From positions 124,001 through 188,000 of the forward strand of contig NZ_JACYXJ010000004.1 in assembly GCF_014842925.1 (NCBI RefSeq): a DNA stretch of 64,000 bases, in the 5' to 3' direction. Made by a program: the position numbers and the translations under genes. The notes below the pieces were generated by a model, which had not been told where the DNA came from, ran no database searches, and saw only the letters and a list, made by a program, of their open reading frames with translations. This stretch comes from Roseibium polysiphoniae (lineage in GTDB: Bacteria > Pseudomonadota > Alphaproteobacteria > Rhizobiales > Stappiaceae). Each line of letters begins with the position of its first letter. Within the stretch, counting starts at the first letter, position 1. Below, piece after piece: positions 1-64,000 of this stretch.

Positions 1-40
1 ACCTAGACATAACGTCAGATCGGTGCAAGGGTAAGCGCCG

Positions 41-58
41 ATTGGATACGTATCCGAT
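41..58. promoter_or_regulatory. Palindromic operator candidate upstream of dctP
   Basis: ATTGGATACGTATCCGAT is a near-perfect palindrome whose core GGATACGTATCC is perfect. It ends just before the ribosome binding site GGGAGGAAAT (61-70) of the TRAP binding-protein gene, so a bound repressor would block transcription or its start. The shape fits GntR- or LacI-type operators, which often control TRAP operons; the protein that would bind is not in the window. Confidence 0.4.
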
Positions 59-75
59 TTGGGAGGAAATAGTTT

Positions 76-1176
76 ATGGATCGTCGTTCCTTTATCAAGA
101 AGGCCGGCCTGGGTGCTGGTGGTGCTGTTGCAGCTTCCACTCTTGCTGCTCCGGCTATTGCACAGTCGACCACCGACATGGTCATTGTCTCTACCTGGCC
201 ACGGGATTTCCCGGGTCTGGGTGTTTCCGCGCAGCGTCTTGCAGCGCGTATCGGTGAACTCACCGATGGTCGTATCAATGTTCAGTATTTTGCTGCCGGC
301 GAACGCGTTGGCGCATTCGACTCCTTCGATGAAGTCGCTTCCGGCAATGCTCAGGCCTACATCGGCGCTGACTACTACTGGAAGGGTAAGCACCCTGCGT
401 GGGCCTACTTCACGGCTGTTCCGTTCGGTCTGACATATGCCGAAATCGACGCCTGGATCAAATACGGCGGCGGACAGGAACTCTGGGATGAGCTTGCTGG
501 TGAATTCGGCCTGAAGAACTTTGCCTGTGGTAACACCGGCGTTCAGATGGGTGGCTGGTTCAACAAGGAAATCGAAACCGCTGATGACCTCAAGGGTCTG
601 AAGATGCGTATTCCTGGCCTCGGCGGCGACGTCATGGCCAAGCTTGGCGCTTCGCCTGTTTCGCTTCCTGGCGGTCAGATCTACGAAAACCTCGTGTCTG
701 GCGCTGTCGATGCAACTGAGTGGGTTGGTCCGTACAACGACTACTTCATGAAGTTCTACGAAGCTGCGAAATACTACTACTACCCGGGCATGCATGAGCC
801 GGGCTCGCAGCTTGCCATGGGCATGAACGCTTCCTGGTGGAATTCCCTGTCCAAGACGGATCAGGCAATCATCGAAGCAGCTTGTAACGAAGAAAATGCA
901 CGTCAGATGGCTGAGACCAACGCTGAAAACGGCGTTTACCTCGACAAGCTGATCAATGAACACGGCGTTGAACTGAAGAAGTTCTCCGACGAAGTTTATG
1001 ATGCATTCGGTGAAGCTGCTGAAGAAGTGTTTGAAGAAACCGTTCAGCACAGCGATCTGACCGCTCGTACGCACGAGAGCTTTGCAAAGGCCCGTTCAGA
1101 AATCGGCCGTTGGATGCTTCTTGCTGACACTGGTTATACCGAACAGCGTAACCGCGTTCTGGGCATCACTGTCTAA
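76..1176 (+). CDS. TRAP transporter substrate-binding protein, TakP/DctP family
   Basis: This is a periplasmic binding protein of a tripartite ATP-independent periplasmic transporter. Residues 1-30 are a Tat-type signal with the twin-arginine motif DRRSFIKKAG and a cleavage-like APAIAQ. The mature part has the family segments GNTGVQMGGWFNKEI, LKGLKMRIPGLGG and GAVDATEWVGPYNDYF, which resemble the 2-oxo-acid binding TakP group and suggest a carboxylate ligand; the exact ligand cannot be read. Length (366 aa) is normal. The start is fixed by GGGAGGAAAT six bases upstream. It is the first gene of a TRAP operon and is separated from dctQ by a strong stem-loop, which fits the excess of binding protein these systems need. 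Confidence 0.93.
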   Translation: MDRRSFIKKAGLGAGGAVAASTLAAPAIAQSTTDMVIVSTWPRDFPGLGVSAQRLAARIGELTDGRINVQYFAAGERVGAFDSFDEVASGNAQAYIGADYYWKGKHPAWAYFTAVPFGLTYAEIDAWIKYGGGQELWDELAGEFGLKNFACGNTGVQMGGWFNKEIETADDLKGLKMRIPGLGGDVMAKLGASPVSLPGGQIYENLVSGAVDATEWVGPYNDYFMKFYEAAKYYYYPGMHEPGSQLAMGMNASWWNSLSKTDQAIIEAACNEENARQMAETNAENGVYLDKLINEHGVELKKFSDEVYDAFGEAAEEVFEETVQHSDLTARTHESFAKARSEIGRWMLLADTGYTEQRNRVLGITV

Positions 1177-1196
1177 GTATTGCGGTTTTAAACGCA

Positions 1197-1220
1197 GGGG
1201 ACGGGAGAAATCCCGTCCCC
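1197..1220 (+). promoter_or_regulatory. Intercistronic stem-loop between dctP and dctQ
   Basis: GGGGACGGGA, loop GAAA, TCCCGTCCCC: a perfect 10-bp stem with a GNRA-type tetraloop. No T-run follows, so it more likely protects the 3' end of the dctP message or partially attenuates read-through than acts as a full terminator. Confidence 0.7.
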
Positions 1221-1261
1221 ACTCTTGTTGCATCTAAATAAAACCAAAGGGCACATCCGCA

Positions 1262-2296
1262 ATGACGGCCTTGAACACCGTTCAAGACGTGTCTGCCAAC
1301 TCCAACGCGACAACGGGTTCGTCCAAGAGCCCCGTTCCAGTCCGGACTTTCGGTTGGATCATTCTCGCAGTGATGGCAGCGTTCTTGCTGAACAATTATC
1401 TCAACTACTGGCAGGGACTTCCCGGTGTTGCCCCGATTTTCGGCGGTGCCGTGAACGGTTCCATGCCGATCCTTTGGTCCTGGGTGCAGTTGGGCCTTTA
1501 CGCCATTGCTGTGGTCCTCGCCTTTCTGCATGTCGGGCGGACGAAGCCCGTAACGCTTCGCGAGGATGCTAAGCGCATCAGTGACATCAACGCCTTTTTG
1601 ATCCGTGCTGCTTTCTGGGCAGTCCTCATAGTCGGGCTTGTCGATACTGTTATTTCCTTCCTTCGCGTCGAAGGGATGCTCGAGGGCATTGTCGGGACAG
1701 GGCTTGCAGCTGATCTGGGTCGATCCCATTTCCGCGGCGGCTATGTTCATATGCCGCTTATCGCGCTTTCCGTCGTGATCGCCGCCTTCACCCGGACGCT
1801 CGGCTTTACATGGCTTGCGCTGCTCGTGGTTGCTGCCGAGCTCCTGATCGTGATTGGTCGCTTCATCTTCTCTTACGAGCAGGCCTTCATGGCCGACCTG
1901 GTGCGCTTCTGGTATGCAGCATTGTTCCTCTTTGCCAGCGCCTACACGCTTCTGGAAGAGGGGCATGTCCGCGTCGATGTGTTCTACGCCGGGTTCAATT
2001 CGAGGCTTAAGGGCAAGGTCAACGCCGTTGGCTCGCTTCTTCTTGGCATTTCCCTGTGCTGGGTCATTCTGATCATTGGCATGGGCGGCAAGCAGAACAT
2101 CATCAATAGCCCGATCCTTTCCTATGAAACGACGCAGGCTGGCTTCGGCCTTTATGTGAAGTACTTGATGGCTGGTTTCCTGGGCGTTTTTGCTGTGTCC
2201 ATGATGATCCAGTTTGTCAGCTACCTCATGGATGCCGTTGCCGATATGCGCGGTGAACCGGGCGGTCGTGACCACGACGTCCCCGCTGCCCACTAG
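1262..2296 (+). CDS. TRAP transporter small permease (DctQ family), N-terminally extended
   Basis: This is the small membrane subunit of the TRAP transporter, pairing with the large permease in the inner membrane. At 344 aa it is about twice the usual 160-200 aa. The DctQ part lies in the C-terminal half, with the family-typical EEGHVRVDVFY at about residues 232-242. The first ~150 residues add a polar N-terminus and about three hydrophobic segments (near 29-45, 70-90 and 115-135). It follows dctP by 85 nt and precedes dctM by 20 nt. The first ATG in frame is used; no strong ribosome binding site is visible. The role of the extension is unknown. Confidence 0.88.
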   Translation: MTALNTVQDVSANSNATTGSSKSPVPVRTFGWIILAVMAAFLLNNYLNYWQGLPGVAPIFGGAVNGSMPILWSWVQLGLYAIAVVLAFLHVGRTKPVTLREDAKRISDINAFLIRAAFWAVLIVGLVDTVISFLRVEGMLEGIVGTGLAADLGRSHFRGGYVHMPLIALSVVIAAFTRTLGFTWLALLVVAAELLIVIGRFIFSYEQAFMADLVRFWYAALFLFASAYTLLEEGHVRVDVFYAGFNSRLKGKVNAVGSLLLGISLCWVILIIGMGGKQNIINSPILSYETTQAGFGLYVKYLMAGFLGVFAVSMMIQFVSYLMDAVADMRGEPGGRDHDVPAAH

Positions 2297-2316
2297 ACCG
2301 TCAGAGACTGCTTGAT

Positions 2317-4983
2317 ATGGAACTCTTCTTTCTAGCCCTTCTTGTGATCCTGATGGCGACCGCGCTTGGTTCAGGATTCCCGGTGGCCTTTGCGTTGCCG
2401 GGTTCGGCGATCATCACCATCGGCATCGCGGCCCTGTCCGGATATATTTTCTCGAGCGGAACAGATGCGTTCTTCGCGCATGGTGGTCCGGGCCAGTGGC
2501 TGAGTGCCGGCGTTACCAACTTCCGAGGGATCTATTGGGAGGCTGAGCGCGATACGCTGATTGCAATCCCATTGTTCGTGTTCATGGGAATCATGCTGCA
2601 GCGTTCGAAGATCGCTGAGGATCTGCTCGTGACCATGGCGCGCCTGTTCGGACCGGTTCCCGGCGGACTTGGCATTTCGGTCGTGTTTGTGGGTGCGCTT
2701 CTTGCGGCGACGACAGGTATTGTTGGTGCAACCGTTGTTGCCATGGGCCTGATCTCACTGCCTGCAATGCTGCGCAACAATTACTCTGTCCCGCTCGCGA
2801 CCGGTACGATTGCAGCGTCAGGCACACTTGGTCAGATCATTCCACCGTCGATCGTTCTGATCATCCTTGCCGACCAGCTTGCCAGTGCGGTTGATCAGGC
2901 AGGTGCTATTCGGCAAACGCTCTACAAGCAGACGACAGGCGAAATTTCGATGCCGTCGGACTTTGCTGTTGTGTCGACCAGTGCCGGTGAAATGTTCCTG
3001 GGCGCGTTCCTACCCGGAATGGTTCTTGTGGGCCTCTATATGGCCTTCATTCTCGGGTTTGCGCTGATCAACCCGAAGGCGGCTCCTGCGGTCCACCACG
3101 AAGGCAAGTTTGACCGCAAGTTCGCGGTCCAGGTTTTCGTAACGCTTGTCCCGCCGCTGGCACTGATCTTCCTCGTTCTGGGCTCGATCATCGCGGGCAT
3201 CGCAACCGTAAACCAGGCCGGTGCCATCGGCGCCGTGGGCGCCATGGTTATGGCCGGGTATCGACTGCGTGACGGTGAGCGCGGGGCCTATTCACCTGCA
3301 ATCATCGCTATCCTCTCACTTTTGGCGATTGCGCTGGTTGTCAGTTTCATCGGTGCGATCAACATCAAACGCATCGAAACCAGTCAGGATCTTCTCGGGC
3401 TTGTGATTGCCCTGATTGCTGTCTCCATGCTGCTCATCGCGGTATTCTGGAGTGGTTGGCGCACACTGAAGATTGAAGACACGCTGCGTGGCGTAATGGT
3501 CGAGACAGCGAAGACCACCTCGCTTGTGTTCATCATTCTGGTTGGCGCGGCCATGCTGACGTCTTCCTTCCGGGCCTTCGGTGGTGAAGAGCTGGTCAAG
3601 GATTTTCTTCTTGGACTACCCGGTGGCTTCTGGGCACAGTTTCTAATTGTCATGATGGTCATCTTCATCCTCGGCTTTTTTCTCGACTTCATCGAGATTG
3701 CCGTGGTCGTCGTGCCGATCGTGGCCCCGATTCTCCTCGCTGATCCTTCCGCCAATGTGACCGCAGTCTGGCTCGGTGTGATGATCGGTCTGAATATCCA
3801 GACGTCGTTCCTGACGCCGCCGTTTGGTTTCGCATTGTTCTATCTGCGCGGTGTCGCTCCGGCGGTGGTCAAGACCATCGACATGTACAAGGGTGTTATC
3901 GCCTTTATTGGTCTTCAGTTGTTTGCTCTGGCGATCGTCGGACTGTACCCACAGCTTGTGAACTACCTGCCGAACAGGGCGTCGCTGCTGTCTGAAACGG
4001 CGCCTCCGCCGAAGAACCCGCGTCTGCAATATTGCATGGAGAACCTCGTTTATGAGGACTTCCAGCAAAATGGCGATACTATTCTGTCTGCAATTCAGAC
4101 CGCTGAAGGGCTCGATGTGAGTTATCTTCCGGAAGATCTGCAAAAGGATCTCGCGAAAGGGTTTGAACAGGCTCGCAGCGCGATTCCTCAGATGACTGCT
4201 ATTGTCGATGCAGAAGAAGCCGTCGCGGCTGCTGCGGGAGACTATCGCCCTCTTCACGGTGAAGTTCGTGCTCTTGAGCGTGATGCGCGCCGCATCGACG
4301 AGACCATTGAGGAGCTGAAGGTTATTGTCAGCCGTTCGGGTGAGACTGGGATCTATACCGTTGCTCAGGGCGAACGGGCTCAAGCGCGGATTGACGTACT
4401 GACGGTCGAGCATGACGCACTGCTTGCTGAGATTCCGGCTGAATGGGAGGAGGTCAACAAGACCTTCGCGGACATCCAAAAGGCGGAAACCAAGGCGCGT
4501 CAGACCTACCGGCGTACGGTCGATCAGGCCTATGAGCCTTTGAGCGAGGTTCGACTTATTCTATCCGATGCAGACAAGCTTGCGTCCAAGGAAGCCGAAA
4601 TCGAAGGCTTGAAGGAAGCGATCTCGAACCTGGATGCAGCCGCAGCCGTGGAGCAGATTGAGGCCGTACGGTCGTCTGTGGGTGAAGTCGAAGGTGCGAG
4701 CGACATCCGCAAGGGCCTTTCTGCTGCGCGCAAGATCATGCGTGGGAAGACGCCAGACAAGGACGAGGCGATCGCAGAGATCGACAACTCACTGGCCGAG
4801 CTCAAGTCCGATCTGGAATGGCGTGAAAGAGGGGCGGCGGAGCTGCTGCCACAGCTTGCGGCCTATGATGAGGTCATCAAGGACAACATCGGTCTTCGCC
4901 AACAGTCCCGTCTGCCAGACGGACTTGCGCTGGACGTTGCCGCCTGTCTTTCCGGGCACCGCGATATTTCACTGAACTTCTAA
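2317..4983 (+). CDS. TRAP transporter large permease (DctM family) with long C-terminal coiled-coil-like domain
   Basis: This is the ion-coupled translocation subunit of the TRAP transporter. Residues 1 to about 550 are a DctM permease with many membrane segments and the conserved GALLAATTGIVGATVVAMGL, GTLGQIIPPSIVLIILADQ and NIQTSFLTPPFGFALFYLRG stretches. After NYLPNRAS the protein does not stop but continues for about 335 residues that are hydrophilic and rich in Glu, Ala, Lys and Arg, with heptad-like runs such as EVRALERDARRIDETIEELK and KLASKEAEIEGLKEAISNLD, suggesting a cytoplasmic or periplasmic coiled coil. Ordinary DctM proteins are 420-520 aa. The extra part keeps one reading frame throughout, so it is not a read-through artefact. 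Confidence 0.9.
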   Translation: MELFFLALLVILMATALGSGFPVAFALPGSAIITIGIAALSGYIFSSGTDAFFAHGGPGQWLSAGVTNFRGIYWEAERDTLIAIPLFVFMGIMLQRSKIAEDLLVTMARLFGPVPGGLGISVVFVGALLAATTGIVGATVVAMGLISLPAMLRNNYSVPLATGTIAASGTLGQIIPPSIVLIILADQLASAVDQAGAIRQTLYKQTTGEISMPSDFAVVSTSAGEMFLGAFLPGMVLVGLYMAFILGFALINPKAAPAVHHEGKFDRKFAVQVFVTLVPPLALIFLVLGSIIAGIATVNQAGAIGAVGAMVMAGYRLRDGERGAYSPAIIAILSLLAIALVVSFIGAINIKRIETSQDLLGLVIALIAVSMLLIAVFWSGWRTLKIEDTLRGVMVETAKTTSLVFIILVGAAMLTSSFRAFGGEELVKDFLLGLPGGFWAQFLIVMMVIFILGFFLDFIEIAVVVVPIVAPILLADPSANVTAVWLGVMIGLNIQTSFLTPPFGFALFYLRGVAPAVVKTIDMYKGVIAFIGLQLFALAIVGLYPQLVNYLPNRASLLSETAPPPKNPRLQYCMENLVYEDFQQNGDTILSAIQTAEGLDVSYLPEDLQKDLAKGFEQARSAIPQMTAIVDAEEAVAAAAGDYRPLHGEVRALERDARRIDETIEELKVIVSRSGETGIYTVAQGERAQARIDVLTVEHDALLAEIPAEWEEVNKTFADIQKAETKARQTYRRTVDQAYEPLSEVRLILSDADKLASKEAEIEGLKEAISNLDAAAAVEQIEAVRSSVGEVEGASDIRKGLSAARKIMRGKTPDKDEAIAEIDNSLAELKSDLEWRERGAAELLPQLAAYDEVIKDNIGLRQQSRLPDGLALDVAACLSGHRDISLNF

Positions 4984-5007
4984 GGTTTAGCGAAATAGGG
5001 GATAAGG

Positions 5008-5039
5008 AACGGGGGAAAGGCAACTTTCTCCCGTTTTTT
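5008..5039 (+). terminator. Rho-independent terminator after dctM
   Basis: The arms AACGGGGGAAAG and CTTTCTCCCGTT form a 12-bp stem with one G-T wobble and a GCAA loop, and the run TTTTTT follows. It closes the first TRAP operon 13 nt before the next dctQ begins, so the second pair needs its own promoter or read-through. Confidence 0.8.
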
Positions 5040-5052
5040 GTAGGCACGAACC

Positions 5053-5604
5053 ATGATGACGCAAATTCCAAGAGTGGTGACCCAGGTGAACCGCTTTGCC
5101 GCATCGATTGCGGCGGCGAGCTTGCTTCTTTTGTTCCTGACGCAGTTTTGCGTGGTCCTGCTTCGCTATGTTTTCGACACTGGCTTTGTCTGGATGCAGG
5201 AGTTGCCACTTTATTTTCATGGTGGGGCAGCCCTTCTGGCCATCGGCTACACGCTCCATACCGGTGGCCACATTCGGGTGGATATCTTCTATCGATCGGC
5301 AGGCGAAAGACGAAAGGCTCTTGTGGATGCTGGCGGCAGCCTTCTGTTCCTGCTGCCGGTCTCGGTCACGATCTTCTGGTATTCGCTTCCCTATGTGATC
5401 GCCTCATGGGCGGTCTTGGAGGGGTCGGCGCAGCCGTCTGGCATCCCTGCGATTTTTGTTCTCAAGACTTTGTTGCCGGTTTTCTCGCTTCTTCTGGCGC
5501 TGCAGGCCTTCGCACAATTTTGGAGCGCTTGTTGCGTGCTGTTTGGCGCGCGGGAGATTGATCCAGCGGCGCTTGATCCTGGCGCAGAAGAGGGTCTGCA
5601 TTGA
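5053..5604 (+). CDS. TRAP transporter small permease (DctQ family), second copy
   Basis: A 183-aa inner-membrane protein of normal DctQ size with about four hydrophobic segments. It carries family-typical LRYVFDTGFVWMQELPLYFH and HTGGHIRVDIFY, the latter corresponding to GHVRVDVFY in the copy at 1262-2296. Its stop overlaps the start of the following dctM by 4 nt (TTGA), implying translational coupling. No binding-protein gene accompanies this pair, so it either uses the upstream DctP or one encoded elsewhere. ATG at 5053 is followed by a second ATG at 5056; either may be used. Confidence 0.88.
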   Translation: MMTQIPRVVTQVNRFAASIAAASLLLLFLTQFCVVLLRYVFDTGFVWMQELPLYFHGGAALLAIGYTLHTGGHIRVDIFYRSAGERRKALVDAGGSLLFLLPVSVTIFWYSLPYVIASWAVLEGSAQPSGIPAIFVLKTLLPVFSLLLALQAFAQFWSACCVLFGAREIDPAALDPGAEEGLH

Positions 5605-7163
5605 CCTTGCTTTTTGAACATCTTGATCTGCTGATGCTGGTAGTGTCTTTGCTGATGCTTCTGCTCGGCTATCCGGCCGCCTTCACCCTTGGCGGTGTTG
5701 CACTTGTCTTTGCCGGAATCGGATTTTTCAGTGGCGTGGGCCCAACAATGGGTGCCATCCCGATACGTGTCTTCGGCACGATCAGCAATGAAACGCTGAT
5801 TGCGGTGCCGCTCTTCATCGTGATGGGTATCGTGCTTGAAAGAGCGCGAATAGCGGAAGATCTCCTGACTGCGCTCGGATGGCTGTTCCGCAAGGTGCCA
5901 GGAGGTCTTGTTGTTTCGGTGACCGTCGTCGGAGCACTTCTTGCCGCCTCCACTGGAATTGTCGGTGCAACGGTTGTGACCATGGGCCTGATCTCGCTGC
6001 CTTCGCTCCTAAAGGCAGGCGTGTCTCCACGCTTGGCGACAGGATCCATCGCAGCAGCGGGCACGCTCGGGCAGATTATCCCGCCGTCGATTGTCCTCGT
6101 TTTTCTCGCTGATCAGCTCTCGAACGCCTATCAGACCAGCCAACGCGAAATGGGAAATTTCGCGCCTGACCCGTTTTCCATCGCCGACCTTTTCGCCGCA
6201 GCCTTCTTGCCCGGCCTCCTGTTGGTCGGCGTCTACGTCATCTATCAAGTTGCGGTGTCTTTGCGAACAAACTCTAGAGCGCGGGATCCTTCAACTGGAT
6301 CCGCCGAGATGGCAACGGTTGATGTCTGGCTCGCGATGGGGCCGCCGCTTGCCCTGATCCTGTGTGTTCTCGGTGCAATTCTCGGAGGGGTTGCGACACC
6401 CACAGAAGCGGCGTCCCTCGGGGTGGCCGGTGCCCTTGTTCTCGCAGGTAGCAGGCAGGTGCCCGACCGTTCTTGGTTGCTGCTCGTGCCTTTGTCAGGC
6501 GCGTTCGCCGTTATCCTTACTCAATCTGCTGAGGCACTTTGGGTTGGAAGGGGGGCCGTCTTCACATTCGCCGTTTCTGTCATCGGGACGCTTGCCGTCA
6601 CCGGAGGGCTGCTGGCCAATATCGTCGTTCTGTTCCGGAGCGGGATCTTGAGCGATGTCTTGCAGTCCGCGGTCGAATTCACCGCCATGGTCTTTGCGAT
6701 CATGATCGGGGCGACGATCTTTTCGCTCATCTTTCGGGATCTGGGTGGTGATGAGACCGTCTCTGCTCTTCTCCAAGACCTTCCAGGGGGCACGCTTGGC
6801 GCGGTCCTGATTGTCATGGCGGTCATGTTCGCGCTTGGTTTCTTTCTCGACTTTCTTGAGATCGTCTTTGTGGTCGTGCCCTTGGTGGCGCCGATCCTGC
6901 TGCAGCTGCCGATGCCGGACGGCAGTCCCATGAGCCCAGCGTGGCTCGGAGTGATGATGGCAGTGAACCTTCAGACATCTTTTCTCACGCCCCCCTTCGG
7001 TTTTGCCTTGTTTTACCTTCGCGGCGCTGCGCCAAAGGAGGTTGCAACCGCTGACATATATCTGGGGGCAGCACCTTTCGTTGGCCTGCAGCTGTTGGCT
7101 CTGATCTGCCTTTGGTTCTTTCCGGACATCGCCACGTGGCTACCCAGGTATCTGTTTTCCTGA
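5601..7163 (+). CDS. TRAP transporter large permease (DctM family), second copy
   Basis: This 520-aa polytopic membrane protein is the translocation subunit of a second TRAP transporter. Family segments include GALLAASTGIVGATVVTMGL, GTLGQIIPPSIVLVFLADQ and NLQTSFLTPPFGFALFYLRG, closely parallel to the DctM at 2317-4983 but without the long tail. It starts with TTG overlapping the stop of dctQ. A hydrophobic insertion around residues 295-355 makes it longer than a minimal DctM, and the other DctM has a similar insertion, so the two probably share a subfamily. It ends 3 nt from the stop codon of the opposing response-regulator gene. Confidence 0.9.
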   Translation: MTLLFEHLDLLMLVVSLLMLLLGYPAAFTLGGVALVFAGIGFFSGVGPTMGAIPIRVFGTISNETLIAVPLFIVMGIVLERARIAEDLLTALGWLFRKVPGGLVVSVTVVGALLAASTGIVGATVVTMGLISLPSLLKAGVSPRLATGSIAAAGTLGQIIPPSIVLVFLADQLSNAYQTSQREMGNFAPDPFSIADLFAAAFLPGLLLVGVYVIYQVAVSLRTNSRARDPSTGSAEMATVDVWLAMGPPLALILCVLGAILGGVATPTEAASLGVAGALVLAGSRQVPDRSWLLLVPLSGAFAVILTQSAEALWVGRGAVFTFAVSVIGTLAVTGGLLANIVVLFRSGILSDVLQSAVEFTAMVFAIMIGATIFSLIFRDLGGDETVSALLQDLPGGTLGAVLIVMAVMFALGFFLDFLEIVFVVVPLVAPILLQLPMPDGSPMSPAWLGVMMAVNLQTSFLTPPFGFALFYLRGAAPKEVATADIYLGAAPFVGLQLLALICLWFFPDIATWLPRYLFS

Positions 7164-7166
7164 GTA

Positions 7167-7904
7167 TCAGGACCAGGTGACCGCCGCGGCAAGCATGTAT
7201 CCAGAGCCATAGACTGTCCTTATGAGGCTTGGCTTGTGCTCAGTGCTGAGCTTTTTCCGGATGCGTGAGATCCGGACATCGATCGAACGATCCATGCTCT
7301 CATCCCGGCCGCCGTGCTCCAGAAGATAGTCTCGGCTCAGCACTCTCTTCGGCGCGCGTAGCAACGCATCGAGCAAGCTTGCCTCCCCGGTGGAGAGGAA
7401 CGTCTCTTCGCCGTCGGGTGAGGTGAGGCAGTGAGATGAGGGAAGGTATGTCCAGCCTTCAAAGCGCGCTTGCCGTATCGCTGGTTCCGGGGATGGATGA
7501 TCGCCGGAGCGGCGCAGGATGGATCGGATTCTTGCGACCACTTCCCGGGGGTCGAAGGGTTTGACGACATAGTCATCGGCCCCCATCTCGAGGCCCATTA
7601 CGCGATCAGATGAGTGATTTCTCGCCGAAAGGACGATGATCGGAACCGAAGATGTCTTCCGGATCTCATTGATCAGGGACATTCCGTCAATGTCGGGCAG
7701 ACCAAGATCGATCAAGCAGACAGCAGGCGTCTCGAGCTGCAGGGCCTCCAGAAGTTCGCCCCCGGATGCGAATACACGCCCGGAGATCCCGAACGGTTTC
7801 ATCGCTTCGGTCACCAGCGCGCCGATATCGGGCTCATCATCGACAATGAATGCAAGTGAAGAAGATATGTGGCCGGGGTCTGTGAAGCGGGCGGTCAAGG
7901 TCAT
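7167..7904 (-). CDS. Two-component response regulator, OmpR/PhoB family
   Basis: A DNA-binding regulator of 245 aa. The receiver domain (about 15-130) shows IVDDEPDIG, the phosphoacceptor region LIDLGLPDIDGM, VLSARN and VVKPFDPREV. The C-terminal winged helix (about 145-240) shows APKRVLSRDYLLEHG, SIDVRISRIRKKL and IRTVYGSGYM. An upstream extension of the frame exists, but the ATG at 7904 is preferred because it overlaps the stop of the kinase gene by 4 nt (ATGA) and starts right before the receiver fold. The natural partner is the hybrid kinase just upstream; likely targets are the divergent acyl-CoA/ABC operon or the neighbouring TRAP genes. Confidence 0.92.
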   Translation of the reverse strand: MTLTARFTDPGHISSSLAFIVDDEPDIGALVTEAMKPFGISGRVFASGGELLEALQLETPAVCLIDLGLPDIDGMSLINEIRKTSSVPIIVLSARNHSSDRVMGLEMGADDYVVKPFDPREVVARIRSILRRSGDHPSPEPAIRQARFEGWTYLPSSHCLTSPDGEETFLSTGEASLLDALLRAPKRVLSRDYLLEHGGRDESMDRSIDVRISRIRKKLSTEHKPSLIRTVYGSGYMLAAAVTWS

Positions 7905-9913
7905 ATGCTCATGATCTGCTTGAGAACGATGGCGAGTTTTTCCGGGCGCAGCGGTTTGGTCAGGACCGGAAAGTCTATTTCCTTCTCCGGCGTCTCGAGA
8001 TTGCCCCAATCCGCGTAGCCTGTCATCAGTGCTATCCCGAGATCTGCGCGGCTGGAGCGGATTTCTCGGGCAAGGGCAAGACCGTTCATCTGGCCGGGCA
8101 TGACAATGTCGCTAAGTACTGCCCGAAGTTCAGGGAGCTCCGCTGCGAGAGATCTGGCGTCTTCCGCGCCCTCCGCCAAAAGAGCCGTGTAGCCGAGGTC
8201 GCGCACCTGCTCTGCGAGCACCTCCGCGATGTCAGCGTTGTCTTCAACGATCAGGAGAAGCTCGCCATCACCGAGTGGCAGTTCGTTTGAACCGTTTGCA
8301 TTATTGAACGTGGTGGCATCTGAAATCGGCAAGGCAGGGAGAAAAAGTCTGATCCTGGATCCGTTGCCTACCGTTGAAAGAACCTCGATGGCTCCGCCCG
8401 ATTGCCGCATGAAGCCATAGACCATAGACAGACCGAGGCCGCTTCCCGTTCCGAAGGTTTTGGTCGTAAAGAAAGGTTCGAAAATACGAAGCTTGGTGTC
8501 CTCGTCCATTCCGGCACCGGTATCGGAGACGTTGATACAGGCAAATTTTCCCGGCGTGACATCCAGGTCAGCCGCACGCCGCTCATCTATCTCTACCTCT
8601 TCGGACGAGATATGCAGCTCTCCGCCCTCAGGCATGGCATCACGGGCGTTGAACGCGAGATTGATCAGAGCCGTTTCCATCTGTGTCGGGTCTATCCGAG
8701 CTGCCACGTTCGGCGGACAATCGTCCACGACAAGTTGGACGGGAGGTGGAAGAGATCCCTGCAGCAGCGCGGAGACGTTTTCCAAAACGGTCGCAAGGGG
8801 CACGACCTGGGGATCGACCGGTCGGCCGCGGCTGAAGGCTAAAAGCCTTTGCGTCAGATCCGCTCCCCGCTGCGTTGCCTGCATCATCGGCGAGACACGT
8901 GCCTTCAAAGCCTCGGGCTGCAAAGGTCCCTCTTGCCGGCTGAGGCTCAACAGGTTGCCCATCAAAATTGTCAGCAGGTTGTTGAAATCATGGGCCAGGC
9001 CGCCGGTGAGTTTGCCCACAGCATCCATGCGCTGCGACTGCATCAACGTCGCTTCGCTGCGTTTTTGCTCGGTCGCGTCCAGGGACAACACGAACACGCC
9101 CAGCGTACGACCGTCCTTGGTCATGTCCGGGATCAGCGTTGACCGCATGGACACGGTCTCTCCGTCCGGACGTTTGCGAACATACTCGTAAGATACGGCA
9201 TTCCCGCGAAACGCATGTTCGATATGTGGTGCGATCTCCCGAAAGAGCGTTTCGCCAACGACTTCTGCAGCGGGGCGATTTGCGACCGAGGCGATGGAGT
9301 GCCCGAACCACTCCGCATAGCGCCGGTTGGCGAACCGAAAAATCGGGCCAGGTGCCATATACGCAATGAGTGCTGGGATATTGTCGGTCACCAATCGGAG
9401 CCAGTCTTCACTCTGGCGTAGGGCGCGCGTGCGCTCCTCAACGGTTCTTTCCAGTTTTTCCTGCAATTTGCGGTCTTTGGTGACGTCCGTATAGGTGGTC
9501 ACAAAACCTCCCTGGGGGAGAGGCGTACCGCTCACCGAAATAATCTGGCCGTTGGGTCTGACGCGCTCGAAGTAGTGGGATTCGAACAGCCGTGCCCGAT
9601 CGAGGCGGCGCTGGATCTTGCCGCTCGTGTCGCCCGGGCCATATTCTCCGCGTTCCGCATTGACGCGCAAAAACTCCTCCAGGTGAGTTCCGCGCTTGGC
9701 GAGCGCCTGCGGAAAGTCGAGCATCTCCCAAAGTCCCCTGTTCCAGGCGACAAGACGCAAGTCCTTGTCGAAAACAGAGAAACCCTGATTTACGTGGTCC
9801 AGCGCGGCCTGTAGCAGGTCGATCTGTGACTGTACGGTTGTGGTCTCCTCCATGGCCAAGACACTATTTCGGCTGTTCGCGATTGGCCAGAACCTTTCCT
9901 TTCTGCCGTGCAT
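7901..9913 (-). CDS. Hybrid sensor histidine kinase with PAS domains and C-terminal receiver
   Basis: A soluble-looking sensor kinase of about 670 aa with no clear membrane segment. In order: a PAS-like domain (about 35-140; [17 protein letters not shown]), a coiled linker, a second PAS domain (about 165-285), the phosphorylated His in [12 protein letters not shown] (about residue 308), an ATPase domain with [20 protein letters not shown] and [14 protein letters not shown], and a receiver with [13 protein letters not shown] and LSDIVMPG. The lack of membrane spans suggests it senses a cytoplasmic signal. The start is uncertain: ATG 9913 follows CAGGTG, while TTG 9931 and ATG 9853 are alternatives. 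It is divergent from the acyl-CoA synthetase operon and overlaps the regulator gene. Confidence 0.9.
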
Positions 9914-9923
9914 TGAGCGCACC

Positions 9924-10013
9924 TGAAACAATTCGTCACAATTGAAACATACTGCGGCAATGTCGCCGTCCTAGCCTTTCCTTCGGGCTCATCAGTCCAG
10001 TTGGCTGTTTCAA
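9924..10013. promoter_or_regulatory. Repeated TGAAACA boxes in the divergent promoter region
   Basis: TGAAACA occurs at 9924-9930 and again at 9943-9949 (19-nt period, about two helical turns), with the inverted copy TGTTTCA at 10006-10012. They lie in the short region between the kinase gene and the divergent acyl-CoA synthetase operon. OmpR-type regulators usually bind direct repeats, so these may be sites of the regulator encoded at 7167-7904. The first copy lies next to the possible kinase start codons. Confidence 0.35.
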
Positions 10014-10116
10014 TAAAACAAAAAGGCCTTGAACGGCGTGGCCAATGGGTTGTTTGATGGGTTCATAAAATTCGACCCCGGCAAACGGGGCGAACCTAAA
10101 AGGGATGGAACACGCT

Positions 10117-12102
10117 ATGGCAGGGTTGGCCGACGTCGCTTCGCGCGGCGAGGACACCTTTCCGAAGATTCTGCTGCGCAACGCGCGGGACTTCGGAACC
10201 CGGACAGCTTTTCGGGAAAAGGATTTCGGGATCTGGCAAAGCTGGACCTGGGCAGATGTTCTCGATGAAATTCGGAGCTTGTCACTTGGTTTGAAAGAGC
10301 TTGGGCTCGCCAAGGGTGACAAGGTTGCCATCGTCGGCTCCAACCGTCCCAGGCTCTACTGGTCCATGGTCGCAGCTCAGGCGGTGGGCGCCGTGCCGGT
10401 GCCTGTCTATGCTGATTCCGTTGCCGAAGAGATGGCCTTCGTTCTTGGTCATGCCGAGGTTCGGTTCGCAGTCGTGCAAGACCAGGAACAGGTCGACAAG
10501 CTTCAGTCGATGACGGATGAGGTGCCGAGCCTGACCGAAATCGTCTACGACGAGCCGCGCGGATTGCGTGACTATGACCATAGCCATCTTCATCACTTCG
10601 AGACTGTGCAGGAACGCGGCCGCGCTGTGCTCGCGGCCCATGAGAATGCCGCTGATGCCTGGGTGGAAGGGTTCTCTGACGCCACGGGCTCCGACATCGC
10701 CGTGATGCTGTACACGTCGGGAACGACGGGCAGGCCGAAGGGCGTCATGCTGTCCTTCGACAACCTCGTGATTTCGGCTCGTAACGGAAACCGCTTCGAT
10801 AATCTTGATGAGACCGAGGAGGTCTTGGCGTATCTGCCGATGGCGTGGATCGGCGATCATGTCTTTTCCCTGGCGCAGGCCTTCACCGCAGCCTATTGCG
10901 TGAACTGCCCGGAAAGCATGGATACGATCGACGTCGACCGCCTGGAAATTGCGCCGACCTATTTCTTTGCGCCGCCACGCGTCTTTGAGAACATGCTGAC
11001 GTCCATCCTTGTCCGAATGGAGGATGCTGGAACCAGCAAGAAAAAGATGTTCGACGTCTTTATGGGGGTGGCCAAGCGCGTCGGCGAAAGGATCCTTAAT
11101 GGGGAACAAGTCTCCCTGAAGGACAGAGTTTTGTATGGTCTGGGTGAATTCTTTGTCTACGGGCCACTGAAGAACCGCATGGGTCTAACGCGCCTTAAGG
11201 TCGGCTATACCGCCGGTGAGGCGATCGGCCCGGAGATCTTCCAGTTCTACAGGTCGCTCGGCTTGAACCTGAAGCAGCTCTACGGTCAGACAGAGGCCAG
11301 CGTCTACATCACACTTCAGCCTGATGGGGAAATTTTCGGAGATACGGTTGGCAAGCCAGCGCCGGATGTTGAACTCAAGATCGCTGAAAGCGGCGAGGTT
11401 CTATATCGTTCGCCGGGCGTTTTCGTCGGCTATTTCAAGAATGACGAGGCGACCCGCTCTACCAAGACGGAAGAAGGCTGGGTCCACACGGGCGATGCCG
11501 GCTTCATCACCGACAACGGACATCTGAAGATCATCGACCGGGCTAAGGACGTCGGAAAGCTGACCGACGGGGCCCTGTTCGCGCCCAAGTATATCGAGAA
11601 CAAGCTGAAGTTCTTCCCCAACATCAAAGAGGCGGTTGCCTTTGGCAACGAGCGCGAAAAGGTTGGCGTGTTCATCAACATCGATTTGACTTCGGTCGGC
11701 TCGTGGGCGGAACGGAACAACGTCAATTACGCCAGTTATCAGGAACTGGCTGCTCATCCCGATGTCTATGAGATGATCGAAAGCCATGTAGACCAGGTCA
11801 ACCGGGACCTGGCGAGCGAGCCAATGATGGCCGGCGCGCAGATTCAGCGTTTTCTGATCCTGCATAAGGAACTCGACGCGGATGACGGCGAACTGACGCG
11901 GACGCAAAAGGTGCGGCGAACCTTCATTTCCGACCGGTATGGGGCTTTGATCGAGGCGCTCTACGACGGTTCGAAAGAGAAATACGTCAAAACGGAAGTG
12001 ACCTTCGAGGACGGACGCACGGGGGCTATTGAAGCCACGGTAGAGATCCGGGACATGACGCCTCACTCTCTTGGTGCAGCCCATCAGGAGGCGGCAGAAT
12101 GA
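10117..12102 (+). CDS. AMP-binding long-chain acyl-CoA synthetase-like protein
   Basis: An adenylate-forming ligase (661 aa) that would activate a carboxylic acid with ATP and join it to CoA in the cytoplasm. It shows the P-loop YTSGTTGRPKG at about residue 199, the LKQLYGQTEASVYITLQPDG segment, the hinge-like EEGWVHTGDAGFITDNGHLK and the IIDRAKDV motif. Length and order match the FadD/ACSL branch, but the chain length of the substrate cannot be told. ATG 10117 is chosen because AAAAGGGA lies about 11 nt before it, whereas the same sequence abuts ATG 10105 directly. It heads the ABC operon and overlaps the ATPase gene by 4 nt. Confidence 0.9.
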   Translation: MAGLADVASRGEDTFPKILLRNARDFGTRTAFREKDFGIWQSWTWADVLDEIRSLSLGLKELGLAKGDKVAIVGSNRPRLYWSMVAAQAVGAVPVPVYADSVAEEMAFVLGHAEVRFAVVQDQEQVDKLQSMTDEVPSLTEIVYDEPRGLRDYDHSHLHHFETVQERGRAVLAAHENAADAWVEGFSDATGSDIAVMLYTSGTTGRPKGVMLSFDNLVISARNGNRFDNLDETEEVLAYLPMAWIGDHVFSLAQAFTAAYCVNCPESMDTIDVDRLEIAPTYFFAPPRVFENMLTSILVRMEDAGTSKKKMFDVFMGVAKRVGERILNGEQVSLKDRVLYGLGEFFVYGPLKNRMGLTRLKVGYTAGEAIGPEIFQFYRSLGLNLKQLYGQTEASVYITLQPDGEIFGDTVGKPAPDVELKIAESGEVLYRSPGVFVGYFKNDEATRSTKTEEGWVHTGDAGFITDNGHLKIIDRAKDVGKLTDGALFAPKYIENKLKFFPNIKEAVAFGNEREKVGVFINIDLTSVGSWAERNNVNYASYQELAAHPDVYEMIESHVDQVNRDLASEPMMAGAQIQRFLILHKELDADDGELTRTQKVRRTFISDRYGALIEALYDGSKEKYVKTEVTFEDGRTGAIEATVEIRDMTPHSLGAAHQEAAE

Positions 12103-12920
12103 ACGCTATCATAAGCAACAATGAATTGCCGCAAGATGACTTCGCTGTGGAACGGGAAGACCTCCTGAGAGTCGACAATGTCTCGCTGTCCTTTGGCGGT
12201 GTCAAAGCGATCACCAACATCTCGTTCGACATCAAGAAGGGCGAGATCCGCGCGATCATTGGGCCCAACGGGGCCGGCAAGACCTCGATGTTGAACGTCA
12301 TCAACGGCTTCTATCATCCTCAGGAAGGGACGATCACCTGGCAGGGCAAGGTGCGCCGGAAAATGAAGCCCTATGAAGCTGCCAGCCAGGGTATCGCCCG
12401 CACCTTTCAGAATGTGGCGCTTTTCAAGGGCATGACGACACTCGACAACATCATGTCCGGTCGGTCTCTCAAGATGCGCAAGAACTTCTTCCTGCAAATG
12501 GCCTGGATAGGGCCGGCGCGGACTGAAGAGATCGAACATCGGAAAAAGGTCGAGGAAATCATCGACTTTCTCGAGATCGAAGCGATCCGCAAGACGCCGG
12601 TCGGCAGATTGCCTTATGGCCTGCAAAAGCGCGTCGAACTCGGCCGAGCCCTCGCCATGGAGCCTGATCTACTGCTTCTCGATGAGCCCATGGCCGGCAT
12701 GAACCTCGAGGAAAAGGAGGACATGAGTCGCTTCATTCTCGACGTGAATCAGGAATTTGGCACCACGATCGCCCTGATCGAACATGATATGGGCGTCGTC
12801 ATGGATCTCTCTGACCGGGTAGTCGTCCTCGATTATGGCAAGAAGATCGCTGACGGGGCACCCGGAGACGTTCAGGCAAGCCAGGCTGTGATCGACGCTT
12901 ATCTCGGCGTGAGCCACTGA
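12099..12920 (+). CDS. ABC transporter ATP-binding protein, LivG-like
   Basis: A 273-aa ATPase of the branched-chain amino acid/amide (HAAT) ABC family. Walker A GPNGAGKT is at about 55-62, the Q-loop region is IARTFQNVALF, the signature is PYGLQKRVELGRAL, Walker B is LLLLDEPMAGMN, and the switch His is in LIEHDMGVVMDLSDRVVVL. The segment DYGKKIADGAPGDVQ is typical of LivG. It overlaps the preceding ligase gene by ATGA and is followed 12 nt later by the permease. Because acyl-CoA ligases flank the transporter, the cargo is more likely an organic or fatty acid than leucine. Confidence 0.92.
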   Translation: MNAIISNNELPQDDFAVEREDLLRVDNVSLSFGGVKAITNISFDIKKGEIRAIIGPNGAGKTSMLNVINGFYHPQEGTITWQGKVRRKMKPYEAASQGIARTFQNVALFKGMTTLDNIMSGRSLKMRKNFFLQMAWIGPARTEEIEHRKKVEEIIDFLEIEAIRKTPVGRLPYGLQKRVELGRALAMEPDLLLLDEPMAGMNLEEKEDMSRFILDVNQEFGTTIALIEHDMGVVMDLSDRVVVLDYGKKIADGAPGDVQASQAVIDAYLGVSH

Positions 12921-12932
12921 GGGGAACCAGAG

Positions 12933-13886
12933 ATGCTCTACGATATTTTCATTGACCCCTTCGTCCAGATGGTCGAGATGCCCGACTTTTTCCTGCAGGT
13001 CTTGTGGGAAGGGTTTGTGGCGGGGATCCTTTATGCGCTGATCGCGCTCGGCTTTGTTTTGATTTTCAAGGCCTCAGGTGTCTTCAATTTTGCGCAGGGC
13101 ATCATGGTGGTGTTTGCGGGTCTGACGCTCGTGGGGCTTCATGAGAACGGCGTTCCAGCTTTCCTCGCGCTGATCCTAACCATCGGCGTCATGGGCGTTC
13201 TGGCCTATGGTATCGAACGTGTGGTCATGCGCCCCCTGGTCAATCAGCCGGATATCATCTTGCTGATGGCGACCATTGGGCTGACTTACTTCCTGATCGG
13301 CTTTGGAGAATTCGTCTTTGGCGGGGAGCCGAAGCGCATGATCGCCGAGGAATTGGGCCTGCCGACCGGCTCTACCGCTTTCGAGATGGGTGAACGTGGT
13401 CTGGTCATCCTGCAGCACATTGATATCGCAGCAGCCGTGATCGCGATCATCATGGTGACTGCGCTTGGCATTTTCTTCAACAAAACGCGGATCGGCCGGG
13501 CGCTTCGTGCCGTTGCGGATGACCACCAGGCGGCGCTGTCCGTCGGGATTTCACTCAATCAGATCTGGGCAATCGTGTGGTTTGCAGCGGGTCTTGTTGC
13601 CTTGGCGACGGGCATCATGTGGGGCGCGCGTTCGGACGTTTCCTTTGCGCTGGAGATCGTCGCATTCAAGGCGTTGCCGGTCCTCATCCTTGGCGGCTTT
13701 ACGTCGATTCCAGGCGCGATTATCGGCGGATTGATCATCGGCTTCGGAGAGAAGATCGGTGAGATCTACTGGGGCGGCCTCGTCGGTGGCGGGATTGAAT
13801 CCTGGCTCGCTTATATCATCGCCCTCATCTTCCTCTTGTTCCGTCCGCAGGGTCTCTTCGGCGAAAAAATCATCGAGCGGGTGTAA
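12933..13886 (+). CDS. ABC transporter permease, LivH-like
   Basis: An integral membrane permease of 317 aa with about eight hydrophobic segments. LivH-type features are ALGFVLIFKASGVFNFAQG near the N-terminus, the cytoplasmic loop TRIGRALRAVADDHQAA that contacts the ATPase, and the C-terminal ALPVLILGGFTSIPGAIIGG. The ribosome binding site GAGGGGAA lies just before the ATG, within the gap to livG. It forms the channel together with the LivM-like protein two bases downstream. Confidence 0.92.
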   Translation: MLYDIFIDPFVQMVEMPDFFLQVLWEGFVAGILYALIALGFVLIFKASGVFNFAQGIMVVFAGLTLVGLHENGVPAFLALILTIGVMGVLAYGIERVVMRPLVNQPDIILLMATIGLTYFLIGFGEFVFGGEPKRMIAEELGLPTGSTAFEMGERGLVILQHIDIAAAVIAIIMVTALGIFFNKTRIGRALRAVADDHQAALSVGISLNQIWAIVWFAAGLVALATGIMWGARSDVSFALEIVAFKALPVLILGGFTSIPGAIIGGLIIGFGEKIGEIYWGGLVGGGIESWLAYIIALIFLLFRPQGLFGEKIIERV

Positions 13887-13888
13887 TC

Positions 13889-14965
13889 ATGTTTTATCGC
13901 GAAGCTGGCCAGTTCAAGACAAGCTATGAGGCGGATCAGTCGCTCTTTCCAATTCGGCAGGACCGGATCGGTCTGGCTGTCATCTTGCTCGTCGCCTTTA
14001 TCGTCATTCCACTGACCGCGAACGACTTCTTCCTGACGTCCATCATGATCCCGTTCCTGGTGTTTTCACTGGCGGCGATCGGTCTCAATGTGCTCACCGG
14101 ATTTGCTGGTCAGCTGTCGCTCGGGTCGGGCGCATTCATGGGCGTTGGTGCCTATGCGGCTTATAAGCTGACCAGCATCTTTCCGGACGTGAATGTCATT
14201 TTTCTGGTTCTGGTCTCTGGCGTGTTTTCCGCCGGTGTCGGTGCGATCTTCGGGTTGCCCAGTTTGAGGATCAAAGGCCTCTATCTGGCTGTTACCACTC
14301 TTGCAGCGCAGTTCTTTCTCGAGTGGTGCTTCATCCGGATCCCCTGGCTTTACAATTACAATGCATCAGGGGCGATCGAGATACCGAAACGTGAGATGTT
14401 CGGGGTGACGATTTCGGGCGCGGAAGCCACGCCGATCGCACGTTACTTCGTGGTGCTGGTCATTACGGTGCTGATCGCAGGATTGATCGCAAATGTGATG
14501 CGTGGGCGGATCGGACGGTCCTGGATGATGATCCGCGATATGGACATCGCTGCCGAACTGATGGGGATCAGACCGCTTCAGACCAAGCTTTTGGCCTTTG
14601 CCGTTTCGTCCTACATCTGTGGTGTTGCGGGGGCGATGATGGTGTTCTTCTGGCTGAACGCTGCTGAGCCATCATCCTACTCCATCACCCTGTCGTTCCA
14701 GATCCTGTTCATGGTCATCCTGGGCGGCCTTGGCAGTATCGCGGGGTCCTTTATGGGCGCGGCCTTTATCTGGATCCTGCCTGTGTTCCTGAAATTTGTG
14801 CCGGGTGCGATTGGCATCGAGATCGGGGCCGAGACTGTTGAGCATCTGACTTTCATGATCGTCGGTGCCCTGATCATCTTCTTTCTGATCGTTGAGCCGC
14901 ATGGTTTTGCGCGGCTCTGGCAAATCGGGAAGCAAAAGCTTCGAGTGTGGCCTTTCCCTTACTAG
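13889..14965 (+). CDS. ABC transporter permease, LivM-like
   Basis: The second permease (358 aa) with about ten hydrophobic segments. LivM-type motifs are GLNVLTGFAGQLSLGSGAFMG, GLPSLRIKGLYLAVTTLA, the ATPase-contact loop RSWMMIRDMDIAAELMGI and the C-terminal VILGGLGSIAGSFMGAAFI. It starts 2 nt after livH ends. The C-terminal tail is short, so no ATPase domain is fused, consistent with the separate ATPase genes around it. Confidence 0.92.
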   Translation: MFYREAGQFKTSYEADQSLFPIRQDRIGLAVILLVAFIVIPLTANDFFLTSIMIPFLVFSLAAIGLNVLTGFAGQLSLGSGAFMGVGAYAAYKLTSIFPDVNVIFLVLVSGVFSAGVGAIFGLPSLRIKGLYLAVTTLAAQFFLEWCFIRIPWLYNYNASGAIEIPKREMFGVTISGAEATPIARYFVVLVITVLIAGLIANVMRGRIGRSWMMIRDMDIAAELMGIRPLQTKLLAFAVSSYICGVAGAMMVFFWLNAAEPSSYSITLSFQILFMVILGGLGSIAGSFMGAAFIWILPVFLKFVPGAIGIEIGAETVEHLTFMIVGALIIFFLIVEPHGFARLWQIGKQKLRVWPFPY

Positions 14966-15074
14966 GCAGCCGCGCTCTGACAACGCCATCTGGACTTCGA
15001 ACCTGTCCGGGGAGGAATGGCGAAACCGGTTCGGCAGTCGCAATCTCAATCAGCGACTGCAAGGGAGGAAATGG

Positions 15075-16403
15075 ATGAAGAACTTCAAGCAATTTGCGAT
15101 TGGCTCGGCCGTCGCACTTGCCATCGGGGCATCCGGATACGTCGCGGAAGCCGCTGCAGAGGATGGCAACTATGTGCCGCTCCTGACCTATCGGACCGGA
15201 CCGTACGCCGGATCCGGCATTCACATCGCCAACGGCATGAATGATTACCTTCAGATGCTCAATGAGCGTGATGGCGGTATCGGCGGCGTGAAGATCGTGA
15301 TCGAGGAGTGCGAGACCGGCTACAACGCTCAAAAAGGCGTTGAATGTTACGAGGCAACCAAAGGCAAGAATGCCGTTGTCTACAATCCCTATTCGACCGG
15401 GATTACACTGCAGCTGATCCCGAAGGCAGCTGTCGACAAGATCCCTGTTCTGTCCATGGGGTATGGCCTCTCAGCTGCGGCTGATGGCAACACGTTCCCA
15501 TGGGTCTTCAATGTTCCTGACACCTATTGGGATGGTGCTTCCGTTGCCATCAAATACATCGGTGAGCAGGAAGGCGGCCTCGAGAACCTCAAAGGCAAGA
15601 AGATCGGTTACATCTTCCTGGACGCAGGCTATGGCCGTGAGCCGATCCCGTTGTTCGAGCAGATGGCTGAAAAATTCGGCTTCGAGTTGGTCAAATACGC
15701 GGTTCCGGGCAAGGAAATGCAGAACCAGTCTTCTCAGTGGCTGAATGTTCGCCGTGACCGCCCAGACTACATGATCATGTGGGGCTGGGGTGCGATGAGC
15801 CCGACTGCAATCAAGGAAGCCGTCAAGATCCGCTATCCGATGGACAAGTTCATTGGTGTCTGGTGGTCGGCTGGAGATGATGACGCTGCTGCTGGCGGCG
15901 AGGGTGCCAAGGGCTACAAGGCAATGAACTTCTCCGGAGTGGGCAGCGACTATCCGGCTATCCAGGACATCAAGAAGCTTGTCGTCGATGCCGGTAAGTC
16001 TCAGACGGATCCGGAGAGCATTGGCTCAACGCTTTACAACCGCGGTGTCTTGAACTCGGTCATCATTGCTGAAGGCATTCGTGCCGCGCAGCAGCTGACC
16101 GGAAAGAAAGTCATCACCGGCGAAGACATGCGCGCGGGCCTGGAGACGCTTGATCTCACCAATGAACGTTTGGCCGAACTTGGTCTGACCGGCTTTGCTC
16201 ATCCAATGAAGGTGACCTGTGAAGACCATGCGGGCAGCCACCCTGTCTTTATTCAACAGTGGGATGGAGAAAAGTGGGCTGTTGCCAGTGGTTGGATCGA
16301 GCCAATGAAGGACCTGGTTCGCCCACTGCTGGAAGCAGCGGCAAAGGACTACGCTGAAAAGAATGCACCGTGGCCAAAGCGCACGGAAGCCTGCCCGAAC
16401 TGA
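15075..16403 (+). CDS. ABC transporter substrate-binding protein, LivJ/Peripla_BP_6-like
   Basis: A 442-aa periplasmic binding protein. The frame is open from 14892, but the real start is ATG 15075: AAGGGAGGAA lies 4 nt upstream and a signal peptide (MKNFKQFAIGSAVALAIGAS...EAAAED) begins there. The body has the two-lobed type I fold hallmarks such as YRTGPYAGSGIHIANGMNDY and LKGKKIGYIFLDAGYGREPI. It is longer than a typical 370-aa LivJ, in line with the subgroup found beside acyl-CoA ligases. Tandem stem-loops follow its stop codon, suggesting it is expressed above the other operon members. Confidence 0.9.
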   Translation: MKNFKQFAIGSAVALAIGASGYVAEAAAEDGNYVPLLTYRTGPYAGSGIHIANGMNDYLQMLNERDGGIGGVKIVIEECETGYNAQKGVECYEATKGKNAVVYNPYSTGITLQLIPKAAVDKIPVLSMGYGLSAAADGNTFPWVFNVPDTYWDGASVAIKYIGEQEGGLENLKGKKIGYIFLDAGYGREPIPLFEQMAEKFGFELVKYAVPGKEMQNQSSQWLNVRRDRPDYMIMWGWGAMSPTAIKEAVKIRYPMDKFIGVWWSAGDDDAAAGGEGAKGYKAMNFSGVGSDYPAIQDIKKLVVDAGKSQTDPESIGSTLYNRGVLNSVIIAEGIRAAQQLTGKKVITGEDMRAGLETLDLTNERLAELGLTGFAHPMKVTCEDHAGSHPVFIQQWDGEKWAVASGWIEPMKDLVRPLLEAAAKDYAEKNAPWPKRTEACPN

Positions 16404-16414
16404 TCGGTCAGCAC

Positions 16415-16456
16415 GGCCCGTTTCGGGCCAACTGTCCCGCCGCATGTTGCGGCGGG
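16415..16456 (+). promoter_or_regulatory. Tandem stem-loops after the binding-protein gene
   Basis: Two hairpins follow each other: GGCCCG-TTT-CGGGCC (16415-16429) and CCCGCCGCA-TGT-TGCGGCGGG (16436-16456). Neither has a proper T-run, so they probably stabilise the upstream mRNA or cause partial termination before the livF-like gene. Confidence 0.6.
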
Positions 16457-16479
16457 GCTCTTTCCGGAGTGATTTGAGA

Positions 16480-17337
16480 ATGACGATCCAAGCGATGACC
16501 AAGCCCAACGACGCACAGACCGTCGACGCGGGCGCAGAAACGATCCTGTCGGTGAACAACATCGAGGTGATCTACGACCACGTCATCCTTGTCTTGAAGG
16601 GTGTCTCCCTGACCATACCGAAAGGTGGCATCGTCGCCCTTCTCGGTGCGAACGGCGCTGGCAAAACCACGACATTGAAAGCGGTGTCCAACCTGCTGCG
16701 CGCCGAACGTGGTGAAGTCACCAAGGGAAAGATCCTTTTCGACGGCGATGAGGTTCAATCACTGTCACCCAATGAGCTTGTACGCCGCGGATGCATACAG
16801 GTCATGGAAGGGCGGCATTGCTTCGGCCATCTTTCGATCGAGGAGAACCTTCTCACCGGCGCTTACACACGCAAGGACGGCGCAGCGGCAGTGCGTGCGG
16901 ATCTCGAGATGGTCTACAATTATTTCCCGCGCTTGCGAGAGCGCAGGCAGAGCCAGGCAGGCTACACGTCGGGCGGTGAGCAGCAGATGTGCGCCATTGG
17001 CCGCGCCCTGATGAGCCGGCCGAAAATGATCCTTCTCGACGAACCGTCAATGGGTCTGGCACCGCAGCTCGTTGAGGAAATCTTCGAGATCGTCAAACAG
17101 CTAAATGACAACGAGGGCGTGTCGTTTTTGCTGGCCGAGCAAAACACCAATGTTGCCCTGAGATACGCGACCTACGGGTACATCATGGAATCCGGGCGTA
17201 TCGTTCTTGATGGGGATGCCAAGGCACTCCGTGAGAACGAGGACGTCAAGGAGTTCTACCTGGGGGTCGGCGGCGAGGGGCGGAAGTCTTTCAAGAACGT
17301 CAAGCATTACAAGAGAAGGAAGCGCTGGCTGGCCTAG
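16480..17337 (+). CDS. ABC transporter ATP-binding protein, LivF-like
   Basis: The second ATPase (285 aa) of the HAAT transporter. It shows Walker A LLGANGAGKTTTLKAVSNLL, the signature YTSGGEQQMCAIGRAL, Walker B MILLDEPSMGLAP and LLAEQNTNVALRYATYGYIM, all close to LivF. Residues before ILSVNNIEVIYD are unstructured. ATG 16480 is chosen over the longer frame (from 16363, inside the binding-protein gene) and over ATG 16495; the local ribosome binding site is weak. The C-terminus is longer than usual and basic (GRKSFKNVKHYKRRKRW), a tail also seen in orthologues next to phenylacetate-CoA-ligase-like genes, as far as I recall. Confidence 0.9.
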   Translation: MTIQAMTKPNDAQTVDAGAETILSVNNIEVIYDHVILVLKGVSLTIPKGGIVALLGANGAGKTTTLKAVSNLLRAERGEVTKGKILFDGDEVQSLSPNELVRRGCIQVMEGRHCFGHLSIEENLLTGAYTRKDGAAAVRADLEMVYNYFPRLRERRQSQAGYTSGGEQQMCAIGRALMSRPKMILLDEPSMGLAPQLVEEIFEIVKQLNDNEGVSFLLAEQNTNVALRYATYGYIMESGRIVLDGDAKALRENEDVKEFYLGVGGEGRKSFKNVKHYKRRKRWLA

Positions 17338-17359
17338 TCCTGCAACGCGGAGACCGATC

Positions 17360-18601
17360 ATGAACGATGAAATGTTTGATGCGCGCGAGCGGGTGACACC
17401 TGCTCAGCGCGAGGCGGAGCTTTTTGCCAGGTTGCCTGATTTTCTGGCTTTTTCTGCCTCCAATGCCCCCGGCTGGGCGCGGCATCTTGCTGGCCAGAAC
17501 TTAGCGGCTGTGACAGATCGAAACGCCCTGGCATCGCTTCCGGTCCTGCGCAAAACTGACCTTTTGCGGTTGCAAAAGGAAGAGCCGCCCTTCGGAGGGT
17601 TTTTGGCTGGCGACCTGACCGGCGTCGAGCGTGTGTTCATGTCTCCGGGTCCGATCTGGGAACCGCAGGCGGTAGGTGAGGATCCCTGGAACGGTGCGCG
17701 CGCTCTTTTTGCAGCGGGCTTCCAAAAGGGCGACTTAGTTTTCAATGCCTTCTCCTACCACCTTACGCCGGGCGGATTCATTCTTGATCATGGCGCGCGG
17801 GCTCTTGGCTGCACGGTCTTCCCGGCAGGTGTTGGCAACACGGACATGCAGATTGAAGCGATCGAGGTGCTCAAGCCCTCCGGTTTCATAGGCACACCGG
17901 ATTATCTCAAGGTGCTTCTTGACCGGGCCGCTGAGCAGGGGCGTGACGTTTCGTCGATCAAGAGAGCTCTTGTTTCCGGCGGCGCTCTCTTTCCCTCCCT
18001 GCGTGAGGAATACGAAGCGGCGGGCATTTCTGTCGGCCAATGCTACGCGACGGCAGATCTTGGTGTCATTGCCTACGAGAGTGAGGCGCGCGAAGGCATG
18101 ATCGTCAATGAGGACTACATTGTCGAAATCGTCCGTCCTGGCACTGGAGATCCTGTTCCGGAAGGAGAGGTCGGCGAGCTTGTGGTTACGTGTTTCAATC
18201 GGACTTACCCTCTGATCCGGTTCGGGACTGGAGACTTGTCGGCTGTGCTGCCCGGACAGTCTGCGTGTGGCCGGACCAACAGCCGTCTCGCGGGATGGAT
18301 GGGGCGCGCGGACCAGCGTACCAAGATCAAGGGCATGTTCGTGGATCCTGCCCAAGTTGCCGAAATTGTCGAGGCGTATGACGAGATCGAGAAAGCGCGC
18401 CTGACGGTCAAGCGCCTTGGCGAAAGCGACGACATGATGCTGTCGGTTGAAACGGCAGCCGCCGAAGACGAGAACCTGCGTGACAGACTAACGCATTCCC
18501 TGCGGGATGTGACCAAGCTCAGGGGTACGGTGTTGCTCGTAAACCCTGGTGCGCTGCCGAATGATGGCAAGGTTATCAGTGACGAACGGGACTATGGCTG
18601 A
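17360..18601 (+). CDS. Phenylacetate-CoA ligase-like AMP-binding protein with altered P-loop
   Basis: A 413-aa member of the PaaK branch of adenylate-forming enzymes. It has the PaaK-type middle (ALVSGGALFPSLREEYEAAG, CYATADLGVIAYESEAREGM), FNRTYPLIRFGTGDLSA, the GRADQRTKIKGMFVDPAQV segment and a C-terminal NDGKVISDE that supplies the catalytic lysine. However, the usual SSGTTGxPT phosphate loop is replaced by VFMSPGPIWEPQ, lacking the Gly/Thr/Ser pattern. It may use an unusual substrate or have lost adenylation. ATG 17360 is preferred to the long in-frame extension that runs back into livF. It is the last gene of the operon. Confidence 0.85.
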   Translation: MNDEMFDARERVTPAQREAELFARLPDFLAFSASNAPGWARHLAGQNLAAVTDRNALASLPVLRKTDLLRLQKEEPPFGGFLAGDLTGVERVFMSPGPIWEPQAVGEDPWNGARALFAAGFQKGDLVFNAFSYHLTPGGFILDHGARALGCTVFPAGVGNTDMQIEAIEVLKPSGFIGTPDYLKVLLDRAAEQGRDVSSIKRALVSGGALFPSLREEYEAAGISVGQCYATADLGVIAYESEAREGMIVNEDYIVEIVRPGTGDPVPEGEVGELVVTCFNRTYPLIRFGTGDLSAVLPGQSACGRTNSRLAGWMGRADQRTKIKGMFVDPAQVAEIVEAYDEIEKARLTVKRLGESDDMMLSVETAAAEDENLRDRLTHSLRDVTKLRGTVLLVNPGALPNDGKVISDERDYG

Positions 18602-18650
18602 GCGGTGCTCGATCTTCTTGATTTTGGGGGTTCGGATGGCTTCGCTTTAA

Positions 18651-18672
18651 TTTAGAATCATTATGATCTAAA
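18651..18672. promoter_or_regulatory. Putative Irr/Fur-family box upstream of hemH
   Basis: TTTAGA and its inverted copy TCTAAA bracket the inner palindrome ATCATTATGAT, about 100 nt before hemH. TTTAGAA-N-TTCTAAA-like sequences are the known iron control elements bound by Irr in Hyphomicrobiales, and hemH is an expected haem/iron target. The spacing is a little longer than the classical element, so Fur or another family member is also possible. Confidence 0.45.
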
Positions 18673-18769
18673 AGCTGAGCTGAAGCGTAAGGAATTATGC
18701 CGCATTGGCGAGAGCCACTTGCGCAGTCTATTGCTCCCACGAGACCAACAGAAATCCAGCGGAAATCTT

Positions 18770-19849
18770 ATGACCGTCCAACCGACTTCACCCGTTTCTG
18801 CAGATGTTGCAGCTGAGATGCGGAAGGTTCACCTTCCATCTGACCATCCTTCGGTCAAGACCGGTAAGATCGGTGTTCTTCTGGTCAATCTTGGAACCCC
18901 GGATGGCACCAGCTATTGGCCCATGCGGCGCTATTTGCGCGAATTTCTTTCAGACAAGCGGGTGATTGAGTGGCCGCGGGCGCTTTGGTATCCGATCCTT
19001 TACGGCATCGTCCTGATGACGCGTCCGGGCAAATCGGGCAAGGCCTACGAGGAAATCTGGAACCATGATCGCAACGAGTCGCCGCTTCGTACGATAACGC
19101 GGAGCCAGTCAGACAAGCTGTCTGAGATCATGGGTGATCAAGGAGGGCGTTTGTCGATTGACTGGGCTATGCGGTATGGCAATCCGTCGATCCGCTCGCG
19201 GCTCGAAGCGCTCAAGGCCGATGGTTGTGATCGAATCCTGATCTTTCCGCTCTACCCGCAGTACTCTGCCGCAACAACGGCAACGGTCAATGACGAGGTT
19301 TGCAAGGCGCTTTTGGACATGCGGTGGCAACCCGCGATCCGCACCGTGCCGCCCTACCATGATGACCCGGTCTACGTGAACGCGCTGGCAAAGTCCGTCG
19401 AGCAGCATTTAGCCGCTCTGGATTTCGAGCCTGATGTGGTGTTGACGTCCTACCACGGCATTCCGCAGTCCTATTTCAAAAAGGGTGACCCCTATCACTG
19501 CCATTGTCAGAAGACGACGCGGTTGATGCGAGACGTGCTTGGCTGGAGCAAAGACAAGCTGCAGGTGACTTTCCAGTCGCGTTTTGGACCCGAAGAATGG
19601 CTGCAGCCATACACCGACAAGACCGTCGAGAAGTTCGCCAAGGAGGGCGTCAAGAACATTGCCGTCATGAATCCTGGGTTTGTCGCAGATTGCCTTGAAA
19701 CGCTTGAAGAAATTGCCGGCGAGGCTGGGGAGATCTTTGAAGAAAATGGCGGAGAGAATTTTTCCCACATCCCTTGCCTGAACGACAGCGGCCTTGGGAT
19801 CGAGGTTCTTGAGCATATCGTTCGCCAGGAACTGGGCGGCTGGATCTGA
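18770..19849 (+). CDS. hemH: Ferrochelatase
   Basis: This enzyme inserts ferrous iron into protoporphyrin IX, the last step of haem synthesis. The 359-aa protein begins its domain with GKIGVLLVNLGTPDGTSYWPMRRYL, contains LIFPLYPQYSAATTATVND, the catalytic-region LTSYHGIPQSYFKKGDPYHCHC and the C-terminal TFQSRFGPEEWLQPYTDKT and MNPGFVADCLETLEEI, all hallmark stretches. A longer frame starts at TTG 18719, but ATG 18770 gives the usual length. A putative Irr-type box lies upstream and a strong terminator follows, so it is probably monocistronic. Confidence 0.97.
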   Translation: MTVQPTSPVSADVAAEMRKVHLPSDHPSVKTGKIGVLLVNLGTPDGTSYWPMRRYLREFLSDKRVIEWPRALWYPILYGIVLMTRPGKSGKAYEEIWNHDRNESPLRTITRSQSDKLSEIMGDQGGRLSIDWAMRYGNPSIRSRLEALKADGCDRILIFPLYPQYSAATTATVNDEVCKALLDMRWQPAIRTVPPYHDDPVYVNALAKSVEQHLAALDFEPDVVLTSYHGIPQSYFKKGDPYHCHCQKTTRLMRDVLGWSKDKLQVTFQSRFGPEEWLQPYTDKTVEKFAKEGVKNIAVMNPGFVADCLETLEEIAGEAGEIFEENGGENFSHIPCLNDSGLGIEVLEHIVRQELGGWI

Positions 19850-19877
19850 TCAGATCTGGCCACAACTACATCCGTCT

Positions 19878-19903
19878 AGGGGAGCCAAGTGCTCCCCTTT
19901 TTT
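19878..19903 (+). terminator. Rho-independent terminator of hemH
   Basis: AGGGGAGC, loop CAAGT, GCTCCCCT followed by TTTTT: an 8-bp perfect stem with a T-run, 28 nt after the hemH stop codon. Confidence 0.9.
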
Positions 19904-19992
19904 GTGTCTCACCGTATCTTGCGGGGTGGCCTCGACTGAGAAACAAACGCATACTCGGAGAAAGTCCCAAGCCTCGCACTTTGGAGCGCTAA

Positions 19993-20988
19993 ATGCCTCA
20001 GGAATTCTTCGGTTTCGATATCGTTTTGCTCGTGGTTCTGGTTCTCGTCATTCTGGTCATTTTCGCCGGCGTGAAGACGATCCCGCAGGGCTTCAATTAT
20101 ACCATCGAGCGTTTCGGCAAATATCGGCGCACACTTTCGCCCGGCTTGAACTTCATTGTCCCGTTCATTGACCGCGTTGGGCACAAGCTGAACATGATGG
20201 AGCAGGTGCTCGACGTCCCTTCCCAGGAAGTCATCACCCGAGACAACGCCACCGTGACGGCGGATGGTGTGACCTTTTATCAGGTGCTCGATGCAGCACG
20301 TGCTGCCTATGAGGTCCTGGGGCTGCAGAACGCGATCCTGAACCTGACCATGACCAATATCCGGTCTGTCATGGGGTCGATGGATTTGGACCAACTGCTT
20401 TCAAACCGCGATGAAATCAATGCCCGACTGCTGAATGTCGTCGATGCGGCTGCGGAGCCATGGGGCATCAAGATCACACGTATTGAAATCAAGGACATCA
20501 ATCCGCCGCGGGATCTTGTTGAGGCGATGGGCCGCCAGATGAAGGCCGAGCGCGAAAAACGGGCTTCGATTCTGGAGGCGGAAGGCAAGCGCCAGTCCGA
20601 AATTCTCAAGGCTGAGGGTGAGAAACAGTCGCTGATCCTGCAGGCCGAGGGGCGCCGTGAATCTGCGTTTCGGGATTCGGAGGCGCGCGAGCGTGAAGCT
20701 GAGGCCGAAGCCAAGGCAACCAGCATGGTGAGCAAGGCCATCGCGGATGGCGATGTGCAGGCGATCAACTACTTCGTTGCAAACAAATATGTCGAGGCAT
20801 TCCGGGAACTTGCGACCTCCCGAAATCAGAAGACGCTGATCCTGCCCATGGAGTCGACGTCTCTTCTCGGCGCGCTTTCCGGCATCGGGGAAATCGCAAA
20901 AGAGGCGTTTGGCAACACTGACGGCAAAGCCGCGCGTGGCTCCGGCAGAGTTCCGGATGCCGGTACAGGCGAGGGAGCCGACAGTTGA
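19993..20988 (+). CDS. SPFH/Band 7 membrane protein, QmcA/paraslipin-like
   Basis: A 331-aa membrane-anchored scaffold protein. Residues 8-27 form a single hydrophobic anchor ([20 protein letters not shown]), followed by the SPFH domain ([39 protein letters not shown]) and a charged Glu/Ala/Arg helix from about 190 to 245 ([20 protein letters not shown]) that drives oligomerisation. It overlaps the NfeD-like gene by 4 nt, the classic stomatin-NfeD pairing thought to organise membrane microdomains and protein quality control. The start ATG follows GGAGCGCTAA. Confidence 0.93.
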
Positions 20989-21455
20989 GCATTGTTGAAC
21001 GGCTGATTGCCGAGCTTGGCCCGTGGAGCTGGTGGATCCTTGGCTTGCTCTTGCTGGGGCTCGAGATCCTTGCTCCAGGAACCATCTTCTTGTGGTTTGG
21101 CGTTTCTGCGATTTTGGTGGGAACACTGGCGTTGTTCGTCGACCTGAGCTGGCAGACCGCGCTGGTGATCTTTTTGATCTTGTCGTTCGTCAGTTTGATT
21201 ATCGGTCGACGATTGATGGCCAAGCTTTCTTCGGAGGCGGGTGATCCAGGTCTCAACCGCCGCGGAAGCCGCTATATCGGCCGTGTTTTCGTGCTGGAAA
21301 CACCGCTTTCGCAAGGGGCTGGCAAGCTATCTGTCGATGACACGGTTTGGCGCATCACCGGCCCGGACCTTTCAGCTGGAACCAAGATTCGTGTCACCGA
21401 GATCGATGGCGCACGGCTTGTGGTTGAAGCTGCAGACGAGACGGCTGAGGCTTAG
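20985..21455 (+). CDS. NfeD family membrane protein
   Basis: A 156-aa short-form NfeD protein: hydrophobic segments around residues 10-70 ([25 protein letters not shown] and a following pair) and a C-terminal OB-fold-like domain (about 90-150; [33 protein letters not shown]). It lacks the long N-terminal protease domain of full-length NfeD. The TTG start overlaps the stop codon of the SPFH gene, so the two are translationally coupled and probably act as one complex. Confidence 0.92.
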
Positions 21456-21483
21456 GCTTTGCAAGGCGGCAATTGGCTCGTCG

Positions 21484-22338
21484 TCAGAGCTTGTGGCCGG
21501 GGGGCACCGGCGGCGCTTCAGCTTTCAGGAGAATGCCGATCCGCCTGTTTGCTGCCAGATAAGGGTCATTCGGGAACATCGGCTCAGTATCTGCCTTGCC
21601 GATGACACCAAAGAACTGATCGTCGGGTACGCCATACTCATTCAGGATCTGCCGGGCGACATTCGCGCGCTCGGTCGACAGGTCCCAGCCTGTATAGGAC
21701 GGGTCAGGTGACTGGCGGCCAGCGGTTGTGTGACCTGTGATCTCGATACGGTTCGGCATCTGGGACAGGACGGGAGCCATTTTGGCCAAGAGCCGTCGTG
21801 TCGTCTCATACGGATACTTCGAACCTTCCCGGAACATGGATCGACCGTCCTGATCGATCAAGAGGATGTTCAAGCCTTCTTCCGACTCTTCCAGAATGAT
21901 GTTGCTGGAAATCTCGGTGATTTCTGGCATCTCCTGCCAGGCTTGGCGCAAAGAAGCGGCTGCCGTCGCAAACTGACGTGGCTTCTCGATCTCGGCTTCG
22001 GTGGTGTCGTGCGTGTTTGCCTCGGGACCCTGCTTGCTACGACTGTCGTGGCGAACCTGAGAAAAATCGGAATCGGCCTCCTGAGGAACCTGCGTGATGT
22101 CCTTCATGTATTGACGGATCGGGATGCCCTCGACCTCAATGATGCCAGTGCGCTTGGAGGTGTCTTTCACACCGAATGCTTCGCGCATTGAGCCTGCCAC
22201 CACCTGGAGCTTTTCCTTGTCCTGAATGGAAAAGGAAATGATCAGAACGAAGAAACACACAAGCAGAGACATAAGGTCGGCGAAGGTCACCAGCCAATCA
22301 GGTGCACCGCCGCCGCCTTGCTGCTTCTTTCTCGCCAT
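21484..22338 (-). CDS. Flagellar motor stator protein MotB/PomB-like
   Basis: A 284-aa stator subunit with one membrane span and a peptidoglycan-binding periplasmic part. The N-terminus APDWLVTFADLMSLLVCFFVLI carries the conserved ion-binding Asp in the span. A polar linker of roughly 100 residues follows, then the OmpA-like domain (about 180-270; NRIEITGHTT, LSTERANVARQILNEYGV, ANRRIGILL). The start has AAAGGACG upstream. It lies 29 nt after the MotA-like gene and converges on nfeD. No other flagellar genes are visible, so these stators may sit apart from the main flagellar cluster. Confidence 0.9.
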   Translation of the reverse strand: MARKKQQGGGGAPDWLVTFADLMSLLVCFFVLIISFSIQDKEKLQVVAGSMREAFGVKDTSKRTGIIEVEGIPIRQYMKDITQVPQEADSDFSQVRHDSRSKQGPEANTHDTTEAEIEKPRQFATAAASLRQAWQEMPEITEISSNIILEESEEGLNILLIDQDGRSMFREGSKYPYETTRRLLAKMAPVLSQMPNRIEITGHTTAGRQSPDPSYTGWDLSTERANVARQILNEYGVPDDQFFGVIGKADTEPMFPNDPYLAANRRIGILLKAEAPPVPPGHKL

Positions 22339-22367
22339 TGAGTGCGTCCTTTACCGTTTAGCGCGAG

Positions 22368-23135
22368 TTAGGCAGCGTCAGCCATTTCGGCGCGTGCCTT
22401 ATCCGGCAGGTAGGCGATCAACATCTCCTTGATCAGCGCCGGGCTCTTGGATTCGCGGATCTGAAGCACGCCATCAATGATGAGGGTCTGGTTCACTTCG
22501 TCGACATCGAACTTTGCGTCGAGTTTCTCGACGAGGGGCAGACAGATGATGTTTGAAATAAGGGCGCCGTAGAGTGTGGTCAGCAGCGCAACGGCCATAG
22601 AGGGACCGATGGCAGCGGGGTCGTCCATGTTGGCAAGCATCTGCACCAGACCCACCAGGGTCCCGATCATTCCAAATGCAGGCGCGGAATCTCCGAGTGC
22701 CTTGAACACCCGTTTGCCCTCGGAAAGTCGCGTGAGCTGAAGGTCACGTTCGCGTTCCATGGATTCCTTGATGAATTCGAGCTCGTAGCCATCGGCGATG
22801 TATTGGACGCCCTTTGCCAGCACCGGATCGGACACATCCACGTTTTCCAGACCAAGCGGACCGGACTTGCGGACGATTTCACCCAGGTTCGTGATCTCCG
22901 AGATCAGATCCCGCGGGCTGGCGCTTTTGCCCGCGAGGGCGACCTTGATGCCTGTTCCGAAGGCGCTGCCGATGTCAGAAAGCTGAAAACGGATCAGCGT
23001 CGCGAGCAAGCCGCCGCCGATCACGATGAGCATTGAGGGCACATCGACGAACTGGCCGAAGCTTCCGCCCAGGAAAATCGCGGTCACAACGATGCCGAAG
23101 GCACCAATAATCCCGACTAGCGTCGCCAGATCCAT
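22368..23135 (-). CDS. Flagellar motor stator protein MotA/PomA-like
   Basis: A 255-aa four-span stator protein of the MotA/TolQ/ExbB superfamily, closer to the PomA subgroup. Visible are the N-terminal pair of spans (LVGIIGAFGIVVTAIFLGGS, SMLIVIGGGLLATLIRF), the charged cytoplasmic domain and the C-terminal spans with GDSAPAFGMIGTLVGLVQML and AVALLTTLYGALISNIICLPLV, where the Pro residues that couple ion flow lie. ATG 23135 is preferred to TTG 23147. It is co-transcribed with motB. Confidence 0.9.
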   Translation of the reverse strand: MDLATLVGIIGAFGIVVTAIFLGGSFGQFVDVPSMLIVIGGGLLATLIRFQLSDIGSAFGTGIKVALAGKSASPRDLISEITNLGEIVRKSGPLGLENVDVSDPVLAKGVQYIADGYELEFIKESMERERDLQLTRLSEGKRVFKALGDSAPAFGMIGTLVGLVQMLANMDDPAAIGPSMAVALLTTLYGALISNIICLPLVEKLDAKFDVDEVNQTLIIDGVLQIRESKSPALIKEMLIAYLPDKARAEMADAA

Positions 23136-23276
23136 TACGCACACCAAAACTACAGGCTCGAGAGCCGTTACAATTTGATGTTCATTCTAAGGTCAGCAAG
23201 GCTAATCAATTCCTAACCGCAGCAATCTAAGTGCGTCCCGCGGGGGCGAATTGAAGCAACTTTTGTGAAATGCCCG

Positions 23277-24293
23277 CTATGCGGCGCCAATGCGCAACAG
23301 GTCATGCAGGTGAATGATACCAACTGGACGATTGTCCTCGACAACGAACACGGTTGTGATCTCGGAGGCGTTGATCATCTCGAGCACAGAGCCGGAGAGC
23401 GTTGACGGCTCGATGGTCTTTGGGCCTTTGGTCATGATTTCCTCGACCGGTTTGTCCAGGAAATCCGTGCTGATATGACGTCGAAGATCGCCATCCGTAA
23501 TGATGCCGATGAGGCGGTGCAGGTCATCAGTAACACCCAGGACGCCAAAACCCTTCTGCGACATGAGAACGATCGCGTCGCGCATTGGCAGACCGATAGG
23601 GGCGAGCGGAACAGCATCACCGCTATGCATGATGTCTCTTGCTGTTTTCAGGCTGGCGCCCAGGCGGCCTCCTGGGTGGAAGGTCCGGAAGTCCTGAGCG
23701 GTGAACCCGCGGTTTTCCAGAAGAGCGATTGCCAGCGCATCGCCAGTTGCCATTTGAACGAGGGCTGAACTCGTCGGAGCGAGACCATGAGGACAGGCTT
23801 CTGTTACCGCTGGCATCTTCAGAACAATGTCGGCGGCTTTGCCAAGCGTGCTGTTCTCTCGCGATGTAATGGCAAGCAACGGCACCTTGAAACGACGTGT
23901 GAAGGCAACGATGCTTGCAAGTTCCTGTGTTTCGCCAGACCAGGAGAGGGCGATCACGACATCGTCACGTGTCACCATGCCCAGGTCGCCATGGCTTGCC
24001 TCGGCCGCGTGCACGAAGAACGCAGGAGTACCGGTCGAGGCAAGCGTGGCGGCGAGTTTGACGCCGATGTGGCCGCTCTTGCCGATGCCGGAGACAATAA
24101 CGCGGCCAGGAATTTTTGAAATCAGCTCTGCCGCTTCCACGAATGATGCGGAAAGACCATTCTGCAAGGCGGCGCGCAATGCGCTCAGACCAGCAATTTC
24201 GGTTTCAAGCGTGCGTTCTGCCGTTGCAAGGAAACTTGGTGTCTCTGATTGCGAGGCGGTCACGGCTGCTGAATCCTTGGAGAGGTCTGGCAT
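23277..24293 (-). CDS. kdsD: Arabinose-5-phosphate isomerase, KpsF/GutQ family
   Basis: This enzyme converts ribulose 5-phosphate to arabinose 5-phosphate, the first committed step to KDO for lipopolysaccharide or capsule. The 338-aa protein has an N-terminal SIS sugar-isomerase domain (GRVIVSGIGKSGHIGVKLAATLASTGTPAFF, HAAEASHGDLGMVTRDD, ALSWSGETQELASIV) and two CBS domains at the C-terminus (DAIVLMSQKGFGVLGVTDD, VEEIMTKGPKTIEPSTLSGSVLEMI). It is transcribed away from an outer-membrane protein gene; the 200-nt divergent region between them must hold both promoters. Confidence 0.93.
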   Translation of the reverse strand: MPDLSKDSAAVTASQSETPSFLATAERTLETEIAGLSALRAALQNGLSASFVEAAELISKIPGRVIVSGIGKSGHIGVKLAATLASTGTPAFFVHAAEASHGDLGMVTRDDVVIALSWSGETQELASIVAFTRRFKVPLLAITSRENSTLGKAADIVLKMPAVTEACPHGLAPTSSALVQMATGDALAIALLENRGFTAQDFRTFHPGGRLGASLKTARDIMHSGDAVPLAPIGLPMRDAIVLMSQKGFGVLGVTDDLHRLIGIITDGDLRRHISTDFLDKPVEEIMTKGPKTIEPSTLSGSVLEMINASEITTVFVVEDNRPVGIIHLHDLLRIGAA

Positions 24294-24494
24294 TGGGTAT
24301 CCTTGCTCTTTTACTTGCCCCGAAGGATCGTGTCTAAGCTAGGTTTGATAGAGGTGCAAGTTGAGGGGCGCACCTCATCTGCGGCACCGAGCGATTTTCC
24401 GCGACCGTCCTCAATTTGCGAAAATCAACAAACAATTAACCATGATTGGGCACTTTGGCGGTACGTGCCATCAGCCCTTTCAAACCGGTTATAA

Positions 24495-25958
24495 ATGCGA
24501 CGCCTTCCGCTCATTTTTGTCAGCTTGCTCATGATCTCAAGTGGTCTGACCAACGCCCAGGATCTTGGAGCGGATCTGCGTGGAGGGCTGTCTGCTGACG
24601 ATAGCGGCAATTCGGATGACCAGGACGGCGTTGATGAGGCGGCAACAGACGCTTCCGACCCGGGTGTCTTCGCGCTTCGTGGTTCTTCCAATGACGCGAC
24701 AGCAGAGGATGGATCGACGGGTCTCAGTGGCGCTGGCCGGGTTTCGCCGGCCCGGCCTTTTGCTGACCGACTGGCAGCGGTTAGCCGACTGCAATCTACC
24801 GGAGGACCGTCGCCAATCGATAGCGTGTTCGGCGGTGACACGAGCTTCGATCAAGCCGAAGGCATTCGCCTGGGAACTTTCACGATTTTGCCAGAGGTCA
24901 CGATCACTGGCGGCTGGACCGATAATACCTCTCAGACAGCTTCGGGAAGCTCGGGTAAGCAATACACGATTGCCCCCAACATAACGGCATCCTCTGGCTG
25001 GTCGCGCCATCAGTTGGACCTAGCCCTACGAGGCAGCTATATCAGCTACCCGGATGCTTCTGATGACGACGACCCCAACTTGACCGCGTCGGCGGCCCTT
25101 CGGCTGGATCTAAACAGCCGGACCACCGTCAACGGCACTGCGTCATATACCTATTCACGGGAAGACGCTTCGAGCGCTGAAAGCTCCGGAGACAGCGATG
25201 ACATCCATCAGCTTTCGGCAGGTCTCGGCGTCACACGGGACGCTGGCCTGCTGGCTGTGACCTTGCGTGGGGCGCTCGACCGAAATGTTTACACCGCGGA
25301 TGACGATGGCAGCACCTCGAGTGGGCGCGATAACTCGCTCTATTCTGCCAATTTGCGACTGGACGCAAACACCGGTGCGTCGCTTTCGCCATTTGTTGAA
25401 GGTTCTCTCCTGGTCCGCCGGTATGATCGAAGCTGCAGCGATTCCATTTGCGAGAAGCGGAATGCAAATGGCTATCAGCTCCGTGGCGGCGTGAACATTG
25501 CATCAGGGCCAAAACTGTCAGGAGAGATTGGTGCCGGGTGGCGAATTGAAGATCTTGATGACGCGCGTCTGGACAGCCTCTCTGGGATGGTCGTGGATGC
25601 GTCGCTTGTGTGGTCGCCGTCACGTCTGACGACCGTGACCGGCGGTCTTGGAACGAGCTTCGAAGCGACGGACATCGACGGTGCGTCCGGCTCGATCATC
25701 TACTCCGGCGACCTGCGGGTCGCCCATGAGTTCAGCGATCGTATCGTTGGAGAAGCGGGTGCGGGGTACAATTACCGAACCTATCAGGGCGCCTCTATCG
25801 AAGAGCAGACATTCACAGGTCTGGTCGGGATGACGTTTGCCCTGACGCAGAACATCGCTCTTCGAACTGAGTACAACTATCAGAAATTCACCAGCTCGAG
25901 CGAGGGGGGCGATTATGACCAGAACACGATTCAGGCTGGTGTCCGGTTCCGTCATTGA
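24495..25958 (+). CDS. Outer-membrane beta-barrel protein (BBP2-like)
   Basis: A 487-aa secreted protein. A signal peptide covers residues 1 to about 21 (MRRLPLIFVSLLMISSGLTNA), followed by an acidic, low-complexity stretch (about 22-110) rich in Asp, Ser and Gly, then a barrel-like region of alternating aromatic/polar strands beginning at LGTFTILPEVTITGGWTDNT and ending with the outer-membrane signature ...IQAGVRFRH, whose last strand ends in an aromatic-rich RFRH. The pattern matches the outer-membrane beta-barrel family often tied to exopolysaccharide export, but no such genes are adjacent. Function is inferred only from fold. No obvious ribosome binding site precedes the ATG. Confidence 0.75.
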   Translation: MRRLPLIFVSLLMISSGLTNAQDLGADLRGGLSADDSGNSDDQDGVDEAATDASDPGVFALRGSSNDATAEDGSTGLSGAGRVSPARPFADRLAAVSRLQSTGGPSPIDSVFGGDTSFDQAEGIRLGTFTILPEVTITGGWTDNTSQTASGSSGKQYTIAPNITASSGWSRHQLDLALRGSYISYPDASDDDDPNLTASAALRLDLNSRTTVNGTASYTYSREDASSAESSGDSDDIHQLSAGLGVTRDAGLLAVTLRGALDRNVYTADDDGSTSSGRDNSLYSANLRLDANTGASLSPFVEGSLLVRRYDRSCSDSICEKRNANGYQLRGGVNIASGPKLSGEIGAGWRIEDLDDARLDSLSGMVVDASLVWSPSRLTTVTGGLGTSFEATDIDGASGSIIYSGDLRVAHEFSDRIVGEAGAGYNYRTYQGASIEEQTFTGLVGMTFALTQNIALRTEYNYQKFTSSSEGGDYDQNTIQAGVRFRH

Positions 25959-26061
25959 GAGTGTGAAACCGGCTGAACGACATGATTCTGCCGCGAGGCG
26001 GTGCCAGCATCTCGCAAGTCGAGCAGCTGGTTTTGAAACAGGAAGGCACTGGGAGGCCTCT

Positions 26062-27324
26062 ATGAAAACTCTGGGAAGTTTCACTGTGCCAATGATCTCG
26101 GACATAGCTAAGAAGTGGGCAGAAATGCGCCGAATTTCGTTGACGCTTTTGGTAACCGCTTTTGCTGCGCTGTTTTCGGCGGCTGCAATCGCAGACCAGA
26201 GATTTGACCGATTTGTTGCCGACTTCTGGCCAACTGCGAAGGCTTCTGGCATTTCGTCGTCGACTTACCGTTCTGTGTTTACGGGCATGGACCCGGATCC
26301 TGACACGCTACGACTGATGGAAAAGCAGTCCGAGTTCGTAAAGCCGGTCTGGGACTATCTTGATAGTGCCGTCTCCGAGGCGCGGGTGACCCGTGGTCGC
26401 GAGCTTTTGACTGAATATGATACTGTTTTGCGGAATGTCGAAGCCCGATATGGCGTTGACCGCGAGGCTGTATTGGCCATCTGGGGCATGGAGACCAACT
26501 ACGGTGGCTTCATGGGCAAGCACAACGTTATTCGAGCGCTTGCAACCCTCGCCTATGCTGCCCCACGGCGAACCAAATTCTGGCGCAGCGAACTGGTGAA
26601 GGCACTGTCTATTGTGCAGGCTGGCCATGTTCGTTTCAGCGATATGGAAGGTTCCTGGGCAGGGGCGATGGGCCACACTCAGTTCATGCCGTCGAGCTGG
26701 GAAGCTTATTCCGCGGATTATGATGGCGATGGACGGCGCGACATCTGGACGTCGGTTCCGGACGCGCTCGCGTCGACCGCCTATTATCTGAAGAAGCATG
26801 GATGGCAGACCGGCAAGACATGGGGCTATGAGGTTGTTCTGCCGCGCTCCTTCGATTTCCGTATGGCGGATGATGATATGAGCCTGACGCTGGGTGATTG
26901 GCGTCGTCAGGGTGTTCGCCGGGCGAACGGGCGTGACTTTCCGCGGCCAGGTGACAAGGCAATTCTGGTCATGCCGGCGGGAGCCTCCGGACCGGCCTTT
27001 CTGATGCTACGCAATTTCTACGTGATCAAGCGCTACAACAACGCGACTGCCTACGCGCTTGCGGTTGGTCACCTGGCCGACCGGATTATCGGCGGCGGGA
27101 CGCTGGCTGGCGACTGGTCGCGCGAATATATGCCTCTCTCAAGGTCCGAAACGGCGGAGCTGCAGTCGGAGCTTAACCGTCGCGGATTTAATGTTGGGGC
27201 AGCAGACGGCAGGATCGGTCCCGCGACCCGGCGTGGCATTCGAGCATATCAAAAAGCTAGGGGATTGATCCCCGATGGTTATGCTTCTGTGGTTTTGCTG
27301 GCAAGGATCAAACTGGACAGCTAG
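26062..27324 (+). CDS. Lytic murein transglycosylase, MltB-type, with peptidoglycan-binding domain
   Basis: A cell-wall enzyme that cleaves the glycan strand to leave 1,6-anhydro-muramic ends. The catalytic domain (about 50-340) has the active-site Glu in AIWGMETNYGGFMG, plus GSWAGAMGHTQFMPSSWEAY and DGDGRRDIWTSVPDALASTA. The C-terminal domain (about 360-415; LQSELNRRGFNVGAADGRIG) is a PG_binding_1 repeat. ATG 26062 has GGGAGG 5 nt upstream; ATG 26125 would give a cleaner signal peptide (MRRISLTLLVTAFAALFSAAAIA) but a weaker site. The frame is open into the preceding gene, which is chance. Confidence 0.9.
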   Translation: MKTLGSFTVPMISDIAKKWAEMRRISLTLLVTAFAALFSAAAIADQRFDRFVADFWPTAKASGISSSTYRSVFTGMDPDPDTLRLMEKQSEFVKPVWDYLDSAVSEARVTRGRELLTEYDTVLRNVEARYGVDREAVLAIWGMETNYGGFMGKHNVIRALATLAYAAPRRTKFWRSELVKALSIVQAGHVRFSDMEGSWAGAMGHTQFMPSSWEAYSADYDGDGRRDIWTSVPDALASTAYYLKKHGWQTGKTWGYEVVLPRSFDFRMADDDMSLTLGDWRRQGVRRANGRDFPRPGDKAILVMPAGASGPAFLMLRNFYVIKRYNNATAYALAVGHLADRIIGGGTLAGDWSREYMPLSRSETAELQSELNRRGFNVGAADGRIGPATRRGIRAYQKARGLIPDGYASVVLLARIKLDS

Positions 27325-27360
27325 AATTGCCGGCAATGCACTCCGGATGGGACAGTTCCA

Positions 27361-28500
27361 GTGGCTCTTCGTCGGTTTGGCGCAAATTTCTCTCTGTTGG
27401 CTAACGTTCGGAGCGCTTGCCTGATCGCGATCACGCTTGTCTTTTGCGTGTCGATCTTTGGCGAGGCGATGGCGCAAAGTTCGGGCGCTGTTATCCGGCC
27501 AGCGCCTGGGAAGTCGAGAAGCTTCAATCCGCTCAGTCCGTTTTTGAAGATGTTTGGTGTAGAGACCAGAAAGCGCCGCACCACGAGATCCAGGCAGGCG
27601 GATACTAGTACCCACCGCACTTCGACTGCGGCTGCCCCGAGGTTTGTCGAGACTCCCAAGGACCCTGATGCCGGCATTATTCTGGTCGTTGGGGATCGAA
27701 TGGCTCGGGGTGTCGCCGATGGCCTTGCGTTCACACTTGCCGACAAACCCATGGTTCGTGTTGAAACCCTGACCGAGGACAAAAGCGGCCTTGCGGGCGA
27801 CAACGCTCCGGACTGGAACGCGCGTGTTCTTGCGAAGGTGCGCGGGGCGGACGTCAAGGCCGTTGTCATCACAATGGGCCGAGAAGATCTGGGCAAACGC
27901 TTTCCGTCCGAACCGCCGATAGAATTTGGTGTCGATGGCTGGTGGTCCACCTATGAGACGAAGGTCGGTAGCCTCGTGCGAACCATCCGTCAGGAGCGCA
28001 AACCGGTTCTTTGGGTGGGTCTGGCGCCGACAGGCAACGCGCTTACAAACACCGACATTGTCTTGTTGAACGATGTTTTTCGCGGTCAAACGGAAGCCGA
28101 ACGCGGATATTTCATCGATCTTTGGGACGTGTTTCTGTCGGACGCAGGTGAATATTCCTCCTACGGTCCGGATGTGGACGGCAAGAACCTGAGGCTGCGC
28201 ACTAACGACAAGATCGGCTTTACCTGGGCAGGATATCGGAAGGTTGCGTTCTTTGTTGAACGCCAGCTTTCACGTCTTCTTGGAGGCTATGGGGGGCTTG
28301 CTTTCGAGGGCGTCGAAGATGACCCTGATTTCATCGTTTTAACTGGGCGAACCACATCCCCGGAAGATGTGCTGCTTGGCGGTGATGTCGATCAGGAAGC
28401 TGGTGAGGGTGAAACCCTGGCACACCAGTATTTCGTTGAGGGCAGGCCACTTCAATCAGTGGCCGACCGCGTCGACAACACGGCACGGATTTCTCAATAG
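27361..28500 (+). CDS. DUF459/SGNH-like protein with apparently lost catalytic residues
   Basis: A 379-aa exported protein: an N-terminal hydrophobic segment (about 20-38; LIAITLVFCVSIFGEAMAQ), a basic linker with ETRKRRTTRSRQA, then a DUF459 SGNH-hydrolase-like domain from about residue 105. At the nucleophile block it reads VVGDRMARG where GDS is expected, the block with the catalytic Asn reads TMGREDLGKR, and the last block reads NDKIGFTWAGYRK where DxxH is expected. All three active residues therefore look changed, and it may be a non-catalytic binding protein. Starts with GTG. It lies 37 nt after the transglycosylase gene, so a cell-envelope role is plausible. Confidence 0.75.
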   Translation: MALRRFGANFSLLANVRSACLIAITLVFCVSIFGEAMAQSSGAVIRPAPGKSRSFNPLSPFLKMFGVETRKRRTTRSRQADTSTHRTSTAAAPRFVETPKDPDAGIILVVGDRMARGVADGLAFTLADKPMVRVETLTEDKSGLAGDNAPDWNARVLAKVRGADVKAVVITMGREDLGKRFPSEPPIEFGVDGWWSTYETKVGSLVRTIRQERKPVLWVGLAPTGNALTNTDIVLLNDVFRGQTEAERGYFIDLWDVFLSDAGEYSSYGPDVDGKNLRLRTNDKIGFTWAGYRKVAFFVERQLSRLLGGYGGLAFEGVEDDPDFIVLTGRTTSPEDVLLGGDVDQEAGEGETLAHQYFVEGRPLQSVADRVDNTARISQ

Positions 28501-28549
28501 CTGGCGATTTCGGAATTTCGGTCTCGTCAGCATCAACCGTGCAAACAAA

Positions 28550-28573
28550 AAAGGCTGCCGTTCGGCAGCCTTT
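28550..28573 (-). terminator. Bidirectional terminator between DUF459 gene and gltD
   Basis: AAAGGCTGCC, loop GTTC, GGCAGCCTTT: a 10-bp stem. On the minus strand it is followed by a run of seven T, so it is best suited to end gltD; on the plus strand the T-run is short. Confidence 0.8.
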
Positions 28574-28594
28574 CCGTCAACTATACTGCGAGTT

Positions 28595-30037
28595 CTAGAC
28601 CGGCAGATTGGTCGTGCCGGTGAGGAACTTGTCGACAGCCCGTGCGGCCTGTCGTCCTTCCCGAATGGCCCAGACAACCAGTGACTGACCACGGCGAACG
28701 TCGCCTGCGGCGAAGACCTTGTCGATGCTGGTCTTATAGTCGTCCGTGTTGGCTTTCACATTTGTGCGACCGTCCAGCTCGAGCTTTTCACCTGCCTGAG
28801 CGATATAGGTGTCGAGCCGTGGACCCGAAAAGCCGATTGCTGCGAGAACGAGATCTGCACGTAGTATGAATTCGGTGCCTTCAATCGGGCGACGTTTTTC
28901 GTCTACACGCGCGCATTTTACGCCAGTCACATGTCCGTCTTCGCCGACAAGCGCGAGAGTTGCTGCCGAAAACTCGCGTTCAGCGCCTTCCGCCTGGGAC
29001 GAGGATGTTCTGAATTTCGTTGGCCAGTAGGGCCAAACCGTCAGCTTGTCTTCCATCAACGGCGGAATGGGACGGATATCCAGCTGTGTGACGGACAGCG
29101 CGCCCTGGCGGAAAGCGGTGCCCACGCAGTCAGATGCGGTATCGCCGCCACCGATCACGACAACATGTTTGCCTGCGGCCCAGATCGGGGCCTCATTGCT
29201 TGTGGCGCTAATTTCCGGCTCACCGCCGACACGGCGATTTTGCTGGACGAGATAGGGCATCGCCCAGTGGCAGCCCTCCAGCTCCATGCCACCGACACCG
29301 GGATCGCGGGGGCGTTCCGCACCAGCGCATAGAATCACGGCGTCATGGCGCTCCGCGAGCTCATCTAGAGACACCGTGCTGCCTACATCGACGTTGTAAT
29401 GGAAGGTGACACCTTCGGCTTCCAGTTGCGCCACACGCTTGTCGATGTAGTGCTTTTCCATCTTGAAGTCTGGAATGCCATAACGCAGCAGGCCACCAGC
29501 CTTGGGTTCGCGCTCATAAAGGTGAACCGTATGACCGGCACGAGCCAGCTGTTGTGCTGCTGCCATCCCCGCAGGGCCGGATCCTACCACGGCGACTGCC
29601 TTGCCGGTCTTGGAAGCAGCTGGTTCGGGAACAATCCAACCCTCGGACCAGCCCTTGTCAGCGATGGCTTGCTCAACGGACTTGATGTTCACCGGAACGT
29701 CTTCAAGGTTGAGCGTGCAGGCTTCTTCGCAGGGCGCAGGGCAAATACGACCCGTAAATTCCGGGAAATTGTTGGTGGAGTGCAGATTCCGCACTGCCAG
29801 CTCCCAGTCACCCTGGAAAACAAGATCGTTCCAGTCTGGAATCTGGTTATGAACCGGACAGCCGGTCGGTCCGTGGCAGAACGGAATGCCACAGTCCATG
29901 CAGCGTGCTGCCTGGCGCTGAACTTCATCTTCGGCCAGAGGGATGGTGAATTCCCTGAAGTGGCGAATACGGTCGGAGGCAGGGGCGTATTTCTGTTCCT
30001 GCCGATCGATTTCCAAAAACCCGGTTACCTTGGCCAA
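28595..30037 (-). CDS. gltD: Glutamate synthase (NADPH) small subunit
   Basis: The electron-input subunit of GOGAT: FAD accepts electrons from NADPH and passes them through iron-sulfur clusters to the large subunit. The 480-aa protein has N-terminal cluster ligands in [20 protein letters not shown] and [14 protein letters not shown], the FAD fold [21 protein letters not shown], the NADPH fold [18 protein letters not shown] and the C-terminal [20 protein letters not shown]. The start [13 protein letters not shown] has AGGAGGTCACC upstream. It is downstream of gltB in the same orientation with a 91-nt gap. Confidence 0.97.
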
Positions 30038-30128
30038 GGTGACCTCCTCATAAGTCTCTTGTCACATTGTCGGCTGCGACCGGGCATTGGAAAATGCCCG
30101 AGAGCCGGTTCAAGTCCAGATTTACGCG

Positions 30129-34865
<4,737 letters not shown>

Positions 34866-35478
34866 GTGCGCCCTCACGTTTACCCCAGTTTTACCGTGGC
34901 TAAAGCGTCGGGTCACGTTCGGGTCGCGTTCCTGTCCGGACGCGGCTCGTGCGACGACCCTGGCTGCCAGCCTCGGCTCTGTCGAAATATCTAACGTTCC
35001 GCCCCCATTAAAGCGAACCGTCGCATTGACGCAGCAGTTTTGTACTGCCACCGAGTGCCCGATCTCCGCCGGGCCTTCGCTTCAGAATTGCCCCCATTTG
35101 GCAATTCTCTGGTCGGCTCGGGATGGAAGCCTGTTTCTATCCGCGCTTTTAAGCTGCCACAATCCAGGCACGCTAAAAGGGACAGTGGTCCTGTCCTATT
35201 CCGAGCGGCGCGAACATGCCAGATTTCGAAGCGAGGAGCAAGAGCGTTTATATACTCTAAAATTATATTTGTTTCGCCTCTCAAGTTGCGAGTGGCCATT
35301 TTAATAACTTTAAACGCATTGGCGAGTAAGAATGTTGCGCGGCTGCGTTTGGGGTATGGTTCCTGCTCTCCCAAAGGTCACAGCCGTTTGATTTCCTATT
35401 GATGGAAGAAATGCTCATTTCTTTCTCATGACACGGCTGAATCAGGAACGAAGCCTGTCGTGTTCAGAGATCCTAGAC
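34866..35478. other. Long intergenic region between gltB and the bufferin operon
   Basis: About 610 nt with no convincing gene. It must hold the divergent promoters of gltB and of the DUF2282/DUF692 operon. An AT-rich patch (about 35248-35275, on either strand a TATA-like run) stands out in otherwise GC-rich sequence. I found no clear hairpin terminator, tRNA or known riboswitch. Two frames of about 120 codons on opposite strands cover its middle but show no recognisable protein. Confidence 0.5.
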
Positions 35479-35491
35479 GGAGGAAGTTTCG

Positions 35492-35791
35492 ATGCAGAAA
35501 AAGGTCATGACTGCCGCGATCGTTGCAGGCGCTGTTGCAACCGCAGTAGCCGGTGTCGCCGCACCAACAGCCGCAAATGCGCAGGCCAAGGAAAAATGCT
35601 ACGGCGTTTCCCTCAAAGGCAAGAACGATTGCAAGGCAGGCGCGGGCACGACTTGCGCAGGCACCTCAACGGTTGACTACCAGGGCAACGCATGGACCCT
35701 CGTGCCAACGGGCACTTGTGTTTCCATGGAGCTGCCTGATGGCCGCAAAGGCTCTCTGACTGAGCTCGACCGCGACCTTCCGAAGGCGTAA
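35492..35791 (+). CDS. bufA1: DUF2282 family bufferin-type precursor peptide
   Basis: A 99-aa exported small protein that I take to be the precursor of a modified metal-binding peptide. Residues 1-30 are a signal peptide ([20 protein letters not shown]...ANA). The mature part has exactly four cysteines at 36, 47, 55 and 76, in the family pattern [21 protein letters not shown] and VPTGTC, and DYQGNAW between the third and fourth. In bufferins studied in Caulobacter the neighbouring MNIO enzyme converts some cysteines into thiooxazole-type groups that bind copper (knowledge from the literature). GGAGGAAG lies 5 nt before the ATG. It is first in a four-gene operon. Confidence 0.9.
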
Positions 35792-35811
35792 TCTAACGTT
35801 CAGCGATCGTG

Positions 35812-35836
35812 CCCGGGCAGGGAAACCCTGCCCGGG
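35812..35836 (+). promoter_or_regulatory. Stem-loop between precursor and MNIO genes
   Basis: CCCGGGCAGGG, loop AAA, CCCTGCCCGGG: a perfect 11-bp GC-rich stem 20 nt after the precursor stop. No T-run follows. It is well placed to keep precursor mRNA abundant while limiting read-through into the enzyme genes, a common arrangement in peptide-modification operons. Confidence 0.75.
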
Positions 35837-35864
35837 ACCGTCTCAATGCCCCATGAGAAGTCCG

Positions 35865-36767
35865 ATGACCCACTCATTCGCCACGGAAACATCCAGGAAC
35901 GACAGGGTTTCCCCTCAGTTGCCGGCGCGGGCGGGTGCGGGTCTCAAGGGTGAGCATGTGCTGCAAATTCTCGAGACCAGACCGGACATTGGTTTTTTCG
36001 AGGTTCATGCGGAAAACTATATGGGCGCTGGTGGTGTGCCTCATCGCCAGCTCGAGGCTATTCGCCGCGATTATCCGATATCACTCCACGGCGTAGGCTT
36101 GTCGATCGGTGCAGAGAGGCCGCTCGACACGGATCACCTGCAGCGTCTCAAGTCGCTGAATGAGCGCTATGAGCCGGGTCTTTTTTCTGAGCACCTCGCC
36201 TGGTCGACCCATGACACGACCTACTTCAATGATCTCCTGCCCGTACCTTATGATGAAGCGACGCTATCACGCGTTTGCGACCATATAGATGGGGTGCAGG
36301 AGACGCTTGGGCGGCGGATGCTTCTCGAAAACCCATCGACCTATATTGCTTTCGAGCAGAGCTCCATGACCGAGCTTGAGTTCCTCAAACGGATTGTCGA
36401 GCGCACGGGCTGTGGTCTGCTCCTGGACGTCAACAACGTCCACGTTTCCTGCGTCAACCATGAGAGGTCTGCAGAAGACTATCTGGACGCTTTTCCGATG
36501 GCGGCGGTTGGTGAGCTCCATCTTGGAGGGCATGCGCCGGATGAGGATGATGCTGGACGTCCGCTGTTGATCGATGCTCATGACCGGGCTGTGGATGATG
36601 CCGTTTGGCGGCTCTACGAAAGGGTCGTTGATAAGTGGGGGCCACTGCCGACATTGGTCGAGTGGGACAATGATGTTCCTGCATGGCCGGTGCTGTTGGC
36701 TGAAGCGGATGCCGCAGATTCAATTTTGGCTCGGCGTGGTAAAGAGGAGGCGCGGCTTGTCGGTTGA
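35865..36767 (+). CDS. bufB: DUF692 multinuclear non-haem iron oxidase (MNIO)
   Basis: A 300-aa TIM-barrel enzyme of the MbnB/DUF692 family, expected to use a di- or tri-iron centre and oxygen to modify cysteines of the precursor. Likely metal ligands are visible in order: H48/E50 (VHAENY), H75 (SLHGVG), E109/H110 (FSEHLAW), E155/N156 (LLENPSTY), D189/N190/H193 ([10 protein letters not shown]), H219 and H223 (ELHLGGH), D237/H239 (DAHDRAVDD) and E266/D268 (LVEWDND). ATG 35865 follows GAGAAG and is preferred to ATG 35853. It overlaps the next gene by 11 nt. Confidence 0.93.
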
Positions 36768-37536
36768 CGGTCAACCTGCTGCACCTGCACTGCCTGAGTT
36801 CAGTGAGGCCCTTCTGGACACATCCCTGCCAGTTCCGAGCGGTGTCGTTGGGCCTGATGGCAAACCTGCGCCCAAGCGTTTCACCGTCTATCGGAACAAT
36901 GTTGTTGTCAGCCTCGTTGAGGCGATCGAACAGACATTTCCCGCGGTTCAACGCATGATTGGAGAAGACTACTTCAAGGCGCTCGCGCGGGAGTTTGTTG
37001 TCGAGAAGCCACCGAAATCACCGGTCCTGATGTGGTACGGAGCCGAGTTTCCCGCATTCCTGGAAACTTTTGAACCTTTGGCTGCTTATCCCTATCTCGC
37101 GGATGTTGCGCGGGTCGAATGGAACTGGCTGCAGGCCTATCACGCGGAAGATGCCATGCCGCTTTCACCCGAGGAACTTGCCGAGGTTGCGCCTGACGCA
37201 CTTGGCAACATGACATTCAAGATTCATCCGGCTGCAATTGTTGTGGAGTCTGCCTGGCCAATCCTGTCCTTTGTGGCCGTGAACAGGTTTTTGCCGGATG
37301 ATGACATGGCCATCGATCTCAAAGATGCGCAAAGTGTACTGATTACGCGACCGGATCTGGACGTGGAATTGATGCTGCTGCGGCCCGGCGGGGCATTGTT
37401 TTTGGAGCAACTGCGCTCAGGATCCACATTGGGTCAGGCCGCTGAGGCCGCAAGTGTCGGGGTCGAGAATTTTGACCTGTCAGGTGTTCTGACAGATTTT
37501 TTATCCGCAGGGGTCTTTCGTACCCTTGCATCATGA
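36757..37536 (+). CDS. bufC: DUF2063 protein, MNIO partner
   Basis: A 259-aa protein that in related operons is the partner of the MNIO enzyme, probably delivering the precursor. The N-terminal helical DUF2063 domain (about 10-105; [57 protein letters not shown]) is followed by a mixed C-terminal domain. A TTG start at 36757 is chosen because AGAGGAGG lies 6 nt upstream and the domain begins soon after; the frame is open much further back inside bufB but out of context. The overlap with bufB indicates coupled translation. Confidence 0.88.
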
Positions 37537-37581
37537 GGCTGTGCCGGCTCGGTTCTGGTCACATTGCCAATTGGGGGAAAT

Positions 37582-38166
37582 ATGAGCACGCTTATCGGAC
37601 TACTCGTCAGTCTCTATCATACGGTTTTCGGCACGCTGGAGCGCCTTACGAATGGATGGTTCATCGGGCTTGCCGCCCGGTTTGTCTTCGCAAGCGTTCT
37701 TCTTGTCTATTTCATCAATTCTGCCCTCACAAAGATCGGCACCGGAATCTTGGGCTTCCTGTCTCCGAGCTCCGGTGCATATGCACAGATCCTTCCGGGG
37801 ATGATGGAGCAGGTCAGTTACGACACAAGCCAGATTGCCTTCTTCCCCTTTGGGCTCATCGTTCTTTTGGGAACGTGGAGTGAATTTATCCTTCCGGTGC
37901 TTGTTACCCTCGGGCTTTTCACAAGAGCGGCCAGCCTCGGGATGATCGTCTTTGTGGTGGTCATGAGCTATGTCGACATCACCGGTCATCATGTTGATGC
38001 GGCAACCATCGGGTCGCTTTTTGACGGCAACCCCGGTTCGCTTATCGCTGATCAGCGTTTGATGTGGGTTTTCGTGCTTCTGGTGCCGATGCTGAAGGGC
38101 CCAGGTTTCGTGTCGCTCGATGCCCTACTTGGTTCCTATTATCGCAAGCGTGAACGCTACTACTGA
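37582..38166 (+). CDS. DoxX family membrane protein of the bufferin operon
   Basis: A 194-aa inner-membrane protein with about four hydrophobic segments (WFIGLAARFVFASVLLVYFI, FFPFGLIVLLGTWSEFILPVLVTLGLF, SLGMIVFVVVMSYVDI, LMWVFVLLVPML). It matches the DoxX-like genes that end bufferin (gig) operons; a role in redox or membrane electron transfer is possible but unproven. ATG 37582 follows GGGGGAAAT; an in-frame TTG at 37564 is less likely. It sits 45 nt after bufC and 45 nt before the threonine aldolase gene. Confidence 0.85.
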   Translation: MSTLIGLLVSLYHTVFGTLERLTNGWFIGLAARFVFASVLLVYFINSALTKIGTGILGFLSPSSGAYAQILPGMMEQVSYDTSQIAFFPFGLIVLLGTWSEFILPVLVTLGLFTRAASLGMIVFVVVMSYVDITGHHVDAATIGSLFDGNPGSLIADQRLMWVFVLLVPMLKGPGFVSLDALLGSYYRKRERYY

Positions 38167-38211
38167 GCAAGTGATCTTGCCCCGGTCTGATAGAGCTGAT
38201 TAAACCGGGGC

Positions 38212-39264
38212 ATGAATTTTTCCAGCGATAATTGGGCGGGAGCCACGGCGCCGGTGATGGCTGCCCTGGCCCGTCATTCCACCGGGCTTGCCCCCGCATA
38301 TGGTTCTGATCCACTGACCGAGAGCGTCACGGCCCGGTTTTCGGAGATCTTTGAGACTGACGTCTCAGTGTTTTTCGTCGGGACGGGCACTGCGGCCAAT
38401 TCGCTCGCCCTTGCTTCTTTCGCCAAGCCCGGCGGTGCGATCTTCTGTCATCCCGATGCTCACATTCAGGTCGATGAGTGCGGTTGCCCAGAATTCATGA
38501 CCAGCGGTGGAAAGCTGGTCTCGGTTCCTGGCACGGATGGCAAGTTCACGGCTGAGGCGTTGCAGGAGGCAATGTCAGCTTTCCCTGATGGGGTCGTCCA
38601 TCACGGGCAGGTCGCCAGCGTTTCCATTACGCAGTCGACCGAGTGCGGCACTGTTTATACCCTTGATGATATCGCCCGGATCAAGAGCGTTGCGCTTGAG
38701 CGGGATGTTGCCCTGCACATGGATGGCGCGCGATTTGCCAATGCGCTGGTTTCGCTTAGCGCAACACCGGCCGAGATGACGTGGAAGGCAGGTGTAGACG
38801 TGCTCTCCTTCGGCGCAACCAAAAACGGTTGCTGGTGCGCCGAGGCAGTTGTGTTCTTCAATCGGGAACAGGCGCGCGGGTTCGAGTATTTCCGCAAGCG
38901 CGGTGGGCACCTGTTTTCCAAAAGCCGCTTTGCTGCCGCGCAGTTCGAAGGCTACTTCGAAGAGGATGCCTGGCTTGGGACAGCGGCCCATGCGAATGAA
39001 ATGGCGCAACGGCTTGCCGATGGTATCCGATTGGCTGGTGGACGGACGGCTTGGCCGGTTGAAGCTAATGAAGTGTTTCCAGTCCTCAGGCGCGACCTGG
39101 TTGAGAGGCTTCGCGATGGTGGCGCGGCGTTTTATGAATGGTCGGCCAAGGGTCTGGATCTCTCCATTGCGCCGTCAGCGGATGAGGTCTGTTTGCGACT
39201 GGTCACGAGTTTCGCAACTTCCGAAGATGATGTGGATGTTTTCCTGAATTTGCTCGGAACATAG
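38212..39264 (+). CDS. ltaE: Low-specificity L-threonine aldolase
   Basis: A PLP-dependent fold-type I enzyme (350 aa) that splits threonine or allo-threonine into glycine and acetaldehyde. Family features are SSDNWAGATAPVMAALARH at the N-terminus, the cofactor region FVGTGTAANSLALAS, the Asp that contacts the pyridine nitrogen in LHMDGARFANALV, and the cofactor lysine in DVLSFGATKNGCWCAEAVVF. It follows the DoxX gene by 45 nt and may be read from the same message, though it is not a known bufferin component. A hairpin lies 20 nt after its stop codon. Confidence 0.92.
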   Translation: MNFSSDNWAGATAPVMAALARHSTGLAPAYGSDPLTESVTARFSEIFETDVSVFFVGTGTAANSLALASFAKPGGAIFCHPDAHIQVDECGCPEFMTSGGKLVSVPGTDGKFTAEALQEAMSAFPDGVVHHGQVASVSITQSTECGTVYTLDDIARIKSVALERDVALHMDGARFANALVSLSATPAEMTWKAGVDVLSFGATKNGCWCAEAVVFFNREQARGFEYFRKRGGHLFSKSRFAAAQFEGYFEEDAWLGTAAHANEMAQRLADGIRLAGGRTAWPVEANEVFPVLRRDLVERLRDGGAAFYEWSAKGLDLSIAPSADEVCLRLVTSFATSEDDVDVFLNLLGT

Positions 39265-39283
39265 AACACCTAGATGCAACAAA

Positions 39284-39307
39284 GGGCACCCGGTTTCCCG
39301 GGCGCCC
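39284..39307 (-). terminator. Hairpin between ltaE and hsp20
   Basis: GGGCACCCGG, loop TTTC, CCGGGCGCCC: a 10-bp stem with one wobble between convergent genes. On the minus strand it is followed by TTTGTTG, so it can end the hsp20 transcript; on the plus strand it may also slow read-through from ltaE. Confidence 0.7.
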
Positions 39308-39333
39308 GATCAGTTCTCGACAAACGAGAGTGT

Positions 39334-39780
39334 TTAGTGAGATTTGGTTTCGATCTGCTTTGGTGAGCTAGCGCCAATCTCAATCTTGCGCGGCTTCATG
39401 GCTTCCGGGAGTTCCCGGATAAGATCGATGTGTAGGAGGCCGTGCTCCAAATGAGCGCCTTCAACGCGGACGTATTCCGCGATCTGGAAACGGCGTTCGA
39501 AAGCACGTGAAGCGATGCCGCGATAGAGAATGTCGCGTTCGGCTTCTTCTTCCTGTTTCTCACCCTTGATCGTCAGCACGTGTTCCTTCGCCTCGACCGT
39601 GAGATCGGCTTCGGCGAAGCCTGCCACAGCCATGGTGATGCGATAGGTGTTCTCACCCGTGCGTTCGATGTTGTAGGGCGGATAGCTCGGTGCGTCGGAA
39701 TTTGCGGTGTCGAGCATTGAAAACAACCGGTCAAATCCAACGGTAGAGCGATAAAGCGGTGAAAAGTCCAAGTGACGCAT
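39334..39780 (-). CDS. Small heat-shock protein, Hsp20/IbpA family
   Basis: A 148-aa ATP-independent chaperone that holds unfolding proteins. The N-terminal LDFSPLYRSTVGFDRLFSML and the alpha-crystallin domain (about 35-125; YPPYNIERTGENTYRITMAV, AKEHVLTIKGEKQEEEAERD, YRGIASRAFERRFQIAEYV) with the GLLHIDLIRELPEAMKPR end and the IxI-like tail RKIEIG are typical of class A rhizobial Hsp20. The 5' leader carries a probable ROSE-type thermometer. The gene is transcribed away from the His-rich PepSY-like gene. Confidence 0.95.
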   Translation of the reverse strand: MRHLDFSPLYRSTVGFDRLFSMLDTANSDAPSYPPYNIERTGENTYRITMAVAGFAEADLTVEAKEHVLTIKGEKQEEEAERDILYRGIASRAFERRFQIAEYVRVEGAHLEHGLLHIDLIRELPEAMKPRKIEIGASSPKQIETKSH

Positions 39781-39860
39781 GTGTTCTGTCCTCTTTAGTT
39801 GAGCAACGGATATGGTCTTGCTTCCCGGTCCCCCGATCTGGCGAGATGGAAAGCTTTATG
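39781..39860 (-). ncRNA. Candidate ROSE-type RNA thermometer in the hsp20 leader
   Basis: Read on the minus strand, the leader contains TTGCTC (39801-39806), a 7-nt spacer and GAGGAC (39788-39793), the ribosome binding site 8-9 nt before the ATG. UUGCU facing AGGA, with a G opposite a G, is the hallmark anti-ribosome-binding pairing of ROSE elements, which melt on heating and are typical for hsp20 genes of Hyphomicrobiales. The upstream part of the leader (AAGACCATATCCG) fits too, but its additional hairpins could not be confirmed by eye. Confidence 0.55.
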
Positions 39861-40034
39861 TAGGCCCGATTGGCGCCCACAGAATGTAGATGGTGGCTGG
39901 CTTTTTCGCTTTCAAGTGGGCCGGCTTCTGCTGAACCGAAGATGAACAGGTGCTTCCGTTTCGGTTCAACCGCCTTGGGGCAAAGTCTCTTCAACATCAG
40001 TACAGCGCTGGTGATGGAAACGAGGAGACACGAG

Positions 40035-40457
40035 ATGTTCATTGCCAAGAAATTCATAACTGCACCAGTTGCCGCTGCTCTTGTCGCTGCAACTCTGATC
40101 GGCACCGCTCAGGCGGGTCCTCGCCAGCAGCAGGGTCCCGAGGCGCGCGGTAGCGCGGTCACGCTTGAAGTTGACTATCGGAAAGGGCAGCACAAGGGAC
40201 GTGGGCATGGCCCTAAATGGGGTCATGGTGAAAAGCGCGGCCATTGGGGCAAGATGGGCCCGCGGCAGGTCCGTCGCAGCCTGAAGCATCGCGGCTTTCA
40301 CAAGATCCGTATCCTAGGTGAGCGCGGTCCTGTTTATATGGTCCGTGCGCATGGCTGGCGCGGCATGCCGATGCGTCTGGTGGTTGACGGTCATACCGGC
40401 CAGATCCTGCGCAAACGTCCAATCCATCGTCACGGCCACTGGAACTATCGCTGGTGA
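40035..40457 (+). CDS. Exported His/Gly-rich PepSY-like protein
   Basis: A 140-aa protein with a signal peptide (MFIAKKFITAPVAAALVAATLIGTAQA) and a mature part of two sections. Residues about 48-75 are a His/Gly/Lys-rich stretch (GQHKGRGHGPKWGHGEKRGH). After that comes a PepSY-like beta domain (GPRQVRRSLKHRGFHKIRIL, VYMVRAHGWRGMPMRLVVDG, GQILRKRPIHR). The His content suggests metal binding, but I know no assigned function. ATG 40035 lies 9 nt after AGGAG; the longer frame from 39870 overlaps the hsp20 leader and is rejected. It is divergent from hsp20. Confidence 0.75.
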   Translation: MFIAKKFITAPVAAALVAATLIGTAQAGPRQQQGPEARGSAVTLEVDYRKGQHKGRGHGPKWGHGEKRGHWGKMGPRQVRRSLKHRGFHKIRILGERGPVYMVRAHGWRGMPMRLVVDGHTGQILRKRPIHRHGHWNYRW

Positions 40458-40570
40458 TCCGTCGATTTCGAACTGCATCACACGGCCGTTGCCATTTTGG
40501 CTGCGGTCGTTTGCGGTTGTAGGGCGCGCTGGCTGCAGCTATCAAAAGGGTGGTGAAACCTTGATGGACA

Positions 40571-41518
40571 GTGCCCGTGACCTTGATCGACCATCCGGAC
40601 AATCCCATCCCCGAGGGCTGCAATTCGGGTTCGATACAGACCAGCGACGGTGTAGCCCTTCGCTACGCTCACTGGCCTGCGACAGGCGGACCGCGCCGCG
40701 GAACTGTCACGCTCTTGCAGGGACGGGCTGAATTCATCGAAAAATACTTCGAGGTTATCGAAGACCTGCGCCAGCGAGGCTTTGCGGTGATCGCGTTTGA
40801 CTGGCGGGGCCAGGGCGGCTCCGAGCGGCTTTTGCGCAATCGTTGCAAGGGCCACATCGGTAACATGAAGCGATTTCGCGAGGATCTTCACACGATCCTC
40901 CAGAAAGTATCGCTGGCCGAGTACCCGGGACCCCACTTCGCCCTTGCTCATTCCACTGGTGGTGCGGTTCTGCTGTCCGATGCGCTTCGCTTGCGCACCA
41001 TGCTTGACCGGGTTGTTCTCAGTTCGCCGCTTACGGGGATGCTGGATAATGGCTGGAAGGAGCGCTGGTCCTTTCGAGTTGCCACCGCCTTCAAGTGGAT
41101 TGGCCTCGGTCGGCTTTATATTCCCGGTGGCAACGGTGATCTCTTTGTCGACTTCGAGGAGAACCGGCAGACCCAGGATAGAACCAGGTTCGAGCGCTTC
41201 AATGCGGTCCTTCGGCAAGCGCCGGAGCTGGGACTTGGTTCGCCGACGATCGGCTGGCTCTATGCGGTCTCGAGAGCCATTTTGTCGTTCCGCAAGCGGG
41301 AATATGGACCAAGTGTCTCCTTACCATGCCTCGTCGTCGCTGCGGGCAAAGACAGGATTGTCTCGACGCCAGCCACCGAAGAACTGGTGTCGCGGATGAA
41401 GTCGGCAGGTTATCTGGAAATCGCCGGCGCTGAACATGAACTGCTGATGGAGCGGGATGCCATTCGCGATCAGTTCTGGGCGGCCTTCGATGCGTTCATC
41501 CCCGGTCAGGCTGGCTGA
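40571..41518 (+). CDS. Alpha/beta hydrolase, monoacylglycerol/lysophospholipase-like
   Basis: A 315-aa cytoplasmic alpha/beta hydrolase of the Hydrolase_4 (PldB-like) type. It has LLQGRAEFIEKYFEVIEDL in the oxyanion region, FDWRGQGGS as in lysophospholipases, the nucleophile elbow LAHSTGGAV, and the Asp and His of the triad in AAGKDRIVS and GAEHELLME. It begins at GTG 40571; other nearby GTG or ATG codons are in different frames or lack a ribosome binding site. Substrate cannot be deduced; phospholipid or glyceride breakdown is the family average. Confidence 0.85.
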   Translation: MPVTLIDHPDNPIPEGCNSGSIQTSDGVALRYAHWPATGGPRRGTVTLLQGRAEFIEKYFEVIEDLRQRGFAVIAFDWRGQGGSERLLRNRCKGHIGNMKRFREDLHTILQKVSLAEYPGPHFALAHSTGGAVLLSDALRLRTMLDRVVLSSPLTGMLDNGWKERWSFRVATAFKWIGLGRLYIPGGNGDLFVDFEENRQTQDRTRFERFNAVLRQAPELGLGSPTIGWLYAVSRAILSFRKREYGPSVSLPCLVVAAGKDRIVSTPATEELVSRMKSAGYLEIAGAEHELLMERDAIRDQFWAAFDAFIPGQAG

Positions 41519-41544
41519 CAGGGGATTTTACTCTCGGGACTTGC

Positions 41545-42351
41545 TCAGATCGCGGCGGTGGCCAACCCCTTGAGAACCAGTTCGTGCAGTCTCGGGTCAC
41601 CGCTTGCAACGATTTGCCCGCCGTCTGCTGCGGAGCCTCCGGTCCAATTGGTCATGACGCCGCCAGCCCCCTCTACGATCGGGATCAGCGCGACAACGTC
41701 ATAGGCCTGTAGGCCAGTTTCGACAACGAGGTCGGCGTGACCCGCGGCAACCATGCAATAGCCATAACAATCTGTGCCATAGCGCGCCAACTTGGTTTTG
41801 GCTTCGATCGCATCATAAGCGGTCCGCTCCTCACCCTGGAAGAGCGCGGGCGTGGTCGTGAACATGACCGCATCAGCCAGGTTCTGGCAGGATCTCGTCT
41901 TTAACGCCTTGGTGCCGATCGGGCCTTTGTACCAGGCAGTGTCGCAGTCACCGACGTAAGCTTCCCTGACATAGGGCTGCATCATCATGCCCAGACGCGG
42001 GGTGCCTTTTTCTGCCAGGCCAATGAGTGTGCCCCAGGTCGGCAAGCCGGTAATGAAGGCGCGGGTTCCGTCGATCGGATCAAGCACCCATACGTATTCC
42101 GCATCGGTGTTCTCGGGCCCATGTTCCTCGCCAAGGATCCCGTGATCGGGAAATTCAGCATTGATCAGGGCCCGCATGGCGGTTTCTCCTGCCTTGTCGG
42201 CGACGGTCACCGGATCGAACCCACCTGCCAGCTTGTTCTCGACATCGTGCCCGGTTCTGAAGTGCGGCATGATGGCGTCGCTTGCCGCCGTTGCGAGACG
42301 TTCGATAAAATCCGAGTAGATATGCGAAATTCGCATGTCTGCATTGTTCAT
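41545..42351 (-). CDS. hisN: Inositol monophosphatase family phosphatase, HisN-type
   Basis: A 268-aa magnesium-dependent phosphatase. Metal ligands are visible in GEEHGPENTDAEYVWVLDPIDGTRAFITG and in QAYDVVALIPIVEGAGG. The TRAF/ITG form after DPIDG and overall size fit the histidinol-phosphatase branch (HisN) of Hyphomicrobiales, which performs the penultimate step of histidine synthesis; SuhB-type inositol phosphatase is the alternative. AAGG precedes the ATG. A candidate suhB-family small RNA lies just upstream on the other strand. Confidence 0.85.
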   Translation of the reverse strand: MNNADMRISHIYSDFIERLATAASDAIMPHFRTGHDVENKLAGGFDPVTVADKAGETAMRALINAEFPDHGILGEEHGPENTDAEYVWVLDPIDGTRAFITGLPTWGTLIGLAEKGTPRLGMMMQPYVREAYVGDCDTAWYKGPIGTKALKTRSCQNLADAVMFTTTPALFQGEERTAYDAIEAKTKLARYGTDCYGYCMVAAGHADLVVETGLQAYDVVALIPIVEGAGGVMTNWTGGSAADGGQIVASGDPRLHELVLKGLATAAI

Positions 42352-42547
42352 TGAGCATACCTTGTGGTTGGGTGGCTGTTCTTCTTGGCTGGCTGAGTAT
42401 CAAGATTATTACTTATATAAATCAGGTGCTTGTTTTGATACAGATTGAAGCGCATTTACTTGAAAACTGGGCATTTGCTCAGCATTTGATCAGGCTTTGC
42501 CTATAAGCTGTGCTTGACGTTTGTGCGATGCGGTGCGAGTTTTATTG

Positions 42548-42634
42548 CAGCGCGAAACGATCTTTCGTTTTGTGCCGCCCTCCTTGGGCGTTTCCTCCCT
42601 AGACTCGGGCCGCCTTTTGAGCGGCCCTTTTTTT
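42548..42634 (+). ncRNA. Candidate suhB/alpha-r8 (MmgR-like) trans-acting small RNA
   Basis: A terminator with GGGCCGC, loop CTTTTGA, GCGGCCC and seven T (42607-42634) ends a plus-strand transcript although no plus-strand gene is near. Just upstream are a small hairpin CGCCC-TCCTT-GGGCG and the unpaired TTTCCTCCCTAGAC. The repeated CCTCC anti-ribosome-binding motifs, then a GC-rich terminator, are typical of the alpha-r8/suhB small RNAs of Hyphomicrobiales, named for their position beside a phosphatase gene like the one at 41545-42351. The 5' end is a guess from a first hairpin (CGAAA-CGATC-TTTCG). Confidence 0.6.
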
Positions 42635-42652
42635 ATACTTTTTTGCTGGAGC

Positions 42653-43603
42653 TTACTCTGCGGCCAAGGCGTCGCCGATGAATGAGGCGTCTGGCATCGA
42701 AGTCAGGTCCCGCGCAAATCGCGCAAGATCGTCCGCCAGGGCGTTGAAGCCACTATGGGGTGCGTGGGTGACTTCATCCATATACAGGCCGCGATTGATT
42801 TCAATCTGAAGCGCATGGAGACCCCGCGCTGGACGGCCATAGTGTTCCGTGATGAAACCGCCGGCATAGGGTTTGTTGCGGTTGACCGAGTAGCCCATGC
42901 CGGACAGGAGTGAGGCCGCATATTCTGTCAGCTCTGGCGCGCAGCTTGTTCCGTAGCGGTCCCCGAGGATGAAGTCCGGGCGCTGGTCCGTTGTCTGGCA
43001 CTTCACGGTCGACGGCATGGAGTGGCAGTCGATGAGAATTGCATGGCTGAATGTCACGTGCGTTTGCGCGAGCAGACGACGCAAGGTCGAGTGATAAGGC
43101 TTGTAGATGCCCTCGATCCGAAACAGGGCTTCACTGACCGGCAGCCTATGATGGTAAATTTCCTGCGCTTCACTGACAACGCGCGCCACTGTTCCAAGGC
43201 CGCCTGCAACCCGAATGGAGCGAATGTTGGCGTAGGAAGGCAGCCGCCCCTCGAACATCTTGGGGTCCAGCTCATAGGGCTCCCGGTTCACATCAAGATA
43301 GGCGCGCGGGAAATGCGCTCTCAAAAGGGGGGACCCGAGCGGAACGACATGCTTGAAGAGGCTGTCGACGAAGGCATCTTCAGACCTGCGAATGCTGTGG
43401 CTGTTCAGCCGCGAAGCCTCAAGAAAGCTCTGCGGATACTGGCAGCCAGAATGCGGTGAGTTGAAGACAAAGGGTAGGCGCTGATCCGCCGGAGCAAGGA
43501 CCTCGAAGGGAGGATGGCCGTTGAAGTCGACCTGATCGGTTCCGTATGGATCGCTGGGGTCGCTCGTTGCCAATTGATACCCTTTCGTTTCCTGATCTAG
43601 CAT
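42653..43603 (-). CDS. N-formylglutamate amidohydrolase family protein (first copy)
   Basis: A 316-aa zinc-dependent hydrolase of the HutG-like N-formylglutamate amidohydrolase fold. Family segments are FEVLAPADQRLPFVFNSPHSGCQYPQSFLE, RRSEDAFVDSLFKHVVPLG, LRAHFPRAYLDVNREPYELDP and HAILIDCHSMPS, with His and Glu residues suited to zinc. In Hyphomicrobiales this gene often sits between hisN and cpdR, as here. No histidine-degradation (hut) genes accompany it, so a true role in histidine breakdown is uncertain. A second, distantly related member lies at 47231-48094. Confidence 0.85.
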   Translation of the reverse strand: MLDQETKGYQLATSDPSDPYGTDQVDFNGHPPFEVLAPADQRLPFVFNSPHSGCQYPQSFLEASRLNSHSIRRSEDAFVDSLFKHVVPLGSPLLRAHFPRAYLDVNREPYELDPKMFEGRLPSYANIRSIRVAGGLGTVARVVSEAQEIYHHRLPVSEALFRIEGIYKPYHSTLRRLLAQTHVTFSHAILIDCHSMPSTVKCQTTDQRPDFILGDRYGTSCAPELTEYAASLLSGMGYSVNRNKPYAGGFITEHYGRPARGLHALQIEINRGLYMDEVTHAPHSGFNALADDLARFARDLTSMPDASFIGDALAAE

Positions 43604-43764
43604 GGTGCCAAGGAATTAACACTCAGTCCACAGAAACTGCCCACCGTCCCCATCAGATCGGTTTCACTCTATCTTTACGCGGGATTCGCACTATAACCGA
43701 GCGGGAGGTTGGCGGGGCGTCACCCGTTAGAAATGGTTCCCTCATGAGGTAATGGTTGCAAACG

Positions 43765-44124
43765 ATGTCGCGTATCCTTCTTGCGGAAGATGACAATGAC
43801 ATGCGTCGTTTCCTGGCCAAGGCGCTTGAAAATGCCGGCCACGACGTTGTGTCTTTCGATAACGGCAAAAGCGCCTATGAGCGTCTTCGGGAAGAGCCCT
43901 TTTCGCTGCTTCTCACCGATATCGTGATGCCTGAGATGGATGGCATCGAGTTGGCGCGCCGTGCGACGCAGCTGGATCCCGATTTGAAGGTCATGTTCAT
44001 CACCGGCTTTGCGGCCGTTGCGCTCAATCCGGAATCTGATGCGCCTAAGGATGCAAAAGTCCTTTCCAAGCCTTTCCACCTGAAAGACCTGGTTCAGGAA
44101 GTGGATAAAATGCTCGCCGCCTGA
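43765..44124 (+). CDS. cpdR: Single-domain response regulator CpdR
   Basis: A 119-aa stand-alone receiver that, unphosphorylated, directs ClpXP proteolysis to the pole and triggers degradation of cell-cycle proteins. Visible are ILLAEDDNDMRRFLAKALE, the phosphoacceptor Asp52 in LLTDIVMPEMDGI, FITGFAAVAL and LSKPFHLKDLVQEV. It ends in two alanines, as in CpdR proteins that are themselves ClpXP substrates. ATG 43765 is preferred to TTG 43756. It lies between an N-formylglutamate amidohydrolase-like gene and a tRNA-Val gene, a conserved setting. Confidence 0.92.
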   Translation: MSRILLAEDDNDMRRFLAKALENAGHDVVSFDNGKSAYERLREEPFSLLLTDIVMPEMDGIELARRATQLDPDLKVMFITGFAAVALNPESDAPKDAKVLSKPFHLKDLVQEVDKMLAA

Positions 44125-44268
44125 CGGTTGAGATCGGCTTTTGGCCGGTATCCGGTTGCTCTGTGGAATTGTTTGACGGTTCTGTGAAAAAGGGTGTTGC
44201 GTCGGTCACGGATCCTCGTTATATCGCTCCCCACCACAGCGTTTCGGCGCAGTGATACCGAATAATTC

Positions 44269-44343
44269 GGGCGTGTAGCTCAGCGGGAGAGCACTTCGTT
44301 GACATCGAAGGGGTCACAGGTTCAATCCCTGTCACGCCCACCA
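44269..44343 (+). tRNA. tRNA-Val (anticodon GAC)
   Basis: A 75-nt cloverleaf with acceptor GGGCGTG/CACGCCC, D-arm GCTCAGCGGGAGAGC, anticodon stem CTTCG/CGAAG around loop TTGACAT (anticodon GAC), T-arm CACAGGTTCAATCCCTGT, discriminator A and encoded CCA. A T-run follows at once. Confidence 0.97.
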
Positions 44344-44518
44344 TTTTTGCGCTATTGGCCACTACGGGCTTGATCGGCGCGGGTCTTCCCGGACCAAGAA
44401 AATCGGCGCAATGGATTTTCCATGCTGCGGTTTTTCCGGAGAGGGCCAGTCACAGCGAGCGCTTGGGGCGCTCGTTTCATGTTTACGGGTAAGTAAGGCC
44501 CTTTCGGGGGACAGTGTC

Positions 44519-44644
44519 ATGAAGATCAAGAATTCGCTTAAAGCGCTTATGGGACGTCACCGCGACAACCGCATGGTTCGCCGTAAAGGCCGCGTCTACA
44601 TCATCAACAAGAAAAACCCGCGCTTCAAAGCCCGTCAGGGCTGA
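44519..44644 (+). CDS. rpmJ: 50S ribosomal protein L36
   Basis: A 41-aa basic protein, [20 protein letters not shown]... ending RFKARQG. It lacks the cysteine/histidine zinc ligands of the C+ form, so it is the zinc-free form usual in alphaproteobacteria. GGGGGA precedes the ATG. The frame is open further upstream (to 44411) but the short form is the real protein. Hairpins follow, including a strong palindrome at 44709. Confidence 0.97.
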
Positions 44645-44708
44645 TGCGGGGCGCGATCTCGCGCCTTTGTGATCTCTTGATTGTCCGTTTAACGGATTGA
44701 CCGCTGCG

Positions 44709-44741
44709 GCCGACAAGATATCTTGTCGGCATGCGGCTTTT
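44709..44741 (+). terminator. Perfect 22-bp palindrome with T-run, overlapping the start of the next gene
   Basis: The arms GCCGACAAGAT and ATCTTGTCGGC form an uninterrupted inverted repeat at 44709-44730, flanked by CCGC and GCGG, and followed by CTTTTTTT. It looks like the rpmJ terminator. Its 3' end coincides with the ATG and first codons of the TPR gene at 44731, so termination and translation start share the same bases. Confidence 0.65.
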
Positions 44742-45387
44742 TTTGTTTGTCATTCTGATTCTCGGAGCCATGGGCTCCTCCTTCGCGGAGACGACCCCTG
44801 ATTTGGGGCCGGAGGCCGATGTCCCGTCTGTCGATGATCTGGACACCCTGATACCGGAAGTCGACGCAGACCAGCCGGCTGTGGTCGATCCGGACGGCCC
44901 ACCTGGCGCTTCTGAGCTTGATGCCCTGTTTGTACGCCTCAAAGATGCTGAAGGCACTTCCGAGGCGGATCGTATCGCAAGAGAGATTCAGCTTCTCTGG
45001 CTGGATTCGGGCAGCGATACTGTTGATCTGATGATGGCGCGGGCTGGTCAAGCGCTGAAGGCCGAAGATCACGCTTTGGCCCTCGATATGCTCGACATTA
45101 TCGTGACGCTTTCTCCCGATTTTGCAGAAGGCTGGAATCGCAGGGCGACGGTCTTTTACATGCAGCGGGATTTCGCCCGTTCTCTTGTCGATATCGAACG
45201 AACGCTCGCGTTGGAGCCGCGCCATTGGGGCGCCATGTCAGGACTTGCGATCATCCAGCGCCGTCTTGGACAGGAAGACCGGGCGCTGGACACCTTCAAG
45301 AAGGCCGTCGAAATTCATCCCGGTCTGACCAATGCCCTGGATACGATTGAGGCCTTGGAAAAAGAAGCTGCCGGCGAGCCAATCTGA
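44731..45387 (+). CDS. Exported TPR-repeat protein
   Basis: A 218-aa protein with a short signal peptide (MRLFLFVILILGAMGSSFA), an acidic Asp/Pro-rich linker (about 20-65) and a C-terminal TPR region (about 95-205; LALDMLDIIVTLSPDFAEGW, RSLVDIERTLALEPRHWGAM, RALDTFKKAVEIHPG). It likely mediates periplasmic protein contacts; no specific role is known to me. There is no ribosome binding site before ATG 44731 because a perfect palindrome abuts it; a later ATG (44770) has CGGAG upstream but would lose the signal peptide. Expression may depend on read-through from rpmJ. Confidence 0.8.
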   Translation: MRLFLFVILILGAMGSSFAETTPDLGPEADVPSVDDLDTLIPEVDADQPAVVDPDGPPGASELDALFVRLKDAEGTSEADRIAREIQLLWLDSGSDTVDLMMARAGQALKAEDHALALDMLDIIVTLSPDFAEGWNRRATVFYMQRDFARSLVDIERTLALEPRHWGAMSGLAIIQRRLGQEDRALDTFKKAVEIHPGLTNALDTIEALEKEAAGEPI

Positions 45388-45494
45388 ATAGCTCGAGGCC
45401 CTGCCTAGCCGACCCGTCTTGCTCTTCGCTTCCGCTGGTCGGACAAAGCATCTCCGAGCGATTCAAACGCCCTTATGAGGCTACCCCTTAGCGA

Positions 45495-46511
45495 ATGGAC
45501 ATTCAGGCGTTGATCTTTTTCCTGGCCGCTCTTCCGGCGGTTTTGTTGCTCTACACCCTTGTGAGAAGCCGCCGTATCGCAGGAAAGCTGGCGCCTGAAG
45601 GCGAGTTGAAGACCGCCGGAGGTGTTCGCTTCCACTATCACTATCGAAGACGCTCGTCTGGATCTGAGTCGCGACCCGTCCTGGTGTTTATCCACGGAGC
45701 CAGCGGGAATGCCCTGGACCAAAAAATAGCGTTCCAAGGACGGTTCGGTGAGGACCATGATCTGCTATTCGTGGATCGGCCCGGGCTTGGGCACAGCAGC
45801 CGAAAAACGCCTGATCACAACGACCCGATTGAACAGGCGCGATCGATCGGAGCGCTCCTGGATGCCTTGGGCATCTCCTCCTGTTTCGTTGTTGGTCATT
45901 CCCTCGGCGCGGCTGTCACTGCTGCCCTTGCGCTGGAGCGATCCGACCTCGTGCGGGGTCTGGCCTTTGTCGCAGCGGCGACACACCCTTGGCCCGGCGG
46001 TGTGAACTGGTACTACCGGGTCGCTGCGCTGCCTGTTTTAGGGCCTGTATTTTGCTGGACGCTGACGTTGCCTGTTGGGGAGCTTCTGGCCCCCAAGTCG
46101 ATCGCGCACGTATTTGCCCCCGAGCAGATGCCACCGAATTATGCGGCCGAGATTGGTTTGCCTCTGCTTTTTCGTCCGCACAGTTTTCGTGCCAATGCGC
46201 AGGACGTTGCCAACCTCAAGCGAAATCTATCTAGGCAGTCTGAACGGTATGGAGAAATCGATCAGCCGGCACTTGTCGTCACCGGTACGGATGACAGCGT
46301 CGTCTGGCCGAGCATTCACAGCGACGGGCTGATGCAGGATCTGGTGAATGCGAGGTTGCTGGTGCTCGAGGGCGCCGGGCATATGCCGCACCATACCCAT
46401 TCAGCTCAGATCGCAGCGGAGATCCGCAATATGATGGCAGCTTTGGTGGTGGGGGAGGATATGCGTTCTGCTTCTGGGCCGTCCGGCGCGCAGAACGGGT
46501 CGGTAAGGTAG
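45495..46511 (+). CDS. Alpha/beta hydrolase
   Basis: A 338-aa alpha/beta hydrolase anchored by a hydrophobic N-terminus (QALIFFLAALPAVLLLYTLV). It has the oxyanion segment VFIHGASGNALDQ, FVDRPGLGHSSR, the nucleophile elbow VVGHSLGAAV and the Asp and His of the triad in VVTGTDDSVVWPS and GAGHMPHHT. The class ranges over esterases, epoxide hydrolases and haloperoxidase-like enzymes, and I cannot narrow it. It follows the TPR gene by about 110 nt in the same direction. Confidence 0.85.
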   Translation: MDIQALIFFLAALPAVLLLYTLVRSRRIAGKLAPEGELKTAGGVRFHYHYRRRSSGSESRPVLVFIHGASGNALDQKIAFQGRFGEDHDLLFVDRPGLGHSSRKTPDHNDPIEQARSIGALLDALGISSCFVVGHSLGAAVTAALALERSDLVRGLAFVAAATHPWPGGVNWYYRVAALPVLGPVFCWTLTLPVGELLAPKSIAHVFAPEQMPPNYAAEIGLPLLFRPHSFRANAQDVANLKRNLSRQSERYGEIDQPALVVTGTDDSVVWPSIHSDGLMQDLVNARLLVLEGAGHMPHHTHSAQIAAEIRNMMAALVVGEDMRSASGPSGAQNGSVR

Positions 46512-46554
46512 GCGTTCAGCGGCAAGGATGCCGCTGAACTGCGTCGTGCTGGCT

Positions 46555-46815
46555 TTAGCCTTCAGCGGAGCCAGCCATGCCGAGAGCATGGAGATAGAGA
46601 TCCAGAACGGCCTCTTCCTCTTCCCGCTCATGGGGCTGTTTTTTGCGCAGGGAGACCACCTTGCGCAGGATCTTTACGTCGTAGCCATTGCCCTTGGCTT
46701 CCGCGTAGACGTCCTTGATGTCATCGGAGATGACTTTCTTTTCTTCTTCGAGGCGCTCGATACGCTCTACGAAAGCGCGCAGCTGATCGCCGGCCACTCC
46801 GCCCGGATCTGACAT
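46555..46815 (-). CDS. gapR: GapR (DUF2312) nucleoid-associated protein
   Basis: An 86-aa helical DNA-binding protein essential or important in alphaproteobacteria, which clamps overtwisted DNA ahead of replication and transcription. Visible are [40 protein letters not shown] and [20 protein letters not shown], all close to the DUF2312 consensus. AAGGAG lies 10 nt before the ATG. It is followed by no close gene on its strand. Confidence 0.95.
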
Positions 46816-46918
46816 GAGAATGCTTCTCCTTGTTGGTATTGTTATCGCTTGGTTTGAAGTTGGAATGTGCCGTGCCAGAGATGATTGGCAAGGTCAAGCC
46901 GCTTCACTGTCCCAGCCA

Positions 46919-47215
46919 TCAATGCTCTGGTTTGTTCACTTCGAAGGCGGCTTTTTGTTCTGCAGTTGCTTCACTCTGGAATTTTTCCTTCCAGTCCGAA
47001 TAGGGCATTCCGTAGACGATTTCTCGCGACGATTCCTTGTCCATTTCAAGGCCGTGCTCCTCGGCGGCGTCCCGGTACCAGTTCGAAAGGCAGTTTCTGC
47101 AAAAGCCGGCCAGGTTCATCATGTCGATGTTCTGAACATCAGTTCGGCCCTGCAGGTGTGAAACAAGGCGGCGAAACACTGCCGCTTCGAGTTCGGTTTG
47201 CGTGTTCTTGTCCAT
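46919..47215 (-). CDS. DUF1244 family protein
   Basis: A 98-aa cytoplasmic protein of conserved unknown function common in alpha- and gammaproteobacteria. The family core RRLVSHLQGRTDVQNIDMMNLAGFCRNCLSNWY holds the two cysteines, and ESSREIVYGMPYSDWKEKFQ follows. It is predicted to be helical with no signal peptide. AGGAG is next to the ATG. It starts 15 nt after the N-formylglutamate amidohydrolase-like gene ends, so the two are probably co-transcribed. Confidence 0.9.
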   Translation of the reverse strand: MDKNTQTELEAAVFRRLVSHLQGRTDVQNIDMMNLAGFCRNCLSNWYRDAAEEHGLEMDKESSREIVYGMPYSDWKEKFQSEATAEQKAAFEVNKPEH

Positions 47216-47230
47216 GATGTCTCTCCTGGC

Positions 47231-48094
47231 TCAATCGTTGCGATCGCTTCGCGATTGATGATGGCTGATTTGCCTGAGGTCGGAACGCTGCCTCAGATCT
47301 TCAAGGATCGGCTGCAATCGATCGGCCCACTCCAACACGCCAGGCCCATCGGCGATCAGGTCCTGTCTGACCTCAAGCAAAGCGTGGGCAATGCCCCTGC
47401 GCGTGGCGTGGCGATACATGGTGTCGTTCTTGAGAGCTCCGTCGTACGGCTCGTTATCGCCGACCACAAGGTCGCCCTGGGCTTTCAACTGGTCGATGAA
47501 AGGGCGCACGGCGCGCTTGTCGCTGTCCCACAAAATTCCGGCATGCCAAGGTCTCGGGACCCCGCGCCAGACGGCCGTATAACTGTGGATTGAGATGATG
47601 ACCGGTGGCGGGGCCTTATCAAGCATCTGGTCAAGGGTTGCGTCGACAAGATCATGGTAGGGGCGATGAAAGCGGGCGATACGGCTCTCCCGCTCTGCAT
47701 GGTCAATGCGAGCATTGCCGGGAACCACGGCGCCGTCCGAGAGCCGCATCACGATCGTCGGGTCGTCCTCGCCGCGATTGGGGTCGATCAGAAGCCGGGA
47801 GTAGGTCGTCATCAATGCTGGCGTGCCAAGGCGTTCGGCCAGTTCCACCGTCAATGGCCGGGCGCCGATGTCGTAGCCGATATGTCTTTCAGATTCTACC
47901 GCTGGCAGGCCCAGATCGCCATACTCTGGTGGCACCGCATTACTCGCGTGATCGCACAAAAGCAGAAGTCCGCCTGTAAGATCCCCTTCTATGGTCTCGG
48001 TGGGATCGAAATGGGCACTTGAGGGCGCGCTGGAAGCGTTGGGCATGGCGGCGGCTGAACTATCTGAATGGTCAATTGTTGTGGTCACACGCAC
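47231..48094 (-). CDS. N-formylglutamate amidohydrolase family protein (second copy)
   Basis: A 287-aa hydrolase of the N-formylglutamate amidohydrolase fold, distinct from the copy at 42653-43603. Family segments are LLLLCDHASNAVPPEYGDLG, HIGYDIGARPLTVELAERLG, YSRLLIDPNRGEDDPT and VIISIHSYTAVWRGVPRPWH, with plausible zinc ligands (DHAS, HSYT). The GTG start at 48094 has no clear ribosome binding site; ATG 48046 is an alternative that would remove an Ala/Ser-rich tail. It forms an operon with DUF1244. Confidence 0.85.
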   Translation of the reverse strand: MRVTTTIDHSDSSAAAMPNASSAPSSAHFDPTETIEGDLTGGLLLLCDHASNAVPPEYGDLGLPAVESERHIGYDIGARPLTVELAERLGTPALMTTYSRLLIDPNRGEDDPTIVMRLSDGAVVPGNARIDHAERESRIARFHRPYHDLVDATLDQMLDKAPPPVIISIHSYTAVWRGVPRPWHAGILWDSDKRAVRPFIDQLKAQGDLVVGDNEPYDGALKNDTMYRHATRRGIAHALLEVRQDLIADGPGVLEWADRLQPILEDLRQRSDLRQISHHQSRSDRND

Positions 48095-48318
48095 TCGCCG
48101 TGCGCGGTTTAGCTTTAGACCAAGCGCTACAGTGAACCAAGCCTGTTGGTTCCTAGATCCACGTAAGGTGCGATCAAATTCAGGAAAGCTGCTATTTCAG
48201 GCGGTAACGGCCTTGGCGTGGCGGGAACAAGTCTGCAAATTGATGGAAACCTCGTGATTCTCTTCAGATACATACGGTTCCTGCCGCGACTGAAGAAAGC
48301 GCACATGAAAGGCAAAGC

Positions 48319-49626
48319 ATGACTGAGGAACGCCCGAACCTGGAGTTGCTTCGTGCCATGTTCGATGCAGCCGTAGCCGCGGCGCTTCCGGAGAACTGTC
48401 TGCCACCGTATTTACCTGCTCCGGCGGAAACTGGACGCATTGTTCTGCTGGCCGCCGGCAAAGGCGCTGGGGCTATGCTGGAAGTGGCGGAGCGGCATTA
48501 TCGCGAAACCTTGGGGTTGGATCGTGATCGGTTGATCGGGCTCGGCGTGACCCGCCATGGCTATGCCCGCCCCACCGGAACGATCGAATTGATCGAGGCA
48601 GGTCATCCGGTGCCGGACGAAGCTGGTGTGAATGCGACACGTCGATGCCTGGAGTTGGTCAAGGCTGCAGGCCGTGACGACCTCATCGTTGTTCTGCTTT
48701 CTGGCGGTGGGTCGGCCAACTGGATCGCGCCTGTCACGGGCGTGACGCTTGATGACAAACAGGCGCTGACGAAGGCTTTGTTGCGATCTGGCGCGACAAT
48801 CGACGAGATCAACAAGGTGCGCAAGCATCTCTCGCGCATCAAGGGTGGTCGGCTGGCGGCCCTTGTCGGCGATGCACGCATGACGACCCTGGCCATCTCT
48901 GATGTGCCCTATGATGATCCCGCAGCAATAGCCTCCGGCCCGACTGTGCCAGATGGATCGACGCTCGCGGATGCCCAGGAAATTTGTACGCGCTATGATA
49001 TCGAACTTCCCGAGTCGGTGCGCGTGGCCTTGAATGACCCTGCGAACGAGACGCTTAAGCCAGACGATCCCGCGTTTGAGCGCGCGGAGTTCAAGATCGT
49101 CGCCAGGCCTCAAGCGTCTCTGGAAGTTGCTGGCGAGGTTGCGCGGCTTGCAGGTTACGAACCTATTTTTCTCGGAGACAGCCTGGAGGGTGAAGCCAGA
49201 GACCGTGCGCACGAGCATGCCGACCTTGCAAAGGAACTCGCCAAAGAAGGACGGAGAGCGGTCTTGCTCTCGGGTGGTGAGCTGACGGTCACAATTGCCG
49301 GTGATGGCAGCGGCGGGCCGAATCAGGAATATGCACTGGCACTGGCACTGGGATTGTCAGAAACGCCGATGGTCTCTGCGCTGGCAGCCGACACGGATGG
49401 AACGGACGGTGGAAAAGGTTTGGCGAGTGATCCTGCCGGCGCCTATGTTTTTCCGTCCACCATTAGCCGTGCACGTTCTTTCGGCCTTGATCCCGCCTCA
49501 TTTTTGGTCAGAAACGATAGCACGCGTTTCTTTCATGCGCTTTCGGACCTTCTTGTCCCCGGTCCGACTTTTACAAACGTCAACGACTTTCGAGCTATCA
49601 TCGTTGACAATACTGACATGTCCTAG
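48319..49626 (+). CDS. Glycerate 2-kinase (MOFRL family)
   Basis: A 435-aa enzyme of the type II glycerate kinase family, phosphorylating D-glycerate to 2-phosphoglycerate, historically also annotated as hydroxypyruvate reductase. Family segments are IVLLAAGKGAGAMLEVAERH, IEAGHPVPDEAGVNATRRCL, VLLSGGGSANWIAPVTGVTL, EINKVRKHLSRIKGGRLA and the C-terminal MOFRL domain (VLLSGGELTVTIAGDGSGGP, ALAADTDGTDGG). It feeds glycolate/glycerate carbon into lower glycolysis, fitting the pyruvate kinase gene that follows after one small gene. Confidence 0.93.
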   Translation: MTEERPNLELLRAMFDAAVAAALPENCLPPYLPAPAETGRIVLLAAGKGAGAMLEVAERHYRETLGLDRDRLIGLGVTRHGYARPTGTIELIEAGHPVPDEAGVNATRRCLELVKAAGRDDLIVVLLSGGGSANWIAPVTGVTLDDKQALTKALLRSGATIDEINKVRKHLSRIKGGRLAALVGDARMTTLAISDVPYDDPAAIASGPTVPDGSTLADAQEICTRYDIELPESVRVALNDPANETLKPDDPAFERAEFKIVARPQASLEVAGEVARLAGYEPIFLGDSLEGEARDRAHEHADLAKELAKEGRRAVLLSGGELTVTIAGDGSGGPNQEYALALALGLSETPMVSALAADTDGTDGGKGLASDPAGAYVFPSTISRARSFGLDPASFLVRNDSTRFFHALSDLLVPGPTFTNVNDFRAIIVDNTDMS

Positions 49627-49668
49627 CAAAAAGCTAATGTTATAAAGCCGCGAGACAAACGACTGAAT

Positions 49669-50157
49669 ATGAGCAACGATGGGGAACGACGCCGGACGGG
49701 GCCTCTTGGGCTTTTCCGCTTTGCTGTGAAGACAGCATTGGGCGCATGCGTGACTCTGCTGCTTTTGTCAGCAACTGGTGGTGTGGCAAAGGCAGATCTT
49801 CGTCTATGCAACAAGACGGAGAGCAAGGTCGGGATTGCAATCGGTTACAAAGACAAGACCGAATGGATCACCGAAGGCTGGTGGAATTTAGACGAGAATT
49901 CCTGTGAAACACTCGTTCCAGGTGCTCTCGTGTCACGCTACTATTACATCTACGCTGTCGATTATGACCAATTCGGCGAATGGGGGGGGCGCGCGTTCAT
50001 GTGTACGCGCGAAAAGGAATTCACCATTCGTGGTATTGAAGACTGTGTGGCTCGCGGCTTTGAGCGCACAGGTTTTTTTGAGATCGACACGGGTGAGCAG
50101 AGTAGCTGGACAGTTCAGCTGACAGAGCCCGTGCAACAGGGGACAGGCGGGCGATGA
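49669..50157 (+). CDS. DUF1036 family exported protein
   Basis: A 162-aa protein with a basic N-terminus, a hydrophobic export or anchor segment (about 18-42; FAVKTALGACVTLLLLSATG) and a DUF1036 domain (DLRLCNKTESKVGIAIGYKD, WITEGWWNLDENSCETLV, FMCTREKEFTIRGIEDC) with four cysteines that may pair in the periplasm. Function is unknown to me. It overlaps pyk by 4 nt (ATGA), and the DUF1036-pyk pair recurs in Hyphomicrobiales. Confidence 0.9.
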   Translation: MSNDGERRRTGPLGLFRFAVKTALGACVTLLLLSATGGVAKADLRLCNKTESKVGIAIGYKDKTEWITEGWWNLDENSCETLVPGALVSRYYYIYAVDYDQFGEWGGRAFMCTREKEFTIRGIEDCVARGFERTGFFEIDTGEQSSWTVQLTEPVQQGTGGR

Positions 50158-51590
50158 GACGTAACCGACGAGTTAAGATACTAGCAACTCTCGGACCCTC
50201 CTCTTCAGAACAAGACATCATAGAAAAGCTGTATTGCTCCGGTGCGGACGTGTTTCGCATCAACATGAGCCATACTGACCATGATCGTCTCAAGATGCTC
50301 GTTGAGCGCATCCGTTCGGTTGAGGAAAAGGTTGGACGGCCAATTGGAATTCTGGCTGATCTGCAAGGACCGAAACTTCGGGTTGGCATCTTCAAGGATG
50401 GCCCGGTCATGCTTGAAAACGGTGCTACCTTCACCTTGGACACAGATCCGGCTGAAGGCGATGTGAACCGGGTACAGCTGCCGCATCCGGAAATCTTGAA
50501 GGCGCTCGAACCGACCCACCGTCTGCTTCTGGACGATGGCAAGATTCAGCTTCGCGTCGTCGAGTGCACGGACACTTCAGCAGTGACTGAAGTCATCGTC
50601 GGCGGCAAGCTTTCCAACCGCAAGGGCGTCAGCGTTCCCGATTCTGAAATTGCGACGAGCGCGATGACGGAGAAGGATCATCGCGACCTTGTCGCTGCTC
50701 TCGAACAGAGTGTTGACTGGGTCGCGCTTTCGTTTGTTCAGCGCCCGGATGATATCGCTGAAGTGCGCAAGATCACACGCGGTCGTGCTGGTGTTCTGGC
50801 AAAGATCGAAAAGCCCCAGGCGATCGGCCGTTTGGCTGAGATCATCGAGCTTTCGGATGCCATCATGGTGGCGCGTGGCGACCTCGGCGTTGAGATGCCG
50901 CTTGAGCAAGTGCCGGGGCTGCAGAAGCAGATCACGCGTGCTGCAAGGCGTGCAGGTAAGCCGGTCGTGATTGCAACACAGATGCTTGAATCCATGATTA
51001 CTGCTCCAGTGCCTACGCGCGCTGAAGTCTCTGACGTTGCCACTGCGGTTTTCGAAGGCGCTGATGCGGTCATGTTGTCTGCAGAATCGGCTGCTGGCGA
51101 TTTCCCGGTTGAAGCTGTCGAGACGATGGACAAGATCGCCCAGGAAGTGGAGCAGGATCCGAATTTCCTGAACATCATCCATGCGCAGCGCACAGAGCCG
51201 GAAGCGACAGGTGCTGATGCGATTTCCGCAGCGGCGCGGCAAATTGCTGAAACGCTGAACCTTGCGGCTGTCGTCTGTTACACGACTTCAGGTGCTACTG
51301 GTTTGCGCGCTTCTCGTGAGCGTCCATCCTCTCCGCTTATCGTGTTGTCGCCGGTTGTTGCGACGGCACGTCGGCTTGCACTGGCCTGGGGGCTTCATTG
51401 TGTGGTCAGTGAAGACGCTGCCAATGAGGATGACATGGTCGATCGCGCTTGCCGGATCTCCTTCACCGAAGGTTATGCCAAGCCTGGTCAACGGATCATC
51501 GTGACGGCCGGGGTGCCTTTCGGAACGCCTGGTTCGACCAACATGCTGCGGATTGCATTTGTCGGCAGTGATGGTCAGGGCGGCATTTGA
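50154..51590 (+). CDS. pyk: Pyruvate kinase
   Basis: This glycolytic enzyme turns phosphoenolpyruvate and ADP into pyruvate and ATP. The 478-aa protein shows RRVKILATLGPSSSEQDIIE, FRINMSHTDHDRLK, DLQGPKLRVG, the active-site region VLAKIEKPQAIGRLAEIIEL, VARGDLGVEMPLEQVPGLQK, PVVIATQMLESMITAP and MLSAESAAGDFPVEAVETM, and a C-terminal allosteric domain. Start overlaps the DUF1036 stop. A strong terminator follows. Confidence 0.97.
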   Translation: MRRNRRVKILATLGPSSSEQDIIEKLYCSGADVFRINMSHTDHDRLKMLVERIRSVEEKVGRPIGILADLQGPKLRVGIFKDGPVMLENGATFTLDTDPAEGDVNRVQLPHPEILKALEPTHRLLLDDGKIQLRVVECTDTSAVTEVIVGGKLSNRKGVSVPDSEIATSAMTEKDHRDLVAALEQSVDWVALSFVQRPDDIAEVRKITRGRAGVLAKIEKPQAIGRLAEIIELSDAIMVARGDLGVEMPLEQVPGLQKQITRAARRAGKPVVIATQMLESMITAPVPTRAEVSDVATAVFEGADAVMLSAESAAGDFPVEAVETMDKIAQEVEQDPNFLNIIHAQRTEPEATGADAISAAARQIAETLNLAAVVCYTTSGATGLRASRERPSSPLIVLSPVVATARRLALAWGLHCVVSEDAANEDDMVDRACRISFTEGYAKPGQRIIVTAGVPFGTPGSTNMLRIAFVGSDGQGGI

Positions 51591-51592
51591 CA

Positions 51593-51608
51593 GTCTAATC
51601 GATTAGAC
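51593..51608. repeat. Perfect 16-bp palindrome after pyk
   Basis: GTCTAATCGATTAGAC starts 3 nt after the pyk stop codon, just before the terminator. It is fully self-complementary with no loop. It could be a protein-binding site or chance; no second copy was noticed. Confidence 0.4.
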
Positions 51609-51618
51609 GGACCAATAT

Positions 51619-51649
51619 AAAAAAGGCGGCCGCATTGGCCGCCTTTTTT
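51619..51649. terminator. Bidirectional terminator between pyk and DUF882 gene
   Basis: AAAAAAGGCGGCC, loop GCATT, GGCCGCCTTTTTT: a symmetric stem whose A/T flanks give a T-run on both strands. It ends pyk on the plus strand and the peptidase gene on the minus strand. Confidence 0.92.
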
Positions 51650-51668
51650 GTCTGATCGGAAGAGTGTC

Positions 51669-53591
51669 TCAGCGAGCGAATGTTACCGGCAGGACAATGA
51701 CGGCCGGGCCGTCGAAGCGATCCGTACGCAACGCGCCATATGGGAAGATCTCGAAGCCGCCGCTGACGAATCTGTTGCCTGGTGCCAGGAAGTTTTCCAG
51801 CGTTCTCTGCTTCGGGTGACTGAGTGACGCAAAAAGCCCATGCCGGGTGGTGCCGCTGCCGGAAATCAGACGGGGCTCGGTTTTGTCCGGTAATCCGGCA
51901 AAGCCTGCAAGCGGATCCTTGATCTCATCAAGCGGGATGCGGCCAGAGACCGACCTCGCGACGGCGTTGGTCGCTGCGCCTGGCCGCGGAAGTTGCGGAG
52001 CTTGCATAGAAGATGTGCTGCGTGGCGCAGGGGCAGGCTTGGAAAGCGAAGGAATCGCGGTCGCAGACGCATAGGCGAGCGTTGCCGGGGCTAAGGTATC
52101 AGACGCTGGTGAAACCGTGCTGCCGCCAGTTGCTGCAACGATAGCTGCGACCGGATCCGTCGCTGGTGCCACCGGCGGAACGGGTACGTTTCCGGAAATG
52201 CTTTGTTCGTTCAGCGCAGCCGCCTGGGTTGCCGCGACCAGTTGGTCAGCCGGTTTTTGCGCCGGTAGTTTTGTGGCGACGTCGAACCTGCTGCTGTCGG
52301 CGAGCGGCGCCGGGGGAGTAGGTGTGATGCCCTGTTCAAGTGCGACGCGTTGACTGTCGAGCGTATTGGGAGCCGCAGCAGATGCCAGCTGCGTTAAGGC
52401 GTCAGCTTGGGCCGGTACCTCTGGTGCGAGAGACGGCTTTGAAGACGGAACAATGCCCGCAATTATGATCCTGTCATCGGCCTGAGGAGCAACTTCGGGT
52501 TCTGATCCCTCTTTCACCACGGGAATTGGCGGTGCCTCGGTGACGGGAGCAGCAGCTTGAGCTGGTGAGGAGTTGTCACCAGACCTGCGAACGCCGGGCA
52601 ATGCCCCTGGCGGCAGCGGTGCGTCGTTCGGTCGAACGGCCGCGACCCTGGAACGTTGTGCCACGTCATTCGAATTGTTGTTGCGGAACAATGAAGCGAG
52701 CAAGTTTCCACCGCCCGAGGCCTGCGCCTCAGCAGGTGCGGGCCGGACAATGTCACCAGAATTGCGTACCGACTGACCAGTGGTTCCGCCTGATCGCACG
52801 ACAGGTGCGGGGCTTCTGCTGGCGACGATCGTCGGACTGCTTGAACGCTTCTTGCCGGATTTGCTTTCTGCCAAAGCGAGTTTGTATCCCTTCATCGGTT
52901 TGCCATCCGACGGGAAATGCAGCGTCTTGCCATCCGGGAAGACCTTGGCAAGCTGAGATCGGGACATGCGCGGCCAGTGACGGACACTGCCCGTGTCCAT
53001 GTGAACGAAGGGCGAGCCCGACCGCGGATAATAGCCGACACCGCCGACCTCCTGGCGCAAGCCTGTTGCGCGCAATTTGGCCAGGTTCACGCCGGGGATA
53101 TAGAAATCCATAGCCTTGCCGAGCGTATGCTGGCTGTTTTTGGCCACGCCACGTGAGCGCTTGCGAAGCATGTTGTTGGTTGCAGGCGAGCGATAGCTGG
53201 AAACGACGTAAATCGGCTGCTTGCCACGAACCTTCTGATAGACCTCCCAGACAAGATCGAGCAGTTTTGGATCGATGTTGGTGATCTCGTTGCGGCGCCA
53301 GTCGCGCAGAAACCGATTGGCTTCGCGCAGACCGGAGGGGATATAGCGGCCGTTCTTCTTGAAGGTGACTTCAACGCGTTCTTTGGTGTGGGTGTTGTAG
53401 AGCTTCAACGTCCGGGTCTCGGCGGACGCAGTGCCGATTGCAAAAATAGGCAGTGATGCCAGCAGACACAAAAGGGTTGCCACACGCTGCAGCCCCCTTA
53501 CGGCGTCGAATCCAACTAACCGTTTACGCAAAATACCATCTCGCCGTTGTTGATGGCCCTTGGCCCATCCCTTGCTCCCCAGCAAAAGCAA
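51669..53591 (-). CDS. DUF882 peptidase-like protein with long Ala/Pro-rich tail
   Basis: A protein of up to 640 aa with a signal segment (VATLLCLLASLPIFAIGTASA) and an N-terminal DUF882/peptidase M15-type domain (about 60-215; NRFLRDWRRNEITNIDPKLL, VVSSYRSPATNNMLRKRSRG, SQHTLGKAMDF, FVHMDTGSVRHWPR) whose His, Asp and His suit zinc and a cell-wall cross-link cleaving role. Residues about 240-560 are low-complexity Ala/Pro/Ser/Val, then a short ordered end (LASLSHPKQRTLENFLAPGN). The start is uncertain: TTG 53591 opens the frame, TTG 53528 is an alternative just before the signal peptide. Confidence 0.82.
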   Translation of the reverse strand: MLLLGSKGWAKGHQQRRDGILRKRLVGFDAVRGLQRVATLLCLLASLPIFAIGTASAETRTLKLYNTHTKERVEVTFKKNGRYIPSGLREANRFLRDWRRNEITNIDPKLLDLVWEVYQKVRGKQPIYVVSSYRSPATNNMLRKRSRGVAKNSQHTLGKAMDFYIPGVNLAKLRATGLRQEVGGVGYYPRSGSPFVHMDTGSVRHWPRMSRSQLAKVFPDGKTLHFPSDGKPMKGYKLALAESKSGKKRSSSPTIVASRSPAPVVRSGGTTGQSVRNSGDIVRPAPAEAQASGGGNLLASLFRNNNSNDVAQRSRVAAVRPNDAPLPPGALPGVRRSGDNSSPAQAAAPVTEAPPIPVVKEGSEPEVAPQADDRIIIAGIVPSSKPSLAPEVPAQADALTQLASAAAPNTLDSQRVALEQGITPTPPAPLADSSRFDVATKLPAQKPADQLVAATQAAALNEQSISGNVPVPPVAPATDPVAAIVAATGGSTVSPASDTLAPATLAYASATAIPSLSKPAPAPRSTSSMQAPQLPRPGAATNAVARSVSGRIPLDEIKDPLAGFAGLPDKTEPRLISGSGTTRHGLFASLSHPKQRTLENFLAPGNRFVSGGFEIFPYGALRTDRFDGPAVIVLPVTFAR

Positions 53592-53757
53592 AAATAGCTC
53601 GCGCAGGTTAAGAAGCTTTTACCCTGTTTTCATTTGAGCCAAAAACGTGGCGGAATTGCAACTTCGCTTTCTTTTTTTGAGAAAGTTTTATCCTGAAAAA
53701 GATTGGCCAAAATTTGGCCCCGATCGTCTGGGGCTCCGCAATGGCTTTGCCTTTGTG

Positions 53758-55350
53758 TCAGGCCGCCGCATCCTTGTTGCCGTCCTGATCTTCCAGACCA
53801 TATTCCTTCAGCTTTCGATAGAGCGTCGAGCGGCCAATGCCAAGGCGCTTGGCCACCTCTGTCATGCGTCCGGAATAGTGGTTGATTGCGGTTCGAATAA
53901 GCTCTTCTTCCACATCCACCAGCTTGCGGACATGACCGTCATTGTCGAGGCTTCGCATGAAGCCGAAGGGGGCTGCGTGGCGAAACGCATCATGAGATGC
54001 AGCCGAATGTGTTTGCGCGATTTGGTCGTGGTTCGGCAATGCCGTGTCTGAAGCCGGACTGCCGGCGGCGGGCGTCGACGGGGCTTCTGCTGCCGCTGAC
54101 ATGGGCGCTGCATGAGCCGACATTGACGAACGGCTGGCCACCTGCGGGTTATGGTCTATGGCTGCAGCGACTTGCGGGAAATCATCGGCGGTCAGGCTCG
54201 CTCCGTCGCACAGAACGACGGCGCGGAACACGGTGTTCTCAAGCTGACGGATGTTGCCTGGCCAATTGTAAGCCTGAAGCATGGCAAGGGCGTCAGGCGC
54301 GATGCTCGCGACTTGCGGCTTTCGCTCTTCGGCGGCAAAGCGCGCCAGAAAGTGACGGGTCAGTGCGGGGATGTCTTCATGTCGATCGCGCAGCGGCGGG
54401 ATCCAGATCGGGAACACATTCAGGCGATAATAGAGATCTTCGCGGAAAGCGCCTTCTTTGACCTGGTCGATCAACCGGCGGTTCGTCGCAGAAATCAGGC
54501 GGAAATCGACTTTCACAGGGCGCTTGGCGCCGATGGGGTCGATCTCGTTTTCCTGGATCGCACGCAGCAATTTGACCTGAACCTCCGGTGGCAATTCGCC
54601 GACCTCGTCGAGGAAGAGGGTACCGCCGTGGGCCTCCTGGAATTTTCCGACATGTTTGTCGACCGCGCCGGTGAATGCCCCTTTTTCGTGGCCGAAGAGA
54701 ATGGATTCGACCAGATTGTCGGGAATGGCGCCACAGTTGACCGTCACGAGCGGCTTGGATTTGCGGTCTCCCGACCCCTGAATAGCGCTGGCGATCAGCT
54801 CCTTGCCGACGCCGCTCTCACCTTCAATCAGGATCGGAATGTTCGAAGAGGCAGCACGTTTGCCAAGGTTGATCACACGTTCCATTGCTGGCGAATGTGT
54901 GATGATATCCGAGAAGGTCAGTGTGCCGGAGGCCTGCTTCCGAAAGCGGGTGATTTCGCCTTCAAGCGCGGAAGTCTTTAAGAGATTGCGGATGGAGACA
55001 TCCAGGCGCTCTGGACCCACGGGCTTGACGACGAAGTCCTGCGCGCCAGCGTTCATCGCACTGACAACTGCATCGATCCCGCCATGCGCCGTCTGAACAA
55101 TCACTGGGATCGAAATCTTTTGGCCGCGAATTTTGGTCAGGACGCCGATGCCATCAAGCTCTGGCATGACCATGTCCAGGATGACGAGGTCGACATCGGC
55201 CCCCTCCGGTCCGGTCAGGATACGCACCGCCTCAGCGCCGTTTTCAGCGAGTTTGACCTTGTGTCCAAATTTTTGAACAGCCTCTTGAAGCAGACGCCGT
55301 TGGATCGGATCGTCATCGACTATCAGGATTTTGCCGCTATTGGACTGCAT
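53758..55350 (-). CDS. Sigma-54-dependent response regulator, NtrC family
   Basis: A 530-aa activator that remodels sigma-54 RNA polymerase. The receiver (about 5-125) has VDDDPIQRRLLQEAV and Asp59 in LVILDMVMPELDG. The AAA+ domain (about 145-385) has Walker A GESGVGKELIASAI, the sigma-54 contact loop ESILFGHEKGAFTGAVD, GGTLFLDEVGELPPEVQVKLL and WPGNIRQLENTVFRA. A Pro/Ala-rich linker precedes the Fis-type helix-turn-helix (MTEVAKRLGIGRSTLYRKL). No histidine kinase is adjacent, so its partner is encoded elsewhere. It is divergent from pepF. Confidence 0.93.
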   Translation of the reverse strand: MQSNSGKILIVDDDPIQRRLLQEAVQKFGHKVKLAENGAEAVRILTGPEGADVDLVILDMVMPELDGIGVLTKIRGQKISIPVIVQTAHGGIDAVVSAMNAGAQDFVVKPVGPERLDVSIRNLLKTSALEGEITRFRKQASGTLTFSDIITHSPAMERVINLGKRAASSNIPILIEGESGVGKELIASAIQGSGDRKSKPLVTVNCGAIPDNLVESILFGHEKGAFTGAVDKHVGKFQEAHGGTLFLDEVGELPPEVQVKLLRAIQENEIDPIGAKRPVKVDFRLISATNRRLIDQVKEGAFREDLYYRLNVFPIWIPPLRDRHEDIPALTRHFLARFAAEERKPQVASIAPDALAMLQAYNWPGNIRQLENTVFRAVVLCDGASLTADDFPQVAAAIDHNPQVASRSSMSAHAAPMSAAAEAPSTPAAGSPASDTALPNHDQIAQTHSAASHDAFRHAAPFGFMRSLDNDGHVRKLVDVEEELIRTAINHYSGRMTEVAKRLGIGRSTLYRKLKEYGLEDQDGNKDAAA

Positions 55351-55550
55351 CTTCGCCGTTCCCGGATGTTCTATTCTGTCTCAATTCGGGCCATTTTGGT
55401 TTGATACCGGTAAACAAATCGTCCTGTAGGTCGAAAAAAATCAGTGATGGACAGATTGCGAAGACAGGCCTGCAAAGCCTACACATTTGGGTAGCTGGTC
55501 TTGGTGCTGATCTGTGCCTGCCTGATTTCTTTCAGTTTCGGAGATAACAA

Positions 55551-57377
55551 ATGCCCTTCGACAAAATCGTCCGCACTGTTGCAGAAGGGGCTGCGGCCGA
55601 AACACTGGGGCCCTTGCCTGAGTGGGACCTGAGCGATCTGTATGACGGGATCGATGCACCGGAAGTTGCCGCCGACCTGCAGGCTGCGCTTGATCGGGCC
55701 AAGACCTTTGAAACCTCCTACAAGGGCAAGCTCGGCGAGTTGGCTTCCGAAAATGTCAGCGCACTCGTTACGGCCATACGGGCTTACGAAGATCTCGAAG
55801 ACCTTCTCGGGAGGCTGATATCCTTTGCCGGTCTGGTTTACGCCGGAGATACGACCGATCCAAAGGTTCAGAAGTTTTATGGCGACGTGCAAGAGCAGAT
55901 CACCTCATCGAGCTCCCATTTGCTGTTCTTCACGTTAGAGATGAACAGGATCGACGACCCGGTGCTTGAGACGGCACTCGAAGACAAGGCACTCGCGCAT
56001 TATCGTCCTTGGATCGAGGACCTCCGCAAGGAAAAACCGTTTCAGCTGGAAGACCGCGTCGAGCAGCTGTTTCATGAAAAATCCGTGACTGGACGTGGTG
56101 CCTGGAACCGGCTCTTTGATGAAACCATTGCATCGCTCACGTTTGATGTGAATGGCGAAACTCTGTCAGTCGAGCCGACGCTGACCTTGCTTCAGGATGC
56201 GGACCCGCAGAAGCGCGAGCAAGCTGCCGAAGCCTTGGCTCAGACTTTTTCGGAAAATTTGCGAACCTTTACGCTCATCACGAACACGCTGGCCAAGGAC
56301 AAGGAGATTTCTGACCGTTGGCGCAAGTTTGGTGACATCGCGGATAGCCGTCATCTTGCGAACCGGGTCGAGCGGGAGGTTGTCGATGCCATGGTCGCCG
56401 CCGTTCGGGAGGCCTATCCGAAGTTGTCGCACCGTTACTATGCGATGAAGGCGAAGTGGCTCGGCGTTGAGAAACTCAATCACTGGGACCGCAACGCGCC
56501 GCTTCCACAAGCTGACAAGAGCGTCATTTCCTGGGATGAGGCGAAAGGAACGGTGCTTTCGGCTTATGGTCAGTTTTCGCCCGATATGGCGGATATCGCC
56601 CAGAGGTTCTTCGACGAAAACTGGATCGATGCACCCGCACGATCTGGGAAGGCTCCGGGCGCCTTCGCTCATCCGACGGTCCCGAGTGCGCATCCCTATG
56701 TGCTGGTCAACTATCAGGGTAAGATTCGGGATGTCATGACGCTTGCCCATGAGCTTGGGCACGGCGTGCATCAGGTTTTGGCGGGACACAATGGGCCGCT
56801 TATGGCTCCCACTCCATTGACGCTTGCCGAAACTGCCAGCGTGTTTGGGGAGATGCTGACGTTTCAGTCGCTGCTGGAAAAGGCAGAAACAAAAGCTGCG
56901 CGAAAGATCATGCTGGCGGGCAAGGCGGAGGACATGATCAACACGGTTGTTCGCCAGATCGCGTTTTATACCTTCGAGCGCAAGCTTCACACGGAACGCC
57001 GAAACGGCGAGTTGACGTCGGATCAGATCGGCGACCTTTGGCTGGATGTCCAACGTGAGAGCCTCGGGCCGGCCGTGCAGATCAATCCCGGCTACGAAAC
57101 ATTCTGGACCTATATCCCTCACTTCATTCATTCGCCGTTTTATGTGTATGCCTATGCGTTTGGCGATTGTCTCGTGAACTCGCTCTATGCGGTCTATCAG
57201 GACGCGGAAGAGGGTTTTCAGGACAAATATTTTGAGCTGCTCAAGGCAGGCGGAACCAAGCATCATTCCGAGCTTCTGGCTCCGTTCAATCTGGACGCGA
57301 GCGATCCTGCCTTCTGGAAAAAGGGCCTGTCCGTGATCGAGGGCATTATCGACGAACTTGAGGCAATGGAAGACTGA
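55551..57377 (+). CDS. pepF: M3 family oligoendopeptidase, PepF-type
   Basis: A cytoplasmic zinc metallopeptidase (608 aa) that trims short peptides. The zinc motif is in TLAHELGHGVHQVLAGHNGP, with the third ligand Glu in TPLTLAETASVFGEML. The N-terminal helical domain begins LGPLPEWDLSDLYDGIDAPE, as in M3B members, and the C-terminus has VNSLYAVYQ and the KAGGTKHHSELL segment. CGGAGATAACAA precedes the ATG. It is 38 nt upstream of the DUF3445 gene, with which it may share a message. Confidence 0.95.
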   Translation: MPFDKIVRTVAEGAAAETLGPLPEWDLSDLYDGIDAPEVAADLQAALDRAKTFETSYKGKLGELASENVSALVTAIRAYEDLEDLLGRLISFAGLVYAGDTTDPKVQKFYGDVQEQITSSSSHLLFFTLEMNRIDDPVLETALEDKALAHYRPWIEDLRKEKPFQLEDRVEQLFHEKSVTGRGAWNRLFDETIASLTFDVNGETLSVEPTLTLLQDADPQKREQAAEALAQTFSENLRTFTLITNTLAKDKEISDRWRKFGDIADSRHLANRVEREVVDAMVAAVREAYPKLSHRYYAMKAKWLGVEKLNHWDRNAPLPQADKSVISWDEAKGTVLSAYGQFSPDMADIAQRFFDENWIDAPARSGKAPGAFAHPTVPSAHPYVLVNYQGKIRDVMTLAHELGHGVHQVLAGHNGPLMAPTPLTLAETASVFGEMLTFQSLLEKAETKAARKIMLAGKAEDMINTVVRQIAFYTFERKLHTERRNGELTSDQIGDLWLDVQRESLGPAVQINPGYETFWTYIPHFIHSPFYVYAYAFGDCLVNSLYAVYQDAEEGFQDKYFELLKAGGTKHHSELLAPFNLDASDPAFWKKGLSVIEGIIDELEAMED

Positions 57378-57415
57378 ACCTCCCTAGTGCGGGGAGGCGG
57401 TTCGAAGGCTAGCTC

Positions 57416-58321
57416 ATGTCTTTCAAGCATACGCCATATGATGGTTCGAAGCAGCCGTTCACGGTTGGCCTCGAGCCGGTTTCAGAAGCGTTCTGGCTGG
57501 AACCGGACGACCACATTGCGGAACATTTGGAACGCAAGGGGGAACTCCTGCGATCCAATCGCGACGCCGTTTTCCGCGCCGAGGCGGATACGGAGCAGGC
57601 CCAGCAGGAAACGCTGGCGCTGGTTGTCGACCATCTGCAACGCTGTCATGCTGAGCGCTATGACCTTTCGGCAGAACTGCCGCGCCCGCGCGGTCTGACG
57701 AGCAGTGCTTTTCAGGATGACGACGCGCCGCTCGTCGTTGCAGCGCAGATGGTTCAGGAGGATCTGGTTCTCATGCGGCCTAGCCCTGAGGGCTACCGGC
57801 TCGCTGCCGCCTGTCTTTGCTTTCCGTCATCATGGTCTCTTGTGCAGAAATTTGGTCAATCCATGCATGACATTCATTTGGGTGTGCCCGGGTTCAACGG
57901 TGCGCGCATGGGACATGTCGTTGGCCGCATTTTCGAGAACCTGAAGACCGGACAGCTGATAGAGCGCTATAATTGGTCTATCTACGATGATCCGGATTTG
58001 CATCATCCACAACCCAAGCGCATTGCAACAGACACTGCTGAAGAAGACGCTGCATTGCTCGGCCGTTTGTTTTTGAGGGTGGAGCGCCAGACATTACGCC
58101 GCCTTGAAGGGACGGGTGACATCGTTTTCACGATCAAAGTTCATCACGATCCAATGTCTGCGCTGCGGGCCCACCCACGCAGTTCTGAGTTGGCCAATGG
58201 TCTGCGGCAGCAGCTGCTCGACCTTGAGCCGGATCAATTGGCCTACAAGGGTCTGACTGAACATCAAAGTCGTCTTGCGGATGCTCTCCAGGACCTGAGC
58301 CCACCGTCAACGGTCGCGTGA
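57416..58321 (+). CDS. DUF3445, haem-dependent oxidative N-demethylase-like protein
   Basis: A 301-aa protein of the DUF3445 family, whose studied members bind haem and oxidatively demethylate amines such as dimethylamine. Visible are the family segments VGLEPVSEAFWLEPDDHIAE, ADTEQAQQETLALVVDHLQR, AACLCFPSSWSLVQKFGQSM, HDIHLGVPGFNGARMG and ERYNWSIYDDPDLHHPQ, plus FLRVERQTLRRLEGTGDIVF. The partner reductase and ferredoxin-like subunits of known amine systems are absent nearby, so its substrate is uncertain. It follows pepF by 38 nt. Confidence 0.88.
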   Translation: MSFKHTPYDGSKQPFTVGLEPVSEAFWLEPDDHIAEHLERKGELLRSNRDAVFRAEADTEQAQQETLALVVDHLQRCHAERYDLSAELPRPRGLTSSAFQDDDAPLVVAAQMVQEDLVLMRPSPEGYRLAAACLCFPSSWSLVQKFGQSMHDIHLGVPGFNGARMGHVVGRIFENLKTGQLIERYNWSIYDDPDLHHPQPKRIATDTAEEDAALLGRLFLRVERQTLRRLEGTGDIVFTIKVHHDPMSALRAHPRSSELANGLRQQLLDLEPDQLAYKGLTEHQSRLADALQDLSPPSTVA

Positions 58322-58415
58322 TTCTCTCAGCAGTTGGTCTGGTGACTGGTCAAAGTTGGTCTGTGTTCTAAATGAAGACATGGAAATCGAGGCGTAGCAA
58401 AGGAGTCCGCTCGAG

Positions 58416-59795
58416 ATGGCACTGGAAAAAGACCGGGAAGGCAACCGGCTGACAGCGCGTGTCGGGCGCTATGCAAAAGTGGGAACCAATGTTGGCGGAA
58501 TTGCCGCCAAGCTCGCCGGCGCACGTTTGCTTGGTTTCGATATCGACAATGAGAAAAATGCGGCTGAAATCGCTGCTGCCCTTGGCGGGCTAAAAGGACC
58601 ACTGATGAAGGTGGCGCAGCTGCTTTCCACCATCCCGGATGCCTTGCCGCCTGAATACACAACAGCGCTGGCCGAGCTTCAGGCCAATGCACCCCCGATG
58701 GGCTGGGCCTTCGTGAAGCGCCGGATGCGCGCCGAGTTGGGCGCGGACTGGCAATCCCGGTTTCGGGAATTCGGGAAGGAGCCGGCGGCCGCTGCATCTC
58801 TTGGCCAGGTCCATCGGGCGGTTGGCACGGACGGGCGCGATCTTGCCTGCAAACTGCAATATCCTGATATGGCTTCGGCCGTCGAAGCGGACCTCCAGCA
58901 GTTGCAGATGCTGTTTTCACTGCATCGGCGCATGCAGCCTGCGATCGATACCAGGGAGATCGCGAAGGAAATCAGTGCTCGTGTTCGCGAGGAGCTGGAC
59001 TACAAGCGCGAAGCTGCCAACATGGCGGTCTATCGAAACGTTCTTCACGACCGTGACGATATCCGTGTGCCGGATGTTGTCGAAGAGCTGTCGACAAAAC
59101 GTCTGTTGACCATGGGGTGGCTCGAAGGCGAACCTCTGCTGTCGTTCAAGGAGCATTCGCTTGAAGAGCGCAACAGGATTGCAACGACGATGTTTCATGC
59201 CTGGTGGCATCCTTTCAGCCATTTTGGCCTGATCCACGGAGATCCGCACCTCGGAAATTATGCCGTCTTTAGCCATGAGGGTGCGCCAGCTGGCGTAAAC
59301 CTCCTCGATTACGGATGTGTTCGGATCTTTCCCGAAAGCTTTGTCGGGGGCGTTGTGGATCTTTATTTGGGGCTACTGGAAGGGGATGATGCACGTGTTG
59401 TGGCCGCCTATGAGCGCTGGGGATTCATGGGGCTGACCAAAGAGCTGATCGAAATTCTGAACATCTGGGCCCGCTTTATCTATGGGCCGTTGTTGACGGA
59501 CCGCGTGCGGTCTATCGCCGACGGGGTCAGCGCAGCCGAATATGGCCGGAAGGAAGCTTTCAAGGTGCATAAAGCCCTTAAGGAACTTGGTCCGGTGACC
59601 GTTCCTCGTGAGTTTGTCTTTATGGATCGGGCAGCGATTGGTCTTGGCGGCGTCTTCTTGCATCTGCGCGCGGAATTGAACTTTTTCCGTCTTTTTAACG
59701 AACAGATTGACGGGTTTTCTTCCTCCGCGGTCGCCGAGCGGCAGGAGAAAGCGCTTCGAGCAGCTGGTGTGCCACTGACCCAAACTGCTGCCTGA
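58416..59795 (+). CDS. ABC1/AarF/UbiB family protein kinase-like ATPase
   Basis: A 459-aa atypical kinase of the UbiB/COQ8 family. It shows the KxGQ-like element LKGPLMKVAQLLSTIPDALP (with VAQ instead of GQ), the Ala-rich loop AAAASLGQVHRAV, the catalytic HGDPHLGNYAVF and the metal-binding LLDYGCVRIFPE. The family supports ubiquinone synthesis or lipid homeostasis by an unclear mechanism. Size matches AarF-like proteins without the C-terminal membrane span of UbiB, so it may be a soluble paralogue. A short ribosome-binding-like AAAGGAG precedes the ATG region. Confidence 0.9.
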   Translation: MALEKDREGNRLTARVGRYAKVGTNVGGIAAKLAGARLLGFDIDNEKNAAEIAAALGGLKGPLMKVAQLLSTIPDALPPEYTTALAELQANAPPMGWAFVKRRMRAELGADWQSRFREFGKEPAAAASLGQVHRAVGTDGRDLACKLQYPDMASAVEADLQQLQMLFSLHRRMQPAIDTREIAKEISARVREELDYKREAANMAVYRNVLHDRDDIRVPDVVEELSTKRLLTMGWLEGEPLLSFKEHSLEERNRIATTMFHAWWHPFSHFGLIHGDPHLGNYAVFSHEGAPAGVNLLDYGCVRIFPESFVGGVVDLYLGLLEGDDARVVAAYERWGFMGLTKELIEILNIWARFIYGPLLTDRVRSIADGVSAAEYGRKEAFKVHKALKELGPVTVPREFVFMDRAAIGLGGVFLHLRAELNFFRLFNEQIDGFSSSAVAERQEKALRAAGVPLTQTAA

Positions 59796-59917
59796 GAGGC
59801 ATTTTGCCGCAGTTATGCCTTTCGTAACGCCGTTATTCTTTGAGGAAAGCGTTGCCCGCGTATATGGCTTTATTGTAAACCCGCTATCGAACTCGCAATT
59901 TGAACCTGGGGGACTGA

Positions 59918-60199
59918 ATGTCTGACAACTCCGCGCCTGCAATGGACTACGAAGCGCACGAGCGCACGTATGAAGGCTTCATCAACTTCTCCAAGATCGG
60001 CACTGTTGCTGTCCTGAATGTCATGCTGTGTCTGATCCTGTTTGCGTTCGGTGGCACTGCGGCGACGATTTTTGGTTGGCTCATGCTCGTTGCGACGCTG
60101 ATCGCGACTGCGATTGGAATGGCGCTCGGTGAAAAGGGCTGGGTACCGTCCGCGGCAGTTTTCGGTCTGACCGCGGTGATTGCGATCCTGACCGTCTGA
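59918..60199 (+). CDS. aa3-type cytochrome c oxidase subunit IV
   Basis: A 93-aa inner-membrane subunit. The N-terminal signature MDYEAHERTYEGFINFSKIG is followed by two hydrophobic segments (AVLNVMLCLILFAFG, IFGWLMLVATLIATAIGMAL) and a hydrophobic end, as in the bacterial aa3 oxidase subunit IV family (COX4_pro_2). The gene is isolated from the main cox operon, which is usual for this family in alphaproteobacteria. The start has GGGGGA upstream and a terminator follows. Confidence 0.93.
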   Translation: MSDNSAPAMDYEAHERTYEGFINFSKIGTVAVLNVMLCLILFAFGGTAATIFGWLMLVATLIATAIGMALGEKGWVPSAAVFGLTAVIAILTV

Positions 60200-60260
60200 C
60201 CTGGTCTGATTGCCTTTTGGGACGGTCGGCGTAAACGCTGGCGACAAACTCGAGTTGAGA

Positions 60261-60294
60261 GGCGCAGGAAAGATCTTCTGCGCCTTTTGTTTTG
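60261..60294 (+). terminator. Rho-independent terminator after the oxidase subunit gene
   Basis: GGCGCAG and CTGCGCC form a 7-bp stem extended inside by weaker pairs around GAAAGATCTT, followed by TTTTGTTTTG. It lies 62 nt after the stop codon. Confidence 0.75.
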
Positions 60295-60318
60295 TCGCTC
60301 TTGCGCTATAAGCGCGGC

Positions 60319-60990
60319 ATGGCTTCTACGCAGCTCTCTTCCTTCATCTACGATCCTCCTCAAGACCCGCGTCTCGAGGTGATACATGCTGATGACGATA
60401 TTCTGGTGGTGAGCAAACCTTCGGGGCTGTTGAGTGTTCCAGGCAAGGCGGAAGAGCATTCCGACTGTCTCGAAGCACGCGCCAAAGTTGCTTATCCCGA
60501 CGCACGGATCGTCCACCGGCTTGATATGGATACATCAGGTGTGATGGTGCTTGCGATGAACCCTATTGCCCATCGTCACCTGGGACTGCAGTTCGAACGC
60601 AGGAAAACCGCGAAGAGCTACATCGCCAGGGTCTGGGGAACAATGGAGGGCGAGCTGGGCGAGGTTGACTTGCCGCTTCGCTGTGACTGGCCGAACAGAC
60701 CAAAGCAGATGGTCTGTCACGAGCATGGCCGGAACGCCGTCACTGGTTGGCAGGTGCAGGCGCGCGAAACTCGAGCCACAAGGGTCAAACTCTTGCCAGT
60801 TACAGGACGTTCGCACCAATTGAGAGTGCACATGCTGGTGCTCGGAAACCCCATTCTTGGGGACCGCTTTTATGCAGAAGGGGAGGCCTTGGCTGCGGCA
60901 GACCGACTTCAGTTGCATGCGGAAGAGCTGACGTTTCATCACCCTACGGGGGGCGAGCGCGTCACATTCAGCGCAGAGTGCCCCTTCTAG
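60319..60990 (+). CDS. RluA family pseudouridine synthase
   Basis: A 223-aa RNA pseudouridine synthase lacking an S4 domain, like RluA/TruC. The catalytic Asp is in ARIVHRLDMDTSGVMVLAMN, and other family blocks are VIHADDDILVVSKPSGLLSV, RKTAKSYIARVWG, LLPVTGRSHQLRVHMLVLG and NPILGDRFYAEGE. It would modify uridine in 23S rRNA and/or some tRNAs; I cannot name the site. ATG 60319 is preferred to the TTG at 60292, which lies inside the terminator of the preceding gene. Confidence 0.9.
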   Translation: MASTQLSSFIYDPPQDPRLEVIHADDDILVVSKPSGLLSVPGKAEEHSDCLEARAKVAYPDARIVHRLDMDTSGVMVLAMNPIAHRHLGLQFERRKTAKSYIARVWGTMEGELGEVDLPLRCDWPNRPKQMVCHEHGRNAVTGWQVQARETRATRVKLLPVTGRSHQLRVHMLVLGNPILGDRFYAEGEALAAADRLQLHAEELTFHHPTGGERVTFSAECPF

Positions 60991-61002
60991 TTTTGCGTAG
61001 CC

Positions 61003-61620
61003 CTAAATCGCCTTCTTACCCATTGCTTCGATTTTTCGGAGCCAGGCGTTTCTATTTTCTGAACTGACCCTGTCGACCATTCCGAAAATTGTGTCACGAA
61101 CTGGTTTGAATCCAATGAACCGAAGAATATTGCGTTCAAGGCTTTTCAGACCGTGCGCCATGTACCAGAGACGGAAGAAAAATGCGGGCATCCCCATGGT
61201 GACAATCACCCGCGCTGACTTTCCTTTTAGCCGCCCCTTCGGGAATTCGCCCGGGCCGGTCGGCTCAAACGCCGTGTCCTTATGCAGCACCTGTTCCAGG
61301 AAACCCTTCAGGAGTGCAGGCATGCTGCCAAGCCAAAGCGGGAAGACGATCACCATGTGATCGGCGGAGAGGACAGCGTCCCGGGCAGGGATCAGGCTCT
61401 CGGGAGACGGAGCGTTTTCGAAATGCTCCGGCGAGCGCAGGAGTGGAAACTCCAAGCGAGAAACCTCAATCAAGATCACACGATGGCCTGCAGCTTCTGC
61501 GTCGCGCCGATAGGCGTTTGCGATTGCATGGCAAAAGTGACCTGATGCGGGATCTGGATGTCCGTCGACGACGACAATCGATTTGCGTGGGGGCATTGCG
61601 ATCTCCGGAGTGAAAGACAA
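61003..61620 (-). CDS. NAD(P)H dehydrogenase (quinone)-type flavodoxin-fold protein
   Basis: A 205-aa flavoprotein of the NQO1/KefF/MdaB flavodoxin-like fold. The FMN-binding start is SIVVVDGHPDPASGHFCHAI, followed by the quinone-site segment DHMVIVFPLWLGSMPALLKG and KSARVIVTMGMPAFFFRLWY. It probably reduces quinones or nitro/azo compounds, or guards a potassium-efflux pump. The start could be ATG 61596 (MPPRKSIVV) instead of 61620. It converges with the pseudouridine synthase gene, 12 nt apart. Confidence 0.88.
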   Translation of the reverse strand: MSFTPEIAMPPRKSIVVVDGHPDPASGHFCHAIANAYRRDAEAAGHRVILIEVSRLEFPLLRSPEHFENAPSPESLIPARDAVLSADHMVIVFPLWLGSMPALLKGFLEQVLHKDTAFEPTGPGEFPKGRLKGKSARVIVTMGMPAFFFRLWYMAHGLKSLERNILRFIGFKPVRDTIFGMVDRVSSENRNAWLRKIEAMGKKAI

Positions 61621-61668
61621 AGCTCCGGAGATTTTACATGTTGATCGAATGTGCTGCGTTGACAGAGA

Positions 61669-62538
61669 TCAGAGTGATCTTTGTCCCTTGTTCACGCGAG
61701 CCAGGCCTTCTCTTGCGAGATCATTCGAGGCGTCGAGGTTGAGCGCCTTGTTGTAGTTGCGCCGCGCATCTTTCGTCTTGCCGAGCAGCTCGAGTGCAAC
61801 GCCACGATTGGCCCATGCGATCGACGAGCGCTTGTCCAGGTTGACGGCAACCGACAGATCAGAGAAAGCCGCGTTGGGATCGTTGATCGCAAGGTAGGAG
61901 ATGCCGCGTGCGATATAGGGCTCATCCGCATTGGGGTTGAGACCAATTGCTGTCGCAAAATCCTCGATCGCGCGCTGATGCTGGCCCTGTGCCTGATGGA
62001 TGAGGCCGCGGTTGTGAAACGCCCTGGCGTCGGAGCTGTTCCTGGCTATGACAGCGTTGAAATCGTTCAGGGCAGGACCGTATTGCCCAAGCTGCCTGTA
62101 TGCATTGCCGCGACCGACATAGGCCACATCATAGTCCGGCTTGATATTGATCGCCCGGGTGTAGTCGGAAATGGCGGGCTGCATTTGCCCGAGCCGACGA
62201 TGCACCAGCGCCCGGTTGGCATAGGCTTGATAGGACTGCGGGTCGAGCTGTAGCGCTGTGTTGAAATCGGCGATCGCCTTGTCGAGTTTGCCAGCCTGAC
62301 CATAGGCAATACCCCGGGTGTTGTAAGCACCTGCATCGCGCGGGTTCGAATCGATCACAGCCGTGAGTGATTCGATGTTGGCGGAAGAGCCGACAGCTGT
62401 GTCGACAGGAACGCCCTGATAAATACCGGACGATTGGCATGCGGCCAGCAGAAGCGTTCCCAACAGCAAGGCAACCGATCGGAGCGACGCAAATCGCTTT
62501 GTATTCATGAGAATAAGAGCGGATTTGTCATGCTTCAT
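61669..62538 (-). CDS. TPR-repeat lipoprotein
   Basis: A 289-aa membrane-anchored protein with a lipobox (LLGTLLLAACQSSG) near the N-terminus, so it should be lipidated and sorted to a membrane, and about six TPR repeats from residue 60 on (AGAYNTRGIAYGQAGKLDKA, DFNTALQLDPQSYQAYANRA, DYDVAYVGRGNAYRQLG, SDARAFHNRGLIHQAQG, NADEPYIARGISYLAIND, SSIAWANRGVALELLGKTKD). It likely scaffolds envelope complexes. ATG 62508 could be the true start, as it lies closer to the signal sequence. Confidence 0.9.
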   Translation of the reverse strand: MKHDKSALILMNTKRFASLRSVALLLGTLLLAACQSSGIYQGVPVDTAVGSSANIESLTAVIDSNPRDAGAYNTRGIAYGQAGKLDKAIADFNTALQLDPQSYQAYANRALVHRRLGQMQPAISDYTRAINIKPDYDVAYVGRGNAYRQLGQYGPALNDFNAVIARNSSDARAFHNRGLIHQAQGQHQRAIEDFATAIGLNPNADEPYIARGISYLAINDPNAAFSDLSVAVNLDKRSSIAWANRGVALELLGKTKDARRNYNKALNLDASNDLAREGLARVNKGQRSL

Positions 62539-62633
62539 CGATGGGACTGCCTGCTGATCGATAGCGCTTTTCGCCGCGCCTGAATTTACCTTGCGTCTGT
62601 TCTTTGGCTAGTAAAGCCATTGGACAATTGCAA

Positions 62634-62666
62634 GCGCCAAAAGCCAGCTGCGGTCGGCAGCCGGCT
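62634..62666 (-). terminator. Terminator of rpsU
   Basis: Read on the minus strand: AGCCGGCTGC, loop CGACC, GCAGCTGGCT with one wobble, then TTTTGG. It is 54 nt past the rpsU stop codon, before the TPR lipoprotein gene. Confidence 0.7.
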
Positions 62667-62719
62667 TCATTCATAGCGTAGAAAGATTACTTTTCCGAAA
62701 AACGTCGGTCAGGCGCAGA

Positions 62720-62950
62720 TTAACCGCGGCCGCCTGTACGGCCCGGGAGAAGACCTTCGCGCTGAGCAAGCTTGCGAGCCATCTTACGGGCACGACGAAC
62801 AGCTTCGCCTTTTTCGCGGGCTTTTTTCTCAGACGGCTTCTCGAAATGACCGCGGAGCTTCAGCTCGCGGAAAACGCCTTCGCGCTGCAATTTTTTCTTC
62901 AGCACCCGAAGTGCCTGATCGACATTGTTGTCGCGAACCAGAACCTGCAC
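62720..62950 (-). CDS. rpsU: 30S ribosomal protein S21
   Basis: A 76-aa basic protein of the small ribosomal subunit, helping translation initiation. The core [40 protein letters not shown] and the Lys/Arg-rich helix [15 protein letters not shown] are typical, with the glycine-rich C-terminus GRTGGRG seen in alphaproteobacteria. The first ATG is used; ACAGGAAACAGAGG-like purine-rich leader precedes it. Confidence 0.97.
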
Positions 62951-63278
62951 GCCTCTGTTTCCTGTATTGTGACGGTTCCCGAGTGCTTCGCGACCGCAAT
63001 TTCCGATTAGAAGACTAGTAAAGCGATTGTGGCGGCCAGCAAAAATCCCGACATCCCACTCGCTTTGGCGCGCGTCATATCAAAGGTTGCAGCTTCTGTC
63101 CACAGGCCTTTGGGTGCTTCTGGGTGTCGTGAGGGAATAATTCGACACTTTTTATTGCTGCGCGCGGCTGGCCAGGCTGCTGGACAGCCTCCTCCTTTGG
63201 GACTAGAGGGGGTACTCACCCCTCTTTGGATCGCGAGGGAATTCTCCCATCGCGGACTACAAGCTTTTAGCACCAGTC
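62951..63278. other. Intergenic region between rpsU and the MATE gene
   Basis: About 330 nt without a convincing gene. It holds the divergent promoters of rpsU and the MATE gene. Three hairpins are visible on the plus strand: GTGTCG/CGACAC with a following TTTTT (63124-63153), AGAGGGG/CCCCTCT (63205-63225) and a bulged CGCGAGGGA/TCCCATCGCG (63232-63258). A 23-codon hydrophobic reading frame on the minus strand (63007-63075) ends in [11 protein letters not shown] but lacks a ribosome binding site. Confidence 0.5.
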
Positions 63279-64000
63279 ATGGAGGCCGACTTGGCCGTCG
63301 ACGACCGATCAGGACAGTCAGACACAGGGCTTTCTCGGCTTTGGCGCAGCGATATTCGACCGACGCTGGCGCTTGGCTTGCCTCTTGCCGGTGCACAGAT
63401 CGCGCAGATGGCGATCAACACGACGGATGTCTTGATGATCGGCCGTCTGGGGGCGGAAGAACTCGCCGCATCGGTGCTGGCTTTCAATATGTGGATGCTG
63501 CTCTGGTTCTTCGGCATGGGCATCATTCAGGCTGTCATTCCCCTTGGCGCTCAGGCGCGTGGTCGCCGTGCGGCCCGTGACCTGCGCCGGACAGTCAGAA
63601 TGGGTGTGTGGGTGGCCGTGCTCTATTGCCTCCCTGCCTGGTGCATCACGTTTTTCGCGGAAGAAATTCTCGTGGCTCTCGGTCAGGATCCGGATATTGC
63701 CGAGATCGCCGGAGGCTATATGGATGCGCTGCAGTGGTCTCTGCTGCCAGCGTTGGTCATCATGGCTATCCGCGGATTTTTGACCGTTATGGAGCGCTCG
63801 CAGATTGTTCTCTACGCGACGCTTGCGGGACTCGTTGTGAATGCTGCGCTGGATTATGTGCTTATCTTCGGAGAGTTCGGTTTTCCGCGACTGGAGCTGG
63901 TTGGGGCAGGGATTGCCTCTGTCTTTACCTCGGCTGCCACCACGGCGATCCTGCTGATCTACACGAGCCGGCAGCGCCAATTGAAACGATATGCGGTCCT
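63279..64000 (+). CDS. MATE family multidrug efflux transporter (partial, cut by window end)
   Basis: The first 240 residues of a NorM-like sodium- or proton-coupled exporter. After a polar start (MEADLAVDDRSGQSD) come the family segments LALGLPLAGAQIAQMAINTT, DVLMIGRLGAEELAASVLAF and the matching second block FGMGIIQAVIPLGAQARGRR, then further membrane spans to TTAILLIYTSRQRQLKRY, where the window ends. About half of a normal 450-aa MATE protein is present. The frame is open to the last base; the true end lies outside. The ATG has GGAGG just inside the coding region, not upstream, so the start is provisional. Confidence 0.88.
   Translation, partial: MEADLAVDDRSGQSDTGLSRLWRSDIRPTLALGLPLAGAQIAQMAINTTDVLMIGRLGAEELAASVLAFNMWMLLWFFGMGIIQAVIPLGAQARGRRAARDLRRTVRMGVWVAVLYCLPAWCITFFAEEILVALGQDPDIAEIAGGYMDALQWSLLPALVIMAIRGFLTVMERSQIVLYATLAGLVVNAALDYVLIFGEFGFPRLELVGAGIASVFTSAATTAILLIYTSRQRQLKRYAV

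Follow-up and report, generated by a model that had tools for sequence, protein, structure and literature searches.

A Buf1-type bufferin operon of Roseibium polysiphoniae, with a conserved upstream element and a hairpin between the precursor and oxidase genes

Operon identity and enzymes

By its sequence, the four-gene locus studied here is a complete, canonical Buf1 operon (bufferin/captophorin). It lies on the forward strand of the window, i.e. the whole 64,000-nucleotide stretch of Roseibium polysiphoniae DNA that was analysed, from contig 7 of a 4.58-Mb genome. We put the probability of this operon identity and product class, a Buf1-type bufferin (captophorin) operon, at about 0.85. The gene set, for a copper-soaking peptide, is a known one, and its copy here is ordinary and shared across the genus; since the bufferin peptide system is already known and widespread, an additional copy adds little. 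What its sequence opens to testing is the identity of the switch for bufferin operons in genomes that lack NrsF, and the way in which one operon yields a precursor in excess of its enzyme.

The first gene, bufA (35492-35791), encodes a DUF2282 (Buf1) precursor of 99 residues with a Sec-type signal peptide and a C-terminal RDLP tail. It is followed by bufB (35853-36767) for an MNIO (DUF692) oxidase of 304 residues, bufC (36757-37536) for a partner protein with DUF2063 plus an RRE-like part, and doxX (37582-38166, ATG at 37582) for a DoxX-family membrane protein of 194 residues. The order bufA-bufB-bufC, with the often present doxX, is that of Buf1. A sequence-only reading had placed the same genes at the same positions, as a four-cysteine DUF2282 precursor with DUF692, DUF2063 and DoxX proteins, and the Pfam families agree with it. 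The start of bufB is uncertain (35853 or 35865), while that of bufC, refined by eye, is most likely the TTG at 36757, which overlaps the bufB stop and stands behind AGAGGAGG. A profile search of the whole source genome gave one MNIO match and one DUF2282 match.

BufB matches PF05114 (E 4.9e-106) and clears the cut-off of the NCBIfam MNIO_BufB equivalog (387.8 against 310 bits), and its best named relatives are from Labrenzia/Roseibium, in a list which may omit records very near the source genome. This score, together with the gene order DUF2282-DUF692-DUF2063-DoxX shared with Caulobacter CC3254-CC3257 (PMC3511200), bears out the earlier view of the operon as bufferin-type. That view had also credited the oxidase with a full set of candidate iron ligands and proposed a search for missing ones by alignment to MbnB and BufB; all of them, and the catalytic Asp, are in place. 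In VcMbnB the iron ligands are H55, H91, E135, D165, N168, H194, D209 and E238, with H211 added for Fe3, and the proposed base is D240 (PMC8888699). Aligned to VcMbnB, BufB has as counterparts H79 (matched via RrMbnB and 3BWW), H114, E159, D192, N195, H223, D241 and E270, with H243, and D272 as the base. None of the ten residues (nine ligands and D272) varies among the 81 aligned BufB sequences, window included, and the BufB-type MNIO with complete iron ligands that marks Buf1 is present.

The iron ligand set is common to the methanobactin system MbnBC, which differs in its partner protein, MbnC instead of DUF2063, and in its product, which has an oxazolone-thioamide (PMC12452194), unlike the bufferin class. 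The locus falls outside methanobactin membership (an MbnB equivalog with an MbnC partner), as the MbnB model gave 53.5 bits against a cut-off of 325. Closer are the captophorins (fontiphorin, oxazolin and gonophorin), which share the combination of MNIO and DUF2063 (PME1) partner and a catalytic-base Asp in an E-x-D motif (PMC12668002), D272 presumably corresponding to FonB D249. The captophorins have EGKCG repeats whereas the window's precursor has a four-Cys DUF2282 domain, and the residue after the catalytic Asp is Phe in the captophorin enzyme and Asn in BufB. The Microbulbifer captophorin cluster (bulbicupramide), in which a copper-binding RiPP with thiooxazole is likewise discussed, is likewise conserved across a marine genus and is reported to be silent in culture (PMC12538549); it belongs to another genus than the window's.

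BufC matches PF09836 (DUF2063; E 2.7e-25, 88.9 bits against a cut-off of 27.2) and is under the HvfC equivalog cut-off. In Foldseek its AF2 model (mean pLDDT 93.2) matched the MNIO partner TglI (8hci, E 3.2e-7) and NGO1945 (3dee, E 1.2e-5), and reached no better than E 1.3 with the lasso-peptide RRE 6jx3; a PDB sequence search with BufC found none of the three. The model confidently predicts that BufC folds like the MNIO partners TglI and NGO1945. DoxX is just over the PF07681 cut-off (E 2.5e-5; 25.2 against 23.6 bits) and under that of HvfX, and its 194 residues compare with 150 in the Caulobacter protein.

The precursor

The precursor and its cysteine spacing had both been taken to be specific to this strain, and neither claim holds. 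The peptide is encoded in 44 of the 45 genus genomes, its own included; one other genome (G028) encodes it identically and the other 42 with 71-88 % identity. The gaps between its cysteines (C36, C47, C55 and C76), 10-7-20, are the spacing of the family: they were found in 110 of 112 tblastn hits among the fetched loci, with 10-6-20 in the remaining two, although these 112 hits count some species twice, since L003-L032 overlap the Roseibium loci of the BufB-relative set. With a genus-wide peptide and a family-wide spacing, the argument for strain-specific novelty fails.

BufA matches PF10048 (E 1.8e-24) and has the features of a Buf1 precursor, i.e. a DUF2282 domain with four conserved cysteines behind a signal peptide, which was judged by eye to be Ala-rich and of the Sec type. 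It scored 23.2 bits with the NCBIfam BufA2 model, under the cut-off of 60, and the NCBIfam search of the precursor gave no match to the BufA1 model at E 0.001. Alignment of 51 precursors shows no variation at the four Cys, N45, D46 and several Gly; A14, which falls within the signal peptide, is conserved in at least 90 % of them, which agrees with the leader role of the signal peptide in relatives (PMC13419390). The structure predicted for BufA has a mean pLDDT of 70.3, a middling confidence that is too low to check a C36-C76 disulfide, and neither sequence search nor fold search of the PDB gave anything convincing. Tandem bufA genes precede one bufB at three loci (L053, L065 and L110), and the pair in L053 has differing Cys spacing, 10-6-20 and 10-7-20. 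The sole genus genome of the 45 without a bufA match (G033) is also without the upstream element described below; its assembly is a draft in 680 contigs and has 5 % contamination.

Upstream element and intergenic hairpin

The conserved cis element GTCACAGCCGTTTGATTTCCTATT is located at 35377-35400 (+), 91 nt before the bufA ATG, and is a candidate promoter or activator site. The block was found by aligning 37 distinct upstream regions from Roseibium/Labrenzia and two near relatives (L045 and L049). With at most two mismatches, GTMACNNNCGTTTGATTTCCNATT is present in 42 of the 45 genus genomes, at 44 sites in total; coordinate comparison placed 42 of these just before bufA, one per genome, and the two extra sites (in G034 and G035), with 2 mismatches each, elsewhere. 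The reversed control pattern gave 0 sites in the same 45 genomes. Two of the 44 bufA-bearing genus genomes (G012 and G019) have no element at this threshold. A hit with three mismatches on contig C6 was considered as a second target and set aside; it is antisense inside an ORF which we take to be murB-like.

Of 62 loci outside Roseibium that have a bufA hit, 14 carry the exact 9-mer TTGATTTCC within 320 nt upstream of bufA and 48 do not, a few of the latter having too little upstream DNA. Because the 14 loci were picked by the 9-mer, only columns outside it are informative. Counted from the first base of the 9-mer, and ignoring kinship among the loci, these are T at -10 (12 loci), A at -8 (13) and C at -7 (11) on the upstream side, and T at +11 (12), T at +12 (11), A at +29 (13) and T at +33 (10) on the downstream side. 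In the window the A at +29 is 35417, 21 nt past the end of TTGATTTCC, while the T at +33, found in 10 of the 14 loci, is absent. The conserved A and T would be compatible with a -10 box, and a -10 region is tentatively placed at 35416-35421 (+). A consensus sigma70 scan was near chance and did not have 35377-35421 among its sites, and a literature search with the 9-mer gave nothing on topic by title among the matches listed.

One way to read the element is as an ECF sigma promoter with TTGATTTCC as the -35 box, rather than as one of the sigma70 type overlapped by an activator site, and this is a possibility that we lean against. The distance from the 9-mer to the conserved A, about 17-20 nt, favours an ECF promoter, as does the presence of sigma/anti-sigma genes in other Buf1 clusters (PMC12452194). 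However, with nearly one site per genome there is no obvious second site for autoregulation, and a TNAC block is also present just upstream of the 9-mer. No regulator gene beside the operon was recognised in the recurrent neighbour clusters of 36 loci, a minority of which were family-searched and some of which are antisense ORFs.

Control by sigmaF and NrsF, which in Caulobacter act on the operon CC3254-CC3257 through the promoter GTAACC-N16-CGAA (PMC3511200), probably does not apply here: NrsF gave 0 matches at E 0.001 in the source genome, with a positive Caulobacter control, and the conserved element is a different one. NrsF was found in 20 of 50 named genomes (19 above the family cut-off), these being taken from 80 BufB-relative loci after 17 Roseibium/Labrenzia and 13 others had been left out. 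The RDLP tail was present in 29 of the 30 NrsF-negative and 5 of the 20 NrsF-positive genomes (Fisher p 9.5e-8). Because the BufB tree offers only 4 independent pairs, with no significance and no support for repeated co-change, a functional association of tail and NrsF was set aside and the link treated as lineage history. Close DoxX relatives occur in 22 of the 50 named non-Roseibium loci, all in NrsF-negative genomes. The 9-mer precedes the bufB-adjacent bufA in 12 of the 30 NrsF-negative and 0 of the 20 NrsF-positive genomes; when scored before the first tandem bufA, L053 (NrsF-positive) and L110 also carry it.

The 61-nt gap between bufA and bufB contains a stem-loop at 35812-35836 (+) with 11 perfect pairs, a 3-nt loop and no T run after it. 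Perfect stems of at least 8 pairs are present in 49 of 79 homologous bufA-bufB regions, window included, against 10.4 expected from dinucleotide-keeping shuffles, and 35 of the 79 reach p <= 0.02 compared to 4/78, 1/78, 2/80 and 0/80 in controls, all of these being statistics that ignore kinship among the loci. The 110 nt before bufA are also rich in 8-pair stems (24 against 11.1 in shuffles). No perfect 8-pair stem is present in 30 of the 79 regions, including 6 of the 17 named Roseibium/Labrenzia loci, and the stem sequences diverge widely among loci. A terminator consensus scan was near chance and did not include 35812-35836 among its sites, and an Rfam search at E 1 gave nothing. The words hairpin, stem-loop and terminator are absent from the main text of both PMC12452194 and PMC12668002, and a wider literature search gave only unrelated papers among the matches listed. 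We infer a role for the hairpin in protecting the bufA RNA.

Taken together, our proposal, which we hold at slightly less than even odds, is that the Hyphomicrobiales branch of Buf1, with the RDLP tail and mostly no NrsF, has a private regulator with about one target promoter per genome, and that its precursor:enzyme ratio is set by an intergenic RNA hairpin, the sequence of which drifts while the shape is kept. Being almost limited to a single site in each genome, the element would be a clean bait for both regulator and inducer, and the question of the inducer, raised by the sequence-only reading, is now tied to a definite piece of DNA. Between gltB and bufA there is also an inverted repeat, GGACAG-N5-CTGTCC at 35180-35196, which most of the 37 regions in the upstream alignment share and which probably belongs to the divergent gltB.

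Proposed product and mechanism

Buf1 peptides are modified at their two central Cys and carry a disulfide between the outer ones, and bufferins are exported by Sec and sequester copper (PMC12452194). Every characterised MNIO-PME1 product carries 5-thiooxazole (PMC12668002), and both the 5-thiooxazole chemistry and the diiron state of relatives are documented (PMC12668002, PMC13419390). By analogy with the family, the window's peptide would have 5-thiooxazoles at C47 and C55 and a C36-C76 disulfide, and would bind copper.

Transcription would start from the dedicated element near 35377-35421, read by some factor, and the bufA-bufB hairpin would protect a short bufA RNA so that the precursor outnumbers the enzyme; these two steps are the least certain parts of the mechanism. 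BufC would bind the unexported precursor, probably via the signal peptide, and BufBC would use O2 and a mixed-valent diiron centre to convert C47 and C55, each losing 4 Da. The peptide would be exported and trimmed by Sec, C36 and C76 would pair, and the product would sequester copper in the periplasm.

It is unlikely, though worth considering, that the same operon has a main metal or trigger other than copper, be it a different metal or stress of the oxidative or sulfur kind, with copper binding as a secondary property. The Caulobacter sigmaF regulon, including CC3254-57, responds to dichromate and cadmium (PMC3511200), and other metals and DoxX-linked stress have been proposed for bufferins (PMC12452194). 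The lack of NrsF in the source genome may be counted on the same side, and for that reason the Caulobacter trigger is not simply transferable. The published bufferins and captophorins, however, bind copper (PMC12668002, PMC12452194), which counts against this alternative. That a decayed or repurposed copy yields an unmodified or differently modified peptide is very improbable: the modification is here assigned by family, but every ligand and the catalytic Asp are kept in all 81 homologues and the precursor in all but one of the genus genomes.

Genomic setting

The recurrent neighbours among 36 loci are a cluster of large reverse-strand ORFs upstream (gltB by position, 17 loci), an HSP20-like cluster (13) and a hydrolase-like cluster (12), names which derive from the window's own genes, from position and from sequence starts, the relatives having had no family search. 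Similar neighbours are present in distant Hyphomicrobiales. Given this recurrence, the buf locus looks like an old chromosomal locus and not an island. Directly 3' of doxX, at 38212-39264 (+), is a gene for a threonine-aldolase-like PLP enzyme (PF01212), and 14 of the 36 loci have, on one side of buf or the other, a cluster that includes its Roseibium counterpart (by position). Further downstream, the protein encoded at 40032-40454 (+) is rich in His, Arg and Gly and looks exported; it has no match in Pfam at E 0.01 and could bind metals.
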